Assembly (NCBI RefSeq): GCF_003568845.1
Contig: NZ_CP030126.1
Coordinates: 1,763,001-1,827,000, forward strand
Reading direction: 5' to 3'
Source: Indioceanicola profundi
GTDB lineage: Bacteria > Pseudomonadota > Alphaproteobacteria > Azospirillales > Azospirillaceae
Length of the DNA: 64,000 bases
The position numbers and the translations under genes were made by a program. Each line of letters begins with the position of its first letter. The stretch's first letter is position 1. Of the stretch, positions 1 to 64,000 are shown in pieces. The notes below the pieces were generated by a model. It did not search any database and had not been told where the DNA came from. It worked only from the letters and a program-made list of their open reading frames with translations.

Positions 1-325
1 ACTTGCCGTCCCAGCCCATGACCCGGCTCTTCAGCCGGAACGGCTGGAAGGGCCGCAGTTCGCGGCGGTAGCGGATCATCATGCTGCCCAGCACCGGCGA
101 CCAGCGCCGCTTCCACATCAGCCGCCCCATGCCGGTGCGGATCAGCAGGTCCAGTCGGCCCAGATCCATCATCGACGGATAGCGGGCATTGGTCATGTGC
201 AGGTTCGGATCGCAATCCGTCGGCCATACCCGCAGCACCAGCTCCGACACCGCCAGCGGGTGCAGCCGCTTCCTGAACCACAGGGCGGCGAGGACGGTCT
301 TGAGCAGGCGGAGCAGGAGATTCAT
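1..325 (-). CDS. Acyl-CoA thioesterase-like protein (partial)
   Basis: The gene reads leftward off the window edge, so only the first 108 residues are present. After a hydrophobic start (MNLLLRLLKTVLAALWF) comes a hot-dog-fold thioesterase signature: a strand ending in WPTDCDPNLHMTNARY followed by MMDLGRLDLLIRTG. The D/N-x-H-M-x-N-x-R/K-Y pattern is typical of the 4-hydroxybenzoyl-CoA thioesterase/THEM6-like group. The expected role is hydrolysis of acyl-CoA or acyl-ACP thioesters; substrate unknown. It lies downstream of the beta-oxidation cluster but is separated from it by a terminator and a palindromic repeat, so it is probably transcribed separately. The ATG at 325 is the only plausible start. 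The C-terminus lies outside the window. Confidence 0.8.
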   Translation of the reverse strand, partial: MNLLLRLLKTVLAALWFRKRLHPLAVSELVLRVWPTDCDPNLHMTNARYPSMMDLGRLDLLIRTGMGRLMWKRRWSPVLGSMMIRYRRELRPFQPFRLKSRVMGWDGK

Positions 326-335
326 GGGGCCAAAC

Positions 336-425
336 GTAGGTCGCGAGGAGCGGAGCGCATCGCGACATTGCCGCAGGCATGGGGCGCGGTAAATGTCGCA
401 ATGCGCTTCGCTGCTTGCGACCTAC
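336..425. repeat. Imperfect inverted repeat, REP-like element
   Basis: Two 34-nt arms (336-369 and 392-425) are reverse complements with only 4 mismatches, separated by 22 nt. The arm ends are GTAGGTCGC and GCGACATT. This is a long intergenic palindrome between the thioesterase start and the fadE terminator, with the look of a dispersed extragenic palindrome rather than a terminator: no T-run follows. The transcript could form a long hairpin. Confidence 0.75.
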
Positions 426-435
426 GGGCCGGAAT

Positions 436-469
436 GAAAAAGGGCCCCGGCGTTTCCACCGGGGCCCTT
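436..469 (-). terminator. Rho-independent terminator of the fad cluster
   Basis: Read on the minus strand just past the fadE stop, a perfect GGGCCCCGG / CCGGGGCCC stem with an 8-nt loop is followed by a run of five T. It ends the leftward fad transcript. Confidence 0.85.
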
Positions 470-482
470 GCTGCCGTCAGCC

Positions 483-2276
483 TCAGAACTGGTCGGCGTC
501 CAGCGACATCAGGGTCTTGCCGCCGGCCATCAGGCTCTTGAATCGGGCATCCGCCTCGGGAAGCATCTTCTCCATGAAGAAGCGGGCGGTCTTGATCTTG
601 GCGTCGTAGAAGGACTGCTTGCCGTCCGAACCCTCCGCCATCTTCTCCTGAGCCACCTTCACCATCTTCAGCCACATCCAGCCCAGGCTGACCAGGCCGA
701 AGATGCGCAGATAGTCTGTGCTGGCCGCACCGGCCTCATCCGGGCGCGCCATGCCCTTCTGGGCGATGATGGCGGTGGCCTGCTGGAGCTTCCCGAACGC
801 CTTGGAGAGCGGGATCACGAACTCCATCAGGGCCGGGTTGGACATGCTGGATTCCAGCTCCGCCTGCATCGGGTGGAAGAAGCGGCGGAGCAGGCGGCCC
901 ATGTTCTGGGGCATCTTGCGGCCGACCAGATCCAGCGCCTGGATGCCGTTCGCCCCCTCATAGATCATGGCGATGCGGGCATCGCGGACGAACTGCTCCA
1001 TCCCCCATTCGCGGATGTAGCCGTGGCCGCCATAGACCTGCTGCATGTTGGTCGCGACCTCGTACCCCATGTCGGTGAAGTAGGCCTTCACCACCGGGGT
1101 CAGTAGGGCGACGAAATCCTCCGCCTCCTGCTGCACCTTCGGGTCGGGGTGACGCTCATACATGTCGATCAGCATGCCGACCCAGTAGCCGAGCGCGCGC
1201 CCACCCTCGACGAAGGCCTTGCCGGCCAGAAGGTTCTTGCGCACGTCCGGATGCACGATGATCGGATCGGCGGGTTTCTCCGGAGCCTTGGCGCCGCCGA
1301 GGGAGCGGCCCTGGAGCCGGTCCTTGGCGTAGGCGAGGCCGTTCTGATAGGCCACGGCCGCGATGCCCAGCCCCTGCATGCCGACGCCCAGGCGGGCGGC
1401 GTTCATCATGGTGAACATGGCGCGCATGCCCTTGTGGGGCTCACCCACCAGCCAGCCGGTGGCGTCGTCGAAGTTCATGACGCAGGTGGCGTTGGCCATG
1501 ATGCCCATCTTGTGCTCGATGGACCCGCACATGACGCCGTTGCGCTGGCCGGGCTCGTTGTTCTCGTCCGGTAGGAACTTCGGGACCAGGAACAGGCTGA
1601 TGCCCTTGGTGCCAGCAGGAGCATCTGGCAGCTTCGCCAGCACCAGATGGATGATGTTGCTGGTGAGGTCATGCTCACCGGCGGAGATGAAGATCTTGGT
1701 TCCGGTCACCTTGTAGCTGCCATCGCCGGCCGGGACGGCCTTGGTCTTGATCAGGCCGAGGTCGGTGCCGCAATGCGGCTCCGTCAGGCACATGGTGCCG
1801 GACCACTCGCCGGACGCCATCTTGGGCAGGTACTGGGCCTTCAGTTCCTCATTCGCATGGGTGTGGATGGCGTTCATCGCCCCCTGCGTCAGACCCGGAT
1901 ACATGGCGAACGCCATGTTGGCCGAGTTCATCAGCTCTTCCATCACGAAGGTCAGCGTGTGGGGAAGACCCTGGCCGCCATACTCCGGATCGAATGACAG
2001 GCCCTGCCAGCCACCCTCGACATACTTGTCGTAGGCTTCCTTGAAGCCCTTGGGCGTGCGCACGACGCCGTTCTCGTAGTGGCAGCCCTCCTCATGGCCG
2101 GAGCGGTTCAGCGGCTGCAGCTCGTTCTCGCAGAGCTTCGCCGCCTCCTCCAGCACCGCGGAGATGAGGTCGGGGCTGGCATCGCCCAAGCCAGGAAGCT
2201 GGGTCAAGGACTGGGCGTTCAGAACATCGTTGAGGACGAAACCGATGTCCTCGAGCGGGGCCTTGTAGACGGGCAT
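483..2276 (-). CDS. fadE: Acyl-CoA dehydrogenase (FadE/DmdC-like)
   Basis: FAD-dependent acyl-CoA dehydrogenase of 597 residues catalysing the first step of beta-oxidation (acyl-CoA to trans-2-enoyl-CoA). An N-terminal helical domain (about 80-160), a beta domain with TMCLTEPHCGTDLG near 161-174, a C-terminal helical domain with the presumed catalytic Glu440 in YEGANGIQ, and an extra C-terminal domain (about 465-597) identify the large subfamily that includes B. subtilis FadE and DMSP-pathway DmdC; its length is close to B. subtilis FadE (594). I chose ATG 2276 because AAAGGAACG precedes it at good spacing; an upstream in-frame ATG at 2315 adds 13 unlikely residues. It is last in the cluster, 283 bp after fadN, with a repeat in between. 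Exact chain-length or methylmercaptopropionyl specificity cannot be read from sequence. Confidence 0.9.
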   Translation of the reverse strand: MPVYKAPLEDIGFVLNDVLNAQSLTQLPGLGDASPDLISAVLEEAAKLCENELQPLNRSGHEEGCHYENGVVRTPKGFKEAYDKYVEGGWQGLSFDPEYGGQGLPHTLTFVMEELMNSANMAFAMYPGLTQGAMNAIHTHANEELKAQYLPKMASGEWSGTMCLTEPHCGTDLGLIKTKAVPAGDGSYKVTGTKIFISAGEHDLTSNIIHLVLAKLPDAPAGTKGISLFLVPKFLPDENNEPGQRNGVMCGSIEHKMGIMANATCVMNFDDATGWLVGEPHKGMRAMFTMMNAARLGVGMQGLGIAAVAYQNGLAYAKDRLQGRSLGGAKAPEKPADPIIVHPDVRKNLLAGKAFVEGGRALGYWVGMLIDMYERHPDPKVQQEAEDFVALLTPVVKAYFTDMGYEVATNMQQVYGGHGYIREWGMEQFVRDARIAMIYEGANGIQALDLVGRKMPQNMGRLLRRFFHPMQAELESSMSNPALMEFVIPLSKAFGKLQQATAIIAQKGMARPDEAGAASTDYLRIFGLVSLGWMWLKMVKVAQEKMAEGSDGKQSFYDAKIKTARFFMEKMLPEADARFKSLMAGGKTLMSLDADQF

Positions 2277-2427
2277 GGATCGTTCCTTTCTCGCATCCAT
2301 CCTCCCCTCCCCCACCGCGCCGGCACCGGCGTCCGCGGACCGATCCGGATTCGAAACGATGGGCGATGGGAGGCTTGTCGGGTTTCGATGAAGGGTTCGG
2401 CCTCACGGCCGGTACATACTCTTAATT

Positions 2428-2513
2428 ACCGTCATCCCGGCGAAAGCCGGGACCCAGAGCCACCAGAACCGCCCTTGGGACTCCTGGGTCCCGGCTTTCG
2501 CCGGGATGACGGT
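2428..2513. repeat. Perfect 30-bp inverted repeat (REP-like)
   Basis: Arms 2428-2457 and 2484-2513 are exact reverse complements, 26 nt apart. The core is CGTCATCCCGGCGAAAGCCG, a sequence type known as a dispersed intergenic palindrome in many proteobacterial genomes. Each arm also contains its own small hairpin (CCGGCgaaaGCCGG). It lies between fadN and fadE in the same transcription unit, where it could slow RNA decay or reduce downstream expression. Confidence 0.85.
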
Positions 2514-2523
2514 TGGAGAGAAT

Positions 2524-2553
2524 GGCGGGGCCGGAGATCACTCCGGCCCCGCC
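2524..2553 (-). terminator. Strong hairpin after fadN, no clear T-run
   Basis: A perfect 13-bp stem GGCGGGGCCGGAG / CTCCGGCCCCGCC with a 4-nt loop starts 7 nt past the fadN stop. On the minus strand it is followed by ATTCTCTCC rather than a T-run, so it may be an attenuator or 3' end-protecting hairpin rather than a full terminator. Confidence 0.5.
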
Positions 2554-2559
2554 TGAACC

Positions 2560-4902
2560 TCAGTTCCGCAGCGGCTTGCCCGTCTCGAGCATGTGCTCGA
2601 TGCGGTCGATGGTGCCGGGGGTCTTGACCAGCGCCATGAAGTGCTTGCGCTCCAGGGCGTAGAGCTCGTCCTCCGTCACCACCCGGGTGATGTCGGTCTC
2701 GTCGCCCGACAGCACGGACGCCACGGCCTTGGAGACCACCAGATCGTGCGGCGTCGCCTTGCCCTGCAGGGCGAAGCCTTCCACCGCCATCTCCAGCGCC
2801 ACCTTGGCGGTCGGGCCGGGCAGGCGGATTTCCACCGGCTCCGGCACCTTGTAATCCTTCGCCAGTTCCAGCGCCCGCGCCTTGGCGTCCGCGAGCAGCC
2901 GGTCCTTGTTGAAGGTGATGCCGTCCGTGGGCTTCAGGAACAGCAGCTCCTTGGCCTCGAAAGCGGATTTGGCGACCTTTGCGGTACTGATGGTCTCGAA
3001 GGCCTGGGCCACCGGCGGCATCGGTCCGCCGGGGCGCTTCTTGTTGACCGTGTGGCGGATCAGCAGCTCCTTGCACCCGCCCCAGCCCGGCAGCAGCCCG
3101 ACGCCGACCTCGACCAGGCCGATATAGCTCTCGGCATGGGCCTGGACGGCGCTGGAGTGCAGCAGGATCTCGCACCCGCCGCCCAGCGCCATGCCGGACG
3201 GTGCCGCGACGGTCGGGAACGGCGCGTATTTCAGCGCCTTGTAGGTCATCTGGCCTTCGGTGATGGACTGCTCCACCTGCGGCCAGAGGCCGATGTTCAG
3301 GGCGAACAGGGCCAAGCCCAGATTGGCGCCGACGGAGAAGTTGCTGGCTTCGTTATGCACGACCAGCGCCTTGTAGGGGCCGGACTTGCCGTCGCCGATG
3401 ATCTCCATCGCCTTGCGGATCATCGCCATGATGTCCGCGTCCAACGCGTTCATCTTGGAGGTGAACTCCAGGCACAGCACGCCGTCGCCGATATCCCAGA
3501 GGGAGGCGGAGCCGTTCTTCTGCACCGGCTTGGAGGCCCGCTTGATGTCCGAGAGCAGCAGCACGCCTTCCGCCCGCTCGACGTCGCGGTACTCGCCATC
3601 CGTGCCCAGGAACTGGAGCTTGCCGTTCTCCACCCGGTAGAAGGACCGGCCCGCGGCGAGCTTCAGCAGCTCCGGTACCCGCTTGCCCTCGGCCGCCAGC
3701 CGCTCGGCGAACCAGTCGGCGCCGAGCTGGTCGATCATCTCGAACGGGCCGAACTTCCAGGCGTAGCCGAGGCGCATGGCCTCATCCACCTCCACCACCG
3801 TATCTGCGATGGCGGGGACGAGGTCGGCGGCGTAGGTCAGGGCCTGGGACAGAACGCGCCAGGCATACTGGCCGCCCTTGTCCGGATGCGAGACCAGCGC
3901 CTTCAGGCCGCGGGCCCTGGCGGAGTCCAGCGACGGCTTCTCCGACGGGCGGTACTGGCCGGTCTTGAGGTCCAGCGCTTCCTTGGCGCGCTTGCCGTCC
4001 GGCAGCTTCTGCATGCGGTAGAAGCCGCCCTTGCCCTTGCGGCCGGTATAACCCTCCGCGATCAGCTTCTCGACGATCGGGTCCTGGCGCACGATGCGGC
4101 GGTAGTCGTCATCCGCCGGAAGGGTGGACAGCAGCGACTTGGAGATCAGCGGGCCGAGGTCCAGACCCACCAGATCGATCAGGCCGAACACGCCGGTCTT
4201 GGGCAGGCCCATCGGCTTGCCGGCGATGGCGTCCGCCTCCTCCACCGTCAGGCCGCCATCGGCGGCCTCGTTGGTGGCGGCCTGCATGAAGTAGGTGCCG
4301 ATGCGGTTGGCGATGAAGCCCGGCGTGTCCTTGCAGCGGACGACACCCTTACCCAGCGTCACGTCGCAGAACTGGGAGACGGTGTCGATCACCTCCTGCT
4401 TCGTGCGCTCGCCCTTCACCACCTCCAGCAGGCGCATGTAGCGCGGCGGGTTGAAGAAGTGGGTGATGCAGAAATCCTGGGCGAAACGGTCCGTCTGGCC
4501 TTCCAGCAGCACGTTCAACGGGATGGTTGAGGTGTTGGAGGAGACGATGGAACCGTCCTTCCGCACCTTCTCCAGCCGCTGGTAGAGGTCGTGCTTGATC
4601 TTCGGGTTTTCGAGCACGGCCTCGACGATCCAATCCACGTCGCCCAGCTTTTCGAGGTCGTCCTCGATATTGCCGGGAGTGACGAGGCTGGCGGCCTTCT
4701 TGTGCATGAAGGGGGCCGGATCGGTCTTCAGCATCTTTTCGATCGCCGTCTTGGCGATCACCGAGCGGTCACCGCCCTGCTCCTTCACCGCGTTCGGCAC
4801 GATGTCCAGCAGGTAGACGGGGATGCCGGCATTGGCGATGTGGGCGGCGATCCCGCTGCCCATAACGCCGGCGCCGATCACGGCGGCTTTCTTGATCTGC
4901 AT
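2560..4902 (-). CDS. 3-hydroxyacyl-CoA dehydrogenase / enoyl-CoA hydratase fusion (FadN-like)
   Basis: Bifunctional beta-oxidation enzyme of 780 residues that hydrates enoyl-CoA and oxidises 3-hydroxyacyl-CoA with NAD. The dehydrogenase half comes first: Rossmann motif GAGVMGSG at 10-17, SSNTST at 121-126 and catalytic His148 in ITHFFNPP. A second C-terminal dehydrogenase domain covers about 330-430. The hydratase/crotonase half follows from about 465, with GGGCEILLHSSAVQA and GVGLLPGWGG. This order is the reverse of E. coli FadB/FadJ and matches the B. subtilis FadN type (789 aa). It lies 24 bp downstream of the thiolase gene, consistent with co-transcription. ATG 4902 has GGGAGAAGACCC upstream. 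Automatic annotation may call it fadJ or fadB. Confidence 0.92.
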   Translation of the reverse strand: MQIKKAAVIGAGVMGSGIAAHIANAGIPVYLLDIVPNAVKEQGGDRSVIAKTAIEKMLKTDPAPFMHKKAASLVTPGNIEDDLEKLGDVDWIVEAVLENPKIKHDLYQRLEKVRKDGSIVSSNTSTIPLNVLLEGQTDRFAQDFCITHFFNPPRYMRLLEVVKGERTKQEVIDTVSQFCDVTLGKGVVRCKDTPGFIANRIGTYFMQAATNEAADGGLTVEEADAIAGKPMGLPKTGVFGLIDLVGLDLGPLISKSLLSTLPADDDYRRIVRQDPIVEKLIAEGYTGRKGKGGFYRMQKLPDGKRAKEALDLKTGQYRPSEKPSLDSARARGLKALVSHPDKGGQYAWRVLSQALTYAADLVPAIADTVVEVDEAMRLGYAWKFGPFEMIDQLGADWFAERLAAEGKRVPELLKLAAGRSFYRVENGKLQFLGTDGEYRDVERAEGVLLLSDIKRASKPVQKNGSASLWDIGDGVLCLEFTSKMNALDADIMAMIRKAMEIIGDGKSGPYKALVVHNEASNFSVGANLGLALFALNIGLWPQVEQSITEGQMTYKALKYAPFPTVAAPSGMALGGGCEILLHSSAVQAHAESYIGLVEVGVGLLPGWGGCKELLIRHTVNKKRPGGPMPPVAQAFETISTAKVAKSAFEAKELLFLKPTDGITFNKDRLLADAKARALELAKDYKVPEPVEIRLPGPTAKVALEMAVEGFALQGKATPHDLVVSKAVASVLSGDETDITRVVTEDELYALERKHFMALVKTPGTIDRIEHMLETGKPLRN

Positions 4903-4926
4903 GGGTCTTCTCCCGTTCCGCTTGGA

Positions 4927-6063
4927 TCAGACCGCTTCCAGGACCGTGGCGATGCCCTGGCCGCCGCCGATGCACTGGGTGGAGAGTGCCAGGCTCTTGC
5001 CCTCGCGCTGCAGCAGGGCGGCCGCCTTGCCGGTGATGCGGGCGCCGGTGGCCCCCAGCGGATGGCCCAGCGCAATGGCGCCGCCGTCGATGTTCACCTT
5101 GGACTGGTCGAAGCCCAGCTCACGGGCAACCGTCATGGACTGCACGGCGAAGGCCTCGTTGCTCTCGATGATGTCGAGGTCCTTCACCGTGATGCCGGCG
5201 CGCTCCAGCGCCTTCCTGGTGGCCGGCACCGGACCGTAGCCCATGATGGTCGGATCGCAGCCGGCAACCGCGATGGAACGGATCTTGGCAAGCGGCTTCA
5301 GCCCATGGGCGCGGGCGAAATCCTCCGAGCAGACCAGCGTGGCCGACGCGCCGTCGGTCAGCGGGCTGGAGGTGCCGGCGGTCACGGTGCCCTCGGCGTC
5401 GAAGGCGGGCTTCAGGGTGGAGAGACCCTCGGCCGTCGTCTCCGGACGGATGCAGCCATCCTGGCTCACCAGCTTGGAACCGGCCTGGATCGGGATGATC
5501 TCCGCCTCGAAGCGGCCCTCCTCGCGGGCCTTGGCGGCCTTGCGGTGGGACTCGGCGGCATAGGCCTCCTGGTCCGCGCGGGTGAACTGGTACTTGCGCG
5601 CCAGATTCTCCGCGGTGATGCCCATGGACATGTAGGCGCCGGGGTTGGACTGCACCAGACCCGGATTCGGCATCGGGTTGAAGCCCATCATCGGCACGCG
5701 GGTCATGCTCTCCACGCCGGCACAGATGAAGGCCTCACCGGCATTGAGCTGGATGGCGCCGGCGGCCATGTGGATAGACTGCATGGAGGAGCCGCAGAAG
5801 CGGTTCACCGTGGTGCCCGCCACCGACTGCGGCAGGCCGGCCAGCATGCCGATCAGCTTGGCGACGTTGAAGCCCTGCTCGCCTTCCGGGAAGGCGCAGC
5901 CGACGATCAGGTCCTCGATCTCCTTCGGGTCCACGCCGGTCTTCTCCAGCAGGCCCTTGACCACTGCGGCGGCCATGTCGTCCGGGCGGACCTTGGTCAG
6001 CTCGCCCTTGTTTGCCAGATGGAAGGGGGACCGGACATAACCGGCAATCACGACGTTCTTCAT
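4927..6063 (-). CDS. fadA: Acetyl-CoA C-acyltransferase (3-ketoacyl-CoA thiolase)
   Basis: Thiolase of 378 residues that splits 3-ketoacyl-CoA with CoA to give acetyl-CoA and a shortened acyl-CoA. The nucleophilic Cys90 lies in NRFCGSSMQ, the catalytic His334 in GGAIALGHPLGATG, and the second Cys364 in STQCIGGGQG near the C-terminus; all three are intact. It is first of the three enzyme genes after the MerR regulator (126 bp gap) and is followed by fadN after 24 bp. The order thiolase-FadN-FadE and protein sizes resemble the B. subtilis fadNAE set, with the thiolase moved to the front. Confidence 0.93.
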   Translation of the reverse strand: MKNVVIAGYVRSPFHLANKGELTKVRPDDMAAAVVKGLLEKTGVDPKEIEDLIVGCAFPEGEQGFNVAKLIGMLAGLPQSVAGTTVNRFCGSSMQSIHMAAGAIQLNAGEAFICAGVESMTRVPMMGFNPMPNPGLVQSNPGAYMSMGITAENLARKYQFTRADQEAYAAESHRKAAKAREEGRFEAEIIPIQAGSKLVSQDGCIRPETTAEGLSTLKPAFDAEGTVTAGTSSPLTDGASATLVCSEDFARAHGLKPLAKIRSIAVAGCDPTIMGYGPVPATRKALERAGITVKDLDIIESNEAFAVQSMTVARELGFDQSKVNIDGGAIALGHPLGATGARITGKAAALLQREGKSLALSTQCIGGGQGIATVLEAV

Positions 6064-6188
6064 CGCTCTGCGCTCCTCGCCTGGAGATTTCCCGGCCCGG
6101 GTTCAGCCCGCGGCGCCGGTGGTGGTTTCAGTCGGTATTGGTTGGAACTGGGATTTCCTATGCGGATCGTCAGTCCGGCGGCCGGGGA

Positions 6189-6599
6189 TCACTCCTCATC
6201 GGGCAGTGCTCCCTGACGCCGGAGATGGTCCACGATCTGGCGGTCGTTTTCCTTCAGCTCCGCCAAGGTCTGCTGCACATCGCGGAGCTGCTGTTCCAAT
6301 TGCGTGATGCGCTTGCGGCCCAGTACCAGGGCATAGCGCATCTGCTCGACCTGACGCCGTTCCGGGTCGTAAAGGTCGATGAATTCCTTGATCTCCTGGA
6401 CGGAGAAGCCGAGGCGCTTGCCCCGGCAGATCAGCTTGAGACGGGCGCGGTCCTTGCGGCTGTAGACACGGGACTGCCCCTGACGGGCCGGGGACAGCAG
6501 CCCCTCATCCTCATAGAACCGCAGGGTGCGGGGCGTGAGGCCGAATTCATCGGCAAGCTCACTGATCGTGTAGGTCCGTTCCCCGGTCGCCGTGGACAT
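6189..6599 (-). CDS. MerR-family transcriptional regulator of the fad cluster
   Basis: Regulator of 136 residues. The N-terminal winged helix-turn-helix (YTISELADEFGLTPRTLRFY, about 10-29, then the wing to about 50) is the MerR signature; the C-terminal half (about 85-125) is a coiled-coil dimerisation helix. There is no Cys-rich metal site, so a metal sensor is unlikely; acyl-CoA or a branched-chain catabolite would fit relatives such as LiuR that control acyl-CoA catabolism (inference). Start ATG 6599 has GGGAGGAAG at ideal spacing. It leads the leftward fad genes and has a palindromic operator over its own promoter, suggesting autoregulation. Confidence 0.88.
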   Translation of the reverse strand: MSTATGERTYTISELADEFGLTPRTLRFYEDEGLLSPARQGQSRVYSRKDRARLKLICRGKRLGFSVQEIKEFIDLYDPERRQVEQMRYALVLGRKRITQLEQQLRDVQQTLAELKENDRQIVDHLRRQGALPDEE

Positions 6600-6665
6600 T
6601 GGCGGCTTCCTCCCGTCGAGCATGACCATGCCTGCCCTGTCAGCCGGCCCTGCATGGAGCCTTGC

Positions 6666-6687
6666 CTTACGTTTACGTAAAGGTAAG
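6666..6687. promoter_or_regulatory. 22-bp palindromic operator, likely bound by the MerR-family regulator
   Basis: The sequence is a near-perfect palindrome with a single mismatched pair; its core is TTACGTTTACGTAA. It lies 67-88 bp upstream of the regulator start codon and overlaps the predicted -10 element, the usual arrangement for autorepression. It resembles LiuR-type sites from memory of that family; binding itself is inferred. Confidence 0.65.
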
Positions 6688-6708
6688 TGACCGGCGGCGC
6701 GCTGTCAA
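6680..6708 (-). promoter_or_regulatory. Predicted sigma-70 promoter of the merR-fad cluster
   Basis: On the minus strand TTGACA (6708-6703) and TACCTT (6685-6680) are separated by 17 bp. The -35 is consensus, the -10 weak, as expected of a regulated promoter. The -10 lies inside the palindromic operator. Confidence 0.55.
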
Positions 6709-6755
6709 CGGGTCGATGACCGCCCCGTCAAGCGCCCCCGAACCAGCGGCCCGGA

Positions 6756-7541
6756 TCAGGCAACCTTTCGCAAGGCGGTTCGGCCGTCCAGCCGGTCCAG
6801 TTCGGCCCGCAATGCCCGGTCCTGGGGAAGACGCTGACACATGGCGGAGAGAAGGGTCTTGGCATCCATTATCCGCTCCTGGCGCTCGAATACCCAGGCA
6901 AGGGCGATGGCGGCCTCCGCATGGGTGGGTTCGGCTGCCAGGATGCCGGCGAGCAGACGGCCCGCCTCCTCCAGCCGGTCGGAGGACAGCAGCAGGCCGG
7001 CGAGGTTGAATGCCGCTTCCATATGGCGGGGACGGATAGCCAGGACGTGGCGGAAGCAGAATTCCGCCTCCCCCGCATGACCCATCTGCCACAACGTCAT
7101 TCCAAGCCCGGCCTGCGCCTCCACCGACGAGGGGCGCAGGTCAAGGGCCGTACGGAAGCTCATCTCCGCCTCCAGCATGCGGCCCTGCTCAAGCATGGTC
7201 CGGCCCAGACCGATATGGGCTGCAGGACTGCGCGGATCTGCCCGCAGGGCGCTGCGGAACGCCTCCTCGGCGGCTTCCGCTTTCCCGCTGCCCAGAAGCA
7301 ACAGGCCCCGGCTGGTCGGATAATCCGCGCTGCCGGGATCGAGGTCGCCGGCCCGGGCAAAGAGCTGGATGGCCTCCTGCGGCTGGTCACGTCGCAATGC
7401 GATGATGCCCATCAGATGCACGGCCGCCGCATGCTCGGGGGAGGATTCCATGGCCATGCGGCAGCCCGATTCCGCCTCGTCCAACAGGCCGGCCTGGAGC
7501 TGCTGGCGGGAGAGGCTGAGGCATTCTTCCACATCGCACAT
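6756..7541 (-). CDS. Tetratricopeptide-repeat protein
   Basis: A protein of 261 residues made almost wholly of TPR units, seen as repeating helix pairs with A-x-x-L/G-x-x-x-x and P-x-x-A-x spacing (for example DPRSPAAHIGLGRTMLEQG and RPRHMEAAFNLAGLL). It has no signal peptide, membrane segment or fused catalytic domain, so it should be a cytoplasmic scaffold; partner unknown. Start ATG 7541 is preceded by AGGGGATC; the frame is open to 7691 with another ATG at 7577, so the start is uncertain. The gene stands alone between the parC terminator region and the merR promoter. Confidence 0.8.
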   Translation of the reverse strand: MCDVEECLSLSRQQLQAGLLDEAESGCRMAMESSPEHAAAVHLMGIIALRRDQPQEAIQLFARAGDLDPGSADYPTSRGLLLLGSGKAEAAEEAFRSALRADPRSPAAHIGLGRTMLEQGRMLEAEMSFRTALDLRPSSVEAQAGLGMTLWQMGHAGEAEFCFRHVLAIRPRHMEAAFNLAGLLLSSDRLEEAGRLLAGILAAEPTHAEAAIALAWVFERQERIMDAKTLLSAMCQRLPQDRALRAELDRLDGRTALRKVA

Positions 7542-7719
7542 CGTTCTGATCCCCTGCTGACCGACTTCTGCCGGCATCGGGAACTCAGCAATGGGCGTGC
7601 CAGAAGTGGTACCTACCTGATCACAGGGATTACGGCCGTATGCGGCGCTATAGCAGGCATTTCCTGCCGGGCGAATCCGGTCGGGCGGCAAAGCTGGCCG
7701 GTACGCAGGTGGGGATCAA

Positions 7720-7754
7720 TGAAATGAAGCCCGGCATGGTGAACCATGCCGGGC
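7720..7754 (-). terminator. Terminator after parC
   Basis: A perfect 11-bp stem GCCCGGCATGG / CCATGCCGGGC with a TGAA/TTCA loop (7729-7754) lies 38 bp past the parC stop and is followed on the minus strand by TTCATTTCATT. The stem is strong but the T-tract is interrupted. Confidence 0.65.
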
Positions 7755-7792
7755 CTCGGAGAATGCGCAGGGCCTTGTTGCCGTGCCCGGAC

Positions 7793-10078
7793 TCAGCCGC
7801 TGAACCTGTTGTTCTTCGGGAAGCCGTTGGGAGGAAGCTTGCCGACGCTGCCGCGGAAGGCGATCCAGCCGCCCAGTTCCGGCATGGAAACCGTCCGGGT
7901 CCGTTCGCCCAACTGCCAGGTCAACCCTTCCTCCAGCTTGAAGGTCTTCACGTCCGCCAGACTGGCATCCTTGTACTTCTGAAGCTGCACGCCCTTGCCG
8001 CGGGCAAGAGACGGCAACTCCTCCAGCTTGAAGACCAGGAGCTTGCGGTTGTTGCCGATCACGGCTACCGCATCCCCCTCCACCGGCACGCAGAGCGCAG
8101 CCACGGCGCCATCGCCGGTGGTCAGCACCTGTTTGCCTGCACGGGTCTGGGCAATGACGTCATCCGACGGCACCTGGAAGCCGCGCCCGTCGCTGGACGC
8201 CACCAGCAGCACCTGCCCCGGCTTGTGGACGCGGAGATTGACCACCTCCGCATCGCCCATATCGACCATGATGCGGATCGGCTCGCCGAAGCCGCGGCCA
8301 CGGGGCAGCTTGTCGGCCCCAAGCGTGTAGAACTTGCCGGTGCTGGTGAACAGCAGCAGCTTGTCCGTGGTCTCCGCATGCAGGACGAAGCCGGCCTGAT
8401 CGCCTTCCTTGTATTTGGCCTCCGCAGCCTCCGCCGGCGGGATATGACCCTTCACGGCCCTGATCCAGCCCTTCTCCGACAAGAAGACGGTGATCGGCTC
8501 ACGCTCGATCAGCGCGTCCACCGGCACGACGATCTCGGCCGGGGCCTCGCCCACCTCGGTCCGGCGTTCACCCAGTGCGGTTGAGCGGCCGAACTTCTTG
8601 TCGATGTCGGCCACTTCCTTCTTGATGGTCTTCCAGCGCTTGGCCGGGTTCTCCAGCAGCTCCAGCAGCTCCGTCCGCTCCTTCGTCAGGGCGTCGTGCT
8701 CCTTGCGCAGCTCGAACTCCTCAAGCTTGCGCAGGCTGCGCAGCCGCATGTTCAGGATGGCTTCGGCCTGAACGTCGGTCAGATCGAAGGTGCGCATCAG
8801 CTCCCTCTTGGGCTCATCCTCCTCGCGGATGATGCGGATCACCTCATCCAGGTTCAGATAGGCGATCAGATAGCCGCCCAGCACTTCCAGCCGGTGGTCG
8901 ATCTTGCCCAGCCTGTGGCGGGAGCGCCGCTCCAGAACCTCCATCCGGTGGTCCAGGAAGGCGAACAGGGCCTGGCGCAGGTTCATCACCCGCGGCACCA
9001 GCCCGCCATCCAGCACATTCATGTTCAGGCTGAAGCGGGTTTCCAGGTCGGTGGCCCGGAACATCTGCTCCATCATCACGGCGGGATCGACGTTCCGGCT
9101 CTTCGGCACCAGGACCAGCCGGATATCCTCCGCCGACTCGTCGCGCACATCCTCCAGCAGGGGCAGCTTCCGCTCCGCCAGCAGCTCGGCGATCTTCTCC
9201 ACCAGCCGGGACTTCTGGACCTGATAGGGAATGTGGGTGACCACCACCTGCCAGGTGCCGTTGGCCAGCGGCTCCTTCTCCCACTTGGCGCGGGTGCGGA
9301 AGGCGCCGCGGCCGGTGGCGTAGGCCTCGATGATGGCGTCCCGGCTCTCCACCAGCGTGCCGCCGGTCGGGAAGTCCGGCCCGCGCACCCAGGATACCAG
9401 CGTCTCCGCGATCTCCCGCTCGGCCGTGAGCCTGGCGGCTCCTTCCAGGGCGATGAGCTTGCGGTCCCATTCCTCCCGCTTGACGATGCAGAGGTTCAGG
9501 GCGCCGCACAGCTCCGCCACGTTGTGGGGCGGGATGCTGGTGGCCATGCCCACGGCGATGCCCGCGGCCCCGTTGGCCAGCAGGTTCGGGAAGGCGGCCG
9601 GCATGACGATGGGCTCTTCGCCCTCGCCGTCGTAGGTGGCGCGGAAATCGACGGCATCCTCATCGATCCCGGCCAGGATCGCCTTGGACACCTCCGTCAG
9701 CTTCGCCTCGGTGTAGCGCATGGCCGCGGCATTATCGCCGTCGATATTGCCGAAGTTCCCCTGCCCCTCGACCAGCGGATAGCGTGCGGCGAAGTCCTGT
9801 GCCAAGCGCACCAGCGCGTCATAGACAGACTGGTCGCCATGGGGGTGGAACTTGCCGATCACGTCGCCGACCACGCGGGCCGACTTCTTCGGCGGCGTGG
9901 ATGGGTCCAGCTTCAACTGGCTCATGGCGAAGAGCAGCCGGCGGTGAACCGGCTTCAGCCCGTCACGCACATCCGGCAGGGAGCGGGAAACGATGGTGGA
10001 GAGGGCATAGGACAGGTAACGCTCACCCAGCGCATCGGCGAGGCGCTTGTCCAATATCTCAAAAGCTGCGTCTGTCAT
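7793..10078 (-). CDS. parC: DNA topoisomerase IV subunit A
   Basis: Type IIA topoisomerase breakage-reunion subunit of 761 residues; with ParE it decatenates daughter chromosomes. The winged-helix/tower region carries catalytic Tyr122 in [10 protein letters not shown], and the quinolone-pocket helix reads [13 protein letters not shown] (78-90). The C-terminal part is a short beta-propeller, as in ParC rather than GyrA. ATG 10078 overlaps the recO stop by 4 nt (ATGA), fixing the start; the open frame extends farther upstream inside recO but that is not coding. The position matching E. coli GyrA Ser83 is Gln83 here. It is the last gene of the rpoZ-parC string, with a terminator hairpin downstream. 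Confidence 0.95.
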
Positions 10079-10824
10079 CCCTCGTTTATACCAGATTTTG
10101 TGTGCGTTCGGGTATAGCGTTCTGCGAAACGGACCCGCGCCGGCGGCACTTCCACATGGCGTTGGGCGAAGACGTGGCGGTCCAGGAAATGGCCGGTCAG
10201 GTCCAGGCCCTGCTTCACCTCTTCCGGCCCGCCGGCGCTCAACCCCACCAGGAAGCGGGGCAGCGGCAGCAGCTTCTCCTTGAAGGGCTCCGCCGCGGAG
10301 AGGGAGACGGCGCGGCCGGTCCTGGGGCTCACATAGGCGAGTTGGTCGTTCTCGGCAATGCCGGTCGCGGCGCATCGCTCCAGGTCCAGGCCGAAGCCCA
10401 GCTCCTCCAGCAGACCGATCTCCCACCGCACATAAATCTCCGCCCACACCTCCGTCTGGAGGGCGGCGAAGAGGGCCAGTGTCGCGTCATAGAGGCCGGG
10501 ATGAGGCTCCCGCTCCGCCAGCCCCGCATCCAGCAGGGCGCAGGCCGAGGATAGGGCCGCCAGCCGCAACGGCTCGTCCAGCAGGCCCGCGGCGGTGGCC
10601 CTCTCCATCTCCAGCGTATAGTGGCCGAGCTGGTCGGCCAGACGGGCGCGCCAGCGCGCGGCGACACGGCTGCCCGGCTCCAGGACCGGCCGCATGGCCC
10701 TGCCCTGCCCGCCATGCACCAGACCGGCGTGGCGTCCGTGTTCCCGTGTCAGCAGAACGGCCGTTGACGCCGTCTCCCCATGGGGGCGGTTGGAGAGAAC
10801 GATGCCCTCATCGATCCAGTCCAT
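10075..10824 (-). CDS. recO: DNA repair protein RecO
   Basis: RecF-pathway mediator of 249 residues that helps load RecA on SSB-coated single-stranded DNA. The N-terminal OB-fold begins [21 protein letters not shown], followed by the typical helical domain ([32 protein letters not shown]). The family's four-Cys zinc site is incomplete: only Cys in LERC is obvious. It lies 20 bp after era and overlaps parC by 4 nt. The length is normal for the family. Confidence 0.92.
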
Positions 10825-10844
10825 GCCTCAGCCCCCGTTGCCGG

Positions 10845-11816
10845 TCACGCGTTGAAGTCCAGCCCCCAGGTCTCGTACCGCTCCGGGTCGTCGGTCCAGT
10901 TCTCGCGAACCTTCACGAACAGGAACAGGTGGACGCGGCGGTCCAGGATTTCCTCCAACTCGGCCCGGCTGGCAGCGCCGATCTGCTTGATACGGCTGCC
11001 GCCCTTGCCCAGCACAATGGCTTTCTGGCTGTCGCGCTGGACATAGATGACCTGGGAAATCTTGGCGCTGCCATCCTCGAACTCCTCCCACGCCTCGGTC
11101 TCCACCGTGGCGGCGTAGGGCAGCTCCTGATGCAGTTGCAGGAAGATTTTCTCCCGCGTGATCTCCGCCGCCAGCAGCCGTGACGGCATGTCGGAAAGCT
11201 GGTCGGACGGGTAGAGCCAAGGTCCTTCCGGCACATTCGCCGCCAGATGATCGCGCAGCTGCTCCAGCCCGTCGCCGGTCATGGCGGAGATCATGAAGAT
11301 GTCGGTGAAGATGCCGTGCTCCTGGAACTCGGCCGTCAGGGCCAGCAGCTTCTCCGGCTTGATCAGGTCGATCTTGTTCAGCGCCAGGATGGCCTTGCGC
11401 CCATCTTCCTTCATGCGGGCGAGGATGCCGCGCGTATCCTCGTCGATCCGCGGGCGCGAGGCGTCATAGAGCACGACGATCAGGTCGGCGTCCGTCGCCC
11501 CTTGCCACGCCGCGGCCACCATGGCGCGTTCCAGCCGCTTCTTGGGCTGGAAGATGCCGGGCAAGTCCACGAACAGCAGCTCGCTGTCGCCCACAGTGGT
11601 GATGCCCAGCACGCGGGAGCGCGTGGTCTGCACCTTGGGGCTGACGGCAGCGATCTTGGCGCCGACAAAGCTGTTCAGCAGGGTGGATTTACCGGCATTC
11701 GGAGCGCCGACCAGGGCCACGAAGCCGCAGCGCGGATGCTCCGGCTCGTAAAGCTCCTCCCCGTCATCCTCCCCTGGACCGATCCCGATGGAGAGTTCTT
11801 CGTCCCGCTCGCTCAT
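10845..11816 (-). CDS. era: GTPase Era
   Basis: Ras-like GTPase of 323 residues that binds the 3' end of 16S rRNA and assists 30S assembly. G1 GAPNAGKST, G3 DLPGIF, G4 NKID and the C-terminal KH domain (VLGKGGSRIKQIGAASRAELE) are all present. An acidic N-terminal extension of about 30 residues (rich in E/D) precedes the G domain. ATG 11816 overlaps the rnc stop by 4 nt, giving translational coupling. The frame is open farther upstream within rnc but the overlap and family length support this start. Confidence 0.95.
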   Translation of the reverse strand: MSERDEELSIGIGPGEDDGEELYEPEHPRCGFVALVGAPNAGKSTLLNSFVGAKIAAVSPKVQTTRSRVLGITTVGDSELLFVDLPGIFQPKKRLERAMVAAAWQGATDADLIVVLYDASRPRIDEDTRGILARMKEDGRKAILALNKIDLIKPEKLLALTAEFQEHGIFTDIFMISAMTGDGLEQLRDHLAANVPEGPWLYPSDQLSDMPSRLLAAEITREKIFLQLHQELPYAATVETEAWEEFEDGSAKISQVIYVQRDSQKAIVLGKGGSRIKQIGAASRAELEEILDRRVHLFLFVKVRENWTDDPERYETWGLDFNA

Positions 11817-12532
11817 TGCTTTCCAGTCCCGATCTGACGGAGGAGATCTCCTGCCGCCTGCTTTTCCGCAATCCGTTTCGACGCACCTTTGGCCGTCGCC
11901 GGCGGGTGGCCCTTGACGGTAACGCGCACTTCGAACACCGGCGCGTGGTCGGGGCCGGTGCGCGACACCGTTTCGTAAACGGGTAAACCCAGCCCCCGGC
12001 CCATGGCCCACTCCTGAAGCGCGGTCTTCGGGTCCTGCGGCGGCGCCGCCGCTGCATTCTCCAGCGTTCCGGCCCAGGCCTTGCGGATGAAGCGCCGAGG
12101 CACCTCAAGCCCGCCATCCAGGTACAACGCCCCGATCACCGCCTCGCACGCGTCGGCCTGGATGCCGGGGTTTACCTTGCCATGCTCCTCATGCTCCGAC
12201 GGGGCGAGGCGCATATAGCGGCCGAGGTCCAGGCGCTCCGCCACCTTGGTCAGCGTCTCCGCCCGGACCAGGGCCGTATGCCGGCGCGCCAGCGCCCCCT
12301 CCGGCTCGTCGGGGAAGCGTTCCAACAGCCATTCCGCGATGATCAGGCCCAGGACACGATCGCCCAGGAACTCCAGCCGCTCATAGACCCGCACCTTGGC
12401 GCGGCGGTCCAATCCCGCCATGCTCGGGTGCGTCAGCGCCTCTTCGAGCCGGCTGATATCGGCGAAGCGGTGACCCAGCGCCTCCTGCAACGGTTCCATA
12501 TCCGCGGGCTCATGGCCGGCGCTTTCCGCCAT
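11813..12532 (-). CDS. rnc: Ribonuclease III
   Basis: Double-strand-specific endoribonuclease of 239 residues that processes rRNA precursors and other RNA duplexes. The catalytic signature ERLEFLGDRVLG (51-62) and the second acidic motif in DACEAVIGALYLDGG are intact; a C-terminal dsRNA-binding domain runs from about 160 (DPKTALQEW to AGDLL). ATG 12532 overlaps the lepB stop by one base (TGATG); a longer in-frame start at 12580 would lie inside lepB. It is coupled to era downstream, the classic rnc-era pair. Confidence 0.94.
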   Translation of the reverse strand: MAESAGHEPADMEPLQEALGHRFADISRLEEALTHPSMAGLDRRAKVRVYERLEFLGDRVLGLIIAEWLLERFPDEPEGALARRHTALVRAETLTKVAERLDLGRYMRLAPSEHEEHGKVNPGIQADACEAVIGALYLDGGLEVPRRFIRKAWAGTLENAAAAPPQDPKTALQEWAMGRGLGLPVYETVSRTGPDHAPVFEVRVTVKGHPPATAKGASKRIAEKQAAGDLLRQIGTGKQ

Positions 12533-13314
12533 CACTCGACCCCGTCGAAGATACGGCTGAAGCGCAGCGAGGTCGGCCACTTCCAGAACTCCCAGAAGCG
12601 GGTGCCCTCCTCCAGCGAGAGGAAGATGATCTGTGCCGGGCCGACCAGATTCTCCATCGGAATAAAGCCGACCTGACTCAGCACCCGGCTGTCCTGCGAG
12701 TTGTCGCGGTTGTCGCCCATGGCGAAGAGATGGCCCGGCGGCACGACGAAGACCTGGGTATTGTCCAGCTCACCCTGATCGCCGAGCTGTTCCAGGATCA
12801 AGTGGCTGCGGCCGTTGGGCAGCGTCTCGCGGTACTGGGTCACGGTGATCTGCCGGCCCAGCATCTCGCCGACGACGAAATCGTCCACCCGCTCCCGCTT
12901 CACCGCCTCGCCATTGATGTGAAGCACGCCGTCGATCACCTGGATGCGGTCGCAGGGCAGGCCGATGATGCGCTTGATATAGTCAGTACGGGGATCGCGC
13001 GGCAGCTTGAACACCGCCACGTCGCCGCGCTCCGGCATCCGGCCGAACAGGCGGCCCGGCACATCGTCGCAGCTTTCCGCCTTTGCCCCCGTGACGCTCT
13101 CCGGCACCAGGATGGAGGGCATTGAGTACCAGCTGTAGCCATAGCCGAACTTGCCCACGAACAGGTAATCGCCCACCAGCAAGGTAGGGATCATGGAGCC
13201 GGAGGGAATGTTGAACGGCTCGAACGCGAAGGTCCGGATGCCGAAGGCGATCGCCACCGCGAAGATGACGGTGCGGACGGTTTCACCCCAGCCGCCATCG
13301 GTGTTCTTGCTCAT
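12532..13314 (-). CDS. lepB: Signal peptidase I
   Basis: Inner-membrane serine protease of 260 residues that removes signal peptides from exported proteins. One N-terminal membrane helix (about 12-29) precedes catalytic Ser40 in PSGSMIPTLL; the general base Lys114 is in DYIKRIIGLPCDRI, and the GDNRDNSQDSR motif near the C-terminus completes the family signature. Only one transmembrane segment is present, as in many alphaproteobacteria, unlike the two of E. coli. It lies 42 bp after acpS and is coupled to rnc. Confidence 0.95.
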   Translation of the reverse strand: MSKNTDGGWGETVRTVIFAVAIAFGIRTFAFEPFNIPSGSMIPTLLVGDYLFVGKFGYGYSWYSMPSILVPESVTGAKAESCDDVPGRLFGRMPERGDVAVFKLPRDPRTDYIKRIIGLPCDRIQVIDGVLHINGEAVKRERVDDFVVGEMLGRQITVTQYRETLPNGRSHLILEQLGDQGELDNTQVFVVPPGHLFAMGDNRDNSQDSRVLSQVGFIPMENLVGPAQIIFLSLEEGTRFWEFWKWPTSLRFSRIFDGVE

Positions 13315-13356
13315 TGTTCGGTCTCTGTGGCGGGGCGGGAGCCCGCGCGAAGGTGA

Positions 13357-13809
13357 TCAGCGGTGTGGGCCGCCGGTGGAGGGGTCGGCAGTGCCGGAAG
13401 GCACCGCGTCGATGATGACATACGCCATGGCGAGCGGGAGTTCATCCGTCATCGACAGATGGATGCGCGCTTCCATGCCCGGCGGGGTAATCCGCCGCAG
13501 CCGTTCCAGCGCCCCGCCGGTGAGGTGCAGGGTCGGCTGGCCGCTGGGCAGGTTCACGACACCCATGTCGCGGAAGAATACCCCGTCGCGGAATCCGGTG
13601 CCCAACGCCTTGGCGCAGGCCTCCTTGGCGGCGAACCGCTTGGCGTAGGTGGCCGTGCGCGGGCTGTGCGGCCCGTCATCGCCGCGCCGGTCCGCCTTGC
13701 GCCGCTCGGTTTCGGTATAGACGCGATCCAGGAACCTGTCCCCGAACCGCTCGATGGACCGCTGGATGCGGCGCACGTCGCAGAGATCGCTGCCGATTCC
13801 GATGATCAT
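13357..13809 (-). CDS. acpS: Holo-[acyl-carrier-protein] synthase
   Basis: Phosphopantetheinyl transferase of 150 residues that activates ACP with the 4'-phosphopantetheine of CoA. Mg-binding Asp8 lies in [13 protein letters not shown] and the second acidic site in [15 protein letters not shown]. The C-terminal 15 residues (after YVIIDAVP) are a low-complexity extension. The gene overlaps pdxJ by 4 nt, the usual pdxJ-acpS pairing. Confidence 0.94.
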
Positions 13810-14579
13810 ACCGGTCTGCTCTCCGCCATGCGTGCCCGGTCCATCAACGCCCGCATCTGCCGGATGGACCCGTCAAGACCGGTAAAGATCGCCTCTCCTA
13901 TCAGGAAATGGCCGATATTCAGCTCCACGACCGTGGGAATGGAGGCAACCGGCATGACATTGTCGAAGCGCAATCCATGACCGGCATGGCACTCCAGCCC
14001 GATGGTCTCCGCATAGGCCGCGGCGGCCTCCAGCCGGTCCAGCTCGGCCTTCACCGCCGCCGGGTCCTCCGCATCGGCATAGGAGCCGGTATGCAGCTCG
14101 ACGACAGGCGCGCCCAAGGAGATGGCGGCATCCAGTTGTTCGGGATCGGGGGCGATGAACAGGGAGACCCGGATGCCGGCGGCCCCCAGCTCCTCCACAT
14201 AGCGCCGCAGGTGGTCGCGCTGGCCCATCGCATCCAGCCCGCCCTCGGTCGTCCGCTCCTCCCGCCGTTCCGGCACGATGCAGACGGCGTGCGGTCGGTG
14301 GCGCAGCGCGATGGCCAGCATCTCCTCCGTCGCCGCTATCTCCAGATTCAGCGGAAGTCCGATCTGCTCCATCAGGCGGCTGATGTCGCTGTCGATGATG
14401 TGGCGCCGGTCCTCGCGCAAATGCGCGGTGATCCCGTCGGCACCAGCCTCCGCCGCCAGCAGCGCCGCACGCACCGGGTCCGGATGCGGTCCGCCGCGGG
14501 CATTCCGGACGGTGGCCACATGGTCGATATTGACGCCAAGGCGCAGGGGACGGTTCACCGGAAGCTCCTGTCGGCTCAT
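13806..14579 (-). CDS. pdxJ: Pyridoxine 5'-phosphate synthase
   Basis: TIM-barrel enzyme of 257 residues that condenses 3-amino-2-oxopropyl phosphate with deoxyxylulose 5-phosphate in DXP-dependent vitamin B6 synthesis. The signature [16 protein letters not shown] is at about 13-28; [16 protein letters not shown] and ECHAGHGL are the phosphate and active-site loops. It lies 25 bp downstream of rsh and overlaps acpS by 4 nt. Confidence 0.95.
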
Positions 14580-14604
14580 GGAACGCGGGAAAGGAACGGC
14601 AGCC

Positions 14605-16785
14605 TCACCGCCCCCGCGCCCGGTCCACCGAATTGATGACCGGGGTGGCGCGGAGTGCGGCCATGATGTTGGTCAGGTGCTTGACATCATGCACGTCGAT
14701 ATCGATCAGCATTTCGAAGAAGTCGGTCGAGCGGCTGGTGAATTTCAGGTTCGTGATGTTGCCGCCGTTCTTGCCGATCACCGTGGAAATGGTGCCGAGC
14801 GCGCCGGGCTCATTCTGCACAACCACGTTCAGGCGGCCGACCGAATCCTCCCCTTCCGCCTCCGGGTCCCAGGACACGTCGATCCAGCGCTCCGGGCTGT
14901 CGTGGAAACTTTCCAGCGTCTCGCAGTCGATGGTGTGGATCGTGACGCCCTTGCCGGTGGTCACGATGCCGACAATGCGGTCGCCGGGCAGCGGGTGGCA
15001 GCAGCGGGCGTAATGCACCGCCATGCCGGGGATCAGGCCACGGATCGGCAGCGCCGGCATGCCGGACTTGCGTGGCTTGACCTTCGGCGTCGGGACAATC
15101 TTGTCCTCGACCGGCGTGGTCTGCTGTGTCCTGTGGCCTGGGAAGATGGTGTTGAAGACGTCGCGCGCGCCCGCGGTGCCCGCGCCGATCGCCGCCAGCA
15201 GGTCTTCCGCCGTGGGCTGCTGGTGGATCTTGATGACCCCGTCCAGCGCCTTGTCGGAATATTCGTAGCCTTCCTGCTTGAAGATGCGCTCCAGCAGACC
15301 GCGGCCGAGCTTCATATGCTCGCTCCGCTCCTTGGAGCGGATGAAGCGGCGGATGCGGGCCCGCGCCTTGCCGGTGACGACGAAGTTTTCCCAGTCCGGC
15401 GACGGGGTGGAGTTCTTGGAGGTGAGGATTTCCACCTGGTCGCCGTTGGACAGCGGCGCCCGCAACGGGACCATCCGGCTGTTGATCTTGGCGCCGACAC
15501 AGGTGTCGCCGACCTGGGAGTGGACGGCGTAGGCGAAGTCGACCGGAGTAGCACCGCGCGGCAGGGCGATCAGGTCGCCTTTGGGCGTGAAGCAGAATAC
15601 CTGGTCCTGGAACAGCTCCAGCTTGGTATGTTCAAGGAACTCCTCGGGCCGGCTGGCATGCTCGAGAATGTCCAGAAGCTCACGCAGCCACCGGTACTGC
15701 CGCCCCTCGGTCACCACCTGCCCGCCGGGCTGGCGCGCCTTGTAGGACCAGTGGGCGGCCACGCCGACATCCGCCACCTCATGCATCTCGCGGGTGCGGA
15801 TCTGCACTTCGATGCGCTGCCGCTCCGGCCCGATCACCGTGGTGTGGATGGAGCGGTAGCCGTTGGGCTTCGGCGTGGAGATGTAGTCCTTGAACCGGCC
15901 CGGCACGACCGGGTAGTGCGCGTGGATGGTGCCCAGCGCCTGATAGCACTGCTCGATATTCTCCACGACGATGCGGAAGGCCATAACGTCCGAGAGCTGC
16001 TCGAACGCCACGTTCTTCATCTGCATCTTGCGCCAGATCGAATAGGGCGACTTCCGCCGCCCGGAGATCTGCGCCTCGGGCAGCCCGCCTGCGGCCACAG
16101 TCTCCTTCAACTCGGCGATGATGCGGTCGACCCGGCCGGCGCCCGTTTCCTCCAGCCCTTCCAGCCGCTTCCAGATTGAGCTGTAGGCGTCCGGGTTCAG
16201 CTCCTTGAAGGACAGCTCCTCCAACTCGTCCTTCCAGCGCTGGATGCCGATGCGCTCAGCCAACGGCGCATAGATTTCCAGGGTCTCACGAGCGATGCGG
16301 CGGCGCTTCTCAGGCTTGGTCAGATAACCAAGGGTCTGCATATTGTGCAGCCGGTCGGCCAGCTTCACCAGAAGGACACGGATGTCCTCCGACATGGCCA
16401 GCACCAGCTTGCGGAAATTCTCCGCCTGCTTAGCCTGATCGGTCTGCTGCTCGATATTCTGCAGCTCGATGCGGGAAAGTTTGGTGACGCCGTCGACGAG
16501 CCGCGCCACCTCGGGCCCGAAGATGCGCTGGATTTCCTCGATCGTGGTGACCGTATCCTCCACCGTGTCGTGGAGAAGCGCCGTGACGATGGAGGAGGTG
16601 TCGAGCTTCAGGCCGGTCAGAAGACCGGCGACTTCCAGCGGGTGGGAAAAATAGGGATCGCCATTGGCGCGCTTCTGCGATCCATGCGCCTTCAGGGAAA
16701 AGACGTAGGCGCGGTTGAGCGCGTCCTCGTCCGCCTGCGGATCGTAGGCCCTGACGCGCTCAACCAGTTCGTACTGACGGATCAT
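14605..16785 (-). CDS. Bifunctional (p)ppGpp synthetase/hydrolase
   Basis: RelA/SpoT homologue (Rsh) of 726 residues, the single long alarmone enzyme typical of alphaproteobacteria. The N-terminal HD hydrolase is intact ([22 protein letters not shown]), as is the synthetase ([37 protein letters not shown]), so both activities are expected. TGS (about 390-450) and C-terminal ACT domains (about 645-720) follow. It lies 121 bp after rpoZ and 25 bp before pdxJ, an order conserved in related orders. The symbols rsh, relA or spoT are all used. Confidence 0.94.
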
Positions 16786-16906
16786 GCGAAGCCACCACTG
16801 CCGGAACCATCATCCGCGAGGACGCTGGTTCCAGGAATGTGGCCCGCGGCGCTTCGGCGGACAAGCGGACGAGAGGACGCGGGCACCGCTTCCTCCCGCC
16901 AGCCGG

Positions 16907-17338
16907 TCAGATATTGTCCTCGTCGGCCAGATCGGCCACCGGAACATCCTCGTCGAAGTTCGGCTCACCGGTCTCGGCGGCATCGATGACGGCCTCTCCT
17001 TCCTCATCCTCGAAGTCGGAGGCGTCTTCGCCGCCGGCACCCTGGTCGGCCACGGACCAGGCCCCCTCGCCGGCCATGAGCTCGACGATCTCTTCCTCGG
17101 GCTCGTCCTGCTCGGCGACGCGCTGGTGCCCCTTGATCAGGGCGTTCTGGAGACTGTCCAGGGAGACCGTCTCGTCGGCGATCTCACGCAGGGCCACCAC
17201 CGGGTTCTTGTCGTTGTCACGATCAACCGTCAGCGGTGCGCCGGCCGCGATGTCGCGGGCGCGCTGGCCAGCCACCATCACGAGCTCGAAACGGTTCGGG
17301 ATCTTCTCAACGCAATCTTCAACGGTAACGCGGGCCAT
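16907..17338 (-). CDS. rpoZ: RNA polymerase omega subunit
   Basis: Small RNA polymerase subunit of 143 residues that chaperones beta' assembly and contributes to the ppGpp site. The conserved start [20 protein letters not shown] and [12 protein letters not shown] are followed by [12 protein letters not shown]. The C-terminal half (about 85-143) is strongly acidic and extends well past the E. coli protein (91 aa); similar tails occur in alphaproteobacteria. Start ATG 17338 is set by the family N-terminus; 19 further upstream in-frame codons are not conserved in character. A good promoter lies about 40 bp upstream. Confidence 0.93.
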
Positions 17339-17371
17339 ACCGAAATCACTCCAATGCCGGTCAAGCCCCCT

Positions 17372-17400
17372 TATATACGAGACGACATGCGGCAACGCAA
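17372..17400 (-). promoter_or_regulatory. Predicted sigma-70 promoter of rpoZ
   Basis: On the minus strand TTGCGT (17400-17395) and TATATA (17377-17372) are separated by exactly 17 bp, 34 bp upstream of the rpoZ ATG. It is the best candidate for the start of the rpoZ-to-parC string. Confidence 0.6.
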
Positions 17401-17434
17401 GATGGGGGCCGGAAGCGGTCTTGCGGTGCAGGGA

Positions 17435-17947
17435 TCATAACGGCGGAGATGTCGTCCCGTTTCCCAACGGCCTTATCTCCTGCGCCGGGTCCAACTGCTT
17501 GATAAGCTCATCGATTCCCTTCCCGCTCCGCGGGTGCCGCCAGCCCGGAGCCAGATCCTTCAGCGGCAGCAGCACGAACGCCCGTTGATGCAGACGGGGA
17601 TGCGGAAGAACGGGCGCCGCGTCCCGGACCGCGCCGTCATAGTCCAGCAGATCCAAATCCAGCACCCGGGCTTCGTTCATGACCCGGCGGACGCGTCCGA
17701 AATCGGCTTCCACACGATGCAGCACGTCCAGCAGCGCATCCGGCGTCAGCTCGGTCGACAACTCCGCCACCCCATTGACGAACCAGGGCTGGTCGGACAT
17801 GGGCACGGGTGCCGTTTCGAACCAGCGGGACCGCCGCAGAACCTGGAGCCCTGCCCTGCCAAGCGCATGCAAAGCCGCCTCGCAGGTTTCCCGCGGGGTG
17901 GTGCCGCCGGCAGCGCCGAGGTTCGAGCCAATACCGATCAGGATCAA
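17435..17947 (-). CDS. folK: 2-amino-4-hydroxy-6-hydroxymethyldihydropteridine diphosphokinase
   Basis: Folate-pathway kinase (HPPK) of 170 residues that pyrophosphorylates 6-hydroxymethyl-dihydropterin from ATP. ILIGIGSNLG, RSRWFETAPVP, QPWFVNGV and RVLDLDLLDYDG are the family motifs in order, with the Mg-binding DLDLLD intact. There is no ATG between 18109 and the domain start. I chose TTG 17947 because AAGGAAG precedes it and the protein then begins MILIGIGSN like relatives; GTG at about 17986 (CCT-GTG-CCC) is an alternative. It is 34 bp upstream of the rpoZ -35 and divergent from the NYN gene. Confidence 0.9.
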   Translation of the reverse strand: MILIGIGSNLGAAGGTTPRETCEAALHALGRAGLQVLRRSRWFETAPVPMSDQPWFVNGVAELSTELTPDALLDVLHRVEADFGRVRRVMNEARVLDLDLLDYDGAVRDAAPVLPHPRLHQRAFVLLPLKDLAPGWRHPRSGKGIDELIKQLDPAQEIRPLGNGTTSPPL

Positions 17948-18143
17948 GGCCGGATCTTCCTTGTTACCGCCCGCATCGGGCACAGGCTTTGCCTTTGCAG
18001 GTCGGGTGGAATACACAGCTTGCCGCCGGATGCCAACGTGGCATACTTGACTACCGGATTTCCGAGCCCTGATTTCAAGAATTTCAGCAGGGACGAACTT
18101 TTCGGGCACCGGTCATATCAACAACCATTCATTGGATTTAATC

Positions 18144-18782
18144 ATGGAACGCAAGGTATTCTACCAGGAAGAACGGCTGGCCATCTTCATCGACGGGGCC
18201 AACCTCTATGCGGCCGCACGGTCACTGAATTTCGACATCGACTACAAGCGCCTGTTGGAGCTGTTCGCGTCCAAGGGACGTCTGGTCCGGGCCTTCTACT
18301 ACACCGCGCTGATCGAGGACCAGGAATACTCCCCGATCCGACCGCTCGTGGACTGGCTGGACTACAACGGCTACACCATGGTCACCAAGCCGACCAAGGA
18401 GTTCACCGACGCGGCGGGTCGGCGCAAGATCAAGGGAAACATGGATATAGAGCTCGCCATCGACGTGATGGAGATGGCGGAGCATGTGGATCATATCATG
18501 ATCTTCTCCGGCGACGGCGACTTCCGCCGGCTGGTGGAGGCGGTGCAGCGCAAGGGGGTCCGCGTCACGGTGGTCAGCACCGTCCGCTCCGTTCCGCCCA
18601 TGGTGGCGGATGAGTTGCGCCGGCAGGCGGACAACTTCATCGAGCTACAGGATCTGTCGCCGCAGATCATGCGCATGAACTCCCCCCGCTACCAGCAGGG
18701 CAGCGGTCCCTCGAACTATTCCCCGCAGCCGGACCATGACGACATGGACCACGGCGATCTGGACGACGATCTGCGCGACTGA
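18144..18782 (+). CDS. NYN-domain (LabA/DUF88) protein
   Basis: PIN-like NYN domain protein of 212 residues, probably a metal-dependent ribonuclease. The conserved acidic residues are Asp17 (FIDGANLY), Asp101 (NMDIELAID) and Asp124/Asp126 (FSGDGDF). The C-terminal tail (about 180-212) is disordered and rich in Asp/His. LabA homologues affect circadian output in cyanobacteria, but the substrate here is unknown. ATG 18144 begins MERKVFYQEERLAIFIDG. It is divergent from folK; this neighbourhood is common in alphaproteobacteria but gives no clear functional hint. Confidence 0.85.
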   Translation: MERKVFYQEERLAIFIDGANLYAAARSLNFDIDYKRLLELFASKGRLVRAFYYTALIEDQEYSPIRPLVDWLDYNGYTMVTKPTKEFTDAAGRRKIKGNMDIELAIDVMEMAEHVDHIMIFSGDGDFRRLVEAVQRKGVRVTVVSTVRSVPPMVADELRRQADNFIELQDLSPQIMRMNSPRYQQGSGPSNYSPQPDHDDMDHGDLDDDLRD

Positions 18783-18871
18783 TTCCGCCATCGCCGAACC
18801 GGGCGGTCGGAACGAACTCCGACCGCCACACTGCCCTGCTTCCAGGCCCGCACGATTTCCAGGATTCCGCC

Positions 18872-19522
18872 ATGGACGCCCAGCCGCTGCTGGTTCCCCC
18901 GCGCGACTGCCCGCTCTGCCCCCGACTCGCCGCCTTTCGCGGACTGAACCGGGAGAAGTTTCCCGCCTACCATAACGCGCCCGTCCCGGCCTTCGGGCCG
19001 CTGACGTCGCAGTTGCTGATCGTCGGCTTGGCACCGGGGCTGCACGGGGCCAACCAGACTGGTCGGCCGTTCACCGGTGACTATGCCGGCGACCTGCTCT
19101 ATTCCACGCTGCTGGAGTTCGGCTTCGCCGCCGGTGTCTATGAGCGCCGGCCGGACGACAGCCTGACGCTGCTGGACGCCCGCATCACCAACGGCGCCCG
19201 CTGCGTGCCGCCGGAGAACAAGCCAACGCCGGAGGAGGTTCGGACCTGCCGCCGCTTCCTGATCGACGAGATCGGGCACATGCCGAACCTCCGGGCCGTT
19301 GTGGCGCTGGGGCTGGTCTCCCACGCCTCGGTCGTGGCCGCCTTCGGGGGCACGCCGTCACGGGTCAAGTTCGCCCACGGGGCCAAGCATGAGCTGCCCG
19401 GCGGGGTGACGCTGTTCGACAGCTATCACTGCTCCCGCTACAACACGAACACCGGTCGCCTGACGACGGAGATGTTCCATGACGTGTTCCGGGCGGTGAG
19501 AAGTCATCTGGACGGGCGGTAG
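18872..19522 (+). CDS. Uracil-DNA glycosylase, family 5 (UdgB) type
   Basis: DNA repair glycosylase of 216 residues that excises uracil and possibly other deaminated bases. Motif 1 GLAPGLHGANQTGRPFTGD (52-70) is characteristic of family 5, which lacks the polar catalytic Asp/Asn of families 1 and 4. Four Cys (13, 16, 111, 126) in C-x2-C...C-x14-C spacing can hold a [4Fe-4S] cluster. The C-terminal DSYHCSRYNTNTGRLT contains the motif 2 histidine. It lies 89 bp after the NYN gene and converges on smpB. Specificity (U, hypoxanthine, xanthine) cannot be decided here. Confidence 0.88.
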   Translation: MDAQPLLVPPRDCPLCPRLAAFRGLNREKFPAYHNAPVPAFGPLTSQLLIVGLAPGLHGANQTGRPFTGDYAGDLLYSTLLEFGFAAGVYERRPDDSLTLLDARITNGARCVPPENKPTPEEVRTCRRFLIDEIGHMPNLRAVVALGLVSHASVVAAFGGTPSRVKFAHGAKHELPGGVTLFDSYHCSRYNTNTGRLTTEMFHDVFRAVRSHLDGR

Positions 19523-19543
19523 TTCCACCCGTCTCCGGCGGTA

Positions 19544-20020
19544 TCAGCCCTTGGCCCGCATCAGGCGGGCCTTGTCGCGCTGCCAGTCGCGCTCCTTCTC
19601 CGTCTCGCGCTTGTCGCCCTTCTTCTTGCCCTTGGCGATGCCGAGCTCGACCTTGGCCATGCCGCGATCGTTGAAGTAGATCGACATCGGGATGAGGGTC
19701 ATCCCCTCACGCGTTATCGCCGCCAGGACTTTGTTCAGCTCGCGCCTGTGCACGAGCAGTTTCCGGGGGCGTTTGGTTTCATGCTGGAAGTAGGTGCCGG
19801 CCTGCCCGTATTCGGGGATATAGGCGTTGAACAGGAACAGCTCGTTGCCCTGCGGGCCGGCATAGGCCTCGTTGATGCTGGCCTTTCCGCCACGCAACGA
19901 TTTGACCTCCGTGCCGGCCAGCATGATGCCGGCCTCGAGCGTGTCCTCGATGAAATAGTCGAACCGCGCCCGGCGGTTCTGCGCCGCCAGGCGCTCGTTC
20001 GCGGATGCTCCGCGAGCCAT
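19544..20020 (-). CDS. smpB: SsrA-binding protein
   Basis: tmRNA partner in trans-translation, 158 residues. The OB-fold core runs from [20 protein letters not shown] through [10 protein letters not shown] and [19 protein letters not shown]; the C-terminal tail is basic ([10 protein letters not shown]...[10 protein letters not shown]), as needed to enter the A site. It follows dapA by 25 bp on the same strand, a conserved dapA-smpB pair. No tmRNA gene is in the window. Confidence 0.96.
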
Positions 20021-20045
20021 GGACTTCCAACCTTTTCTTAATGTA

Positions 20046-20921
20046 TCAGCTTAACAATCCAGCCTTCATCATGGCCTCACGGACCAGGACTCGGGTGGCG
20101 TCTGTGCAGGGCACCAGCGGCAGCCGGACTTCGTCCGTGGACTTGCCGAGCAGGCTGGCCGCATACTTCACCGGGGCGGGGCTGGTCTCCGCGAAGAGGG
20201 CATTATGCAGCGGCATCAGAAGGTCGCGGATGCGGGCCATCTCCGCCAGATCGCCCTCGGTCCAGGCATCCTGCATGCGGGAGCACAGACGGGGTGCCAC
20301 GTTGGCGGTGACGGAGATGCACCCCACTCCCCCCTGTGCCAGAAAGGCCGTGGCTGTGGCATCCTCGCCGGAGAGCTGCACGAAATCGGGTCCGATTTCG
20401 GTACGGGTGCGCAACGGCCGGACCAGGTCCGCCGTGGCGTCCTTGACGCCGACGATGTTCGGCAGCTTGGCAAGCCGCGCCATGGTCTGGACGCTCATGT
20501 CCACGACGCTGCGGCCGGGGATGTTGTAGATGATGATGGGAAGGTCGACCGCGTCATGGATCGCCTTGTAATGCTGGTACAGACCTTCCTGACTGGGCTT
20601 GTTGTAGTAGGGCGTGACCACCAGCGCTCCGTCGGCGCCGACCTGCTTGGCATAGCGGGTCAGGCCGATGGCCTCCTCCGTGGAGTTGGAACCGGTGCCG
20701 GCGATGACGGGCACGCGGCCCTTGGCAACCTCCACCGTGAGCGCCACGATGAGCCGATGCTCCTCATGGGACAGCGTGGGGGACTCGCCCGTCGTGCCCA
20801 CGGGCACGACGCCGTGTGTGCCCTCGGTGATCTGCCACTCGACGAAATCCTGGAACGCCCGCTCATCCACCTTGCCGTCGCGGAACGGCGTGATGAGTGC
20901 GGCGATCGAGCCCCTGAACAT
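20046..20921 (-). CDS. dapA: 4-hydroxy-tetrahydrodipicolinate synthase
   Basis: Schiff-base aldolase of 291 residues that condenses pyruvate with aspartate semialdehyde in the lysine/diaminopimelate pathway. Catalytic Lys160 is in [10 protein letters not shown], Tyr132 in [10 protein letters not shown], and the Thr pair in [10 protein letters not shown]. Length and motifs are standard. It is divergent from the lytic transglycosylase (75 bp between starts) and precedes smpB. Confidence 0.95.
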
Positions 20922-20996
20922 TCCGACCTCCCTGGGCCTTGCGGCGTGAAGCCGCGAACCTTAACGATCCACCCTATCCGAAACAAGTACGGCAGC

Positions 20997-22979
20997 ATGA
21001 GGGCTCCCTTGCGGCGCATTGCATCCGTTATTCTTCTCGCGCTCACCCTCGGCAGCCCCGCCATCGCGGCGGCGGAGGCCATAACCGCGCAGGATGTGCA
21101 GATCTATCGGGAAGCCTTCAAGGCGGCCGAGCGTGGAAACCTGGTGGAGGCCCGCCGTCTCGCCAACCGGGCCAGGACGGAACTTCCGGCCAAGGTCATC
21201 CTCTGGATGGAGCTTTCCGGCAATACCGCCAGCGCCGGGTGGGAGGAGTTGCGCGACTTCATCCGCGGGAATCCCGACTGGCCGAACCAGATCGCCCTGC
21301 GCCGGAATGCGGAACGGGCGATGCCTGCCGGGCTTCCGCCCAAGGAGGTCGTCGCCTGGTTTGAACAGTACGCGCCCGTTAGCACCATCGGCTTCACCCG
21401 GCAGGTAGACGCGCTGATGGAGCTTCGGCGCAGCGATGACGCCATTGCGCTGGTTCGTCGCCATTATGTGAACGGCTCCCTCGGGGCGGTGGAGGAGCGT
21501 GACTTCCGCAAGCGCTTCAACAGTCTTCTGCGTCCGTCCGACCATTGGGCACGGATCGACCGGCTGCTCTGGGACGGCGACGCCGCCGGCGCCAAGCGCA
21601 ACCTGTCCCTGGTGGACAAGGGCAGGCAGCATGTGGCGCTGGCGCGAATTGCGCTGATGAACATGGAGGGCGGCGTGGACGGCGCCCTTCGCCGGGTTCC
21701 CTCGAACCTGCTGGACGACCCCGGTCTGGTGTATGAGCGCGTCCGCTGGCGGCGCAAGAAGGACCTGACCGATGGCGCGCTGGAACTGCTGGCGAAGGCG
21801 CCGAAGAACCTGGGCAGGCCGGAGGCTTGGTGGACCGAGCGCAACATCCTGGCCCGCCGCCTGATCGAGAAGGGGAAGTGGGCCAAGGCCTATGAGCTGG
21901 CGTCGGCGCCGGGTGCGGAGAGCGGCATCGCCTTCGCCCAGGCGGAATTCCTGGCGGGCTGGCTGTCCCTGCGCTTCCTGAACAAGCCGGATCGCGCCCT
22001 GGCCCATTTCGAGAAGCTGTACCGCGGCGTCAGCTCTCCCATCAGCCGGTCGCGCGGGGCCTATTGGGCCGGCCGCGCGGCTGAGGCGGCGGGAGACGCG
22101 CAGCGCACCCGGACCTGGTATGAGACGGCGGCATCGTATCCTTCCACCTTCTACGGCCAATTGGCGGGAGAGAAGGCTGGCCGCACGCCCGGCGAGGGCG
22201 TCGCCGATATCACGCTCGAGAAGGCCGTCATCACCAGCTATAGCCAGTCGGAGCTGGTGCGGCTGGTCCGGCTTCTGCATCGGATCGAGGGTCGGGAAGG
22301 CAGGCTGTTCGAGCTGTTCATGCGACGGCTGATGAGCAACGCCAAGACGGCGGAACAGTATCAGCCTCTCGCCAAGCTGGCGGTCGAGCTCGACCGCAGG
22401 GACCTCGCCGTCTTCACCGCGCGTCAGGCGGCACAGGACGGCGTGCTGATCCTCGAGGACGGCTATCCGGTGCTGGAGAAGAGGCTTCCAGCCGGTTCAC
22501 CGGAAGTGGCGCTGGTCCATGCCCTGATCCGGCAGGAAAGCAGCTTCGACACGGAGGCGGTGAGCAGCGCCAGCGCCCGCGGCCTGATGCAGATCATGCC
22601 GGCAACCGGCCAGCACATCGCCCGGCAGAGCGGCATCAAGCACAGCGCTGAGAAACTGACTGCCGACCCGGACCATAATGTCCGCCTGGGCACCATCTAT
22701 CTGCAGGGGCTGCTGGACCGGTTCGGCGGGTCGTACGTGCTGGCCATCGCCTCCTACAATGCGGGCCAGGGGCGCGTCGCGAGCTGGCTGAAGGAAATTG
22801 GCGATCCCCGCAGCCAGAGCACCGACGTGATCGACTGGATCGAATTGATGCCCTACTACGAAACCCGGAACTATGTGCAGCGGGTCATGGAAAACCTTCA
22901 GGTCTACCGTGTACGGCTGGACCAGAAGCGCGTGCCGATCAGCCAGGATCTGAACCGGGGATCAGGTGGGAACGGGTAA
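20997..22979 (+). CDS. Soluble lytic murein transglycosylase
   Basis: Periplasmic Slt70-type enzyme of 660 residues that cleaves peptidoglycan glycan strands to 1,6-anhydro-muropeptides. A signal peptide (about 1-26, ending SPAIAAAEA) is followed by a long alpha-superhelical U/L domain and the C-terminal SLT domain with catalytic Glu514 in RQESSFD, then GLMQIMPATG and IASYNAGQGRV. ATG 20997 begins MRAPLRRIASVILLAL; the frame is open far upstream through the antisense of dapA, which is not coding. It is divergent from dapA, an association seen in other alphaproteobacteria. Confidence 0.93.
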   Translation: MRAPLRRIASVILLALTLGSPAIAAAEAITAQDVQIYREAFKAAERGNLVEARRLANRARTELPAKVILWMELSGNTASAGWEELRDFIRGNPDWPNQIALRRNAERAMPAGLPPKEVVAWFEQYAPVSTIGFTRQVDALMELRRSDDAIALVRRHYVNGSLGAVEERDFRKRFNSLLRPSDHWARIDRLLWDGDAAGAKRNLSLVDKGRQHVALARIALMNMEGGVDGALRRVPSNLLDDPGLVYERVRWRRKKDLTDGALELLAKAPKNLGRPEAWWTERNILARRLIEKGKWAKAYELASAPGAESGIAFAQAEFLAGWLSLRFLNKPDRALAHFEKLYRGVSSPISRSRGAYWAGRAAEAAGDAQRTRTWYETAASYPSTFYGQLAGEKAGRTPGEGVADITLEKAVITSYSQSELVRLVRLLHRIEGREGRLFELFMRRLMSNAKTAEQYQPLAKLAVELDRRDLAVFTARQAAQDGVLILEDGYPVLEKRLPAGSPEVALVHALIRQESSFDTEAVSSASARGLMQIMPATGQHIARQSGIKHSAEKLTADPDHNVRLGTIYLQGLLDRFGGSYVLAIASYNAGQGRVASWLKEIGDPRSQSTDVIDWIELMPYYETRNYVQRVMENLQVYRVRLDQKRVPISQDLNRGSGGNG

Positions 22980-23006
22980 CTGCCGCCTGTTTCTCCGTTG
23001 TGTAAT

Positions 23007-23037
23007 CAAAAGCCGCGCGACAGCACCGTCGCGCGGC
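23007..23037. terminator. Strong hairpin after slt, T-run on the minus side
   Basis: A perfect 10-bp stem GCCGCGCGAC / GTCGCGCGGC (23012-23021 and 23028-23037) lies 32 bp past the slt stop. On the plus strand it is not followed by T, but on the minus strand TTTTGATTA follows. It may protect the slt 3' end or stop an antisense transcript from the dehalogenase region. Confidence 0.45.
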
Positions 23038-23063
23038 CGGAGACCATGCAACGGAGGACGCCC

Positions 23064-23732
23064 ATGATCAGGCTCGTCGCTTTCGACGCCTATGGCACCT
23101 TGTTGGATTTCACCTCCGCCACTGCGCGCTGCGCGGCGGAGCTTGGAGACAAGGTCAGCACTGTCTCCGACCTGTGGCGACGCAAGCAGCTGGAGTACAC
23201 GTGGCTGCGCAGTCTGATGGGCCGCCACGCAAGCTTCCGTCAGGTGACGCTCGAGGCTCTGGAATTCACGCTTGATGCCACCGGGCTGCAGGATCCGGAC
23301 CTGAAATCCCGGCTGATGGCCCTCTATGACCGGCTCGACCCGTTTCCCGAAGCCGCGGCCGCGGTGCAAGCGGTGCGCGATCTCGGTATCTCGACGGCGA
23401 TCCTGTCCAATGGCGATCCGGACATGCTGAGCGCAGGCTTGGAAAGCGCAGGCCTGGACGGACTACTGGATGGCGTCCTGTCGGTTCAGGTCGCAGGGCT
23501 CTACAAGCCACACCCCGACGTTTACCGTCTGGCCTGCGACCACTTCGGCGTAGAGCCTGCCGAGGTCGCCTTTGTTTCTTCCAACGGCTGGGATGCCGGC
23601 GGGGCAGCTGCCTTCGGCTTCCATGTCGCGTGGGTGAACCGTGCGGGAGCGCCGCCGGAAAGATTGCCGGCCAGGCCTGAAATTGAGCTGAAAGACCTTG
23701 GCGGGCTTGCCGGTTGGCTGGGCAGCCTGTAG
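23064..23732 (+). CDS. Haloacid dehalogenase, type II (HAD superfamily)
   Basis: HAD hydrolase of 222 residues. Nucleophile Asp8 is in FDAYGTLLDFTS, motif II in ILSNGDPDML, the Lys in LYKPHPDVYRLA, and the acidic loop in VSSNGWDAGGAAAFGF; the SSNGWD form is specific to (S)-2-haloacid dehalogenases rather than to general HAD phosphatases. The expected reaction is hydrolysis of short (S)-2-haloalkanoates to (R)-2-hydroxyacids. ATG 23064 has GGAGGACG at ideal spacing; an ATG at 23046 is weaker. It follows slt after a hairpin and stands alone. Confidence 0.87.
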   Translation: MIRLVAFDAYGTLLDFTSATARCAAELGDKVSTVSDLWRRKQLEYTWLRSLMGRHASFRQVTLEALEFTLDATGLQDPDLKSRLMALYDRLDPFPEAAAAVQAVRDLGISTAILSNGDPDMLSAGLESAGLDGLLDGVLSVQVAGLYKPHPDVYRLACDHFGVEPAEVAFVSSNGWDAGGAAAFGFHVAWVNRAGAPPERLPARPEIELKDLGGLAGWLGSL

Positions 23733-23966
23733 CGCCACGCTCCGAAGATTTAACACTTTAGATTCAACCAGCGCCGACGGGTTAGGCCGCGCCATGCCCG
23801 TTTCACACTCTTTTGGGGCAGTGATGTGTTGCAGAAAAGCAGTAGCGCTTAAGAGGAGTATTTCCTGCAACCCGCCTTTACCAGTCATTAACTGGCCCGG
23901 CGTGTAGATAGTGCTGCTTCTGGTAGGGGCTTTCGCCAATCAACCTTCGAACCGGGGACCGTATCC
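23733..23966. other. Intergenic region, AT-richer, with a 7-bp-armed stem
   Basis: No credible gene here. The base composition is less GC-rich than the surroundings. GTTGCAG and CTGCAAC (about 23827-23870) can pair around an AAGAGGAG-containing loop that looks like a ribosome-binding site but has no start codon after it. I cannot assign a role. Confidence 0.4.
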
Positions 23967-24197
23967 ATGCGGGGTTTTGCGATCGAATCTGAAATTCGTC
24001 ACTCCTGCCATGTACATGCCCGCCTTCTGGATGCGTTCATCGCGCTGACCCAGGCGGAGCTGAATCGCCACGGGCCCGGATTCATCGAGGAGAGCCTGAG
24101 CGAATTGCTGGAGGCCCTCCACAATGAGCGCAAGGCGTTCGGAGCGATCGGTGGGGTGATCCCGGCCTCCCTGGTCCTGGTCGAGAACGCCGCCTGA
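23967..24197 (+). CDS. Small hypothetical protein
   Basis: A protein of 76 residues that I do not recognise. It starts at ATG 23967 with ACCGGGGACC upstream. It looks like a short helical cytoplasmic protein: a helix with HARLLDAFIALTQAELNRHG, a second with IEESLSELLEALHNERKAFG, and a hydrophobic end (GVIPASLVLVENAA). Codon use is like that of the neighbours, which supports a real gene. It converges on the DUF2934 gene, 20 bp away. Function unknown. Confidence 0.55.
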   Translation: MRGFAIESEIRHSCHVHARLLDAFIALTQAELNRHGPGFIEESLSELLEALHNERKAFGAIGGVIPASLVLVENAA

Positions 24198-24217
24198 GCT
24201 GCGCCTCGGCGGCGGGC

Positions 24218-24676
24218 TCAGGCCTCCTGCTTGCGCCGGCCCCTTCCGGTCTCACCGGACGCGGCCTTCGCACCTGTCGCGCCGGCTTTCTTTCCGTCGG
24301 TCGCGGCTGCGGTCTTCCGCTTCGGTTTGTCGGCCGCGGCTGCCTCCGGCGCGGGGGTATCCATGGCGGCCGACTTCCGGCCCCCCTTCCCCTTCGGCTT
24401 TACTGCAGGTTCCTCCGGTGCTGCAGCGGCGGGGGCGGCATCTCCGGCCTCTTCCGAAGCGGCGGCCTTGCGACCGCGCGGCTTCTTTGCAGCGGCCTTT
24501 TCCGACGCCACAACGTCGGGCGGCGGTTCCGGCGCCTCTGACGGGGCGGCGCCTGTTTCAGCCATCACTTCGCGGCAGGCCTGGAGCCAATGCTCATGAT
24601 GGCGACCCTCAGGGCAGCCCTCGCGCTGCCAGATGTCGTACGCTCTCTGCCGGATTTGTTCGTCCAGATCGCTCAT
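24218..24676 (-). CDS. DUF2934 protein with Lys/Ala-rich tail
   Basis: A protein of 152 residues. The first 38 hold a DUF2934 motif (IRQRAYDIWQREGCPEGRHHEHW), seen in many alphaproteobacterial small proteins of unknown role. The rest is low-complexity Lys/Ala/Pro/Arg sequence with PRGRK and PKGKGGRK patches, like the tails of bacterial histone H1-like proteins. I infer a nucleic-acid-binding tail. ATG 24676 has GGCGAGG upstream; the frame continues 11 codons farther. It is the last of a leftward DMT permease-DUF6065-DUF2934 run, with a 66-bp gap. Confidence 0.75.
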   Translation of the reverse strand: MSDLDEQIRQRAYDIWQREGCPEGRHHEHWLQACREVMAETGAAPSEAPEPPPDVVASEKAAAKKPRGRKAAASEEAGDAAPAAAAPEEPAVKPKGKGGRKSAAMDTPAPEAAAADKPKRKTAAATDGKKAGATGAKAASGETGRGRRKQEA

Positions 24677-24742
24677 GCCAGACCTCGCCTCCCTTTTGGC
24701 TGGGACCACAACGGATGGATGGGGGGTGGTGTTCCCCGTCCG

Positions 24743-25495
24743 CTACTCCCCACTTCCGGTGCCGTCAGCCGGGCGGAAGGGCTTCAGCGCCAGCTTCGTC
24801 CTGTGCTCGGCCGGAGCAGGCGTACCGTCAGGTAGCTTGCCGCGGAAATAGGCCTTTTGCCAACCCTCCGCCCGGGCGGATGATCCCTCCTTCGGTAGTT
24901 CCTCGATGAAGGTGGCGCGCCCCTTGGACCATGCCTCATGCTGGGCCGCGAATTCCGGATCGGCCGAAAGCGATACGATCACGGGCTCGACCGCTTCGAC
25001 CATGTCGCGGTTCAGCGGGAAGAAGAAGCAGAACGGCTCCCCCTTCTTGAACTTCACGCGCGTCCGGGGGCGGGTGAACTTCCAGTTCATGGTGAAGCTG
25101 TAGGGAGCCCAGTCCGTCTCGATCACCCCGGTCAGGGGATATATCCCGTGTTTCGGGGCGTTCGGCGGGCCGCCCACCCAGAGATTGATCCCTGGCTCCG
25201 TGCGCAGCAGACAGTTCACATGGAAGGTCAGAACGCCCGCGCCGAAGTGACTGACGGGCAGCAGACTGGGATGGGCGTCGGAAACGATCCGGATCGCCTC
25301 CTTCGTTCCCTTCCCGTCCCAATAGGCGCTGAAGTCCGCCGGACAGAGCACCTCCCACCCATGGGCGTTTGCAATATTCAGCGGAAGGCAGCGATAGGCG
25401 AACCGGTCCGGCGTGGCATCCATCCAGGCCCGTTGCAAGGGCGCCGGCCGGATCACCGGATCGAAGCCTGGCACGGGATGGCAGATCAGCTTCAA
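24743..25495 (-). CDS. DUF6065 family protein
   Basis: A protein of 250 residues matching the uncharacterised DUF6065 family: WMDATPDRFAYRCLPLNIAN near 25-44, then GWEVLCP, VSHFGAGVLTFH, WVGGPPNAPK and VIETDWAPYSFTMNWKFTRP. It has no signal peptide, membrane segment or recognisable catalytic motif. Relatives are often near unrelated genes. It follows the DMT permease by 15 bp and is probably co-transcribed. Function unknown. Confidence 0.8.
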   Translation of the reverse strand: MKLICHPVPGFDPVIRPAPLQRAWMDATPDRFAYRCLPLNIANAHGWEVLCPADFSAYWDGKGTKEAIRIVSDAHPSLLPVSHFGAGVLTFHVNCLLRTEPGINLWVGGPPNAPKHGIYPLTGVIETDWAPYSFTMNWKFTRPRTRVKFKKGEPFCFFFPLNRDMVEAVEPVIVSLSADPEFAAQHEAWSKGRATFIEELPKEGSSARAEGWQKAYFRGKLPDGTPAPAEHRTKLALKPFRPADGTGSGE

Positions 25496-25510
25496 GATGT
25501 GCGTTCCCTC

Positions 25511-26458
25511 TCAAGATTCCCGCTCGGCATCGGCAACCTTCCTGCTTCCACGACGGGCCAGTACAATTCCGCCGAGAATCACCAACCCGCCAAGCGCCTG
25601 CTGGGCCAGAACCGGTTCCGCCAGCACGGCCCAGGCGAAGAGGGCCGCAAGCACAGGCTGAAGCAAAAGGGACACCGCCGTAAAGGCGGCAGGCAGTCGC
25701 GCCATGGCCTGGGCGATCAGGCTCTGCCCGCCAGCATGGCTGACAGCCGCCAGACCGAGCAGCACCGCCCACCCGTACCAACTCTCCGGCAGGAGCTTGT
25801 CGCCCGCCAGAATGGCCAGGAGAAGCAGTGGGACGGTGCCGCTCAGTGCGCTCCACAGCATGATCGTGGCGGTGGTGAAGCGAGTGCGCAACCGTTCCAC
25901 GACCAACAGATATCCCGCCAGGAACATGGCGGTGACGAGTCCCAGCAGATCTCCCACCAGATGATCGGGTCCGAGTCGCACGCTGGCGCCCATCAGAATG
26001 CCGGCGCCGACGACCGCAACCGCCAGCCCGGCAAGGAACAGCGGGCGAAACCGCTGCCCCAGCAGCAGCCAGCCCGCCAGGGTCACGAACAGGGGGGCCG
26101 CATTGGCGAACAGGGTTGCATTGGCCACCGTGGTCCAGGTCAGCGACCAATGCCAGAAGGCAAGATCACCGGCGAAGAAAGCCCCGGCAGCGACAAGTTG
26201 CATTCTATCGCGCCAGGTGGAGGGTTGCCGCTCCCCTCTTCCCGGACGTGCCGAATCCAGCCGCCACCAAGCATAGAGCAAGGGAACCGCCAATGTTACA
26301 CGCCAGAAAGCTGTGGCGACCGGCCCCGCTTCACTCAACCTGAAGAAAATCGGCGCCCATGCGATTCCAACAATGCCGAGCGTCAGAACGGCCAGCGCTG
26401 TAAGGTCGGTGTTGCTGATATGAAGATGTTGAACAGCATCGGTTTGCTTCTTTGGCAT
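25511..26458 (-). CDS. EamA/DMT-family permease
   Basis: Inner-membrane transporter of 315 residues with two EamA repeats, about ten transmembrane helices (first at about 16-36, LAVLTLGIVGIAWAPIFFRL). Family members export amino acids or other metabolites; substrate unknown. The second repeat has the usual G-x-x-L-I-x-x-G-x-x-L ending (LGGLVILGGIVLARRG). ATG 26458 begins MPKKQTDAV; an in-frame ATG at 26566 would add 36 residues without a good ribosome-binding site, so the start is uncertain. It heads the leftward run with DUF6065 and DUF2934. Confidence 0.85.
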   Translation of the reverse strand: MPKKQTDAVQHLHISNTDLTALAVLTLGIVGIAWAPIFFRLSEAGPVATAFWRVTLAVPLLYAWWRLDSARPGRGERQPSTWRDRMQLVAAGAFFAGDLAFWHWSLTWTTVANATLFANAAPLFVTLAGWLLLGQRFRPLFLAGLAVAVVGAGILMGASVRLGPDHLVGDLLGLVTAMFLAGYLLVVERLRTRFTTATIMLWSALSGTVPLLLLAILAGDKLLPESWYGWAVLLGLAAVSHAGGQSLIAQAMARLPAAFTAVSLLLQPVLAALFAWAVLAEPVLAQQALGGLVILGGIVLARRGSRKVADAERES

Positions 26459-26797
26459 GCGTGCTGAAAATCCAAGCGGTGTCTGTGGAGATTCTGTCGG
26501 CAAAATGGCACTGCACTTTCTGAAGGTGGGAACCCTACCGTCCCGCTTGGCGGTTTTCCGGGCCATTCCTGTACACGGACTGTCCGATCACAATACAGAA
26601 CTTTACGAATGCGCGGATATGTGTCACTTCTGATAAGTATAGCACACGATCGTATGCGTGCGCCGAACGCAATCTGACGCCCCGGCAATGCGGTAACGCG
26701 CGGTGGTTGTCATAAACCTCGGTCAGGCATACTCTAGCGCACCGACAGGGCCGGATACTACCGCGCCGCCAAGCGGCTCACAGGGTTGGAGAACATT
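26459..26797. other. Divergent intergenic region, AT-richer
   Basis: This 339-bp region between the DMT permease and the XRE regulator has no convincing gene. It is visibly less GC-rich around 26570-26670. It contains the predicted promoter of the XRE gene. Several short A/T tracts in 26579-26650 could be binding sites for the AT-hook regulator itself, but no clear repeat is visible. Confidence 0.5.
26707..26735 (+). promoter_or_regulatory. Predicted sigma-70 promoter of the XRE/AT-hook gene
   Basis: TTGTCA (26707-26712) and TACTCT (26730-26735) are separated by 17 bp, about 62 bp upstream of the start codon. Confidence 0.5.
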
Positions 26798-27439
26798 ATG
26801 CCGAGAAGAAGCAAGAACGCCGAGGTTGCCGTAATCGAGTCAAACATCGAGAACCATGTCGCAGGCCGTATCCGGCTGCGTCGTGGACTTCTTGGAATGT
26901 CGCAGTCGGACCTTGCCAGAACACTCGGCATCACGTTCCAGCAAGTGCAGAAATATGAGCGCGGATCGAATCGCGTGTCTGTGGGCAAGCTGTTCAGGCT
27001 GGCAGAGATACTGGATGTTCCGCTGACCTTTTTCTTTGATGGGTTGGATCTTCCCGGATCGAGCAGTGCGGCAGACGCCCGCAGCGGTGCGGCGGACGAG
27101 CAGTCTCCCGTCATCTCCCGCCGGGAGTTGGATGTACTGCGCGCCTGGAAGACCGCTCCGCCCCTCGTGGCCGATGCCATTGCTTCCCTTCTTCGCTCCG
27201 TCACGCCCGGCGTGATGGCTGAGCCCGATGAGGAAACCCGGGAACCCCTGATCGCCGGCGTGACCACCCCCGCCCAGGCAGAGCGCGCTCCGGCCATGGT
27301 CGAGACGCCGACGCCGAAGCGCCGCGGTCGCCCACCGAAGGCCACGAACATCGAAATGCCGATGAACTCGGCCCGGCGGCGGCGCAATGCTGTCTGGGAC
27401 CCGTCGGACATCGTACGTGCCGCTCGCGAGAAGAGCTGA
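26798..27439 (+). CDS. XRE-family regulator with C-terminal AT-hook
   Basis: DNA-binding protein of 213 residues. A Cro/C1-type helix-turn-helix occupies about 22-78 (GMSQSDLARTLGITFQQVQKYERG then LFRLAEILDVPLTFFF). A middle region (about 100-140) has VISRRELDVLRAWKTAP, and an AT-hook core RGRP lies at about 176-179 within PKRRGRPPK, followed by another basic patch ARRRRN. Combining XRE and AT-hook DNA contacts suggests a regulator of AT-rich promoters (inference). ATG 26798 has TTGGAGA upstream. A strong terminator follows. Ligand and targets are unknown. Confidence 0.85.
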   Translation: MPRRSKNAEVAVIESNIENHVAGRIRLRRGLLGMSQSDLARTLGITFQQVQKYERGSNRVSVGKLFRLAEILDVPLTFFFDGLDLPGSSSAADARSGAADEQSPVISRRELDVLRAWKTAPPLVADAIASLLRSVTPGVMAEPDEETREPLIAGVTTPAQAERAPAMVETPTPKRRGRPPKATNIEMPMNSARRRRNAVWDPSDIVRAAREKS

Positions 27440-27488
27440 GCCTCAGAAGGCTCTACCTACCGGCCAAGACCTGTGAGAGTGACTGGAC

Positions 27489-27520
27489 GGCCCGCCTTTC
27501 CCGGCGGGCCGTTTATTTTT
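27489..27520 (+). terminator. Rho-independent terminator of the XRE gene
   Basis: GGCCCGCC / GGCGGGCC stem with a 6-nt loop followed by GTTTATTTTT, 50 bp past the stop. Confidence 0.9.
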
Positions 27521-27552
27521 GCCGGGCTGTACACGATCCGGCTGCTGAACGC

Positions 27553-27576
27553 AAAAAGCCGGGCATTGCCCGGCTT
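27553..27576 (-). terminator. Terminator of tRNA-Ser
   Basis: On the minus strand, AGCCGGGC / GCCCGGCT with a 3-nt loop is followed by a run of five T, 26 bp past the tRNA 3' end. Confidence 0.85.
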
Positions 27577-27601
27577 CTGGTAAGCAGAAAATGCTTGGAA
27601 C

Positions 27602-27693
27602 TGGCGGAGGGGATGGGATTCGAACCCACGATACGGTTTTACCCGTATAACGGTTTAGCAAACCGCCGCCTTCAGCCACTCGGCCACCCCTCC
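27602..27693 (-). tRNA. tRNA-Ser (anticodon GCU)
   Basis: A 92-nt gene with encoded CCA. The acceptor 5' strand GGAGGGG pairs with CCCCTCC before GCCA; the D-arm GTGGCCGAGTGGCTGAAGGC is standard for class II serine tRNAs. The anticodon loop reads TTGCTAA, giving GCU to decode AGC/AGU. A long variable arm (ACGGGTAAAACCGT) and the T-loop GGTTCGAATCC complete the cloverleaf. Confidence 0.97.
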
Positions 27694-27735
27694 GGCGCGT
27701 CGCCGGAGGACATGTACACCGGCGACAGGCCCCGG

Positions 27736-27764
27736 TGTTTAAGGGGCCGGCGAGGTCTTGTCAA
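27736..27764 (-). promoter_or_regulatory. Predicted promoter of tRNA-Ser
   Basis: On the minus strand consensus TTGACA (27764-27759) and TAAACA (27741-27736) with a 17-bp spacer, placing transcription start about 35 bp before the tRNA. Confidence 0.65.
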
Positions 27765-27912
27765 TCATTCTGCCACAGCTTCCGGCGGGAAAGTGCTGCT
27801 GTAGACCGCAACGGCGTGGAGTGCCGTTCATGCGGCCCTTTTCTTTACGTCAAAATGCCACAATCTGTCAGAGGAATAGGTTATCGGCTCCCGATATGAG
27901 CAGGAGATTCTG

Positions 27913-28569
27913 ATGATCCGGAAGTACGCGCCCCGACTTCTCACTGCCGCTGCGGCCACGGCGCTTGCCCTTTCCCTTGGCGTTGCCGCACAGGCGGAAA
28001 CCTCGCCCGAAACTCCCGCGCCGGAAACGCTGGCCCAGGCGGCCAAACTTGCTCCGGTCGATCATGGTACGTTCGATCAGCTTTTCGTTCGCCCAGGAGC
28101 CGATCTGGCCAGCTACCGCCAGGTGGTGATCGCACCGGTCGAAGTCGCCATCCAGCGCGACCGTGACGATCTCGTCCTGGACGACCGTACCGTAAGGCAC
28201 GCGAAGGAGGAGTTCTCCGAGAAGTTGAACCGCGCCTTCGGGTCCGGCCGTACGGCCGACAGCGCGGGTCCGGGCGTCGCGGTCGTCGAGGTCACCGTGA
28301 CCGAGTTCACGCCCAACAACCCGCTCGATCCTCGCCGCCGGCCGGGCGGCTTCATCACCCACAGCTATGGTATCGGCGGGGCCGCATTCCAGGCTGTCGT
28401 GCGCGATTCGGCGAGCGGTGAGGTTCTTGCCGTGATCGCCGACGCTGATACCGGGCTGCCCCTGACCAGCAATCTGAATGTGCGTACGGAATTCGGCGAT
28501 GCCGACAGGTTCGTCAGCCGCTGGTCCGAACGGATCGCCGGCCTGTTCAATGCCGGATCGGCAAGCTGA
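27913..28569 (+). CDS. DUF3313 family exported protein
   Basis: A protein of 218 residues with a clear Sec signal peptide cleaved after Ala28 (GVAAQA-ET). The mature part matches DUF3313: a start of F-x-x-L...DLASYRQVVIAPVEV, a middle AVVEVTVTEFTPNNP and a C-terminal RFVSRWSERIAGL helix. Many family members are lipoproteins, but this one has no lipobox Cys, so it is probably free in the periplasm or membrane-associated by another means. CAGGAGATTCTG precedes ATG 27913. It stands alone and converges on gatB through a shared terminator. Role unknown. Confidence 0.82.
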   Translation: MIRKYAPRLLTAAAATALALSLGVAAQAETSPETPAPETLAQAAKLAPVDHGTFDQLFVRPGADLASYRQVVIAPVEVAIQRDRDDLVLDDRTVRHAKEEFSEKLNRAFGSGRTADSAGPGVAVVEVTVTEFTPNNPLDPRRRPGGFITHSYGIGGAAFQAVVRDSASGEVLAVIADADTGLPLTSNLNVRTEFGDADRFVSRWSERIAGLFNAGSAS

Positions 28570-28602
28570 GCCGGGCTTTTCAGAGAAGCCGCCCAGCAAA
28601 AG

Positions 28603-28639
28603 AAAAACCCCCGCGGGAGGCGCCTCCAGCGGGGGTTTT
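28603..28639. terminator. Bidirectional terminator, DUF3313 / gatB
   Basis: AAAAACCCCCGC pairs with GCGGGGGTTTT around an inner GGAGGCGCCTCC hairpin. T-runs on both strands make it suitable for both convergent genes. Confidence 0.85.
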
Positions 28640-28653
28640 CGTGTCTGCAGCAA

Positions 28654-30108
28654 TCAGCCCTGAAGCTTCTGCTTCAGGATGTCGTTGACCAGGGCCGGGT
28701 TGGCCTTGCCCTGAGTGGCGCGCATCACCTGCCCGACGAAGAAGCCGAACAGCTTCTCCTTGCCCGACCGGTACTCCGCCACCTTGTCCTGGTTGGCGGC
28801 CATGACGTCTTCGATGGCCTTGTCGATGGCCCCGGTATCGGTGACCTGACGCAGGCCCTTCTTCTCCACGATCACAGCCGGCTTCTCGCCGGTCTCCAGC
28901 ATTTCGGCGAAGACATCCTTGGCGATGCGGCCAGAAATGGTGTTGTCCGTGACCAGATCGATCAGCCCGCCGAGGTCCTCCGCCGAAATCGGCGACTCGG
29001 TGATATCGCGGCCGGTCTTGTTCAACGCGCCCAGCAGATCGCCGATGACATAGTTCGCCGCCATCTTGCCGTCTCGACCGCGTGCCACCTCCTCATAGAA
29101 GTCGGCCCGCGCCCGTTCCGCGACCAGGACACCGGCATCATAGGCGTTCAGCCCGTACTCGGACATGAACCGGGCCTTCTTGTCGTCCGGCAGTTCCGGC
29201 AGGGTCTGCTTCACCTGCTCCACCCAGCCTTGCTCGAGCACCAGCGGAAGCAGGTCGGGATCGGGGAAGTAGCGATAATCGTGCGCCTCTTCTTTGGAGC
29301 GCATGGAGCGGGTGACGCCCTTGTTGGGGTCGTACAGGCGGGTCTCCTGCACGATCTCCCCGCCCTCCTCCAGCACCTCGACCTGGCGCTTGGCCTCGTA
29401 CTCGATGGCCTGCTGGACGTAGCGGATGGAGTTGACGTTCTTCGTCTCCGTCCGGGTGCCGTAGGGCGCGCCCGGCTTGCGTACCGACACATTGACGTCG
29501 CAGCGCATGGAGCCCTCCTCCATGTTGCCGTCGCAGGTGCCGAGATAGCGCAGGATGGTGCGCAGCTTACGCAGGTAGGCTGCCGCCTCTTCCGGGGAGC
29601 GCATGTCGGGCCTGGAGACGATCTCCATCAGCGCGACGCCGGCCCGGTTCAGATCCACATAGGTCTTGGTCGGGTGCTGGTCATGCAGCGACTTGCCGGC
29701 ATCTACCTCAAGGTGGAGCCGCTCGATCCCGACTTCCCGGCTTTCCCCGTCGGGGAGATCGAGAATGATCGTGCCCTCGCCTACGATGGGCTGTTTGTAC
29801 TGGCTGATCTGGTAGCCGGAGGGCAGGTCCGCATAGAAGTAGTTCTTGCGGTCGAAGACGGAGCGCAGATTGATCTGCGCCTTCAGCCCCAGGCCGGTCT
29901 TCACCGCCTGCTCCACGCAGAACTCGTTGATCACCGGCAGCATGCCGGGGAAGCCGGCATCCACGAAGCTGACCTGGCTGTTGGGCGCCGCCCCGAAGGC
30001 GGTTGCCGCCCCGCTGAACAGCTTGGCGTTGGAGATGACCTGGGCGTGCACCTCCAGCCCGATCACCACTTCCCACTCGCCCGTCTCGCCTTCGATCCGA
30101 TAAGCCAT
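28654..30108 (-). CDS. gatB: Asp-tRNA(Asn)/Glu-tRNA(Gln) amidotransferase subunit B
   Basis: tRNA-binding kinase/transamidation subunit of GatCAB, 484 residues; it phosphorylates the misacylated Glu-tRNA(Gln) or Asp-tRNA(Asn) before amidation. The N-terminal cradle domain begins [37 protein letters not shown] and RCDVNVSVR follow, and the C-terminal YqeY-like tail ([20 protein letters not shown]) is present. ATG 30108 is set by the family start; the frame is open 22 codons farther. gatA and gatC, usually adjacent, are not in the window. Confidence 0.95.
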
Positions 30109-30228
30109 GTCGCTCGCACTCACAAATGCGGAAATCCACCCGCCGGTTTTGGCCGGATTCGCCGGAAAGGGCAAGGGGGGAACGGGTCGGCGCCGGTCCG
30201 GATCGCAGGCGCCGACGCCAAGCCCCGG

Positions 30229-31377
30229 TTACTGCCGCTCGATCCGGACCAGCTTCCCATCCGGAGCCGGATCGTCAATCAGGGCATAAAGGGCGCCGTC
30301 GGGTCCCTGGACGACATCGCGGGTACGGCCCAGCTCATCCTCCAGCAGCCGCTGCCCGGCCACGATTTTCCCGTCCTCCACATCCAGATGGACGAGGCCG
30401 CCGGCGAGCAGCGCCATCACGATGTCGCCCTGCAGGCCGGGGAAGCTGTCCCCCTGGACGAAGGTGATGTCGTTCACCGCCAGCGAGGGGACGAAATACA
30501 TCTCCGGCTGGACCATGCCCTCCTTCTCCGTCCCCTCGCCGATCTTCAGCCCCATGCCGTAGGTGACGCCATAGGTGATGACCGGCCAGCCATAATTCAC
30601 GCCGGGGCGGATGATGTTCACCTCGTCGCCGCCCTGCGGCCCATGCTCGCTGGCCCAGAGGGTCCCCGTGCCGGGCTCGAACGCCAGCCCCTGGGGATTG
30701 CGGTTGCCGATGGTGAAGACGGCCGGATGATAGCCGTCGCGGCCGACGAATGGATTGTCGTCCGGGATGGAGCCATCGTCATTGATGCGCAGCACAGCGC
30801 CCGACGGGTCGGACGGGTCCTGGGCGCGGTCCTGCTGGCCGCGCTCGCCGATGGTGAAATAGAGCTTTCCGTCGGGTCCGAAAGCCATGCGGGAGCCGAA
30901 GTGATGGCGGGACGCCACCGTCGTGCCGCGGAAGATCACCTCTCCATCGGTGAAGCGGTCCCCTTGATCCTTGAAGCGGGCGACGACGGTGCGATGCCCG
31001 GCCTTCTCCGGGTCCTTCTCCGCATAGGTCAGATAGACCAGCCGGTTCTGCGCATAATCCGGGTGCGGCTTGACGGACAGCAGACCGCCCTGCCCGACCT
31101 CCTCGATTTCCGGCAGACCCTGAATCGGCTGTTCGAGCAGCTTGCCATCCTTGATGACCCGCAGATTCCCGGTGCGCTCCGTGACCAGAATGCGGCCATC
31201 CGGCATGAAGGCGATGTCCCAGGGATGGTCCAGCCCCTCCGCCACGGTGGTGACCGCCAGCGCGGGACTCGCCTCCGGCTTCGGCAGGGTCTGGAATTCC
31301 GGCGGAGCCGCATTGGCCGCAGCCAGACCCGCCGTCAGCGCCAGGGCCGATACCATCACCGAAGCCAGAACCCGCAT
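30229..31377 (-). CDS. PQQ-dependent sugar dehydrogenase (Asd/YliI-like)
   Basis: Periplasmic six-bladed beta-propeller enzyme of 382 residues, glucose/sorbosone dehydrogenase family. A signal peptide (about 1-22, ending GLAAANA) precedes DHPWDIAFMPDGRILVTERTG, GQGGLLSVKPHPDY, FGSRMAFGPDGKLYFTIGE and NPQGLAFEPGTGTLWASEHG, where the conserved His and Arg residues of the PQQ site lie. It should oxidise aldose sugars with PQQ; no PQQ biosynthesis gene is in view. I prefer ATG 31377 over 31383 because GGAG is 8 nt upstream. Confidence 0.9.
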   Translation of the reverse strand: MRVLASVMVSALALTAGLAAANAAPPEFQTLPKPEASPALAVTTVAEGLDHPWDIAFMPDGRILVTERTGNLRVIKDGKLLEQPIQGLPEIEEVGQGGLLSVKPHPDYAQNRLVYLTYAEKDPEKAGHRTVVARFKDQGDRFTDGEVIFRGTTVASRHHFGSRMAFGPDGKLYFTIGERGQQDRAQDPSDPSGAVLRINDDGSIPDDNPFVGRDGYHPAVFTIGNRNPQGLAFEPGTGTLWASEHGPQGGDEVNIIRPGVNYGWPVITYGVTYGMGLKIGEGTEKEGMVQPEMYFVPSLAVNDITFVQGDSFPGLQGDIVMALLAGGLVHLDVEDGKIVAGQRLLEDELGRTRDVVQGPDGALYALIDDPAPDGKLVRIERQ

Positions 31378-31475
31378 CACCATATCTCCATTCCGATCAA
31401 ACCATTGACGGGGAAATAGGATGCCGGGTGCGATCTGTGAAGATGCGACTGGCCCTAAGGGCTGGAGAGGATGGG

Positions 31476-31949
31476 CTAGTGACGCTTCCACATGGTGACG
31501 TGCGGAATGCCGCCGTCATCATATTCCTCACCCTCGCGGACGAAGCCGAACCCCGCATAGAAGCGCTGGAGATGGCTCTGCGCGCCGATCTCGATATCCT
31601 GGCCGGGATGGTGCTCCGCCATGAAGCGGAGCCCTTCCGCCACCAGTGCGCGGCCCAGACCGGTACCGCGGCGGGCGGGGCCGATCACGATACGGCCGAT
31701 GAAGGCCGGCGTCCCGCCAACCGTTCCGCGCGCGCGCAGATAACCGGCCAGCGCGCCGCCGCTGTCATGCACAAGCAGATGGCTGCAGGACTGGTCTTTG
31801 CCGTCCAGATCCTGGTAGGCGGAGGCCTGCTCGACGATGAAGACGTTCTGGCGGAAGGCCAGGACATCGTAAAGCTCCGCGGCGCTCATCTCGTCGAAGC
31901 TGAGCCAGTGCGCCTTCAGGCCAGGGGCAAGATCGAGGGAAATCGGCAT
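31476..31949 (-). CDS. GNAT N-acetyltransferase, ElaA-like
   Basis: An acetyl-CoA-dependent acetyltransferase of 157 residues. The N-terminal YDVLAFRQNVFIVEQASAYQ is specific to the ElaA group; the acetyl-CoA loop is IGPARRGTGLGRALV. Substrate unknown. ATG 31949 has AGGACC upstream; the open frame extends 12 codons farther. It lies 98 bp upstream of the sugar dehydrogenase on the same strand. Confidence 0.85.
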   Translation of the reverse strand: MPISLDLAPGLKAHWLSFDEMSAAELYDVLAFRQNVFIVEQASAYQDLDGKDQSCSHLLVHDSGGALAGYLRARGTVGGTPAFIGRIVIGPARRGTGLGRALVAEGLRFMAEHHPGQDIEIGAQSHLQRFYAGFGFVREGEEYDDGGIPHVTMWKRH

Positions 31950-32034
31950 GACAGGTCCTGGGCGGTGTGAATTCCACCGCCCCATAGCACGGCTCCCCGT
32001 CAGGGCGTAGCGAGGATGAGGCCGGGCCGGGTGT

Positions 32035-32310
32035 TCAGGCCTGTTCGCCGCCCGGAAGCCCGACGGCTTCCTTGGCCTTCTTCAGCCCCTCCTGCCCCTT
32101 GCTGACGGCTTCCAGAAGGTCCGGCAGCGTTTTCAGCAGGTGCAGCACGCCGAACAACAGCATCCCGTGTGCGCCCTCGATCCGTTCGACATCGCTGACC
32201 AGCACCTCTTCCAGCTCCATCAAGGATGTCGCGACAAGGGCGCTGGCGACCACCAGATTGACCAATGGGCTTGAGGAAACTTTTCGAACGAACGCCGCAA
32301 CCGATGGCAT
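32035..32310 (-). CDS. Small hypothetical protein
   Basis: A protein of 91 residues, unrecognised. A hydrophobic stretch (SPLVNLVVASALVATSLMEL, about 14-33) and a second (HGMLLFGVLHLLKTLPDLLEAV, about 48-69) suggest membrane association; the end is charged and helical. GGGAGAGTCGGAT precedes ATG 32310 at good spacing, which supports expression. It lies between the GNAT and AsmA genes on the same strand (85 and 94 bp gaps). Confidence 0.65.
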   Translation of the reverse strand: MPSVAAFVRKVSSSPLVNLVVASALVATSLMELEEVLVSDVERIEGAHGMLLFGVLHLLKTLPDLLEAVSKGQEGLKKAKEAVGLPGGEQA

Positions 32311-32404
32311 ATCCGACTCTCCCTGACCGCGCTTTTGCAGAGAGTTGAATATATCCGATCCGCGATGCCGGAATCACCAAAAGTATTATACCTTTCGATG
32401 TCCG

Positions 32405-34504
32405 CTATTGGTTTCCCTCTGGTTCGGCGGGGGTAGGCTGCTCGGCCGGGGGCTGCTGCTGCCGTCCGCCCAGCACGCCCTGAAGCAGGCCACGTACGGC
32501 GTCCTCCGGCTTCGGGGCTGCCGGCTGCTGGGTCTCGGTACCTGTTGGCTGCTGCTGTCCCTGCTGGCCTTGCAGCACATTGCCCAGTGCTCCTCCCAGC
32601 CCCTCGCGGAGCGCCTCCGGTGCATCCTTCAGCTTCTCGATGGTCTCCTTGACCTTGGCGGGATCGCGCAGTGCTTCCGTCGCCACGCCCGCCAGATCTG
32701 GCTTGAAGCTGAGATCGCTGAAACTGCCCTGCACCAGCACTGGCACCGACAGGCCGGAGCGGTCGGTCGCACCGGTGCCCTGCCCTTCGATGCTGGCGAC
32801 CAAGCTGGGTACGATGCGCATGTCCACCTGCCGCTCCGGCAGCATCACCTGACCCTTCCCGGCAATGCGAAGCAGCGGGGCCAGCAGGCGCAGATCGTCT
32901 GTACGGGCAATGCCGTCGGCGATGGCGACACTGGCGCCCAGCTCGGCGAAGTCGGTCTGCTGCGGTGCGCCGGAGTTGCCGCCTCCGGTCACGGTACGAA
33001 CCAGCTCGGCGATGTTGATTCCCTTGATGGCGCCGTCGCGGAACAGCAGTTGCGCCTGACCATTCAGCCCGGCCATTATATCGTAGATGCTGGCGCCGAT
33101 GGTCGTCACGTCAAGGCTGGCCTCCGTTGCGCCGGTCAGACGCTGGAAACCGGCGAACCGCGTCAGCAGAGGCTCCGCCTGCACGCCGTTCACCTGGGCC
33201 TTGGCCTGGAAGCCGGGCGTCTGGTTCCGGGCGTTCACCGTCGCCGCACCCTGAACCGTGCCGCCGAAGATTCCCGTCTCGCCCAGATTGGCCGCGAGCC
33301 GCCCGTTCTCCAGGTCGATGCCCAGCGTGGTGGCTGAAATCTCCACGCCGGACAGGATAATTCCCGCCAGACTGATGTCCAGGTCGGCATCGGCGCTGTG
33401 CAGGGCGGAAAGGTCTATGGGCTCCCGGCTCCATCCTTCGTCGGTTGCCGGCTGATCGCTTGCCGGTGCGGCTTGCTGTTCTTCCGTGGCCGGAGGCGGC
33501 AGGAACTTGTCCAGATCGAGGCGGGAGACGGAAATCTGCCCCTTCGCCGCCGGCCGCGCTCCACCCAGCGCGACAGCAAGGTCACCCGTGGCGGTGATAT
33601 CGTCCGCCTTCAACTCCATTCCCGACAAGGCCACCTGCTCGGTTCCGGCCTGCAGCCGGCCCGTAAGCGCCAACGTTTCCACGGGCAGCGCACCGGGAGC
33701 GGTTCCCGTCGCCCACTCCATCAAGGCGGGCAGGCTTTCGATGGCGAGGTTCAGCCCCCCGGCCACTGCGGGGGATGCTGTCTGCCCCTGCGCCGGCATG
33801 TTCAGCTTGCCATCCAGGGACAGGTTGGCCCCGCTTGCCCGCAACGCCGTCCGCAATGCCGCTTCGCCGCCCTGCATCAGGACGGAGGCCGGGGCGACAT
33901 TCGCCTCCAGCTCCACCGGACGTCCGTCGAGCCGCAGCGAAGCCGTCGCCTGCAACGGCTCGGCCAGACTTTCCAGCGACAGGACCACATCCACGTCCTC
34001 CGCCGTGCGGCTCATCCCGCTGGCTTTGTCGGTGTAGCTGACCCGCCCGTCCACGATCTCCACATCGCCGAGTTGGAGTTCAGACAGGGTGGTTCCGCCT
34101 TCCTGCTGCGGCTCCGCCTGCTGGGGCATGACGTCCCAGTTCGCTTGACCTTGGGCGTCCTTCACCAGATTGATCTGCGGCCGCATAAGCACGAACCGAT
34201 CGACCTGGACGTTTCCGGAGATCAGCGGCCACAAGGCAAGGCGTAGTTCCAGCGCCTCCAGCGCCAGCAGATCCTCGCCCCCCTCGAACCCCTGGAACCG
34301 GACATTCTCCGCATTCACTGAAAGATTCGGGATGACGGAGACATCCACCGGTCCGGCGATGGTCAGCTCCCGTCCCGTCATTTCGCGCACCTGCTGTTCC
34401 ACCCGCGCGACGATGGTTTCCGTCGGGATCAGGAACGGCAGCAGCACGACGGCTGCAACCAGGATGACAACGATGGCCAGGAGGGCGATCAGAAGCTTTT
34501 TCAT
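32405..34504 (-). CDS. AsmA family protein
   Basis: A large inner-membrane-anchored periplasmic protein of 699 residues. A single N-terminal helix (about 3-25) leads into repeated beta-rich AsmA/TamB-like sequence; the C-terminal AsmA_2 region covers about 450-620 (ASLDVTTIGASIYDIMAGLNGQ, FRDGAIKGINIAELVR). The last 60 residues are Gln/Pro-rich and probably disordered. Proteins of this group are linked to outer-membrane lipid transport and assembly. Family membership is clear; the exact role is not. Confidence 0.9.
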   Translation of the reverse strand: MKKLLIALLAIVVILVAAVVLLPFLIPTETIVARVEQQVREMTGRELTIAGPVDVSVIPNLSVNAENVRFQGFEGGEDLLALEALELRLALWPLISGNVQVDRFVLMRPQINLVKDAQGQANWDVMPQQAEPQQEGGTTLSELQLGDVEIVDGRVSYTDKASGMSRTAEDVDVVLSLESLAEPLQATASLRLDGRPVELEANVAPASVLMQGGEAALRTALRASGANLSLDGKLNMPAQGQTASPAVAGGLNLAIESLPALMEWATGTAPGALPVETLALTGRLQAGTEQVALSGMELKADDITATGDLAVALGGARPAAKGQISVSRLDLDKFLPPPATEEQQAAPASDQPATDEGWSREPIDLSALHSADADLDISLAGIILSGVEISATTLGIDLENGRLAANLGETGIFGGTVQGAATVNARNQTPGFQAKAQVNGVQAEPLLTRFAGFQRLTGATEASLDVTTIGASIYDIMAGLNGQAQLLFRDGAIKGINIAELVRTVTGGGNSGAPQQTDFAELGASVAIADGIARTDDLRLLAPLLRIAGKGQVMLPERQVDMRIVPSLVASIEGQGTGATDRSGLSVPVLVQGSFSDLSFKPDLAGVATEALRDPAKVKETIEKLKDAPEALREGLGGALGNVLQGQQGQQQPTGTETQQPAAPKPEDAVRGLLQGVLGGRQQQPPAEQPTPAEPEGNQ

Positions 34505-34715
34505 AGCGGATCGGAGCCTTTCCGGTTTGCTGCACCGGGATAGGTCGTCCTATCGGCGCTGGAAGGCAAGCCTGAAAGGCCGGCGCGCATGGCGCATACC
34601 CGTCTGGAACCCCGGCCGGAAAGGCGCTATATCCGTTGATATATTGCCCTCTGCGCCGCTGGCCGGAGTGCTGTGACAAGGCGGGTCCGCCACGGCCCAC
34701 CTGCGAGGAGGATGC

Positions 34716-35762
34716 ATGGCGAGTGCCGACGGCAGCGTTCTGGCCCCGACGAAGCCCCTGATCGACCCGTTCGGCCGGGCCATCACCTATGTCCGCGTTT
34801 CGGTCACCGACCGTTGCGACTTCCGCTGCGTCTACTGCATGTCGGAGCATATGTCCTTCCTGCCGAAGGCGGAGATTCTGAGCCTGGAGGAGCTGGACCG
34901 GCTGTGCAGCGCCTTTGTCCGGATGGGCACACGCAAGCTCCGCCTGACGGGAGGGGAGCCGCTGGTACGGCGGGACATCATGACCCTGATCCGCTCACTG
35001 GGCCGGCACCTGAAGACCGGCGACCTGGATGAGCTGACCCTGACCACCAATGGCAGCCAACTCGCCAAATATGCGGATGAGCTCCGCGCGGCCGGTGTCC
35101 GCCGGATCAATGTCAGCATCGATACCCTGGACCCGGCCAAGTTCGCCGAGGTCACCCGCTGGGGCCGCCTGCCCCAGGTGCTGGACGGGCTGGAAGCGGC
35201 GAAGCGGGCGGGCCTGGAAGTCAAGATCAACGCCGTTGCGCTGAAGGGCGTCAATGACGGGGAAATTCATGACATGGTCGCGTGGTGCGGCCAACAGGGA
35301 TTCGACCTGACCTTCATCGAGGTCATGCCGCTGGGCGACATCGACGGAAATGGCGGGGCGGAGACACGTGCCGACCAGTTCTATTCCCTGGGCGAGCTGC
35401 GCCGCGATCTGGAGAGCCGATGGACCCTGCGGGAGACCGACTACCGCACCGGCGGCCCGGCCCGGTACGCGCGGGTCGAGGAGACCGGCCGCCGAATCGG
35501 CTTCATCACGCCGCTGACCCATAATTTCTGCGAAAGCTGCAACCGGGTGCGCGTGACCTGCACCGGCACCATGTTCATGTGCCTGGGCCAGGAGGATGCG
35601 GCCGACCTGCGGGCCCCGCTCCGCGCCAGTGGGGACGACGCGCAGCTGATCCAAGCCATCGAGGAAGCCATCGGCCGCAAGCCGAAGGGCCACGACTTCA
35701 TCATCGACCGCGCCCGCAAGGGACCTGCCGTGGGCCGGCATATGAGCGTGACAGGCGGCTGA
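34716..35762 (+). CDS. moaA: GTP 3',8-cyclase
   Basis: Radical SAM enzyme of 348 residues making the first molybdenum-cofactor intermediate from GTP. Cys34, Cys38 and Cys41 ([11 protein letters not shown]) bind the SAM cluster; the C-terminal cluster uses C-x2-C-x13-C in [12 protein letters not shown]...FMC. The C-terminal Gly-Gly, which enters the active site, is present (SVTGG). ATG 34716 has GAGGAGG upstream. No other moa gene is adjacent. Confidence 0.96.
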
Positions 35763-35831
35763 TCCGGGCGGACCATCCCCGCCCAAACGCCCCATATCCC
35801 GCCTCCCCCGCTTCGGCTAGAGTTCCGTTCC

Positions 35832-36662
35832 ATGCCGGACCGCAACACGCCATTGGGCAGCCCGCCGCCCGCCCCGGAGCCTCAGCCGACCCGCTGGGCC
35901 GACCGGCCGGCGCTCGCTTTCGTTTCCTCCGACGCGGTGGACGCCCGGACGGCAAGGACCCGGCTGGAACGGCGCTACCACGGGGTGGAGCCGGATCAGG
36001 CCGACGTGATCGTAGCGCTCGGAGGCGACGGGTTCCTGCTGGAGACGCTGCACCGGCATCTTCCCCACATGCGGCCGGTCTACGGCATGAACCGCGGCAG
36101 TGTCGGCTTTCTGCTGAACGAATTCAGCGAGGAAGGGCTGATCGACCGGATCGCCCGGGCGCAGCGCGTCTGCCTCAATCCCCTGCGGATGATGGCCACG
36201 ACCCAGCACGGGGTGCATGAAGGGCTGGCCTTCAACGAGGTGTCCCTGCTGCGCCAGACCCGACAGGCGGCGAAGCTGCGCATCAGCGTGGACGGGGTGG
36301 TGCGGCTGCCGGAATTGACCTGCGACGGGGCCCTGGTCTCCACCCCGGCCGGCAGTACGGCCTATAACCTCTCCGCCCACGGGCCGATCCTGCCGCTGGG
36401 GGCGGGAATTCTGGCCCTTACCCCGATCAGCGCCTTCCGGCCGCGTCGTTGGCGCGGAGCCCTGCTCCCGCATGCCGCGCGCATCGTCTTTGAAGTCCAG
36501 GAACCGGCAAAGCGCCCGGTCAGCGCCGTCGCCGACTTCACCGAAGTCCGCGACGTGCTGAGGGTGGAGGTGTTCGAAGACCGCAATATCTGCTCCACCA
36601 TCCTGTTCGATCCGGAGATGAACCTGGAGGAGCGGATATTGAAGGAGCAGTTCGCGCCGTAG
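35832..36662 (+). CDS. nadK: NAD kinase
   Basis: ATP-NAD kinase of 276 residues that makes NADP. The GGDG motif is in [13 protein letters not shown], followed by [14 protein letters not shown] and the NAD-binding [19 protein letters not shown]. It lies 70 bp after moaA on the same strand, a pairing common in Rhodospirillales, and converges on the next gene with only 6 bp between stops. The N-terminal 25 residues are Pro-rich and not part of the fold; the true start could be slightly internal. Confidence 0.94.
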
Positions 36663-36668
36663 CCGCGC

Positions 36669-37538
36669 CTACTCCGCGGCGGCCCGGCTCAGCACCCTTT
36701 CCCGCGCATAGATGCCGATGCGCCGCACCAGTTCGGTCAGGTTCCGGCGCAAGGGCTCGAAACCGTCGTGCTTCTCCAGCGTCTCCTCATCCATGTAGAG
36801 CCGGCGGCAGACTTCGACCTGGAGACTGTGCATTCCCTCCGCCGGGTTGGAGTAGCGGCGTACCAGCTCCACCCCCTTGTAGGGGTCGTTCAGCTTCACC
36901 CGGTAGCCCATGGAGCGGAGCTGTTCCGCTACGAAGCGGGTGAAGTGCGGGTCGCAAGTGGTGCCGTCACGGTCGCCCAGCACGAAATCCACCCGGTGCT
37001 CCGGCCAGTCGCCGGGGCCGGACAGGCAGGGCATGGAGTGGCAGTCCAGATGCCAGACCACGCCGAACCGGTCCCGCACGCGGGAGATCATGCCGGCCAG
37101 TTCCTCATGGTAAGGACGCCAGTAGCGTTCAATCCGCGCCGCGACCTGGGCGGAGGTGAGCTTACCGTCATACATCGGCATGCCCGGCCGGCAGAGCGTG
37201 CGGACCAGCCCCATGCCCAGCCGGCTTTTCTCCGACGGGTTCAGACGGCCCGGAAAGGGATCGGCCAGCAAGGCGGGATCAATATCGTCCTCGGCCCTGT
37301 TCACATCGAGGAAGCTGCGGGGAAAGAGCGCGCAGAGCAGAGCGGCGCCGTGGTCCGGCGCCAGCCCGAACAGCTCGTCCACATGCGTGTCCTCCGCCTG
37401 CCGCAAAAGGGCCAGCGGACAGATGAAGTCGAATTCGGGGGGATATTTGGTGCCGCTGTGGGGGCTGTCCAAAACAACCGGCACCGGCTCACCGACTGGA
37501 TCATGTCGGATCAGGACGTCGTCGATCACCAAACTCAT
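36669..37538 (-). CDS. N-formylglutamate amidohydrolase family protein
   Basis: A zinc-type deformylase of 289 residues that hydrolyses N-formyl-L-glutamate to formate and glutamate. PVVLDSPHSGTKYPPEF, ADPFPGRLNPSEKSR, HLDCHSMP and MHSLQVEVCRRLYMDE carry the family's conserved His/Glu/Asp residues. HutG-type enzymes end histidine degradation, but no other hut gene is nearby. ATG 37538 has GGAG upstream at 12 nt; 31 further codons in frame are unlikely. It is divergent from the aspartoacylase-like gene. Confidence 0.88.
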   Translation of the reverse strand: MSLVIDDVLIRHDPVGEPVPVVLDSPHSGTKYPPEFDFICPLALLRQAEDTHVDELFGLAPDHGAALLCALFPRSFLDVNRAEDDIDPALLADPFPGRLNPSEKSRLGMGLVRTLCRPGMPMYDGKLTSAQVAARIERYWRPYHEELAGMISRVRDRFGVVWHLDCHSMPCLSGPGDWPEHRVDFVLGDRDGTTCDPHFTRFVAEQLRSMGYRVKLNDPYKGVELVRRYSNPAEGMHSLQVEVCRRLYMDEETLEKHDGFEPLRRNLTELVRRIGIYARERVLSRAAAE

Positions 37539-37772
37539 AGGCTCGCTGCTCCGCCAAGTCGGCCGGCGAACTCCGGCAGCGCTTCCTCTCCTGGTCGAGC
37601 GTTCATCGGCCCAAACCGGAACCGTCGTCACTGACCGTTTATCGTTCCATCACAAAACCGTATACAAGCCGGCGCGGCAGCCGTCGACAAAAACCATGCT
37701 GCGCGGCATCCTGCCGCCGCCGCGCAGGATGGCTGCGGAATTCGCATACGGCGTGAGGAAAGGACCGGTGGA

Positions 37773-38723
37773 TTGGGCTCCGATCCCGTAGAGCTGATTG
37801 CCCCTGACATCGCCGATCACCGGGTCGGCAATATCGGCGTGCGTTATGTCACAAGCTTTGAGGCCGGCATGCCCGGCCCGCATGTGGTGCTGAACGCCCT
37901 GATGCATGGAAACGAGCTGTGCGGGGCCATTGTGCTGGACCGCTTCCTGCGGGGCGGGCTGCGGCCCCGGCGCGGCCGGCTGACTTTCGCCTTCAGCAAC
38001 GTCGCCGCATATCTTTCCTTCGATCCGTCCATCCCCACGGCATCCCGGTTCGTGGAGGAGGACATGAATCGCGTCTGGGGCACTGACGCCCTGGAAGGCG
38101 CCCGTGAAAGCGTGGAGCTGCGGCGGGCGCGGGAGCTGTGGCCGGTATTCGAAACCGCCGATCTGCTGCTGGACATCCACTCCATGCAGAACCGAACCGC
38201 GCCGCTGATGCTGTGCGGCAGTTCCGCGCGCGGACGCGAGCTTGCGTTCAGGGTCGGTTTCCCCGGATGGATCATTGCCGATGGCGGGCATGCCGCGGGC
38301 AAGCGGCTGATCGACCATGACCGCTTTTCAGCGCCGGACGGCACCGCCGCGGCTATCCTGGCGGAGTGCGGACAACATTGGCAGGCCGGAACCGATGAGG
38401 TGGCGATGGAGACCGCCCTGCGCTTCCTGCTGGCGGCCGGGACCATCGCCCCTGTGGATGCCGAACACTACCTCTCCGCCCTGCCGCCTGCGCCGCCGCC
38501 GCGGGTGGTGGAGATCACCGACGCCGTGACGGTCGATACCGACCGATTCGAGTTCGTGGAGCCTTATGACGGCATGGAACTGATACCGCACGCGGGAACC
38601 CTGATCGCCATCGATGGCGCGCGGGAAGTCCGCACGCCGCATGACGACTGCCTGCTGATCATGCCGTGCCGCCGGTTGAAGCCGGGGCAGACGGCGGTCC
38701 GGCTGGGCCGGATCGTGGCATGA
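37773..38723 (+). CDS. Succinylglutamate desuccinylase/aspartoacylase-family protein
   Basis: Zinc carboxypeptidase-fold deacylase of 316 residues. Zinc ligands His45 and Glu48 (NALMHGNELCG) and His136 (LLLDIHSMQN) are present, with catalytic Glu in ILAECGQHW. It should release an amino acid from an N-acyl group, but whether succinylglutamate, acetylaspartate or another is the substrate cannot be told. The start is TTG 37773, with AAAGGA 8 nt upstream; no in-frame ATG lies nearby. Its stop overlaps the AbrB-family gene by 4 nt. Confidence 0.84.
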   Translation: MGSDPVELIAPDIADHRVGNIGVRYVTSFEAGMPGPHVVLNALMHGNELCGAIVLDRFLRGGLRPRRGRLTFAFSNVAAYLSFDPSIPTASRFVEEDMNRVWGTDALEGARESVELRRARELWPVFETADLLLDIHSMQNRTAPLMLCGSSARGRELAFRVGFPGWIIADGGHAAGKRLIDHDRFSAPDGTAAAILAECGQHWQAGTDEVAMETALRFLLAAGTIAPVDAEHYLSALPPAPPPRVVEITDAVTVDTDRFEFVEPYDGMELIPHAGTLIAIDGAREVRTPHDDCLLIMPCRRLKPGQTAVRLGRIVA

Positions 38724-39871
38724 GCCCGCGGGATACCGGCTCCGCCCCCGCACAGCAGCCTTCCAGAACTTCATGGCGCCGCCGGGTGGACTGGCGGGGA
38801 CTGGCGCTTGCGCTGGGATTGGGCACGGCCGGCGGCGTGCTGTTCTTCAAGCTGCATGTGCCGCTGGCCTTCATGATCGGCTCCATGGTGTTCACCACCG
38901 CGGCCGCGATGGCGGGCCTGCCCGTATCGGTCCCGAAGAAGCTGCGGGCATCCATGGTTGCCATACTCGGCATCATGCTGGGCAGCTCCTTCACGCCGGA
39001 GCTGCTCGGCCGTCTGGGCGAGTGGCAGCTCAGCCTTGCCGGACTGCTGGTCTATGTGGCGGTGGCGGCCCTGGTGGGGCTGGCCTATCTGCGGCTGGTG
39101 GCCCGCTACGACCCGGTGACCTCCTACTTCGCCGCCATGCCGGGCGGCTTCAACGAGATGGTGCTGATGGGGGGCGCCATGGGCGGGGACGACCGGACCA
39201 TCGCCCTGAACCATTCCCTTCGCATCCTGATGGTGGTTCTGCTGGTCCCCATTGCCTTCCAGCACCTGCCAGGGTTCGAGACGCAGGCGCGGGACTGGAG
39301 CCTGAACAGCCTGGGACCGGCTCTGGGAGCGCTGCCTCCGGCCGACTGGCTGCTGCTGGCCGCCTGCGGCGTCATCGGCGCGCCGGTGGCGCAGAGGTTG
39401 GGGATTCCGGCCGGACTGCTGGTCGGACCGATGCTGTTGAGCGCGGCCATCCACCTTTCCGGCCTCACGGCCGGCAAGCCGCCGGGTCTGGTCGTCGCCT
39501 CGGCGCAGGTGGTGGTGGGGGCGGCCATCGGCTGCCGCTTCGCCGGGCTGGCGCTCGGCCGGATTCTGCGCACGGCGCTGGTCGCGGCGGGGCTGACGCT
39601 GGTGCTGCTGACGGTGACTGTTGCCGTGGCCTTCCTTGTCCATACGGCGACGGGACTGGACCTCGCCGCGCTGATCCTGGCCTATGCGCCGGGCGGGTTG
39701 GCGGAAATGAGCCTTGTGGCGCTGTCTCTCCAGGCCGACCCGGCCTTCGTCGCTACCCACCACATCGTGCGCATCATCCTGGTGGTGATCCTGGCTCCCG
39801 CCGCTTTCCGCCTGTGGCACCGGCGCGCGCAACGGCTGAAGGCGGAAGCGCGCGGACGGGACAAGGGGTGA
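38720..39871 (+). CDS. AbrB-family membrane protein (Gcp/ammonia monooxygenase-like)
   Basis: An inner-membrane protein of 383 residues with about ten helices arranged as two AbrB duplications (PF05145-type). Each half has the proline-glycine turn seen in PVTSYFAAMPGGFNEMVLMG and LILAYAPGGLAEMSLVAL. Family members are putative transporters and are unrelated to Bacillus AbrB despite the name. ATG 38720 overlaps the preceding stop (ATGA), showing coupling with the deacylase gene and suggesting transport of its substrate or product (inference). Confidence 0.88.
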   Translation: MSPRDTGSAPAQQPSRTSWRRRVDWRGLALALGLGTAGGVLFFKLHVPLAFMIGSMVFTTAAAMAGLPVSVPKKLRASMVAILGIMLGSSFTPELLGRLGEWQLSLAGLLVYVAVAALVGLAYLRLVARYDPVTSYFAAMPGGFNEMVLMGGAMGGDDRTIALNHSLRILMVVLLVPIAFQHLPGFETQARDWSLNSLGPALGALPPADWLLLAACGVIGAPVAQRLGIPAGLLVGPMLLSAAIHLSGLTAGKPPGLVVASAQVVVGAAIGCRFAGLALGRILRTALVAAGLTLVLLTVTVAVAFLVHTATGLDLAALILAYAPGGLAEMSLVALSLQADPAFVATHHIVRIILVVILAPAAFRLWHRRAQRLKAEARGRDKG

Positions 39872-39894
39872 AGGCGGCGAACCGGTCGGCGGCG

Positions 39895-40398
39895 TCAGCT
39901 CGGCTTGCCGTTCTTCCAGGTTGGCTGAGCGGCGAAGAGCGGAACGCTGGAAATCGCCATCTTGGCCGAGGCTTCGGTCACTTGGCGGCTGTAGATCACA
40001 TAAACCAGCGTGTCGTTGGTCTTGTCATAGATCCGGCGCACGGCCAGGGCCTTGAAGACCAGACTCTTGCGCTCGGAGAACACCTCCTCTCCGCTCTTGC
40101 CCGTCTCTATGTCGCCGATGACGATCGGACCGGTCTGACGGCAGGCGATGGAGGCGTTCGACGGGTCCTCGAACCAGTTGCCCTTGCGCAGCCGATCGAT
40201 CACCGACCGGTCGAAATGGACGATGTGGCAGGTAACGCCGTCCACCTCCGGGTCCTCCATGGCGATGACCTTGAGTTCGTTTCCGGTCCAGTCGTTGCTG
40301 AACTCCCCGACCTCCTCCTGTGCGGCGGCAGGCACTGCCGCTGAGAATGCCAGCAGGCAGGCGGAGACAAGGGCGGCGGCCGTCTTGACGAGGTGCAT
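39895..40398 (-). CDS. creA: CreA family exported protein
   Basis: A small periplasmic protein of 167 residues, signal peptide about 1-26 (AAVPAAA-QEE). The mature region matches CreA: IEVIAxxDPxVxGVTCHI-like opening with Cys57 and Cys86, which could form a disulfide, then SLVFKALAVRRIYDKTNDTLVY near the C-terminus. The function is not established in any organism I know. It converges on the AbrB-family gene, 23 bp away, and is divergent from the AI-2E permease. Confidence 0.92.
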   Translation of the reverse strand: MHLVKTAAALVSACLLAFSAAVPAAAQEEVGEFSNDWTGNELKVIAMEDPEVDGVTCHIVHFDRSVIDRLRKGNWFEDPSNASIACRQTGPIVIGDIETGKSGEEVFSERKSLVFKALAVRRIYDKTNDTLVYVIYSRQVTEASAKMAISSVPLFAAQPTWKNGKPS

Positions 40399-40541
40399 GA
40401 GACTATCCCGAAGAACATGTTGTCCTGATGCTTAGCTGGCTCTTTCCGGCACAGGCTGCAAGCGTCCCCTGCCCGCCGCTCCCGAACAAACACGCCCCCT
40501 TGCTGTTTTCTGTTCGAACCGCGACAGGAAGAAAACGAGGA

Positions 40542-41648
40542 ATGGCCGAGCGCACTGCAGTGGAGCGGACCTTCGCCGAGGCGAAGGAGGAGCAGAAGCA
40601 CTTGGCCCCCCATGATCCGGCCAAGGTGCAGAAAATCTGTCTCCTGATCCTCGTCGGCCTAGCGGTGATGTACACGCTGTACTTCGCCCAGGATGTCCTG
40701 CTGCCCGTGTTCCTGGCGTTTCTGCTAAGCCTTCTACTCCGCGGTCCGGTGAAGGCGCTGCACCGTCTGAAGCTGGCCGAGCCGGTGGCGGCTGTGCTGG
40801 TGATGCTGGGTCTGATCGGCGCCGTCGGGGCCGGCGTGGCCGCCGTAGCTGAACCTGCCGTACAATGGGTCGAGCGTGCGCCGACGGTGCTGGCGGAATT
40901 GGGCGAAAAGCTCAAGGATCTGCAACAGGGACTTGCCCAGGCCCGTGAGGCGACCCAGCAACTGCAGCAGATGACGGGGGCTGACGAACAGCCGACGGAG
41001 GTGGTGGTCCAGGGACCGAATCTGGCTGATGAAATCCTGACCCAGACCCAGATGGTGATCGCCCAGACATTGCTGGTGATCGCCCTGACCTTCTTCTTTC
41101 TGGCCTTCGGCCGCCATACGCTGGAAAGCGTGATCCGCTCCCTGCCCAATGTTCAGGACCGGCTGCATCTGGTGGATATCGTCAACACGGTGCAGATCAA
41201 CATCTCCACCTATCTGCTGACCGTAACGGGCATCAATCTGTGCCTGGGGATTGTTGCCGCCGGCATGTTCTGGCTGATGGACGTGCCGAACCCGCTGTTG
41301 TGGGGGATGGTAGCCGGCCTGCTGAACTTCATCCCCTATCTGGGATCGGCCTGCACGGCCCTGATCCTGGCCGTGGTCTGCCTGCTGACCTTCGACGACT
41401 GGGTGCGGATGCTTGCCCCGCCGCTGGGCTTCATGTTGCTGACCGCATTCGAGGGGAACTTCATCACGCCCACTGTGATCGGCAAGCGCCTGACGCTGAA
41501 TCCGATCTTCGTTTTCAGCACGGTGCTGTTCTGGGGCTGGCTGTGGGGCGTTCCCGGCGCGCTGCTGGCAGTGCCGATCCTGGCGGTGTTCAAGATTCTC
41601 TGCGACGCCACCCCGCAGTTGCGGACGCTGGGCGCCTTGATGGGCTGA
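40542..41648 (+). CDS. AI-2E family transporter (PerM-like)
   Basis: An inner-membrane permease of 368 residues with about eight helices. The paired N-terminal helices (LLILVGLAVMYTLYFAQDVL, LPVFLAFLLSLLLRG), a periplasmic coiled region with Gln-rich QQGLAQAREATQQLQQM, and the C-terminal LWGMVAGLLNFIPYLGS with WGWLWGVPGALLAVPIL are typical of PF01594. Family members export small molecules or act as Na/H antiporters; the substrate is unknown. ATG 40542 has GAGG and AGGAAG upstream. Confidence 0.88.
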   Translation: MAERTAVERTFAEAKEEQKHLAPHDPAKVQKICLLILVGLAVMYTLYFAQDVLLPVFLAFLLSLLLRGPVKALHRLKLAEPVAAVLVMLGLIGAVGAGVAAVAEPAVQWVERAPTVLAELGEKLKDLQQGLAQAREATQQLQQMTGADEQPTEVVVQGPNLADEILTQTQMVIAQTLLVIALTFFFLAFGRHTLESVIRSLPNVQDRLHLVDIVNTVQINISTYLLTVTGINLCLGIVAAGMFWLMDVPNPLLWGMVAGLLNFIPYLGSACTALILAVVCLLTFDDWVRMLAPPLGFMLLTAFEGNFITPTVIGKRLTLNPIFVFSTVLFWGWLWGVPGALLAVPILAVFKILCDATPQLRTLGALMG

Positions 41649-41745
41649 AGAAATTCATCCTTTCGGTTGAGGATCATCTCCCGCTTCCGTCGTGCATACC
41701 CTATATCTGATAGAGGTATGCTTGTTATCGATCAGGGAGAGGGGA

Positions 41746-42978
41746 ATGGAGCCGTTCAGCATGTTTGTGGTTGCCATCGCGGTTTTCGCGGTGGTCCTGC
41801 TGCTGTTGGGGGTCAAGACGGTTCCACAGGGCCGGGAATACACGGTGGAGAGGTTCGGCCGGTATACCCACACCCTCCGGCCGGGGCTGCATTTCATCGT
41901 ACCGGTGGTCGACAGGATCGGCGCCAGGTTGAACATGATGGAAACCGTGCTGGACGTGCCGAGCCAGGAGGTCATCACCAAGGACAACGCCATGGTGACC
42001 GTCGACGGCGTGGTCTTCTTCCAGGTGCTGGACGCCGCCCGGGCCGCTTATGAGGTGAACCAGCTTCAACTCGCCATCCTGAACCTGACCATGACCAACG
42101 TCCGCACAGTCATGGGCTCCATGGACCTGGATGAGCTCCTGTCCCAGCGGGACAAGATCAACACCCAGCTTCTGCATGTGGTGGACGATGCGACCCAGCC
42201 CTGGGGCGTGAAGGTCACCCGCATCGAAATCCGCGACATCCAGCCGCCGCGTGACCTGGTGGACAGCATGGCCCGCCAGATGAAGGCGGAGCGTGACCGC
42301 CGCGCCGTGATCCTGGAAGCGGAGGGGCTGCGGCAGGCAGCCATCCTGAAGGCGGAGGGCGAGAAGCGGGCCGCCATCCTGGAGGCGGAGGGCCGGCGCG
42401 AAGCCTCATTCCGCGATGCCGAGGCCCGCGAGCGCGAGGCGGAGGCGGAAGCCGCGGCGACCCGCATGGTGTCCGACGCCATCGCCGGGGGCAATGTGCA
42501 GGCCATCAACTACTTCGTGGCCCAGCGCTATGTCGAGACCATGGCCGAGTTCGCCAAGAGCCCCAACCAGAAGATTCTCTTCATGCCGATGGAATCCAGC
42601 AGCATCATCGGTGCGCTGGGCGGCATCGCGGAGATCGCGCGCGACGCCTTCCCGTCCGGCGGCGGATCGGGTGGAAGCGGTTCGGGCGGCACCCCGCCTT
42701 CAGGCGCCCCGCGGCCCCGTCCGCAACCGCCGGCCCCGGCCCCGTCCCCTGGGCCGCCGCTGGGGATGATGACTCGCTGCCCGACCTGCCCGCTGCAGAC
42801 CGCTGACCGCCGGACTTTCGGAAGGAGCCCCCATGGAGCCGCTCGATATCGCCTTCTGGCACTGGTGGGTCGGTGCCGTGATCCTGGCGCTGGTGGAGAT
42901 GTTCGTTCCGGGCGCAGCCCTGATCTGGCTGGGACTGGCGGCGGGAGCCACCGGACTGGCGCTGCTTATGATGCCTGA
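41746..42978 (+). CDS. SPFH/Band 7 membrane protein (QmcA-like), C-terminus probably frameshifted
   Basis: A stomatin-like protein of 410 residues as read. One N-terminal helix (about 5-22) is followed by the Band 7 domain (VPQGREYTVERFGRYTHTLRPG to about 230) and a long Glu/Ala/Arg coiled coil (250-290). It should form a large membrane ring and partners with NfeD, whose gene follows. After about residue 335 the frame continues for a Gly/Pro-rich and then atypical 75 residues, running 146 nt into nfeD. In the -1 frame a DDDSLPDLPAADR tail ends at TGA 42806, 26 bp before nfeD with a good Shine-Dalgarno. A one-base indel in the GC-rich linker is likely. ATG 41746 has AGGGAGAGGGGA upstream. Confidence 0.86.
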   Translation: MEPFSMFVVAIAVFAVVLLLLGVKTVPQGREYTVERFGRYTHTLRPGLHFIVPVVDRIGARLNMMETVLDVPSQEVITKDNAMVTVDGVVFFQVLDAARAAYEVNQLQLAILNLTMTNVRTVMGSMDLDELLSQRDKINTQLLHVVDDATQPWGVKVTRIEIRDIQPPRDLVDSMARQMKAERDRRAVILEAEGLRQAAILKAEGEKRAAILEAEGRREASFRDAEAREREAEAEAAATRMVSDAIAGGNVQAINYFVAQRYVETMAEFAKSPNQKILFMPMESSSIIGALGGIAEIARDAFPSGGGSGGSGSGGTPPSGAPRPRPQPPAPAPSPGPPLGMMTRCPTCPLQTADRRTFGRSPHGAARYRLLALVGRCRDPGAGGDVRSGRSPDLAGTGGGSHRTGAAYDA

Positions 42979-43291
42979 CATGTCCTGGCAGTGGCAGTTC
43001 GGCGTTTTCGCCGTACTGTCCATTGCCTTCGTCGCCTTCGCCAAGCTGGCGCCGCGCAAGCCGCCGGCGGAAACGGATGAGCCCTACCTGAACCGCCGGG
43101 CCGATCAGTACAGGGGCAAGATCGCCGTCCTGGAAAGTGCCATCGTCAATGGCCGGGGCCGCGCCTTCCTGGGCGACACCCTCTGGTCCGTCACCGGCCC
43201 CGATCTCCCCGCCGGCAGCACCGTCCGCATCACCGGAGCGGACGGTCCGCTGCTGATGGTGGAGCCGTCCGAGGTGCAGCGGAGCGCGTGA
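42833..43291 (+). CDS. NfeD-family protein
   Basis: A membrane protein of 152 residues, short NfeD1b type without a ClpP-like protease. Two or three helices (about 9-30, 33-48, 54-70) are followed by a C-terminal OB-fold (GKIAVLESAIVNGRGRAFLGDTLWSV). It partners SPFH proteins such as QmcA. GAAGGAGCCCCC precedes ATG 42833. The gene overlaps the SPFH frame as read, but not the likely original end of that gene. Confidence 0.9.
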   Translation: MEPLDIAFWHWWVGAVILALVEMFVPGAALIWLGLAAGATGLALLMMPDMSWQWQFGVFAVLSIAFVAFAKLAPRKPPAETDEPYLNRRADQYRGKIAVLESAIVNGRGRAFLGDTLWSVTGPDLPAGSTVRITGADGPLLMVEPSEVQRSA

Positions 43292-43379
43292 GAGGTTTTG
43301 TCGGTAGAGGCTGCTTGTAACTGGTGCCGGACGCATTGGCATGCAGGAGAGGATTCGAAATCCGGCGTGCCTGATGTTC

Positions 43380-43503
43380 CTAGGCGTTCAGGGTCTCATA
43401 CAGGTCCAGCCACTGCGGATTATGCTCCTCAATCAGGCGCAGCTTCCACGCTCGTTCCCATTTCCTCAGTCGTTTTTCCGTGGAGAATGTAGACGAAGAA
43501 CTG
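43380..43503 (-). pseudogene. Deletion remnant of a GIY-YIG endonuclease gene
   Basis: On the minus strand FFVYILH (43500-43480) matches the first strand of a GIY-YIG nuclease domain, but after about one codon the sequence jumps to a different frame that reads RLRKWERAWK and LIEEHNPQWLDLYETL and ends at TAG 43382-43380, the standard C-terminus of the family. The middle 55-65 residues with the GIY motif and catalytic Arg/Glu are missing and the two parts are out of frame. No start codon lies just before the first part. It is a dead copy of a small GIY-YIG nuclease of the UPF0213/YhbQ kind. Confidence 0.75.
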
Positions 43504-43568
43504 CTTCCCGACCCTGCAGCTCCTGAGTTTGTGCCCTTGGGGAGCGCAGGTCGAGTTGTGCCGCCATG

Positions 43569-43597
43569 AAAACCGCCCCGGCAGTTCGGCCGGGGCG
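43569..43597 (-). terminator. Terminator of the S9 peptidase gene
   Basis: On the minus strand, CGCCCCGGC / GCCGGGGCG with a 6-nt loop is followed by GTTTTC, 23 bp past the stop. Confidence 0.8.
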
Positions 43598-43619
43598 ATC
43601 CTACAGCGAACCATTATCC

Positions 43620-45605
43620 TCAGTTCGTCGCCTGCCCGAGAATCTTCCGCAGGAACATGGCGCGGGCCATCTGATCCTCGAACTGGTTGGCTTTCTTCCG
43701 GAAGCCGTGCCCCTCATCCATGGCCAGCACGTACCAGGCATCGCCGCCATTGGCGCGGATCTGGGCCAGGATCTGTTCCGCCTCGCTGCGGGGCACCCGG
43801 GGGTCGTTGGCGCCCTGCACGATCAGCATGGGCTTGGTGATCTTGTGGGCGTTGGTCAGCGGGGAAATCTTCAGCAGATGCTCCCGCATCGCCGGGTCCC
43901 GCTCATCCCCGTATTCCGGGCGGCGAAGGTCGCGGCGATATTCCTTCGTGCTCTCAAGGAAGGTCACGAAGTTGGAGATGCCGACGATGTCCACCGCCCC
44001 GGCCAGCCGGTCATTGTAGTGGGTCATGCCGGCCAGCACCATGTAGCCGCCATAGGACCCGCCGACCAGGGCGATGCGGTCCTTGTCCAGGTTCGGCTGC
44101 GTCGCGACCCAGTCGATCAGGGCCCCGATGTCCTTGACCGAATCCTCCCGCTTGAAGCCATTGTCGAGCGTCACATAGGTCTTGCCGTAGCCGGTGGAGC
44201 CGCGGACATTCGGCACCAGCACGGCAGCACCCAGCTCATTGGCCCAGAACTGGTAGGTGGAGCTGAAGCTTGGCCGGCTTTGCGCCTCCGGCCCGCCATG
44301 GATGGAGATGATGACCGGTAGCTTCCCCTGCGCATTCCTGGGCGTATAGAGGAAGGACGGGATCATCCGGGGCTTGCCGTCCACCTGGTCGAAGGTGGGG
44401 TATTCGATCAGCTCCGCCGTGGCGAAGGTTTCGGTGTTCAGGCCGCCGACCTCGCTCTTCGTCCACTGCTTCACCTCGCCGCTCGCGATGTCGGCCACGA
44501 ACACGTCGCCGGGGGCGGTGGGCTGGCTGATGCTGATGGCGAGGCGCTTGCCATCGGGGCTGAAGCCCATGGAGCCCACCACGCCCTTCGGCAGGTCTGG
44601 CGCCGGCTTATGCTGCAGGCTGGCGGTGTCGAGCAGCCGGATGGACGACCAGCCGCCCTCATTGAAGGCGTAGGCGATGGTGCTGCCGTCCTTGGAAAGG
44701 GTGACATCCTCCACATCCCAGGGAATATCCTCGCTGACCCAGCGCACCCCGCCTCCGGCGATGTCCAGCACGCCGAGCCGGCGGAACTCGCCCGCCTCGT
44801 CGGACAGGATGAAGACGCCCTTTCCATCCGGCGTAAACCCGACGGCGGATTGCGAGACATTGTCCAGCTCCGGCCGCAGCTTCGTGACCGTGCCGGCCTT
44901 CAGGTCTGCTATATAAAGGAAGGAGCGGGTGACGGAAATGTACTGCCCGATCAGCAGCCTGGAATCGTCCTGAGAGAAGGCGATGGGGCTGTAGGACCCC
45001 TCCATTTCCGCCACCGGCCTGGCCGATGCCACCTGCTCGGGGGCGGCCACATAGACGTCCGTATCGCGGTCGTTGCGCCGGGTGCTGGTGAAGGCGATGC
45101 GGTCGCCCTTGTGGGACCAGAGGAAGGACTGGTTGCGCGACTTGCCGTCGGTCAGCATCCGGCTGTCGCCGCTATCCAGGTCCAGGTGGAAGAGCTGGTA
45201 GTATTCCGATCCGCCCTTGTCCCAGACATAGATCAGCTCGTTAGATCCGGCGACCGGGCGGAACTCGCCGTTGGTGATCGGCTCCTCGGCAAAGGTGATC
45301 TGCTCGCGAGCGCCCATCGGCTGGCGCACCAGATGGAGCTGATTGACCTCGCCGAACCGGGTGGTGATCAGGATGCCGCTGCCATCCGCCGTCCAGCCGG
45401 CGAACCCCGCGGATCGGGCGTTCAGGTAGGCGCGGAACTTGTCCGCAAGCTCCGGGTCCGCCGCCGGCACGTTCTCCAGCACCAGATTACCCTTCTCCAC
45501 CCGCTCCACCTGCTGGGCGGAAGCGGTGCCGGTGAAGGCCGGCGCGAATGCGGCAATGGCGAGCGCGCAGACGCCGGCGCGCAGCACTGTGTTCAAGCGA
45601 AGCAT
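43620..45605 (-). CDS. S9-family prolyl oligopeptidase-like peptidase
   Basis: An exported serine peptidase of 661 residues. A signal peptide (about 1-30, ending TGTASA-QQ) precedes a seven-bladed beta-propeller (WD40-like repeats such as GFSPDGKRLAISIS and FTPDGKGVFILSDEAG) and a C-terminal alpha/beta hydrolase domain with Ser517 (GGSYGGY), Asp601 (GANDPRVP) and His633 (DEGHGF). It should trim peptides in the periplasm; specificity could be acylaminoacyl- or dipeptidyl-peptidase. I use ATG 45605, which gives a regular signal peptide; an ATG at 45623 adds six residues. Confidence 0.92.
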   Translation of the reverse strand: MLRLNTVLRAGVCALAIAAFAPAFTGTASAQQVERVEKGNLVLENVPAADPELADKFRAYLNARSAGFAGWTADGSGILITTRFGEVNQLHLVRQPMGAREQITFAEEPITNGEFRPVAGSNELIYVWDKGGSEYYQLFHLDLDSGDSRMLTDGKSRNQSFLWSHKGDRIAFTSTRRNDRDTDVYVAAPEQVASARPVAEMEGSYSPIAFSQDDSRLLIGQYISVTRSFLYIADLKAGTVTKLRPELDNVSQSAVGFTPDGKGVFILSDEAGEFRRLGVLDIAGGGVRWVSEDIPWDVEDVTLSKDGSTIAYAFNEGGWSSIRLLDTASLQHKPAPDLPKGVVGSMGFSPDGKRLAISISQPTAPGDVFVADIASGEVKQWTKSEVGGLNTETFATAELIEYPTFDQVDGKPRMIPSFLYTPRNAQGKLPVIISIHGGPEAQSRPSFSSTYQFWANELGAAVLVPNVRGSTGYGKTYVTLDNGFKREDSVKDIGALIDWVATQPNLDKDRIALVGGSYGGYMVLAGMTHYNDRLAGAVDIVGISNFVTFLESTKEYRRDLRRPEYGDERDPAMREHLLKISPLTNAHKITKPMLIVQGANDPRVPRSEAEQILAQIRANGGDAWYVLAMDEGHGFRKKANQFEDQMARAMFLRKILGQATN

Positions 45606-45781
45606 GTCCTGTTCCAGCTCCATCCGTTTCTGTCGGCCTGTCCGGCCCTGAACGGAAAGGGTAGCAGGTCGCCGGCCTTAATCCAGCCGAACCCGACCGG
45701 TGGTCCCGCTCCCGAAGACGCAACCGGTCCATCGTTGGCGAGGCGGCGGCAGCCGATAGAACGCCCCCTGCCACTCCCCCC

Positions 45782-46813
45782 TCATCCTGCCCCAGCCGTC
45801 GCCGCCTTCACCTTCGGGTCCATGATGCGGAACCACAGCGGGGGCACCAGGGCCAGAGTCACCATGGTGGCATAGCCGAAGGGCATGCGCATGGCGTCGC
45901 CGTCATCCACCAGCTCCGGATATTCCTTGCCCGGCCAGCGGTGATGCTCGGCATGGAGGCCGAGATTGAAGCTGGTCCAGTTCGTCATCCGGTGGGCGGA
46001 GTTCCAGCTATGCTGCGCCGCCACGCGCTCATACCCGCCGCGGGCGTTGGGATGGCGTTGCAGCCCATAATGCTCGATATAGCCGGTGGCCATCAGAAGC
46101 TGGATCGCCACGACCGCCTGGATCAGGAAGAAGCCGATACCTGCCCAGCCGGCCCAGAGGAAAGCCGCGACCAGCAGCGCCGCCTGGATCGCGGCGTAGT
46201 GGAACATCCGGTTGCGCGGCCCCAGCACGGGAATGTGCCGACGCTGCAGCCGCTCCCGCTCAAGCCGCCACGCCTCGGCGATGCCGCCGAAAAAGGCGCG
46301 CGGGCTGTAGGCCCAGAAGGACTCCCCAAGCCGGGCCGTGGTTGGGTCGTCGGGGGTGCCGACGGTGCGGTGATGACCATGGACATGCTCGATCCGGAAA
46401 TGCCCGTTCAGCACCAGGGCGGCCAGCGCCACGCCCAGCCCGCGCTCCGCCGCATAGCGCCGGTGGATCAACTCATGGGAGGCGGTCAGTCCGACACTGC
46501 CATTGACCAGCCCCACTCCCAGCGCCGCCGCCGGCACCTCCCAGCCTGCAAGATGGCCCGAGGCGATCAGGTGCAGCGCAAATGCCAGCAGGGCGGCCAG
46601 GACGGGAAGGACGAACCATACCACGCGCCCATCCCCGATCCCGCCGGGCGGCACGTCCATTCGCCGGTCCTCCGGCAGAAGGGCATCGAACAGGGCGGCG
46701 AAACCGCCGAACCAGGCGAAGGGCAGAAGCACCCACCATCCGCCCAGCCATAGGCCCAGGAAAGCCGCGGCTGGTACGGCAAAGGCCGCCAGCACATGCA
46801 TCACCGTCGCCAT
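45782..46813 (-). CDS. AlkB-type alkane 1-monooxygenase / fatty-acid hydroxylase
   Basis: Integral membrane di-iron hydroxylase of 343 residues. All histidine boxes are intact: HELIHRR, EHVHGHHRT, and LHAEHHRWP, together with GYIEHYGLQR, which matches the alkane hydroxylase signature NYIEHYGL. Helices cluster at the N-terminus and in the middle (AALLVAAFLWAGWAGIGFFL). It should hydroxylate a terminal methyl group of an alkane or similar chain, using rubredoxin and its reductase, neither of which is nearby. At 343 residues it is shorter than classic AlkB (about 400). ATG 46813 has GGAGGGGGGA upstream; 40 codons upstream in frame are unlikely. Confidence 0.88.
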   Translation of the reverse strand: MATVMHVLAAFAVPAAAFLGLWLGGWWVLLPFAWFGGFAALFDALLPEDRRMDVPPGGIGDGRVVWFVLPVLAALLAFALHLIASGHLAGWEVPAAALGVGLVNGSVGLTASHELIHRRYAAERGLGVALAALVLNGHFRIEHVHGHHRTVGTPDDPTTARLGESFWAYSPRAFFGGIAEAWRLERERLQRRHIPVLGPRNRMFHYAAIQAALLVAAFLWAGWAGIGFFLIQAVVAIQLLMATGYIEHYGLQRHPNARGGYERVAAQHSWNSAHRMTNWTSFNLGLHAEHHRWPGKEYPELVDDGDAMRMPFGYATMVTLALVPPLWFRIMDPKVKAATAGAG

Positions 46814-46907
46814 TCCCCCCTCCGGCAGCTCTGTTCCCGAGCATTTCCGGGAATGCTGCCGTAGGTCGGGAATGGGCACAAGGAGGAGACCGGAGACTAT
46901 TCCGCCC

Positions 46908-47594
46908 TTACCAGGGAATTTCCCGCCCGTCATAGGAGAAGAAGCAGCCGGTATGCTCCATGGTGGCGCCGCCGATCACCTTGCGCAGGCCGGCGACGCT
47001 GTCCGCCGGCTTCACCGGGGCCTGCTCCCCGCCCATGTCGGTCTGCACCCAGCCGGGATGCAGGACGATGCAGCAGATGTTCCAGTCCCGCAGATCCACG
47101 GCCAGGCTCTTGTTCGCCATGTTCAGTCCGGCCTTGGAGACCCGATAGGCATACATGCCGCCGGACTGGTTCTCCTCGATGGAGCCGAGCTGGCTGCTGA
47201 TGCTGGCGACCGTGGGGCGGCTGGACTTGCAGAGCTTTTCCTTCAGCGCCAGCACCATCAGGATCGGCGCCAGCGTGTTCACCCGCATGGCGGCCACCCA
47301 CCCTTCCGCATCCAGCCCGTCCTTTGACTGTTGCGGGAAGGGAGGACCCATGACGCCGGCATTGTTGATCAGCACATCGATCCGTTCATCGCCCAGTTCC
47401 CTGCCAAAGGCGGCGATTGCGGCCGGGTCCGCGACGTCCAAGGCCCTTATCTCCACGCCCGGCACCTCCGCCAGCGCCTGCGCCCGGGCTGGATCGCGCG
47501 CGGTGGCGACGACCCGCCATCCATCAGCAGCATACTGCCGTGCGAACTCCAGCCCGATCCCGCGGTTGGCCCCGGTGATGACGACGGTGGGCAT
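46908..47594 (-). CDS. Short-chain dehydrogenase/reductase
   Basis: An NAD(P)-dependent SDR of 228 residues. The cofactor motif TGANRGIG is at 7-14, NNAG in VLINNAGVMG, and the catalytic Y-x3-K in YRVSKAGLNM. It resembles the C-factor/sniffer-like short SDR group, which end GCFFSYDGREIPW. Substrate unknown. ATG 47594 begins MPTVVITGAN. It lies 94 bp upstream of the AlkB-type gene on the same strand, so joint transcription is possible. Confidence 0.9.
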   Translation of the reverse strand: MPTVVITGANRGIGLEFARQYAADGWRVVATARDPARAQALAEVPGVEIRALDVADPAAIAAFGRELGDERIDVLINNAGVMGPPFPQQSKDGLDAEGWVAAMRVNTLAPILMVLALKEKLCKSSRPTVASISSQLGSIEENQSGGMYAYRVSKAGLNMANKSLAVDLRDWNICCIVLHPGWVQTDMGGEQAPVKPADSVAGLRKVIGGATMEHTGCFFSYDGREIPW

Positions 47595-47708
47595 GCGGCT
47601 GTCTCCCAGTTCTTCGGTCATGATGGGACAACACGGGAAAACGCGGAACGGCAGCACCGCAGCAGCATGCTCCGCCGGTGCCGATGGCGAAGCTGGGTGA
47701 CGGCGGTA

Positions 47709-49577
47709 TTACTCCGCCGCCTCCAGGAACCCGCCGCTCTGCCGGTACCACAGGGCGGCGTAGCGGCCGCCCAGCGCCAGCAGTTCCGTATGGCTCCCCT
47801 GCTCCACGACCTGCCCATTCTCCACATACAGGATGCGGTCCATCCCGGTGATCGTGGACAGGCGGTGCGCGATGGCAAGGACAGTGCGCCCCTGCATCAA
47901 GGTCCACAACGCCTCCTGGATCAGATGCTCGCTCTCGCTGTCCAGGGCGGAAGTCGCCTCGTCCAGCACCAGGATTTTCGCATCCTTCAGCAGGGCACGG
48001 GCGATGGCCACCCGCTGGCGCTCCCCGCCCGAGAGTTTGATCCCCTGCTCCCCCACCACCGTCTCGTAGCCGGTAGGGCGCTTCATGATAAAGTCGTGGG
48101 CGTGCGCCTGTCGTGCCGCTCGCTCCACATCTTCCTGCGTCGCCCCCATCCGGCCATAGGCGATGTTTTCCCCTACGGTGCGATGGAAGACGCCGGGCTG
48201 CTGCGGCACCTCCGCGATGGCGGCGTTCAGGCTTTCCAGCGTGACCTGCTGGACATCCTGACCATCGATCAGGACTGCCCCGCGCTGGGGTTCCACCTGC
48301 CGGCGGATCAGCTTGACCAGCGTGGACTTGCCAGCGCCCGACCGGCCGACCAGCCCGATCTTCTCCCCCGGCTGGATGGTGAGGTTCAGCCCGTCGAACA
48401 CCTTGGTTCCGTCGGGAAAGCTGAAGGCCAGATCGCGGATTTCGATCCCGCCGGCTGTAATGTCCAGCGGCTTCGCCCCTTCCGCATCCACAATGTCGTG
48501 GGGAGCGGAGACGAGGTCCAGCGCTTCCGACAGCGTGCCCAGCTCCTCGAAAAAGCTCAGCAGCCGGTCGGACAGATGCCAGACCGTGTTGGATATCTGG
48601 AAACCCAGGGTGAAGACCAGCGTGAAGTCGCCCACCGTCATGGCGCCCGCCAGCGTGCGGCTCAACGCCACCCAGACCAGCACGCCCAGAAGGGCGATGA
48701 TGCTGACCATCTGGAACAGCCGCATGACGACCAGGTACCAGCGCAGCCGGCGGGACCGGAACCGTTCCGCATTGACCCAGTGGCCCAGGAAGGAGCGCTC
48801 GAACGCCGTGCGGGCGAAACCGCGGATCAGGTCGGCATTGGTAATGGCGTCGATGATCCGGCCGGAGGAGCTGGAGACCGCCTCGCTCATCTGCTCCGAC
48901 AGGCGGAAGCAGTGGCGAGCGAGCCAGCCGCTGACCGCGATATAGACCACCGCCCAGGCCACCAGGAACCCGCTGAAGGCCGGCGACGCGGTCCAAAGCA
49001 AGGCTACCGCCACGACCAGCAGCACCGCCGTGCGGATCATGTCGAACATCATGATCTCGATGATGCCCAGGATGGCGTTGGCCCCCTGCTTGATCTTCTG
49101 GCCCAGCTTTCCGGCGAAGTTGTCCTGGAAGTAGGTGTGGCTGTGCCCCATCAGCCAGGCGAACATGCGCTTCTGCGCCAGCGCCCGGATGGAGGGCGAG
49201 GTGTAGATGTCCACGACCTGATAAATGCGGTACATGCCGATGGCCGAGAACCAGATGACCATCAGCACCGCGAACCAGCCCATCAGGCCGATCCCCTCCA
49301 CCGGTTCGCCGTTGCTTGCCGCCGTCAGCCCGTCGATCACCGCCTTCAGCGCATAGGGCTCGAACGCATCGATCGTCTGCCCGATCACCACGGCCAGCAC
49401 CATCAGCGCCAAGCGCCCCGCGAACTTCTCCCGGATCAGCCCCCAGATGAAACGGAAGGGCCGCCGCTCCAGCGGTCGCACCGGCTCCTGGTCTTCCCAG
49501 GCGAAGGCGCGGTCCTGGTCTTCCAGGCTGTCGATGCGCACCGCCCGCATGGAGCGGCGCAGAAGGGAGGCGAGCAT
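47709..49577 (-). CDS. ABC exporter, fused permease and ATPase
   Basis: A type IV (MsbA/Lipid A exporter-like) half-transporter of 622 residues that works as a homodimer. Six helices (about 55-330) carry the permease; the ATPase half has Walker A GRSGAGKST, signature LSGGERQRVAIARALL, Walker B ILVLDEATSALD and the H-loop AHRLST. The substrate could be a lipid, peptide or drug. A charged N-terminal tail of about 40 residues precedes the membrane part. It is divergent from the unknown gene at 49811. Confidence 0.92.
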   Translation of the reverse strand: MLASLLRRSMRAVRIDSLEDQDRAFAWEDQEPVRPLERRPFRFIWGLIREKFAGRLALMVLAVVIGQTIDAFEPYALKAVIDGLTAASNGEPVEGIGLMGWFAVLMVIWFSAIGMYRIYQVVDIYTSPSIRALAQKRMFAWLMGHSHTYFQDNFAGKLGQKIKQGANAILGIIEIMMFDMIRTAVLLVVAVALLWTASPAFSGFLVAWAVVYIAVSGWLARHCFRLSEQMSEAVSSSSGRIIDAITNADLIRGFARTAFERSFLGHWVNAERFRSRRLRWYLVVMRLFQMVSIIALLGVLVWVALSRTLAGAMTVGDFTLVFTLGFQISNTVWHLSDRLLSFFEELGTLSEALDLVSAPHDIVDAEGAKPLDITAGGIEIRDLAFSFPDGTKVFDGLNLTIQPGEKIGLVGRSGAGKSTLVKLIRRQVEPQRGAVLIDGQDVQQVTLESLNAAIAEVPQQPGVFHRTVGENIAYGRMGATQEDVERAARQAHAHDFIMKRPTGYETVVGEQGIKLSGGERQRVAIARALLKDAKILVLDEATSALDSESEHLIQEALWTLMQGRTVLAIAHRLSTITGMDRILYVENGQVVEQGSHTELLALGGRYAALWYRQSGGFLEAAE

Positions 49578-49774
49578 GGGAATTCACCCGTCGGAACGAG
49601 AATCCGGCAGCCCAGGATGAAGCCGCCCCAATTCATCCGAAGTCGGATATATCTGGCCTCGCAATCCGTCAATTGCAAAATTGCGACCGCACCTGCGCTG
49701 AATCCCTTTGGCTGGTCCGGACCGGACCACCCCGCCTTGATCCACCATTGGTAATATGATTTTTTATCGCGTTA

Positions 49775-49790
49775 GACGTAAACGTACGTC
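49775..49790. promoter_or_regulatory. Palindrome GACGTA-N4-TACGTC, possible operator
   Basis: An inverted repeat with 6-bp arms and 4-bp centre, 20 bp upstream of a GTG start. It contains ACGTAAACGT, the reverse complement of the 10-nt core ACGTTTACGT found in the MerR-family operator at 6666-6687. The position suits a repressor site near the start of transcription. Binding is inferred only from the sequence likeness. Confidence 0.4.
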
Positions 49791-49810
49791 AGATGCGATC
49801 AGGAGCTGAC

Positions 49811-50356
49811 GTGGCAGGCGATGTTGTCTTTACGAAGACCTTTACTTCAGATCTTGCGGATCAATTGATGAATCTGGGCCTTGGCGTTGAGGTCAAGGTC
49901 GATCTCTCGCATAACCATAGCACCACGACCACCCAACCGGGGGCTCAGAATCCCACCATTATTGCAAAGCCGATCGAACTTGATGTGGCGATCAAGGCGA
50001 ACGGAAACGATAAGGACAAGCTGGTAAAGATCCTCGCTTCCATGCAGGCAGCCAGTCCGTTCTCATCGCTGTTCGCCTTTTACCAGATGTTGCAGACGGT
50101 TCCTGGGGGACTACTGAAGACCCTGACTGGCGATATCAAGGTTGAATGTCCGCAATTCGATGCTTCGATCATCGACCTTGCCAATCCGCCCCCCGGTGAC
50201 ATCGGGCTGGCTATTCAGGCCGCCCAGGCGACTGGAGTGGCTGCTTTCAACAGCTTGCCTACCGGTACGCGCCGATGCATGGGCATGTACCTGAAGGTGG
50301 GCAGCAACTTCACGCTGATCGGCCAGAAACCTGCCGTGGCGCGAACCGCTCCCTGA
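49811..50356 (+). CDS. Hypothetical protein
   Basis: A protein of 181 residues that I do not recognise. The start is GTG 49811 with AGGAG 5 nt upstream; ATG 49793 has no ribosome-binding site. It has no signal peptide or membrane helix. Visible features are a Thr-rich stretch HNHSTTTTQPGAQNP (about 36-50), alternating hydrophobic/charged strands (ELDVAIKANGNDKDKLVKIL), and GTRRCMGMYLKVGSNF near the end. Base composition is lower in GC than the neighbours in its first 250 bp. It is followed after 149 bp by the NTase-phosphoesterase pair and preceded by a palindrome; these suggest a recently acquired or regulated gene. No function can be given. Confidence 0.6.
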   Translation: MAGDVVFTKTFTSDLADQLMNLGLGVEVKVDLSHNHSTTTTQPGAQNPTIIAKPIELDVAIKANGNDKDKLVKILASMQAASPFSSLFAFYQMLQTVPGGLLKTLTGDIKVECPQFDASIIDLANPPPGDIGLAIQAAQATGVAAFNSLPTGTRRCMGMYLKVGSNFTLIGQKPAVARTAP

Positions 50357-50505
50357 CGGAGAACACCGCCGCCTGCCGGGCTGGAAACCGCCCGGCAGGA
50401 TTCGGGATGGTCGCGCCGCATACGGGAACCGGGACAGGATCGATCCTGTTGCGGGCAGCAGCACAACAAGCCTGCAGGCGCACCTTGACCGTCCCGACCA
50501 CAGCC

Positions 50506-51339
50506 ATGTCCAACGGCGCCGTCCCGTCCGAGCCCGTAATGGGGTCCGCCCCGGTCCTGGCGGGGGAGCCGCCCCGCGCCAGCCATCCCGAGGCCGACCA
50601 GTTCTATGCCGAAAGCCTTCAGATTCTGAAGGACAGCGGAATACCGTTCCTGGTGGCCGGCACCTTCGCCATCAACTGCTATACCGGCATCGATCGCCCG
50701 ACCAAGGACCTGGACATCTTCTGCAAGGCCGGGGACTTCCCCCGCATCCTGCTGCACTTCCAGGAGCTGGGCTTCGAAACCGAGATCGAGGATGAGCGCT
50801 GGATCGCGAAGGTGAAGCGCGGCCCCTACTTCTTCGACGTGATCTTCAGCTCCGGCGTCGCCATCGTGCCGATCTCCGACGCCTGGTTCCAGGAGAGCCA
50901 TCCGGCGACATATTACGGGATCGAGGTGCAGCTCACCCCGCCGACCGAACTGATCTGGTCCAAGGCGTTGCTGCAGCTCCGCCACCGCTACGACGGGGCG
51001 GATGTGGCGCACATGATCCTGAAACAGTCGGACCGGATCGACTGGAAGCGGCTGCTGAACCACATGGAACAGTACTGGGAGGTACTGCTGATCCATGTGC
51101 TGAACTTCCGCTTCGTCTACCCGACGGAACGGGAGAACGTGCCGCGCTGGCTTTATGACGAGCTGCTGCAGCGCGCCCAGCAGCATGCCGACCTGCCGGT
51201 GCCCAAGACCAAGGTCTGCCGCGGGCGGCTATTCAGCCCGATCGACTATGAGATTGACGTGACCCGATGGGGCTTCGCCGACATCATCGGCGCACCCGCC
51301 CCAGTAGTGGAGACTGCGGAGAAGGACAAATCGGCGTGA
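50506..51339 (+). CDS. Nucleotidyltransferase-fold protein
   Basis: A protein of 277 residues with a minimal NTase core. GT lies at 52-53 in FLVAGTFAINCY, the metal-binding pair Asp68/Asp70 in TKDLDIF, and a third acidic Asp111 in YFFDVIFSS, a G-[ST]...D-x-D...D pattern. The C-terminal half (about 160-260) is alpha-helical with LIWSKALLQLRHRYDGADVAHMI, which resembles MNT/AbiEii-type and other NTases. The start is unsure: ATG 50506, ATG 50407 (better Shine-Dalgarno, AGGA) and 50539 are all possible. It overlaps the metallophosphoesterase gene by one base, so the two are coupled. Substrate unknown. Confidence 0.75.
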   Translation: MSNGAVPSEPVMGSAPVLAGEPPRASHPEADQFYAESLQILKDSGIPFLVAGTFAINCYTGIDRPTKDLDIFCKAGDFPRILLHFQELGFETEIEDERWIAKVKRGPYFFDVIFSSGVAIVPISDAWFQESHPATYYGIEVQLTPPTELIWSKALLQLRHRYDGADVAHMILKQSDRIDWKRLLNHMEQYWEVLLIHVLNFRFVYPTERENVPRWLYDELLQRAQQHADLPVPKTKVCRGRLFSPIDYEIDVTRWGFADIIGAPAPVVETAEKDKSA

Positions 51340-52082
51340 TGGAAGAGACGACCGGCATCGAGCGCCCTGGAAACAAGCTGCGCGTCGCCGCCATCGGAGA
51401 CGTGCACGCCTCCCCCAGTCACAGGGGACAGTGGCACGACACCTTCGCGGAAGTCAGCCGGGAGGCGGACGTGCTCTGCCTCTGCGGGGACCTGACCAAC
51501 ATCGGCACCGCGGCGGAGGCCGAAGCTCTGGCGGAGGATCTCCGCGCCTGCACCATCCCCGTGCTGGCCGTGCTGGGCAACCACGACCACCAGTGCGGTT
51601 CGGTCGAGGAGCTTGAGAAGGTGATGGTCCAGGCCGGCGTGCAGTTCCTGGAGAATGAGACGGTCGAGATCGGCGGTGTCGGCTTTGCCGGAGTAAAGGG
51701 TTTCGCCGGAGGCTTCGACGGCAAGATGCTGGACGCCTTCGGCGAGGCGCCGATCAAGGCGTTCGTTCAGGAAGCCATCGAACAGGCAATGCGGCTGGAA
51801 CACGCCCTGAAGGCGCTTGAGACGGAGCGGCGGGTCGTCGTGCTGCACTACGCCCCTATCGCCGACACCGTGGCCGGCGAGCCGGAAGCCATCTTCCCCT
51901 TTCTGGGCTCCAGCCGGCTGGCGGAAACCATCGACCGGTTCGAAGGGATCAGCGCCATCTTCCACGGGCATGCCCACCGCGGCACCTATCACGGCAAGAC
52001 CCGGCGGGGCTATGACGTCTACAATGTCGCCGCCCATATCGAAAAGCCGACGGGCAAGCCCTACGCGCTGATCGAGGTCTAG
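51339..52082 (+). CDS. Metallophosphoesterase
   Basis: A calcineurin-like phosphoesterase of 247 residues. All five metal motifs are present: GDVHAS (Asp21, His23), CGDLTN, LGNHDHQ, LHYAP and GHAHRG. It is the cytoplasmic YfcE/MJ0936-like type without signal peptide. ATG 51339 overlaps the NTase stop (TGATG). Pairing a nucleotidyltransferase with a phosphoesterase suggests an add-and-remove enzyme couple acting on one substrate, as an inference. It converges on the lipid A acyltransferase gene with a 4-bp gap. Confidence 0.88.
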   Translation: MEETTGIERPGNKLRVAAIGDVHASPSHRGQWHDTFAEVSREADVLCLCGDLTNIGTAAEAEALAEDLRACTIPVLAVLGNHDHQCGSVEELEKVMVQAGVQFLENETVEIGGVGFAGVKGFAGGFDGKMLDAFGEAPIKAFVQEAIEQAMRLEHALKALETERRVVVLHYAPIADTVAGEPEAIFPFLGSSRLAETIDRFEGISAIFHGHAHRGTYHGKTRRGYDVYNVAAHIEKPTGKPYALIEV

Positions 52083-52086
52083 GTCC

Positions 52087-53007
52087 TCAATCCTTCCAGC
52101 GCCGGTGCTGCCAGAGCCACTGGCCGGGATCGTCGCGGACCCAGTCGCCGAGCAGGTCGTTCACCTGCCGCATCGTCGCTTCCGTGTCGGCGGGGGCATC
52201 GCCGGTGCGCCGGAACTCCAGCGGCGGGAACGCCTGGACCCGGAATCGGGCGGTGAAGCGTCCGCTGGCGTCCCGCAGGCGGGTGACCCGGATCGGCACC
52301 ACCGGGGCCTCGAACCGTAGGGCCAGATCGGCCATCACGGTGCCGGTCATGGCCTCCTGCCCAAGAAACGGGATGGAAATTCCTTCGTTCAGCTTCTGGT
52401 CGACCAGCAGCCCGACATGGCCGCCCTTGCGCATGGCCACGATCAGCCCTTTTGCCGCGGCTTTGCCCTTGGGCACCATGTCCCCGCCCAGGACACTGCG
52501 GGCATCGGCCAGACGCTTGGCCACATGCGGATTGTTCGGCTCCCGGAACACGAAGGTGAGTTCCAGCCCTTGCAGCGCGCAGGCCAGCGCCGCCAACTCC
52601 CAATTGCCGAAATGACCGGTGACGGCAATGCCGGGCCTACCGTCCTGCGCCAGGGCAGCGAGGTACTCTTCCCCCACCATCTCTACCCGGCCTTTCCATT
52701 CGGTTTTCAGGGTGGGCAAGTGCACATATTCCGCCATGGTGCGGCCGAAATTCTCCCAGGCCTCGGCCAGCACCCTGGCCCTGGTCGCCTCATCCAGCTC
52801 CGGAAGGGCGCGGGACAGATTGCGGGCGGCCTTGCGGCTGGCGGCAAGGCGCGGGCCGATTGCGCCGGCCAGCTTCCCGCCCAGGGCGCTGGCGCGGTCC
52901 AGCGGCAGGTTGCGCAACAGGCCCGTGAACAGGGACACGGCAGCGGTCTCAAGTCGGTAGCCGACCAGTCGGTCGAAACGGCGGCGGGCGGGGCTATGTT
53001 TGGCCAT
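52087..53007 (-). CDS. Lipid A biosynthesis acyltransferase (LpxL/HtrB-like)
   Basis: A membrane-bound lysophospholipid acyltransferase-fold protein of 306 residues, late acyltransferase of lipid A. The catalytic H-x4-D/E motif is in VTGHFGNWELAAL; FREPNNPHVAKRLADAR and GHVGLLVDQKLNEGISIPFLG are further family motifs. It should add a secondary acyl chain to Kdo-lipid IVA. The gene overlaps lpxK by 14 nt and is last of the leftward waaA-lpxK-lpxL run. The exact acylation position cannot be told. Confidence 0.9.
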   Translation of the reverse strand: MAKHSPARRRFDRLVGYRLETAAVSLFTGLLRNLPLDRASALGGKLAGAIGPRLAASRKAARNLSRALPELDEATRARVLAEAWENFGRTMAEYVHLPTLKTEWKGRVEMVGEEYLAALAQDGRPGIAVTGHFGNWELAALACALQGLELTFVFREPNNPHVAKRLADARSVLGGDMVPKGKAAAKGLIVAMRKGGHVGLLVDQKLNEGISIPFLGQEAMTGTVMADLALRFEAPVVPIRVTRLRDASGRFTARFRVQAFPPLEFRRTGDAPADTEATMRQVNDLLGDWVRDDPGQWLWQHRRWKD

Positions 53008-53986
53008 GGGCGGAGAACAGCGGGTCCAGAAGCGCGTCGAGGGCAGCCATGTCGTTGAAGGCGAGCGTCACGGGCAGGACCCGCACCATCTCCCGGTGCC
53101 GGCTGCCCAGGCGCATCGCATCCTTGGCGGTGGTGACGGGCACGGCATCCAGCTTCCGTGCTCGGGCAACCAGCCGCTCGACCTCCGCATCGCTATAAGG
53201 GTGATGGTCGGCAAAGGAAACCGCTTCGGCCACATGGGCGCCCATCTCCGCGAGCGTGTCGAAGAATTTGGCCGGCCGGCCGATGCCGGCAAAGGCCAGC
53301 ACCCGCCGCCCGACCAGATCGGCCGACACCGCCATGTCGGGAACCAGTCGTGCAGTGAGGACCGGCAGCCTGCCGCCAATCAACGCCCGCACCCCGGCCC
53401 GGTCCTGTCCGATGATAACAACCGCCTGCGCCCGTTCCAGCCCGTCCGCCAGCGGCTCCCGCAACGGACCGGCCGGGATTACCCGCCCATTGCCGAAGCC
53501 GGCCGCACCGTCCGCCACGATCAGCGACAGATCCTTAGCGAGGGACGGGTTCTGGAATCCGTCATCCAGTACGATGACCTCCGCGCCAGCCCGAACCGCT
53601 GCTTCAGCTCCCATTGCACGGTCCCGTGCCACCCAGCAGGGCGCGCCGCCGGCCGCCAGCAGCAACGGCTCATCCCCCACATCCCAGGCCCCATGCCGGG
53701 CTGGATCGACCCGTACAGGACCGGCAAGTCGCCCGCCATGACCACGGCTCAGCGCCGCCGGTCGGACGCCGCGCACTTCCAACCGACACAGCAGCGCCTG
53801 GACGACCGGTGTCTTGCCGGCCCCTCCGGCTACCAAGTTTCCAACGCAGATGACCGGAACCACCGCGCGGCAGGCCGGCCCGGCCCGAAGCCGGCGGCGG
53901 GTAATCCCGGTCCACAGGGCCGCGGCAGGCGACAGCAGGGCGGCCGCAAGTCCCGGCTGCCGCTGCCAGAAGGCGGGCGCCTTCAC
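52994..53986 (-). CDS. lpxK: Tetraacyldisaccharide 4'-kinase
   Basis: A lipid A kinase of 330 residues that phosphorylates the disaccharide at the 4' position. The N-terminal helix is amphipathic (AAALLSPAAALW), and the P-loop is GNLVAGGAGKTP. VIVLDDGFQNPSL holds the catalytic DDGFQ, and FAGIGRPAKFFDTL and FADHHPYSDAEV follow. It overlaps waaA by 4 nt and the acyltransferase by 14 nt. Confidence 0.95.
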   Translation of the reverse strand: MKAPAFWQRQPGLAAALLSPAAALWTGITRRRLRAGPACRAVVPVICVGNLVAGGAGKTPVVQALLCRLEVRGVRPAALSRGHGGRLAGPVRVDPARHGAWDVGDEPLLLAAGGAPCWVARDRAMGAEAAVRAGAEVIVLDDGFQNPSLAKDLSLIVADGAAGFGNGRVIPAGPLREPLADGLERAQAVVIIGQDRAGVRALIGGRLPVLTARLVPDMAVSADLVGRRVLAFAGIGRPAKFFDTLAEMGAHVAEAVSFADHHPYSDAEVERLVARARKLDAVPVTTAKDAMRLGSRHREMVRVLPVTLAFNDMAALDALLDPLFSAHGQT

Positions 53987-55275
53987 TCCACGCTCCCCCA
54001 GATTTCTTCCGCGAAGCCGGCTCGCGCCAGCAGGGGGTCGAGGGCGGCCAGCACCCGGTCCACGGCTTGGCGGTTCTCTTCCGCAACCGCCAGGGCGGCA
54101 TCGGCCAGCCGGGCACGTGCCATGCCATCCGTCAGCAGGTCGCGGACCAAGCCCGGCAGCGCATCCCCATCGGGAACGTTCAGCGCGCCGCCCCTGGCCT
54201 GCAGCTCCGCCGCCACCTCGGCGAAATTGTGCATGCTGGGGCCGTGCACCACTGCGGCGCCGAGCAGCGCCGGCTCAATAGGGTTGTGCCCCCCAATGCC
54301 CGCGAAGGACCCGCCTATCACTGCGACGGGGGCCAGACGGTAGACCAGCCCCAGCTCCCCAAGCGTGTCGACGACATAGGCCTCGTGCTCCGGCCGCGGC
54401 GCTCCGTCGACGGAGCGGACGGCTACGGACATCCCCTGCCCCCGCAGCAGCTCCGCGACTTCCGCCCCACGGGCCGGATGCCGGGGCACGATGATGGAAA
54501 GCAGACCCGGCAGGGCCGCACGTCGGTGGACCGTCGGCACCAGCGCCTCTTCGCCAGGATGGGTGCTGGCGAACGCCCAGACCGGCCGACTCCCTACCGC
54601 CGCCCGCAGGCTGGCCAGCATCTCCGGATCGGCCGGCAGCGGCGCGGCGCTGTATTTGAGGTTTCCGACAGCCCGAACCTCTCGGATACCCAGTGCGCAC
54701 AGCCGTTCCGCCCCCTCCGCCGTCTGGGCGAGGGCAAGCTGGAAGACCGACAGCAGCCGCCGGGACGTTCGCGGCACCCTGCGCCAACTGCGGAAGCTTT
54801 TCTCGCTGATGCGGGCGTTGATCAGACCGCAGGGCAGCCCCCGCCGCCGCACCTCGCCCAGAAGGTTGGGCCAGAACTCCGACTCGACCCACAGGACCAT
54901 GTCCGGCCGCCAATGATCCACGAACCGCTTGGCGGCTCCGGGCAGGTCCACCGGGACATATTGATGGAACGCCCGCGCCGGCAGCCGCTTGTCCATCAGG
55001 GTGGCGGAGGTCACCGTCCCCGTCGTCACCAGCACATGGGCCGTAGGGGACAGGGCCAGCAGGCGCTCCACCAGCGGGAGGATTGCCAGACTCTCGCCTA
55101 CGCTTGCGGCATGCAGCCAGATCAGTCGGCCGGCAGGACGCGGTAGACTGGGACGGCCCAGCCGCTCATGCCGCCGCAACGGGTCTTCCTTCCCACGCGC
55201 GGCACGCCGGTCCAGCAACCGCCCGACGGCGGGACCGGCCAGATGGGTGAGACCACGATAGAGAAGCTCGAGCAT
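53983..55275 (-). CDS. waaA: 3-deoxy-D-manno-octulosonic acid transferase
   Basis: A membrane-anchored GT-B glycosyltransferase (KdtA) of 430 residues that adds Kdo from CMP-Kdo to lipid IVA. IWLHAASVGESLAILPLVE is the N-terminal signature, LWVESEFWPNLLGEVRRRG and INARISEKSFRSW follow, and VIGGSFAGIGGHNPIEPALLG and GPSMHNFAEVAAEL are in the donor domain. It is first of the lipid A operon and has 236 bp of non-coding DNA upstream. Confidence 0.95.
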   Translation of the reverse strand: MLELLYRGLTHLAGPAVGRLLDRRAARGKEDPLRRHERLGRPSLPRPAGRLIWLHAASVGESLAILPLVERLLALSPTAHVLVTTGTVTSATLMDKRLPARAFHQYVPVDLPGAAKRFVDHWRPDMVLWVESEFWPNLLGEVRRRGLPCGLINARISEKSFRSWRRVPRTSRRLLSVFQLALAQTAEGAERLCALGIREVRAVGNLKYSAAPLPADPEMLASLRAAVGSRPVWAFASTHPGEEALVPTVHRRAALPGLLSIIVPRHPARGAEVAELLRGQGMSVAVRSVDGAPRPEHEAYVVDTLGELGLVYRLAPVAVIGGSFAGIGGHNPIEPALLGAAVVHGPSMHNFAEVAAELQARGGALNVPDGDALPGLVRDLLTDGMARARLADAALAVAEENRQAVDRVLAALDPLLARAGFAEEIWGSVE

Positions 55276-55511
55276 GAGAATCGCAGGGCAGCGGGCAGTC
55301 TGGATGTCAACAGTTGCGCGCCGGCGAAAGTGGCGGGCGCGCGGACCCTAGCACGAGGTACCCACGCGCGATAGCGGCACGGATCAAGGCCCTGACTGGT
55401 GGCATACTCCCAAAGAGTGCACACCAAAGCGCCCGATGGTTGCCCTACTCTCGCCGCGATCCGGAACTGAATCTGGTCCGGATAAACGGATTTCGAGGAC
55501 TCTGAGGCGCC

Positions 55512-56186
55512 ATGCGCACCTGCTTCCGTACACGTACCCTAGCGGCCGCCCTGGCCGGATTGTTGGCCCTGGGACCTGCCGCAACAGCCTTCGCCGATCC
55601 GCCGGACTGGGCGCCCGCCCATGGACGGCGCGACAAGCATGAAGACAAGCACCGCCACAAGGACAAGCATCGGCATGACGATGACCGCCGATGGTCCCAC
55701 CGGTACGATACCCGGTATGACAGCGGCGTCCGCGATATCCCCCGCTTCTATGACCTGCCGGTCGGGATCGATGCCGGCAGCTGCGACCGCGGCATTGTCG
55801 GTGCGAATCTCGGGACCCTGCTGGGCGCCGTGGCCGGCGGGCTGGGCGGGTCCCAGTTCGGCAAGGGCGATGGCAAGGTAGCGGCCACCATCGGCGGCGT
55901 GCTTCTGGGCGCGGTGCTGGGCAATGCCATCGGCCGGCAGATGGAGCCGGCGGATCAGGGCTGTCTCGTCCAGGCGCTGGAACGTGCGCCCACCGGCCAG
56001 CCCATCCTGTGGGATAATCCCGATGCCGGCACGCGGTACGAGGTGGTGCCCACCCGGACATGGCAACAGGCCGGCGGCACCTACTGCCGCGAATATACCA
56101 GCCGCGTGATGATTGGCGGTCGGGCGGAGGCGGCCACCGGCACCGCCTGTCGCCAGCCGGACGGCGCATGGCAGATCATGAACTAG
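55512..56186 (+). CDS. Glycine-zipper surface protein (17 kDa antigen-like)
   Basis: An exported protein of 224 residues with signal peptide about 1-28 (TAFA-DPP). A His/Lys/Asp-rich segment (KHEDKHRHKDKHRHDDD, about 43-59) may bind metal. A glycine zipper region (GTLLGAVAGGLGGSQFG and IGGVLLGAVLGNAIGRQM, about 95-145) and a C-terminal conserved domain (RAPTGQPILWDNPDAG, YCREYTSRVMIGG) match RT0821/Lpp0805-type proteins of the outer membrane. No lipobox is present. It begins a rightward run of small exported proteins. Confidence 0.85.
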   Translation: MRTCFRTRTLAAALAGLLALGPAATAFADPPDWAPAHGRRDKHEDKHRHKDKHRHDDDRRWSHRYDTRYDSGVRDIPRFYDLPVGIDAGSCDRGIVGANLGTLLGAVAGGLGGSQFGKGDGKVAATIGGVLLGAVLGNAIGRQMEPADQGCLVQALERAPTGQPILWDNPDAGTRYEVVPTRTWQQAGGTYCREYTSRVMIGGRAEAATGTACRQPDGAWQIMN

Positions 56187-56302
56187 GCCGGTCGCCCCTC
56201 CCACCTCTTGACGACGGGGGCGGGAGGGACGAACTCTATTGGATCGAGGGGGCGATCCGCCTGTTGGACGGGTTTCGCCCCACCGGAACGGAGAGTGTCC
56301 CG

Positions 56303-56830
56303 ATGTCCGTGCGTGCCAATCTGACCCGTCTCGCCCTGACCGGCGCCATTGCCGGCCTGCTGTCCGCCGCGCCCGCCGTGGCGGAACCGGCGTCCATCGT
56401 ACCCGAGGGAACCAAGGTCAACGGCTTCTCCCAGCTTCAGCGCACGCCCCTGCCGGGCGAACGCGTTGCGCCAAGCCAGTTCCCCGGCTACGCGCCCGGC
56501 GGGCCGGAGCTTGGCTTCGGCGGAGCTGGAATCGAGCAGGAGGAGAGCGATCCCGATGTCGGCGTGACGCTTCATGCCGTCCCCGGCAACGGCCCGGTCT
56601 ATGCCCAGCGCGACACGCGGATGAGCCGCCTGATGGGCGACGGCGTGATGATCTACGAAAACCCGGTGCGTAGCGGCTATCTCGGCTACAACCCGCGCAC
56701 GGGTGGCTATGATCGTTGGCATGGCAGCCTGTCCTACAACCACTCCTACCTGCGCCACCTCTATGACGGCAATCTGGCCGGCACCCCGTCGGTCAGCGCG
56801 CCGACGGACTTCTGGAGCGGCCAGCGCTGA
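56303..56830 (+). CDS. Exported hypothetical protein
   Basis: A protein of 175 residues with signal peptide about 1-27 (AAPAVA-EPA). The mature part is Gly/Pro/Tyr-rich, with VNGFSQLQRTPLPGERV near 40 and a C-terminal GYLGYNPRTGGYDRWHGS. I do not recognise a family. ACGGAGAGTG precedes ATG 56303. Its stop overlaps the next ATG (TGATG). The phrase LQRTPLPGE is echoed as LERAPTPGE in the next protein, which suggests the two genes are related or share a partner. Confidence 0.75.
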   Translation: MSVRANLTRLALTGAIAGLLSAAPAVAEPASIVPEGTKVNGFSQLQRTPLPGERVAPSQFPGYAPGGPELGFGGAGIEQEESDPDVGVTLHAVPGNGPVYAQRDTRMSRLMGDGVMIYENPVRSGYLGYNPRTGGYDRWHGSLSYNHSYLRHLYDGNLAGTPSVSAPTDFWSGQR

Positions 56831-57336
56831 TGCGCGCGCTGCTGCCGCTGGCCTTCGCCTTCCTGTTGCCGGCCGCCACGGTCATGGCACAGGTCGCACC
56901 GGCGGAACCGGGCGGCTTTCGCAAGCTGGAGCGCGCACCCACGCCCGGTGAGGTGCGCGCCGCCCAGATCGAGGAGCAGCGCCGGCTGGAGTTGGTCCGC
57001 GAATGCAAGGCCCGCCGGTCCCGCGGGGAGAAGGTCGGTATCGCACTCGGCACCGTGGCCGGCATCGCTGCCGGACTGCTCGTGGCCGAACCGGGCAACG
57101 ATAGCGAGCAGGTGATCGCCAGTACGCTTGGCGCCGGGGTCGGAGCTACGGCCGGCGCGCTGATCGGCGAAGGCGTCGATCCCCGCGACCCGTGCAACTT
57201 CAACCCGCCCGATCAGACAGGGGCGGAACGTCAGCCGGCAATTCCCACCGACCACCTCCACCGCCCTCCCCCCGCCCGTACCATCGGCGCAGGACCAGAG
57301 CCGTTGCCGGGGCGCGGTTCCAGCCAAGGAAACTGA
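56830..57336 (+). CDS. Exported glycine-zipper-like hypothetical protein
   Basis: A protein of 168 residues, signal peptide about 1-20 (ATVMA-QVA). After FRKLERAPTPGEV comes a charged helix (AAQIEEQRRLELVRECKARRS), then a glycine zipper-like double helix (GIALGTVAGIAAGLLVA and ASTLGAGVGATAGALIGEG). The C-terminal 45 residues are Pro-rich. It is coupled to the preceding gene by a one-base overlap. No function can be given. Confidence 0.72.
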   Translation: MRALLPLAFAFLLPAATVMAQVAPAEPGGFRKLERAPTPGEVRAAQIEEQRRLELVRECKARRSRGEKVGIALGTVAGIAAGLLVAEPGNDSEQVIASTLGAGVGATAGALIGEGVDPRDPCNFNPPDQTGAERQPAIPTDHLHRPPPARTIGAGPEPLPGRGSSQGN

Positions 57337-57340
57337 TCGC

Positions 57341-57589
57341 ATGCGGGTGAAAGACTTTTCCGCCAGAAGTCTTGATAGTTCCCGCACAGCATTTCCGATG
57401 ACATTGGGTCCGACGCTTGCCATGGCCGGGCTGCTCATGATCTGGCCGTTGGGCTTCATCGCCGCCATGATCCAATATGATCCGCTGCCGGCTCCGCCGC
57501 TTCCCTCGCTTCAGACGGTGATCCTGGGCGTTCTCTCCATCGCGACGGGAATCGGGCTCATTGCCGGTATGACCAAGCGGCGGCCATAG
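57341..57589 (+). CDS. Small membrane protein, first half of an amber-split gene
   Basis: A protein of 82 residues with two helices (LAMAGLLMIWPLGFIAAMI, about 26-44, and TVILGVLSIATGIGLIAGM, about 59-77), ending at TAG 57587 just after a KRRP turn. The same frame continues without another stop for 100 codons and encodes two more helices, so the stop probably interrupts a single four-helix protein. CCAAGGAAACTGATCGC precedes ATG 57341; it lies 4 bp after the previous gene. If translated as is, the product is a two-helix peptide. Confidence 0.6.
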   Translation: MRVKDFSARSLDSSRTAFPMTLGPTLAMAGLLMIWPLGFIAAMIQYDPLPAPPLPSLQTVILGVLSIATGIGLIAGMTKRRP

Positions 57590-57889
57590 GGACTGTTCCT
57601 GGCGATCATTGTCGCGGCAGGCGCGGGCGGCGCCGTGGTCGCAGGCGGATTACTGCTCTCCCCCAGGGTGGAAGACCGATCCTTCCTTCTGCTTGGCAGT
57701 CTTCCGATATTCGCCATGCTGGCGGCCTATCTGATCGCGGTCGTCCGCCCGAAATCGCTGGCTTGGTACGGCATCGCTCTTCCGGCCACGTCCCCGCGCG
57801 ACCGAGGACCGCTCAGCCGCGCGGATCTCGTACTGTACACCCCCGCCACCCCCTTGCCCGCTGCCCCGCCCGCGCACGCTGACGCCTGA
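57590..57889 (+). pseudogene. Second half of the amber-split membrane protein
   Basis: Directly after the TAG the same frame reads GLFLAIIVAAGAGGAVVAGG (helix 3) and SFLLLGSLPIFAMLAAYLI (helix 4), then a Pro-rich cytoplasmic tail ending APPAHADA before TGA 57887. It has no ATG; GTG 57635 is in frame but lies within helix 3 and has no ribosome-binding site. A single TGG-to-TAG change would explain the split. The original protein would be about 182 residues. Confidence 0.65.
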
Positions 57890-57896
57890 TCGGCCC

Positions 57897-58361
57897 TCAG
57901 CGTCGGCTCCGGAAGAACTCCCGCAGCAGTTCCCCCGCCCTCTGCTCCTGGATGCCGCCATAAGATTGAGGCGCGTGGTGGCAGGTGGGCTGGCTGAAGA
58001 AGCGGGGTCCGTGATCCACGGCGCCGCCCTTGGGATCATAGGCAGCGAAATAGACCCGGCGAATTCTGGCGAAACTGATGGCCGCCGCGCACATCGCACA
58101 GGGTTCCAAGGTCACATGCAGGTCGAGGCCGGGCAGGCGCGGACTGCCCAGGCGGCGGCAGGCTTCCCGGATCGCCAGCACCTCCGCATGCGCGGTCGGG
58201 TCGGCCAGCTCCTCCGTCCGGTTCCCGGCCCTGGCCAGCACCGTACGGCTGACCGGATCGACAATGACGGCGCCGACGGGCACCTCTCCCCGCGTGGCGG
58301 CGGCCCGGGCCTCTGCTAGGGCAAGCTCCATCGGCGTGGTGTTGGTCGCAGGATCAGACAT
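57897..58361 (-). CDS. tadA: tRNA adenosine(34) deaminase
   Basis: A zinc deaminase of 154 residues converting A34 to inosine in tRNA-Arg(ACG). The active site is TAHAEVLAIREA (His-Ala-Glu), and PCAMCAAAI provides the two Cys ligands; RIRRVYFAAYDPKGG and the C-terminal helix ELLREFFRSRR are family features. ATG 58361 is chosen; the frame is open 56 codons farther across the dodecin promoter region. It is divergent from dodecin. Confidence 0.93.
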   Translation of the reverse strand: MSDPATNTTPMELALAEARAAATRGEVPVGAVIVDPVSRTVLARAGNRTEELADPTAHAEVLAIREACRRLGSPRLPGLDLHVTLEPCAMCAAAISFARIRRVYFAAYDPKGGAVDHGPRFFSQPTCHHAPQSYGGIQEQRAGELLREFFRSRR

Positions 58362-58521
58362 GGACGGAGGCTTGCCCTGATGGTCAGCTTCCGTCAAGCC
58401 GGCGCGATGGGAGAGGCTCCCGCCCGCTTGCGCCGATTGCCACCGCTTCCGCGCGCCTTTGCGCGGGACGTCCCCGTGCGAGACTGCAAAAGCGCAGAGA
58501 ACCGCACGCAAGAGGCGAGCC

Positions 58522-58836
58522 ATGTACATGCCGCTCCGCGACCCGGCAGCGACCGCCGATTCCGAATTGGCGGATGAGGCGGGCGGATGCGCCTACAGGA
58601 CGATCGAGGTCGTCGCCTGCTCCGCGACCGGTATCGAGGATGCCATCGGAGGGGCTATCGAGCGAGCCGGGCGGGCCCTGCCCCATGTGGAGTGGTTCGA
58701 GGTCACGGACCTTCGCGGCACCGTCGTCAACGGCAAGGTCGGCCGGTGGCAGGTCGGGCTGCGACTGGGCTACCGCCTGGATTCGGCGGACGGTTCCCGG
58801 AACCAAGCTTCGCCGAACCCTGTTGCCAGGGCCTGA
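58522..58836 (+). CDS. Dodecin family flavin-binding protein
   Basis: A small protein of 104 residues; the dodecin fold occupies about 31-92 (YRTIEVVACSATGIEDAIGG, RALPHVEWFEVTDLRG, VGRWQVGLRLGYRL). Dodecins assemble as 12-mers that store or buffer flavin; Trp53 in VEWFEV fits the flavin-stacking position. N-terminal (30) and C-terminal (12) extensions exceed the usual 65-75 residues. GAGGCGAGCC precedes ATG 58522; a second ATG at 58528 is also possible. Confidence 0.88.
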   Translation: MYMPLRDPAATADSELADEAGGCAYRTIEVVACSATGIEDAIGGAIERAGRALPHVEWFEVTDLRGTVVNGKVGRWQVGLRLGYRLDSADGSRNQASPNPVARA

Positions 58837-58890
58837 TCCGTCGGCTGGGTTTTCCCGGCCGTCAAGACCACGGCACCCAGGGAGACTCCC

Positions 58891-59394
58891 ATGGCCCAGA
58901 CGGCCAAAGACGGCAAGTTCGACAAGCTCATCGAAATGATCGACGGGATCGATGTGGCCATGATGACCAGCATCGATCAGGGCCATCTCCGGTCCCGCCC
59001 GATGTGGACGCTCAAGGACCCTGATTTCGCGGGCACCCTCTACTTCTTCACCCGCCTGTCTTCCCATAAGATCGAGGAGCTGCAGAGCAATCCGCAGGTG
59101 GGCCTGTCCTACGGCAATCCCAGCAAGCAGGACTATGTCTCCGTCTCCGGCCATGCCCGGCTTTCGCGCGATCCCGAGCGGATGCGCCGGCTCTGGGCGG
59201 AGCCGATGCGGACCTGGTTCCCCGAAGGCTTGGACGATCCCGACCTAGGTTTGCTGGCCGTGGAGATCGAGATGGCGGAGTACTGGGACAGCCCCTCCTC
59301 CGCGATGGTGCACCTGTACGGTTATGCCAAGGCCGCGATAACCGGCCAGTCGCCGAAGCCCGGTGACCATGGCAAGCTGAACATGCCGCACTGA
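58891..59394 (+). CDS. Pyridoxamine 5'-phosphate oxidase-like protein (general stress protein 26 type)
   Basis: A flavin-binding split-barrel protein of 167 residues. VAMMTSIDQGHLRSRPMWT, TLYFFTRLSSHKIEEL and VSVSGHARLSRDPERMRRLW match the GSP26/pyridoxamine oxidase-related group. Family members bind FMN or FAD; a role in stress tolerance is reported for some. It lies 54 bp after dodecin on the same strand, so two flavin-linked genes may share a transcript. A strong terminator follows. Confidence 0.87.
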   Translation: MAQTAKDGKFDKLIEMIDGIDVAMMTSIDQGHLRSRPMWTLKDPDFAGTLYFFTRLSSHKIEELQSNPQVGLSYGNPSKQDYVSVSGHARLSRDPERMRRLWAEPMRTWFPEGLDDPDLGLLAVEIEMAEYWDSPSSAMVHLYGYAKAAITGQSPKPGDHGKLNMPH

Positions 59395-59445
59395 CCGCCC
59401 GGACCCCGGTTCGGTCCGAACCTCGCATCCATGCGCAAAACGACG

Positions 59446-59480
59446 GCCCGGGTGCCGGCAAACCGGCCTCGGGCTTTCTT
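59446..59480 (+). terminator. Terminator after the PNPOx-like gene
   Basis: GCCCGGGTGCCGG pairs with CCGGCCTCGGGC around a CAAA loop (two interior mismatches), followed by TTTCTT, 51 bp past the stop. Confidence 0.8.
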
Positions 59481-59515
59481 GTGCGGTGGCCCGCACCTGC
59501 GTAAAGTCCCGCGCC

Positions 59516-61309
59516 ATGTCGAACGATCCAAAGACGCCGCCCGCCGCCTCCTCCACGGACGCGCCGGGTTCAGAGATTCCTGAAACCGAACAGGCTGGTG
59601 AGCGCGTTTCAAAGCGCCTCGCCCGCGCGGGCCTGTGCTCGCGCCGGGATGCCGAGCGCTGGATCGCGGAGGGCCGCGTGGCCGTGAACGGCAAGGTGCT
59701 GGACACCCCCGCCGTGACGGTCACCTCGGCCGACCGCGTCACCGTGGACGGGCAGGTCGTGCCCGATCCTGAGCCGACGCGCGTCTTCCGCTACTACAAG
59801 CCGGCCGGGCTGGTCACCAGTGCGCGCGACGAGAAGGGTCGCGACACGGTGTTCGATGCCCTGCCCCGTGAAATGCCCCGCGTCGTCTCCGTCGGGCGGC
59901 TGGACCTGAATTCCGAAGGTCTGCTGCTGCTCACCAATGACGGGGAACTGGCGCGGCATCTGGAACTACCCTCCACCGGTTGGCTGCGCCGCTACCGCGT
60001 TCGGGTCCACGGAAATCCGGACGAGGCGGCGCTGGCCCGGCTGAAGGACGGCGTGTTCGTCGACGGGATCGAGTACGGCCCGATCGAGGCGGAGCTGGAC
60101 CGCGTCCAGGGCAGCAATGCCTGGCTGACCGTCGGACTGCGCGAAGGCAAGAACCGCGAAGTCCGCAAGGTGATGGAGCATCTGGGTCTACCCGTGAGCC
60201 GGCTGATCCGCATCGCCTATGGTCCCTTCCAACTCGGCAAGCTGGAGGAAGGGGACGTGGAGGAGGTGCCGCGCCGCATCCTGCGCGACCAGCTTCCGGC
60301 CTTCTTCCCGAAGGAGGAGCGCCGGGCAAGAAGTGCGGAGCCGGTGCGCCTGCGCTTCGACCAGTTGCCCAAGGCTGCCGCGGCCTCCGCTCCCAGCTCC
60401 GCCACCAAGGGCGGCAGGCTTGAGGGACGGCGGCCCAATGCCCGTATGGCGCGGGACAGTGTCGAGCGCGTGCTGAACGATCCCAATCGCCCGCAACGCC
60501 CCGAGCGTCCGATCCGCAGCAACGACTGGCGGGACGAGAAGCCCCGCGGCCATTTCCCCGACGACGAGCAGACGGCTCCCCCGTCCCGTCGGCAGGCGGA
60601 GGAGGAAGGCGGCATCCGCATCCGTTCCACCCGGGGCGGACGTACGCGCCCTGGGTTTGAAACCCAGCGCGCGGTTGCAGCCCGCGTCGCCAGCCGCTCC
60701 GTCCCCGCTACGGGCGACGAACGGCCCGCCCGCCCGCCGAGGTCGGAGAGCAGCCGTACGCCCCACGACGCCCGCAAGTCGGGTCCGGGGGAGCGCCCTG
60801 CCCGCGGCGGCCGCTCGGAGGGTTTCGGTAGCGAGCGCCAGGAACGGGCTCCCCGCGGTCGGAACTTCGACGAGGGCCGTCCGGCACGGGCACCCCGTTC
60901 CGGCGGATTTGGCGAAGATCGTCCGGCACGGGCACCCCGCTCCGGTGGATTTGGCGAAGATCGTCCAGCACGGGGACCCCGCGGCGGCGGGTACGGCGAG
61001 GACCGTCCGGCACGCCCGGCCCGTGGCGGCGGATACGGTGAGGATCGTCCGGCGCGGGCTCCGCGCGGCAGGGATGCCGGTCCTGGCGCTGGCGGGGACC
61101 GTCCCGGTCGGCCGCCGCGCGGTGAGGCCTTCGGCGGCAAGCCGGGTCCGCGCGGGCGTGGTCCTGCCGGCGGTAACGACCGCCCGTCCGGCCCCGGCCG
61201 GGGCGGTCCCGGCGGACCCAGGGGAGCTGGGCGCGGCGGTCCCGGCGGCAAGGGTCCTGGCGGGGGCGCGAAGCCGGGCGGGGGCCGCGGTGCGGATCGT
61301 CGGCGGTAA
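59516..61309 (+). CDS. rluB: 23S rRNA pseudouridine synthase (RluB-like) with long repetitive tail
   Basis: An RsuA/RluB-family synthase; the whole protein has 597 residues. An S4 RNA-binding domain (about 30-75, RVSKRLARAGLCSRRDAERW) precedes the catalytic domain with Asp130 in GRLDLNSEGLLLLTNDGELA and ends near 275. The remaining about 320 residues are Arg/Gly/Pro-rich and disordered, including tandem 14-residue units DRPARAPRSGGFGE. Such tails are common in alphaproteobacterial RluB and probably bind RNA. ATG 59516 begins MSNDPKTPP. The stop overlaps rsmD by 20 nt. Confidence 0.9.
   Translation: MSNDPKTPPAASSTDAPGSEIPETEQAGERVSKRLARAGLCSRRDAERWIAEGRVAVNGKVLDTPAVTVTSADRVTVDGQVVPDPEPTRVFRYYKPAGLVTSARDEKGRDTVFDALPREMPRVVSVGRLDLNSEGLLLLTNDGELARHLELPSTGWLRRYRVRVHGNPDEAALARLKDGVFVDGIEYGPIEAELDRVQGSNAWLTVGLREGKNREVRKVMEHLGLPVSRLIRIAYGPFQLGKLEEGDVEEVPRRILRDQLPAFFPKEERRARSAEPVRLRFDQLPKAAAASAPSSATKGGRLEGRRPNARMARDSVERVLNDPNRPQRPERPIRSNDWRDEKPRGHFPDDEQTAPPSRRQAEEEGGIRIRSTRGGRTRPGFETQRAVAARVASRSVPATGDERPARPPRSESSRTPHDARKSGPGERPARGGRSEGFGSERQERAPRGRNFDEGRPARAPRSGGFGEDRPARAPRSGGFGEDRPARGPRGGGYGEDRPARPARGGGYGEDRPARAPRGRDAGPGAGGDRPGRPPRGEAFGGKPGPRGRGPAGGNDRPSGPGRGGPGGPRGAGRGGPGGKGPGGGAKPGGGRGADRRR
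60875..61069 (+). repeat. Tandem 42-bp repeats in rluB
   Basis: Four full units (60875-60916, 60917-60958, 60959-61000, 61001-61042) and a partial fifth encode 14-residue repeats of the form D/G-RPAR-APRSGGFGE. Units 1 and 2 are almost identical in DNA; later units diverge to GGGYGE. The frame is kept throughout. Confidence 0.85.
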
Positions 61310-61856
61310 ACATCGGGGGCGGCGGCTGCTGGCCCCATCGGGCCGGGACGTTCGCCCCACCTCCGACCGCACCCGGGAAAGCCTCTTCAACATCCTCGCC
61401 CACTCGGGCTGGGGACCTGACGATGAGTCCCCCATCGAGGGGGCCACCGTGCTGGACGCGTTCTGCGGCACCGGCGCTCTCGGGCTTGAGGCGCTGTCGC
61501 GCGGGGCCGCAAGAGCGGTTTTCCTGGACAAGGCACGCAGCTCGCTCGACACCGCCCGACGGAACGCCGACGAGCTGCGGGAGGCAGGCAACTGCCGCTT
61601 CGTGACAGGCGACGCCACTCGGCCGCCGCCAGCGCCGGAAGCGGCGGGCTTGGTATTCCTGGACCCGCCCTATGCCCAGGATCTGGCGCCGAAGGCGTTG
61701 GAGGGTTTGGCACGCGCCGGCTGGATGTCGTCCGGCGCGTTGTGCGTGGTTGAGATCGCTGCCACGGATTCCTTCACCGCCCCGCCCGCCTTTGAAACGC
61801 TGGAGGAGCGCGGCTATTCACAGGCACGCGTGATCTTCCTGCGCCTGGCCGGCTAG
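61290..61856 (+). CDS. rsmD: 16S rRNA (guanine(966)-N2)-methyltransferase
   Basis: An SAM-dependent methyltransferase of 188 residues that modifies G966 of 16S rRNA. GGKHRGRRL and RPTSDRTRESLFNIL form the N-terminal signature; DAFCGTGALGLEALSRG is the SAM site and LDPPY (about 116-120) the catalytic motif. The start is GTG 61290 (first residues V-R-I-V-G-G-K), inside the rluB end and overlapping it by 20 nt, so translation is coupled; the frame is open far upstream but that part is the rluB tail in another frame. Confidence 0.92.
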   Translation: MRIVGGKHRGRRLLAPSGRDVRPTSDRTRESLFNILAHSGWGPDDESPIEGATVLDAFCGTGALGLEALSRGAARAVFLDKARSSLDTARRNADELREAGNCRFVTGDATRPPPAPEAAGLVFLDPPYAQDLAPKALEGLARAGWMSSGALCVVEIAATDSFTAPPAFETLEERGYSQARVIFLRLAG

Positions 61857-61965
61857 CCGGCCTCTTCCCGATATTTCCGTCGATTGGCGGCGGACTGCAT
61901 CCTGGATGCGGTCCGGTCTTTCCGCATGTCTGCAGTCTTGCTTCAGAGCGGATTCGGCATCCGCC

Positions 61966-62000
61966 AAAAGAAAACGGCCGCACCCCGAGGGGTGCGGCCG
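61966..62000 (-). terminator. Terminator of fusA
   Basis: On the minus strand a CGGCCGCACCCC / GGGGTGCGGCCG stem with a short loop is followed by TTTTCTTTTGG, 29 bp past the fusA stop. The stem also lies on the rsmD side and could serve both genes, but the T-run is only on the minus strand. Confidence 0.85.
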
Positions 62001-62028
62001 CATTTCACTGTCCCGTCGGGACCGTCGC

Positions 62029-64000
62029 TCAGGCGGCCTTGCCGCTCTTCGCGATGATCTCGTCCGCGACGTTCCGCGGAACCGGGTCGTAGTGCGAGAA
62101 CTCCATGGAGAAGGAGCCACGGCCCGAGGTCATGCCGCGCAGGTGACCGATGTAGCCGAACATTTCGGACAGCGGCACATGGGCCTCGACCGCGATGTTG
62201 TTGCCACGCTCGAGCTGACCCAGGATCGTGCCGCGGCGGCGGTTCACGTCGCCGATCACGTCGCCCAGGTAGTCCTCGGGGATCACCACCTCGACCTTCA
62301 TCACCGGCTCGAGCAGGGTCGGGCCAGCCAGCTTCATGGCCTCGCGGAAGCAGGCCTTGGCAGCGATTTCGAAGGTCAGCGCGTTGGAGTCCACCTCGTG
62401 GTACTTGCCGTCCACCAGGGTGGCCTTGAAGTCCACGGTCGGGTAGCCGGCCAGCACGCCGTCGTCCTTCTGGAGCTGCAGCCCCTTGTCGACCGACGGG
62501 ATGTATTCGCGCGGCACCGTGCCGCCGACCACCTGGTCGACGAACTGGTAGCCCTCGCCACGCTCGCGCGGCTCGAACACGATCTTCACCTCGGCGAACT
62601 GGCCGGAACCGCCAGTCTGCTTCTTGTGGGTGTAGACGTGGGTCACCGGACGGGTGATCGTCTCACGGTAAGCCACCTGCGGACGGCCCATCGTGCCTTC
62701 CACCTGGAACTCCGTGCGCAGACGGTCCAGCGTCACCTCGAGGTGCAGTTCACCCATGCCGCGCAGGATGGTCTGACCGGTCTCGCGGTCGGTCTCCAGC
62801 AGGAGCGACGGGTCCGCGCGGACCATCTTGCCCAGCGCCATGGAGAACTTGTCCTGGTCGGCGCGGTTCTTCGGCTCGACCGAGACGCTGATCACGGGGT
62901 CCGGGAAGCGCATGCGCTCCAGCACCACCGGCGCGGACGCATCGCACAGGGTATCGCCGGTGTCCGTCTCCTGCAGGGAGACGAAGGCGACGATGTCGCC
63001 GGCACGCGCCTCGTCCAGGTCGTTGGTGTCCTTCGCGAACATCTCGACGATACGGCCGATGCGCTCACGCTTGCCGCGGGTGCTGTTCAGCACGGACTGG
63101 CCCTTGGAGACCACGCCGGAATAGACGCGGACGAAGGTCAGCGAGCCGTACTTGTCGTTCAGCACCTTGAAGGCGAGGCCAGCGAACGGCTCGTCGTCGG
63201 AGGACTTGCGCTCGCCCACGGCGTTGCCGTCGGCGTCCACGGTCTTGATGTTCTCGACCTGCGTCGGAGACGGCAGGTACCAGACAACCGCATCCAGGAG
63301 CTGCTGCACGCCCTTGTTCTTGTAGGAAGAGCCGCAGAGCACCGGAACGAACACGTTGCGGATGGTGGCCTTGCGGATGCACTCCTTCAGCGTCTGGGCG
63401 TCCGGCTCCTCGCCGGTCTCCAGATACTTCTCCATCGCCTCGTCGTCGAGCTCGAGGCAGCTCTCGACCAGCTCGGTGCGATAGGTCGCGACCTGGGACA
63501 GCAGCTCACGGTCATAGGCGTTGGTGATGTTCAGCTTGTCGGCCAGATCGTCGGTGACGTCCCAGATCTCCCACTTGCTGTCCTTCTCATCCGAGAACCA
63601 GACGTAAGCCTTCATCTCGACGAGGTCGATCATGCCCCGGAAGTTGTCTTCGGACCCGAGCGGAAGCTGAAGGCAGACAGGACGGGAACCCAGGCGGTCG
63701 CGCACCATCTGAACGGTGCGGCGGAAGTTCGCGCCGGAGCGGTCCATCTTGTTGACATAGCACATGCGCGGAACCTTGTAGTTGTCCGCGAGGCGCCAGT
63801 TCGTCTCGGTCTGCGGCTCGACGCCGGCAACGCCGTCGAACACCACGACCGCACCGTCGAGCACGCGCAGGGAGCGGTTCACCTCGATGGTGAAGTCCAC
63901 GTGGCCCGGCGTGTCGATCAGGTTGATCTTCTTGTCCTTCCAGAAGCAGGACACCGCGGCGGACTGGATGGTGATGCCGCGCTTCTGCTCCTGCTCCATG
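62029..64000 (-). CDS. fusA: Elongation factor G (N-terminus cut by window end)
   Basis: Translational GTPase that moves tRNA and mRNA through the ribosome and helps recycle ribosomes. The visible 656 residues begin at [15 protein letters not shown], the G2 region about 58 residues into the family; G1 is outside. G3 DTPGHVDF and G4 NKMD are present, followed by domains II, III ([13 protein letters not shown]), IV (with GGSGQFAEV and the tip loop) and V ([13 protein letters not shown]). There is no sign of a second fusA. Downstream genes of the str operon (tuf, rps) would lie elsewhere, as a terminator ends the transcript here. Confidence 0.97.

Follow-up and report, generated by a model that had tools for sequence, protein, structure and literature searches.

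A frame for four predicted membrane helices with a single in-frame TAG in Indioceanicola profundi

Orphan, or taxonomically restricted, small membrane proteins are a recognised category. The frame described here (57341-57889, plus strand), which lies in a 64-kb window that comprises the whole stretch of DNA analysed, resembles them in being short, in being predicted to be helical and in having no family match above cut-off, and differs from them in that it is broken by a stop codon and has a weak codon bias. The break itself is reminiscent of bacterial pseudogenes that arise by nonsense substitution, since these also have one in-frame stop in an otherwise open frame and no restart codon at the break. 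However, such pseudogenes are normally proven by an intact relative, and none was found for 57341-57889. A third likeness is to bacterial genes that contain in-frame stops and are maintained by purifying selection (Belinky et al. 2021, PMC7918605), where the downstream frame is open as well. That paper argues that read-through of in-frame stops is frequent in bacteria, and the case for its genes rests on dN/dS among relatives, whereas no relatives were found for this frame.

The frame and its immediate surroundings contain the following features:

56830..57336, plus strand, preceding gene, coding for a glycine-zipper protein (Pfam Gly-zipper_Omp, E=1.2e-4, 22.3 bits, below the 25-bit cut-off)
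57341..57589, plus strand, first half of the frame: 82 codons with an ATG start and two predicted membrane helices, ending in TAG
57587..57589, plus strand, the in-frame TAG
57590..57889, plus strand, second half in the same frame: 99 open codons and a stop, coding for two predicted membrane helices and a tail rich in proline
57897..58373, minus strand, convergent gene for a cytidine/tRNA-adenosine deaminase-like protein (Pfam MafB19-deam, E=6.7e-26; dCMP_cyt_deam_1, E=3.3e-25)
58522-58833, plus strand, dodecin gene (Pfam Dodecin, E=2.4e-20)
58891-59391, plus strand, gene for a pyridoxamine-5'-phosphate-oxidase-like protein (Pyrid_ox_like, E=1e-45)

Translation of 57341-57889 on the plus strand gives 82 residues, the TAG at 57587-57589, a further 99 residues and a stop at 57887-57889; the frame is open but for the one TAG, which comes long before its end. 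When a hydrophobic segment is defined as a Kyte-Doolittle 19-residue mean of at least 1.6, such segments are found at residues 26-44 and 59-77 before the TAG and at residues 87-105 and 117-135 after it. Translation and hydropathy therefore bear out the first-pass annotation, which had described two helices before the TAG and two after it in the identical frame. It was also right that no second start makes sense, as the earliest in-frame ATG, GTG or TTG past the TAG is a GTG at 57635 and would begin inside the third helix. The ATG of the first half lies 4 bases 3' of the stop of the preceding gene (57334-57336) and is preceded by a possible ribosome-binding site, AAGGAA at 57326-57331, that was read by eye. 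At the other side, seven bases separate the end of the frame (57889) from the end of the convergent deaminase gene. The G+C content is 60.2% in the first half versus 68.7% in the second half. A scan of the same sequence found one terminator-like site, at 57670-57686, where 1.1 were expected from shuffles, and no promoter-like site, and an Rfam search of 56800-58600 up to E=1 gave no match.

Outside the helices, the five stretches of the chain carry 4, 0, 3, 2 and 5 lysines plus arginines, a pattern that fits a predicted N-in/C-in four-helix topology running through the TAG. A single-sequence structure model of low confidence (pLDDT 55.4, pTM 0.29) places helices at residues 22-46, 57-78, 82-106 and 110-135. 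The signs of coding on the two sides of the TAG are mixed: present in hydropathy and charge pattern, weak in codon usage, which is described below.

The reading that we prefer, and to which we give about an even chance, is that a lineage-specific gene for a four-helix inner-membrane protein has been interrupted by one nonsense substitution. Specifically, the two halves would once have formed a single orphan gene, coding for a small inner-membrane protein of four helices, that lay directly behind the glycine-zipper gene and was probably co-transcribed with it. One nonsense substitution would then have created the TAG inside the frame. Translation would stop after the second helix, at the sequence KRRP, so that at most an 82-residue helical hairpin would be made, the second half would be left untranslated and the full protein would be lost. 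The first-pass annotation had likewise explained the locus by a single TGG-to-TAG change. A single frame with one interruption does agree with the coordinates, with the hydropathy and with the charge pattern; the TGG origin falls outside this outcome. Several sense codons are one substitution away from TAG, and tryptophan as the lost residue is without support from any result because no relative was found for comparison.

One wrong base in the assembly would suffice to produce the same picture, and the remainder of the frame is open, as would be expected if the true codon were a sense codon and an intact four-helix protein were made. We consider such a sequencing or assembly error quite improbable; the assembly consists of 4 contigs and is 98.86% complete, which speaks against poor quality overall and is uninformative on a single base. 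We also regard it as unlikely that the genuine, full-length product is the two-helix protein of 82 residues, with the hydrophobic codons past the TAG being an old extension that is no longer translated. The closely placed start and its possible ribosome-binding site speak for such a product, as does the positively charged tail, KRRP, with which the first half ends and which would be a plausible natural cytoplasmic end for a two-helix protein.

How often comparable frames arise by chance was assessed with several controls. Among 262 genes that were also used to train codon scores, 257 have their next in-frame stop inside the sequence stretch examined, and in 86 of these 257 the frame stays open for 99 codons or more past the stop. 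Openness alone therefore means nothing. In only 4 of the 257 genes do the first 99 codons past the stop contain two hydrophobic segments. Among stop-free 99-codon stretches in wrong frames of genes, two segments were present in none of 419 forward stretches and in 3 of 1058 reverse ones, and order-1 random sequence with the composition of the region (20000 drawn) yielded two segments in 5 of 3545 stop-free stretches. Finally, we scanned for stops that have two or more segments in the preceding 110 codons and two or more in the following 110 of the same frame. There was one case in the 64-kb window, 57341-57889 itself, and one further case in 520 kb more of the genome. That other case, which has an in-frame ATG 18 bases past its stop, looks like two adjacent genes rather than one interrupted gene.

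These controls bear on the explanation that there is no gene here at all, and that a chance pair of frames occupies some 560 bases of intergenic sequence between convergent genes. The equally long open extensions behind 86 of the 257 control genes are in its favor. So is the size of the gap that would be left, which falls between the 75th (337) and 90th (719) percentiles of the convergent gaps in this genome (n=71) and is long but not extreme; its being long also counts for the interrupted gene. Nevertheless, we hold chance frames to be a rather unlikely explanation, since stop-free stretches with two segments seldom turn up in any of the controls, whether random, wrong-frame or post-stop, and four segments in one frame with one stop and coherent charges are rarer still. 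The observation is right and is not trivial.

Codon usage gives a different picture. Codon scores were trained on the 262 genes and compared with coding pieces and wrong frames of equal length. The full codon score of the first half is -0.054, lower than the 5th percentile (-0.038) of coding pieces of 82 codons, and that of the second half is 0.030, with a 5th percentile of -0.018 for 99-codon coding pieces. By comparison, the median of coding pieces is about 0.32, and the 95th percentiles of wrong frames are 0.036 for 82 codons and 0.028 for 99 codons, the latter being near the value of the second half. The plus-strand frame is nonetheless the best of six by this score in both halves. When only synonymous usage is considered, the first half ranks at the 2.6th percentile of coding pieces of 82 codons and lower than every one of the 45 two-helix pieces; among wrong frames it reaches the 64th percentile. 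For the second half, the corresponding ranks are the 6.6th percentile of coding pieces of 99 codons, the 5.1th percentile of 59 two-helix pieces and the 80th percentile of wrong frames. In both halves a minus-strand frame slightly outscores the plus-strand frame on synonymous usage. The codon signal is therefore weak in both halves, which counts against an interrupted four-helix gene and favors chance frames. A weak signal would be expected of a foreign, fast-evolving or decaying gene, and likewise of a chance frame. That the signal is worse in the first half than in the supposedly untranslated half also argues against the two-helix protein as the complete product.

Searches for relatives returned little beyond the genome itself. 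When each half was searched separately in 59 genomes, it matched its own genome only (0/58 others), and for the first half this is a further point against a complete two-helix product. At E<=0.001 the read-through product matched none of the other 81 genomes of the family. With the threshold relaxed to E<=0.05 it matched 4 family genomes besides its own (14.9-16.9 bits), and at E<=0.01 it gave partial matches in 12 of 384 other class genomes (15.9-20.6 bits), with at most 8 candidates scored per genome among the matches listed. We rejected these weak matches as relatives, judging scores of 14.9-20.6 bits to be the background of helical queries. Note that the searched set holds one genome only of this genus, that the class set consists of 385 genomes drawn from a larger group, and that the order set is the same 82 genomes as the family set. 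No intact homologue was seen in the 82 family and 385 class genomes, and a scan of a species-level contig collection, which is sensitive to close relatives only, also found none; in a separate contig scan with a neighbouring gene, the relatives of that gene include Aerophototrophica, Niveispirillum and Nitrospirillum. Plasmids and phages gave no convincing relative of the frame, and PHROGs and PADLOC gave no match. A Pfam COX1 match (E=0.013-0.019) and NCBIfam matches such as midcut_by_XrtH (E=0.026) were discarded as far below their cut-offs. As far as can be seen from these sets, the frame appears to be specific to this lineage; the lack of convincing relatives is also what chance frames would give.

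The surrounding genes have a much wider distribution. The deaminase is matched in 81 of 82 family genomes, its own included, and a dodecin match at E<=1 is present in 18 of 30 deaminase loci, again including this one, with at least 14 below 1e-15. The preceding glycine-zipper gene has relatives at E<=1e-5 in 9 of 81 other family genomes. It is the last of three small plus-strand genes at 55512-57336, which code for a glycine-zipper protein of the 17-kDa-antigen type, a protein that belongs to no Pfam family and is common to some family genomes, and a second glycine-zipper protein. The content behind the last gene of this run differs among the genera looked at. Farther downstream, at 59486-61309 on the plus strand, is a long frame with a long terminal Arg/Gly/Pro-rich repeat tail, the start of which resembles, we presume, an rRNA pseudouridine synthase.

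We used these neighbours to look for counterparts of the frame in other genomes. The closest arrangement is locus L054 (genome G027), where deaminase, dodecin, pyridoxamine-oxidase-like, glycine-zipper and 17-kDa-type genes are found together, as they are here. Between its deaminase and glycine-zipper genes, L054 carries two genes on the strand of the deaminase. One is an SdpI/DUF1648 gene (SdpI E=3.6e-16), which was rejected as a counterpart of the frame because it is on the opposite strand and its best matches in 56800-59400 of our window have E=1.8; the other gene at the matching place we take to be ArsR-like. In the 1500 bases 3' of the deaminase in 20 neighbourhoods (from 81 genomes with the gene), there was no credible convergent membrane gene. 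The one convergent frame to show two or more hydrophobic segments there, at L071, was discarded as it is antisense to a 270-residue frame, which is presumably cold-shock-like, and its alignment score against the window frame is 40 compared with 37.6 +/- 5.7 for shuffles. That these neighbourhoods gave only this one candidate is again in line with chance frames. Downstream of the preceding gene's 9 relatives, none of the listed same-strand frames of at least 80 codons has a hydrophobic segment; this listing reaches only about 215 bases behind the match at L110 and leaves out frames at L111 that end before base 1500.

We also considered whether the TAG is read through, programmed or by leakage, so that some full-length protein is made beside the hairpin. 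The second half does keep one open frame, and frequent bacterial read-through of in-frame stops has been proposed (PMC7918605). However, TAG is an ordinary stop in this genome, where it ends 54 of 262 genes, a point that also speaks for the nonsense break. A tRNA search gave 56 places, and ARAGORN named an anticodon for 55 of them and none for a 59-base partial match. None of the 55 named anticodons is CTA, the anticodon of a suppressor tRNA. The input to ARAGORN was 27 of 30 listed tRNA loci; the remaining three are neighbouring copies contained within those 27. Nested RNA folding of three stretches that span or follow the TAG was no better than that of shuffles (z of 0.83, -0.75 and 0.65), by a method that is blind to pseudoknots. 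With no sign of a suppressor tRNA or of TAG reassignment in these data, read-through was rightly ranked low in the first-pass annotation, and we consider it very unlikely. We give hardly any credence to a further variant, in which the TAG would be a working switch in a lineage-specific gene that yields mostly the two-helix hairpin and, by rare read-through, a four-helix form.

The interrupted frame matters little beyond annotation, and a broken gene is ordinary unless more strains show the stop to be conserved. An automatic pipeline would annotate a protein of 82 residues and might overlook that the next 99 codons resemble its other half. If genomes of the same species have an open frame, then the locus would be an example of the recent loss of an orphan gene. 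If instead the stop is conserved and the second half is constrained, then it would become a candidate for read-through.
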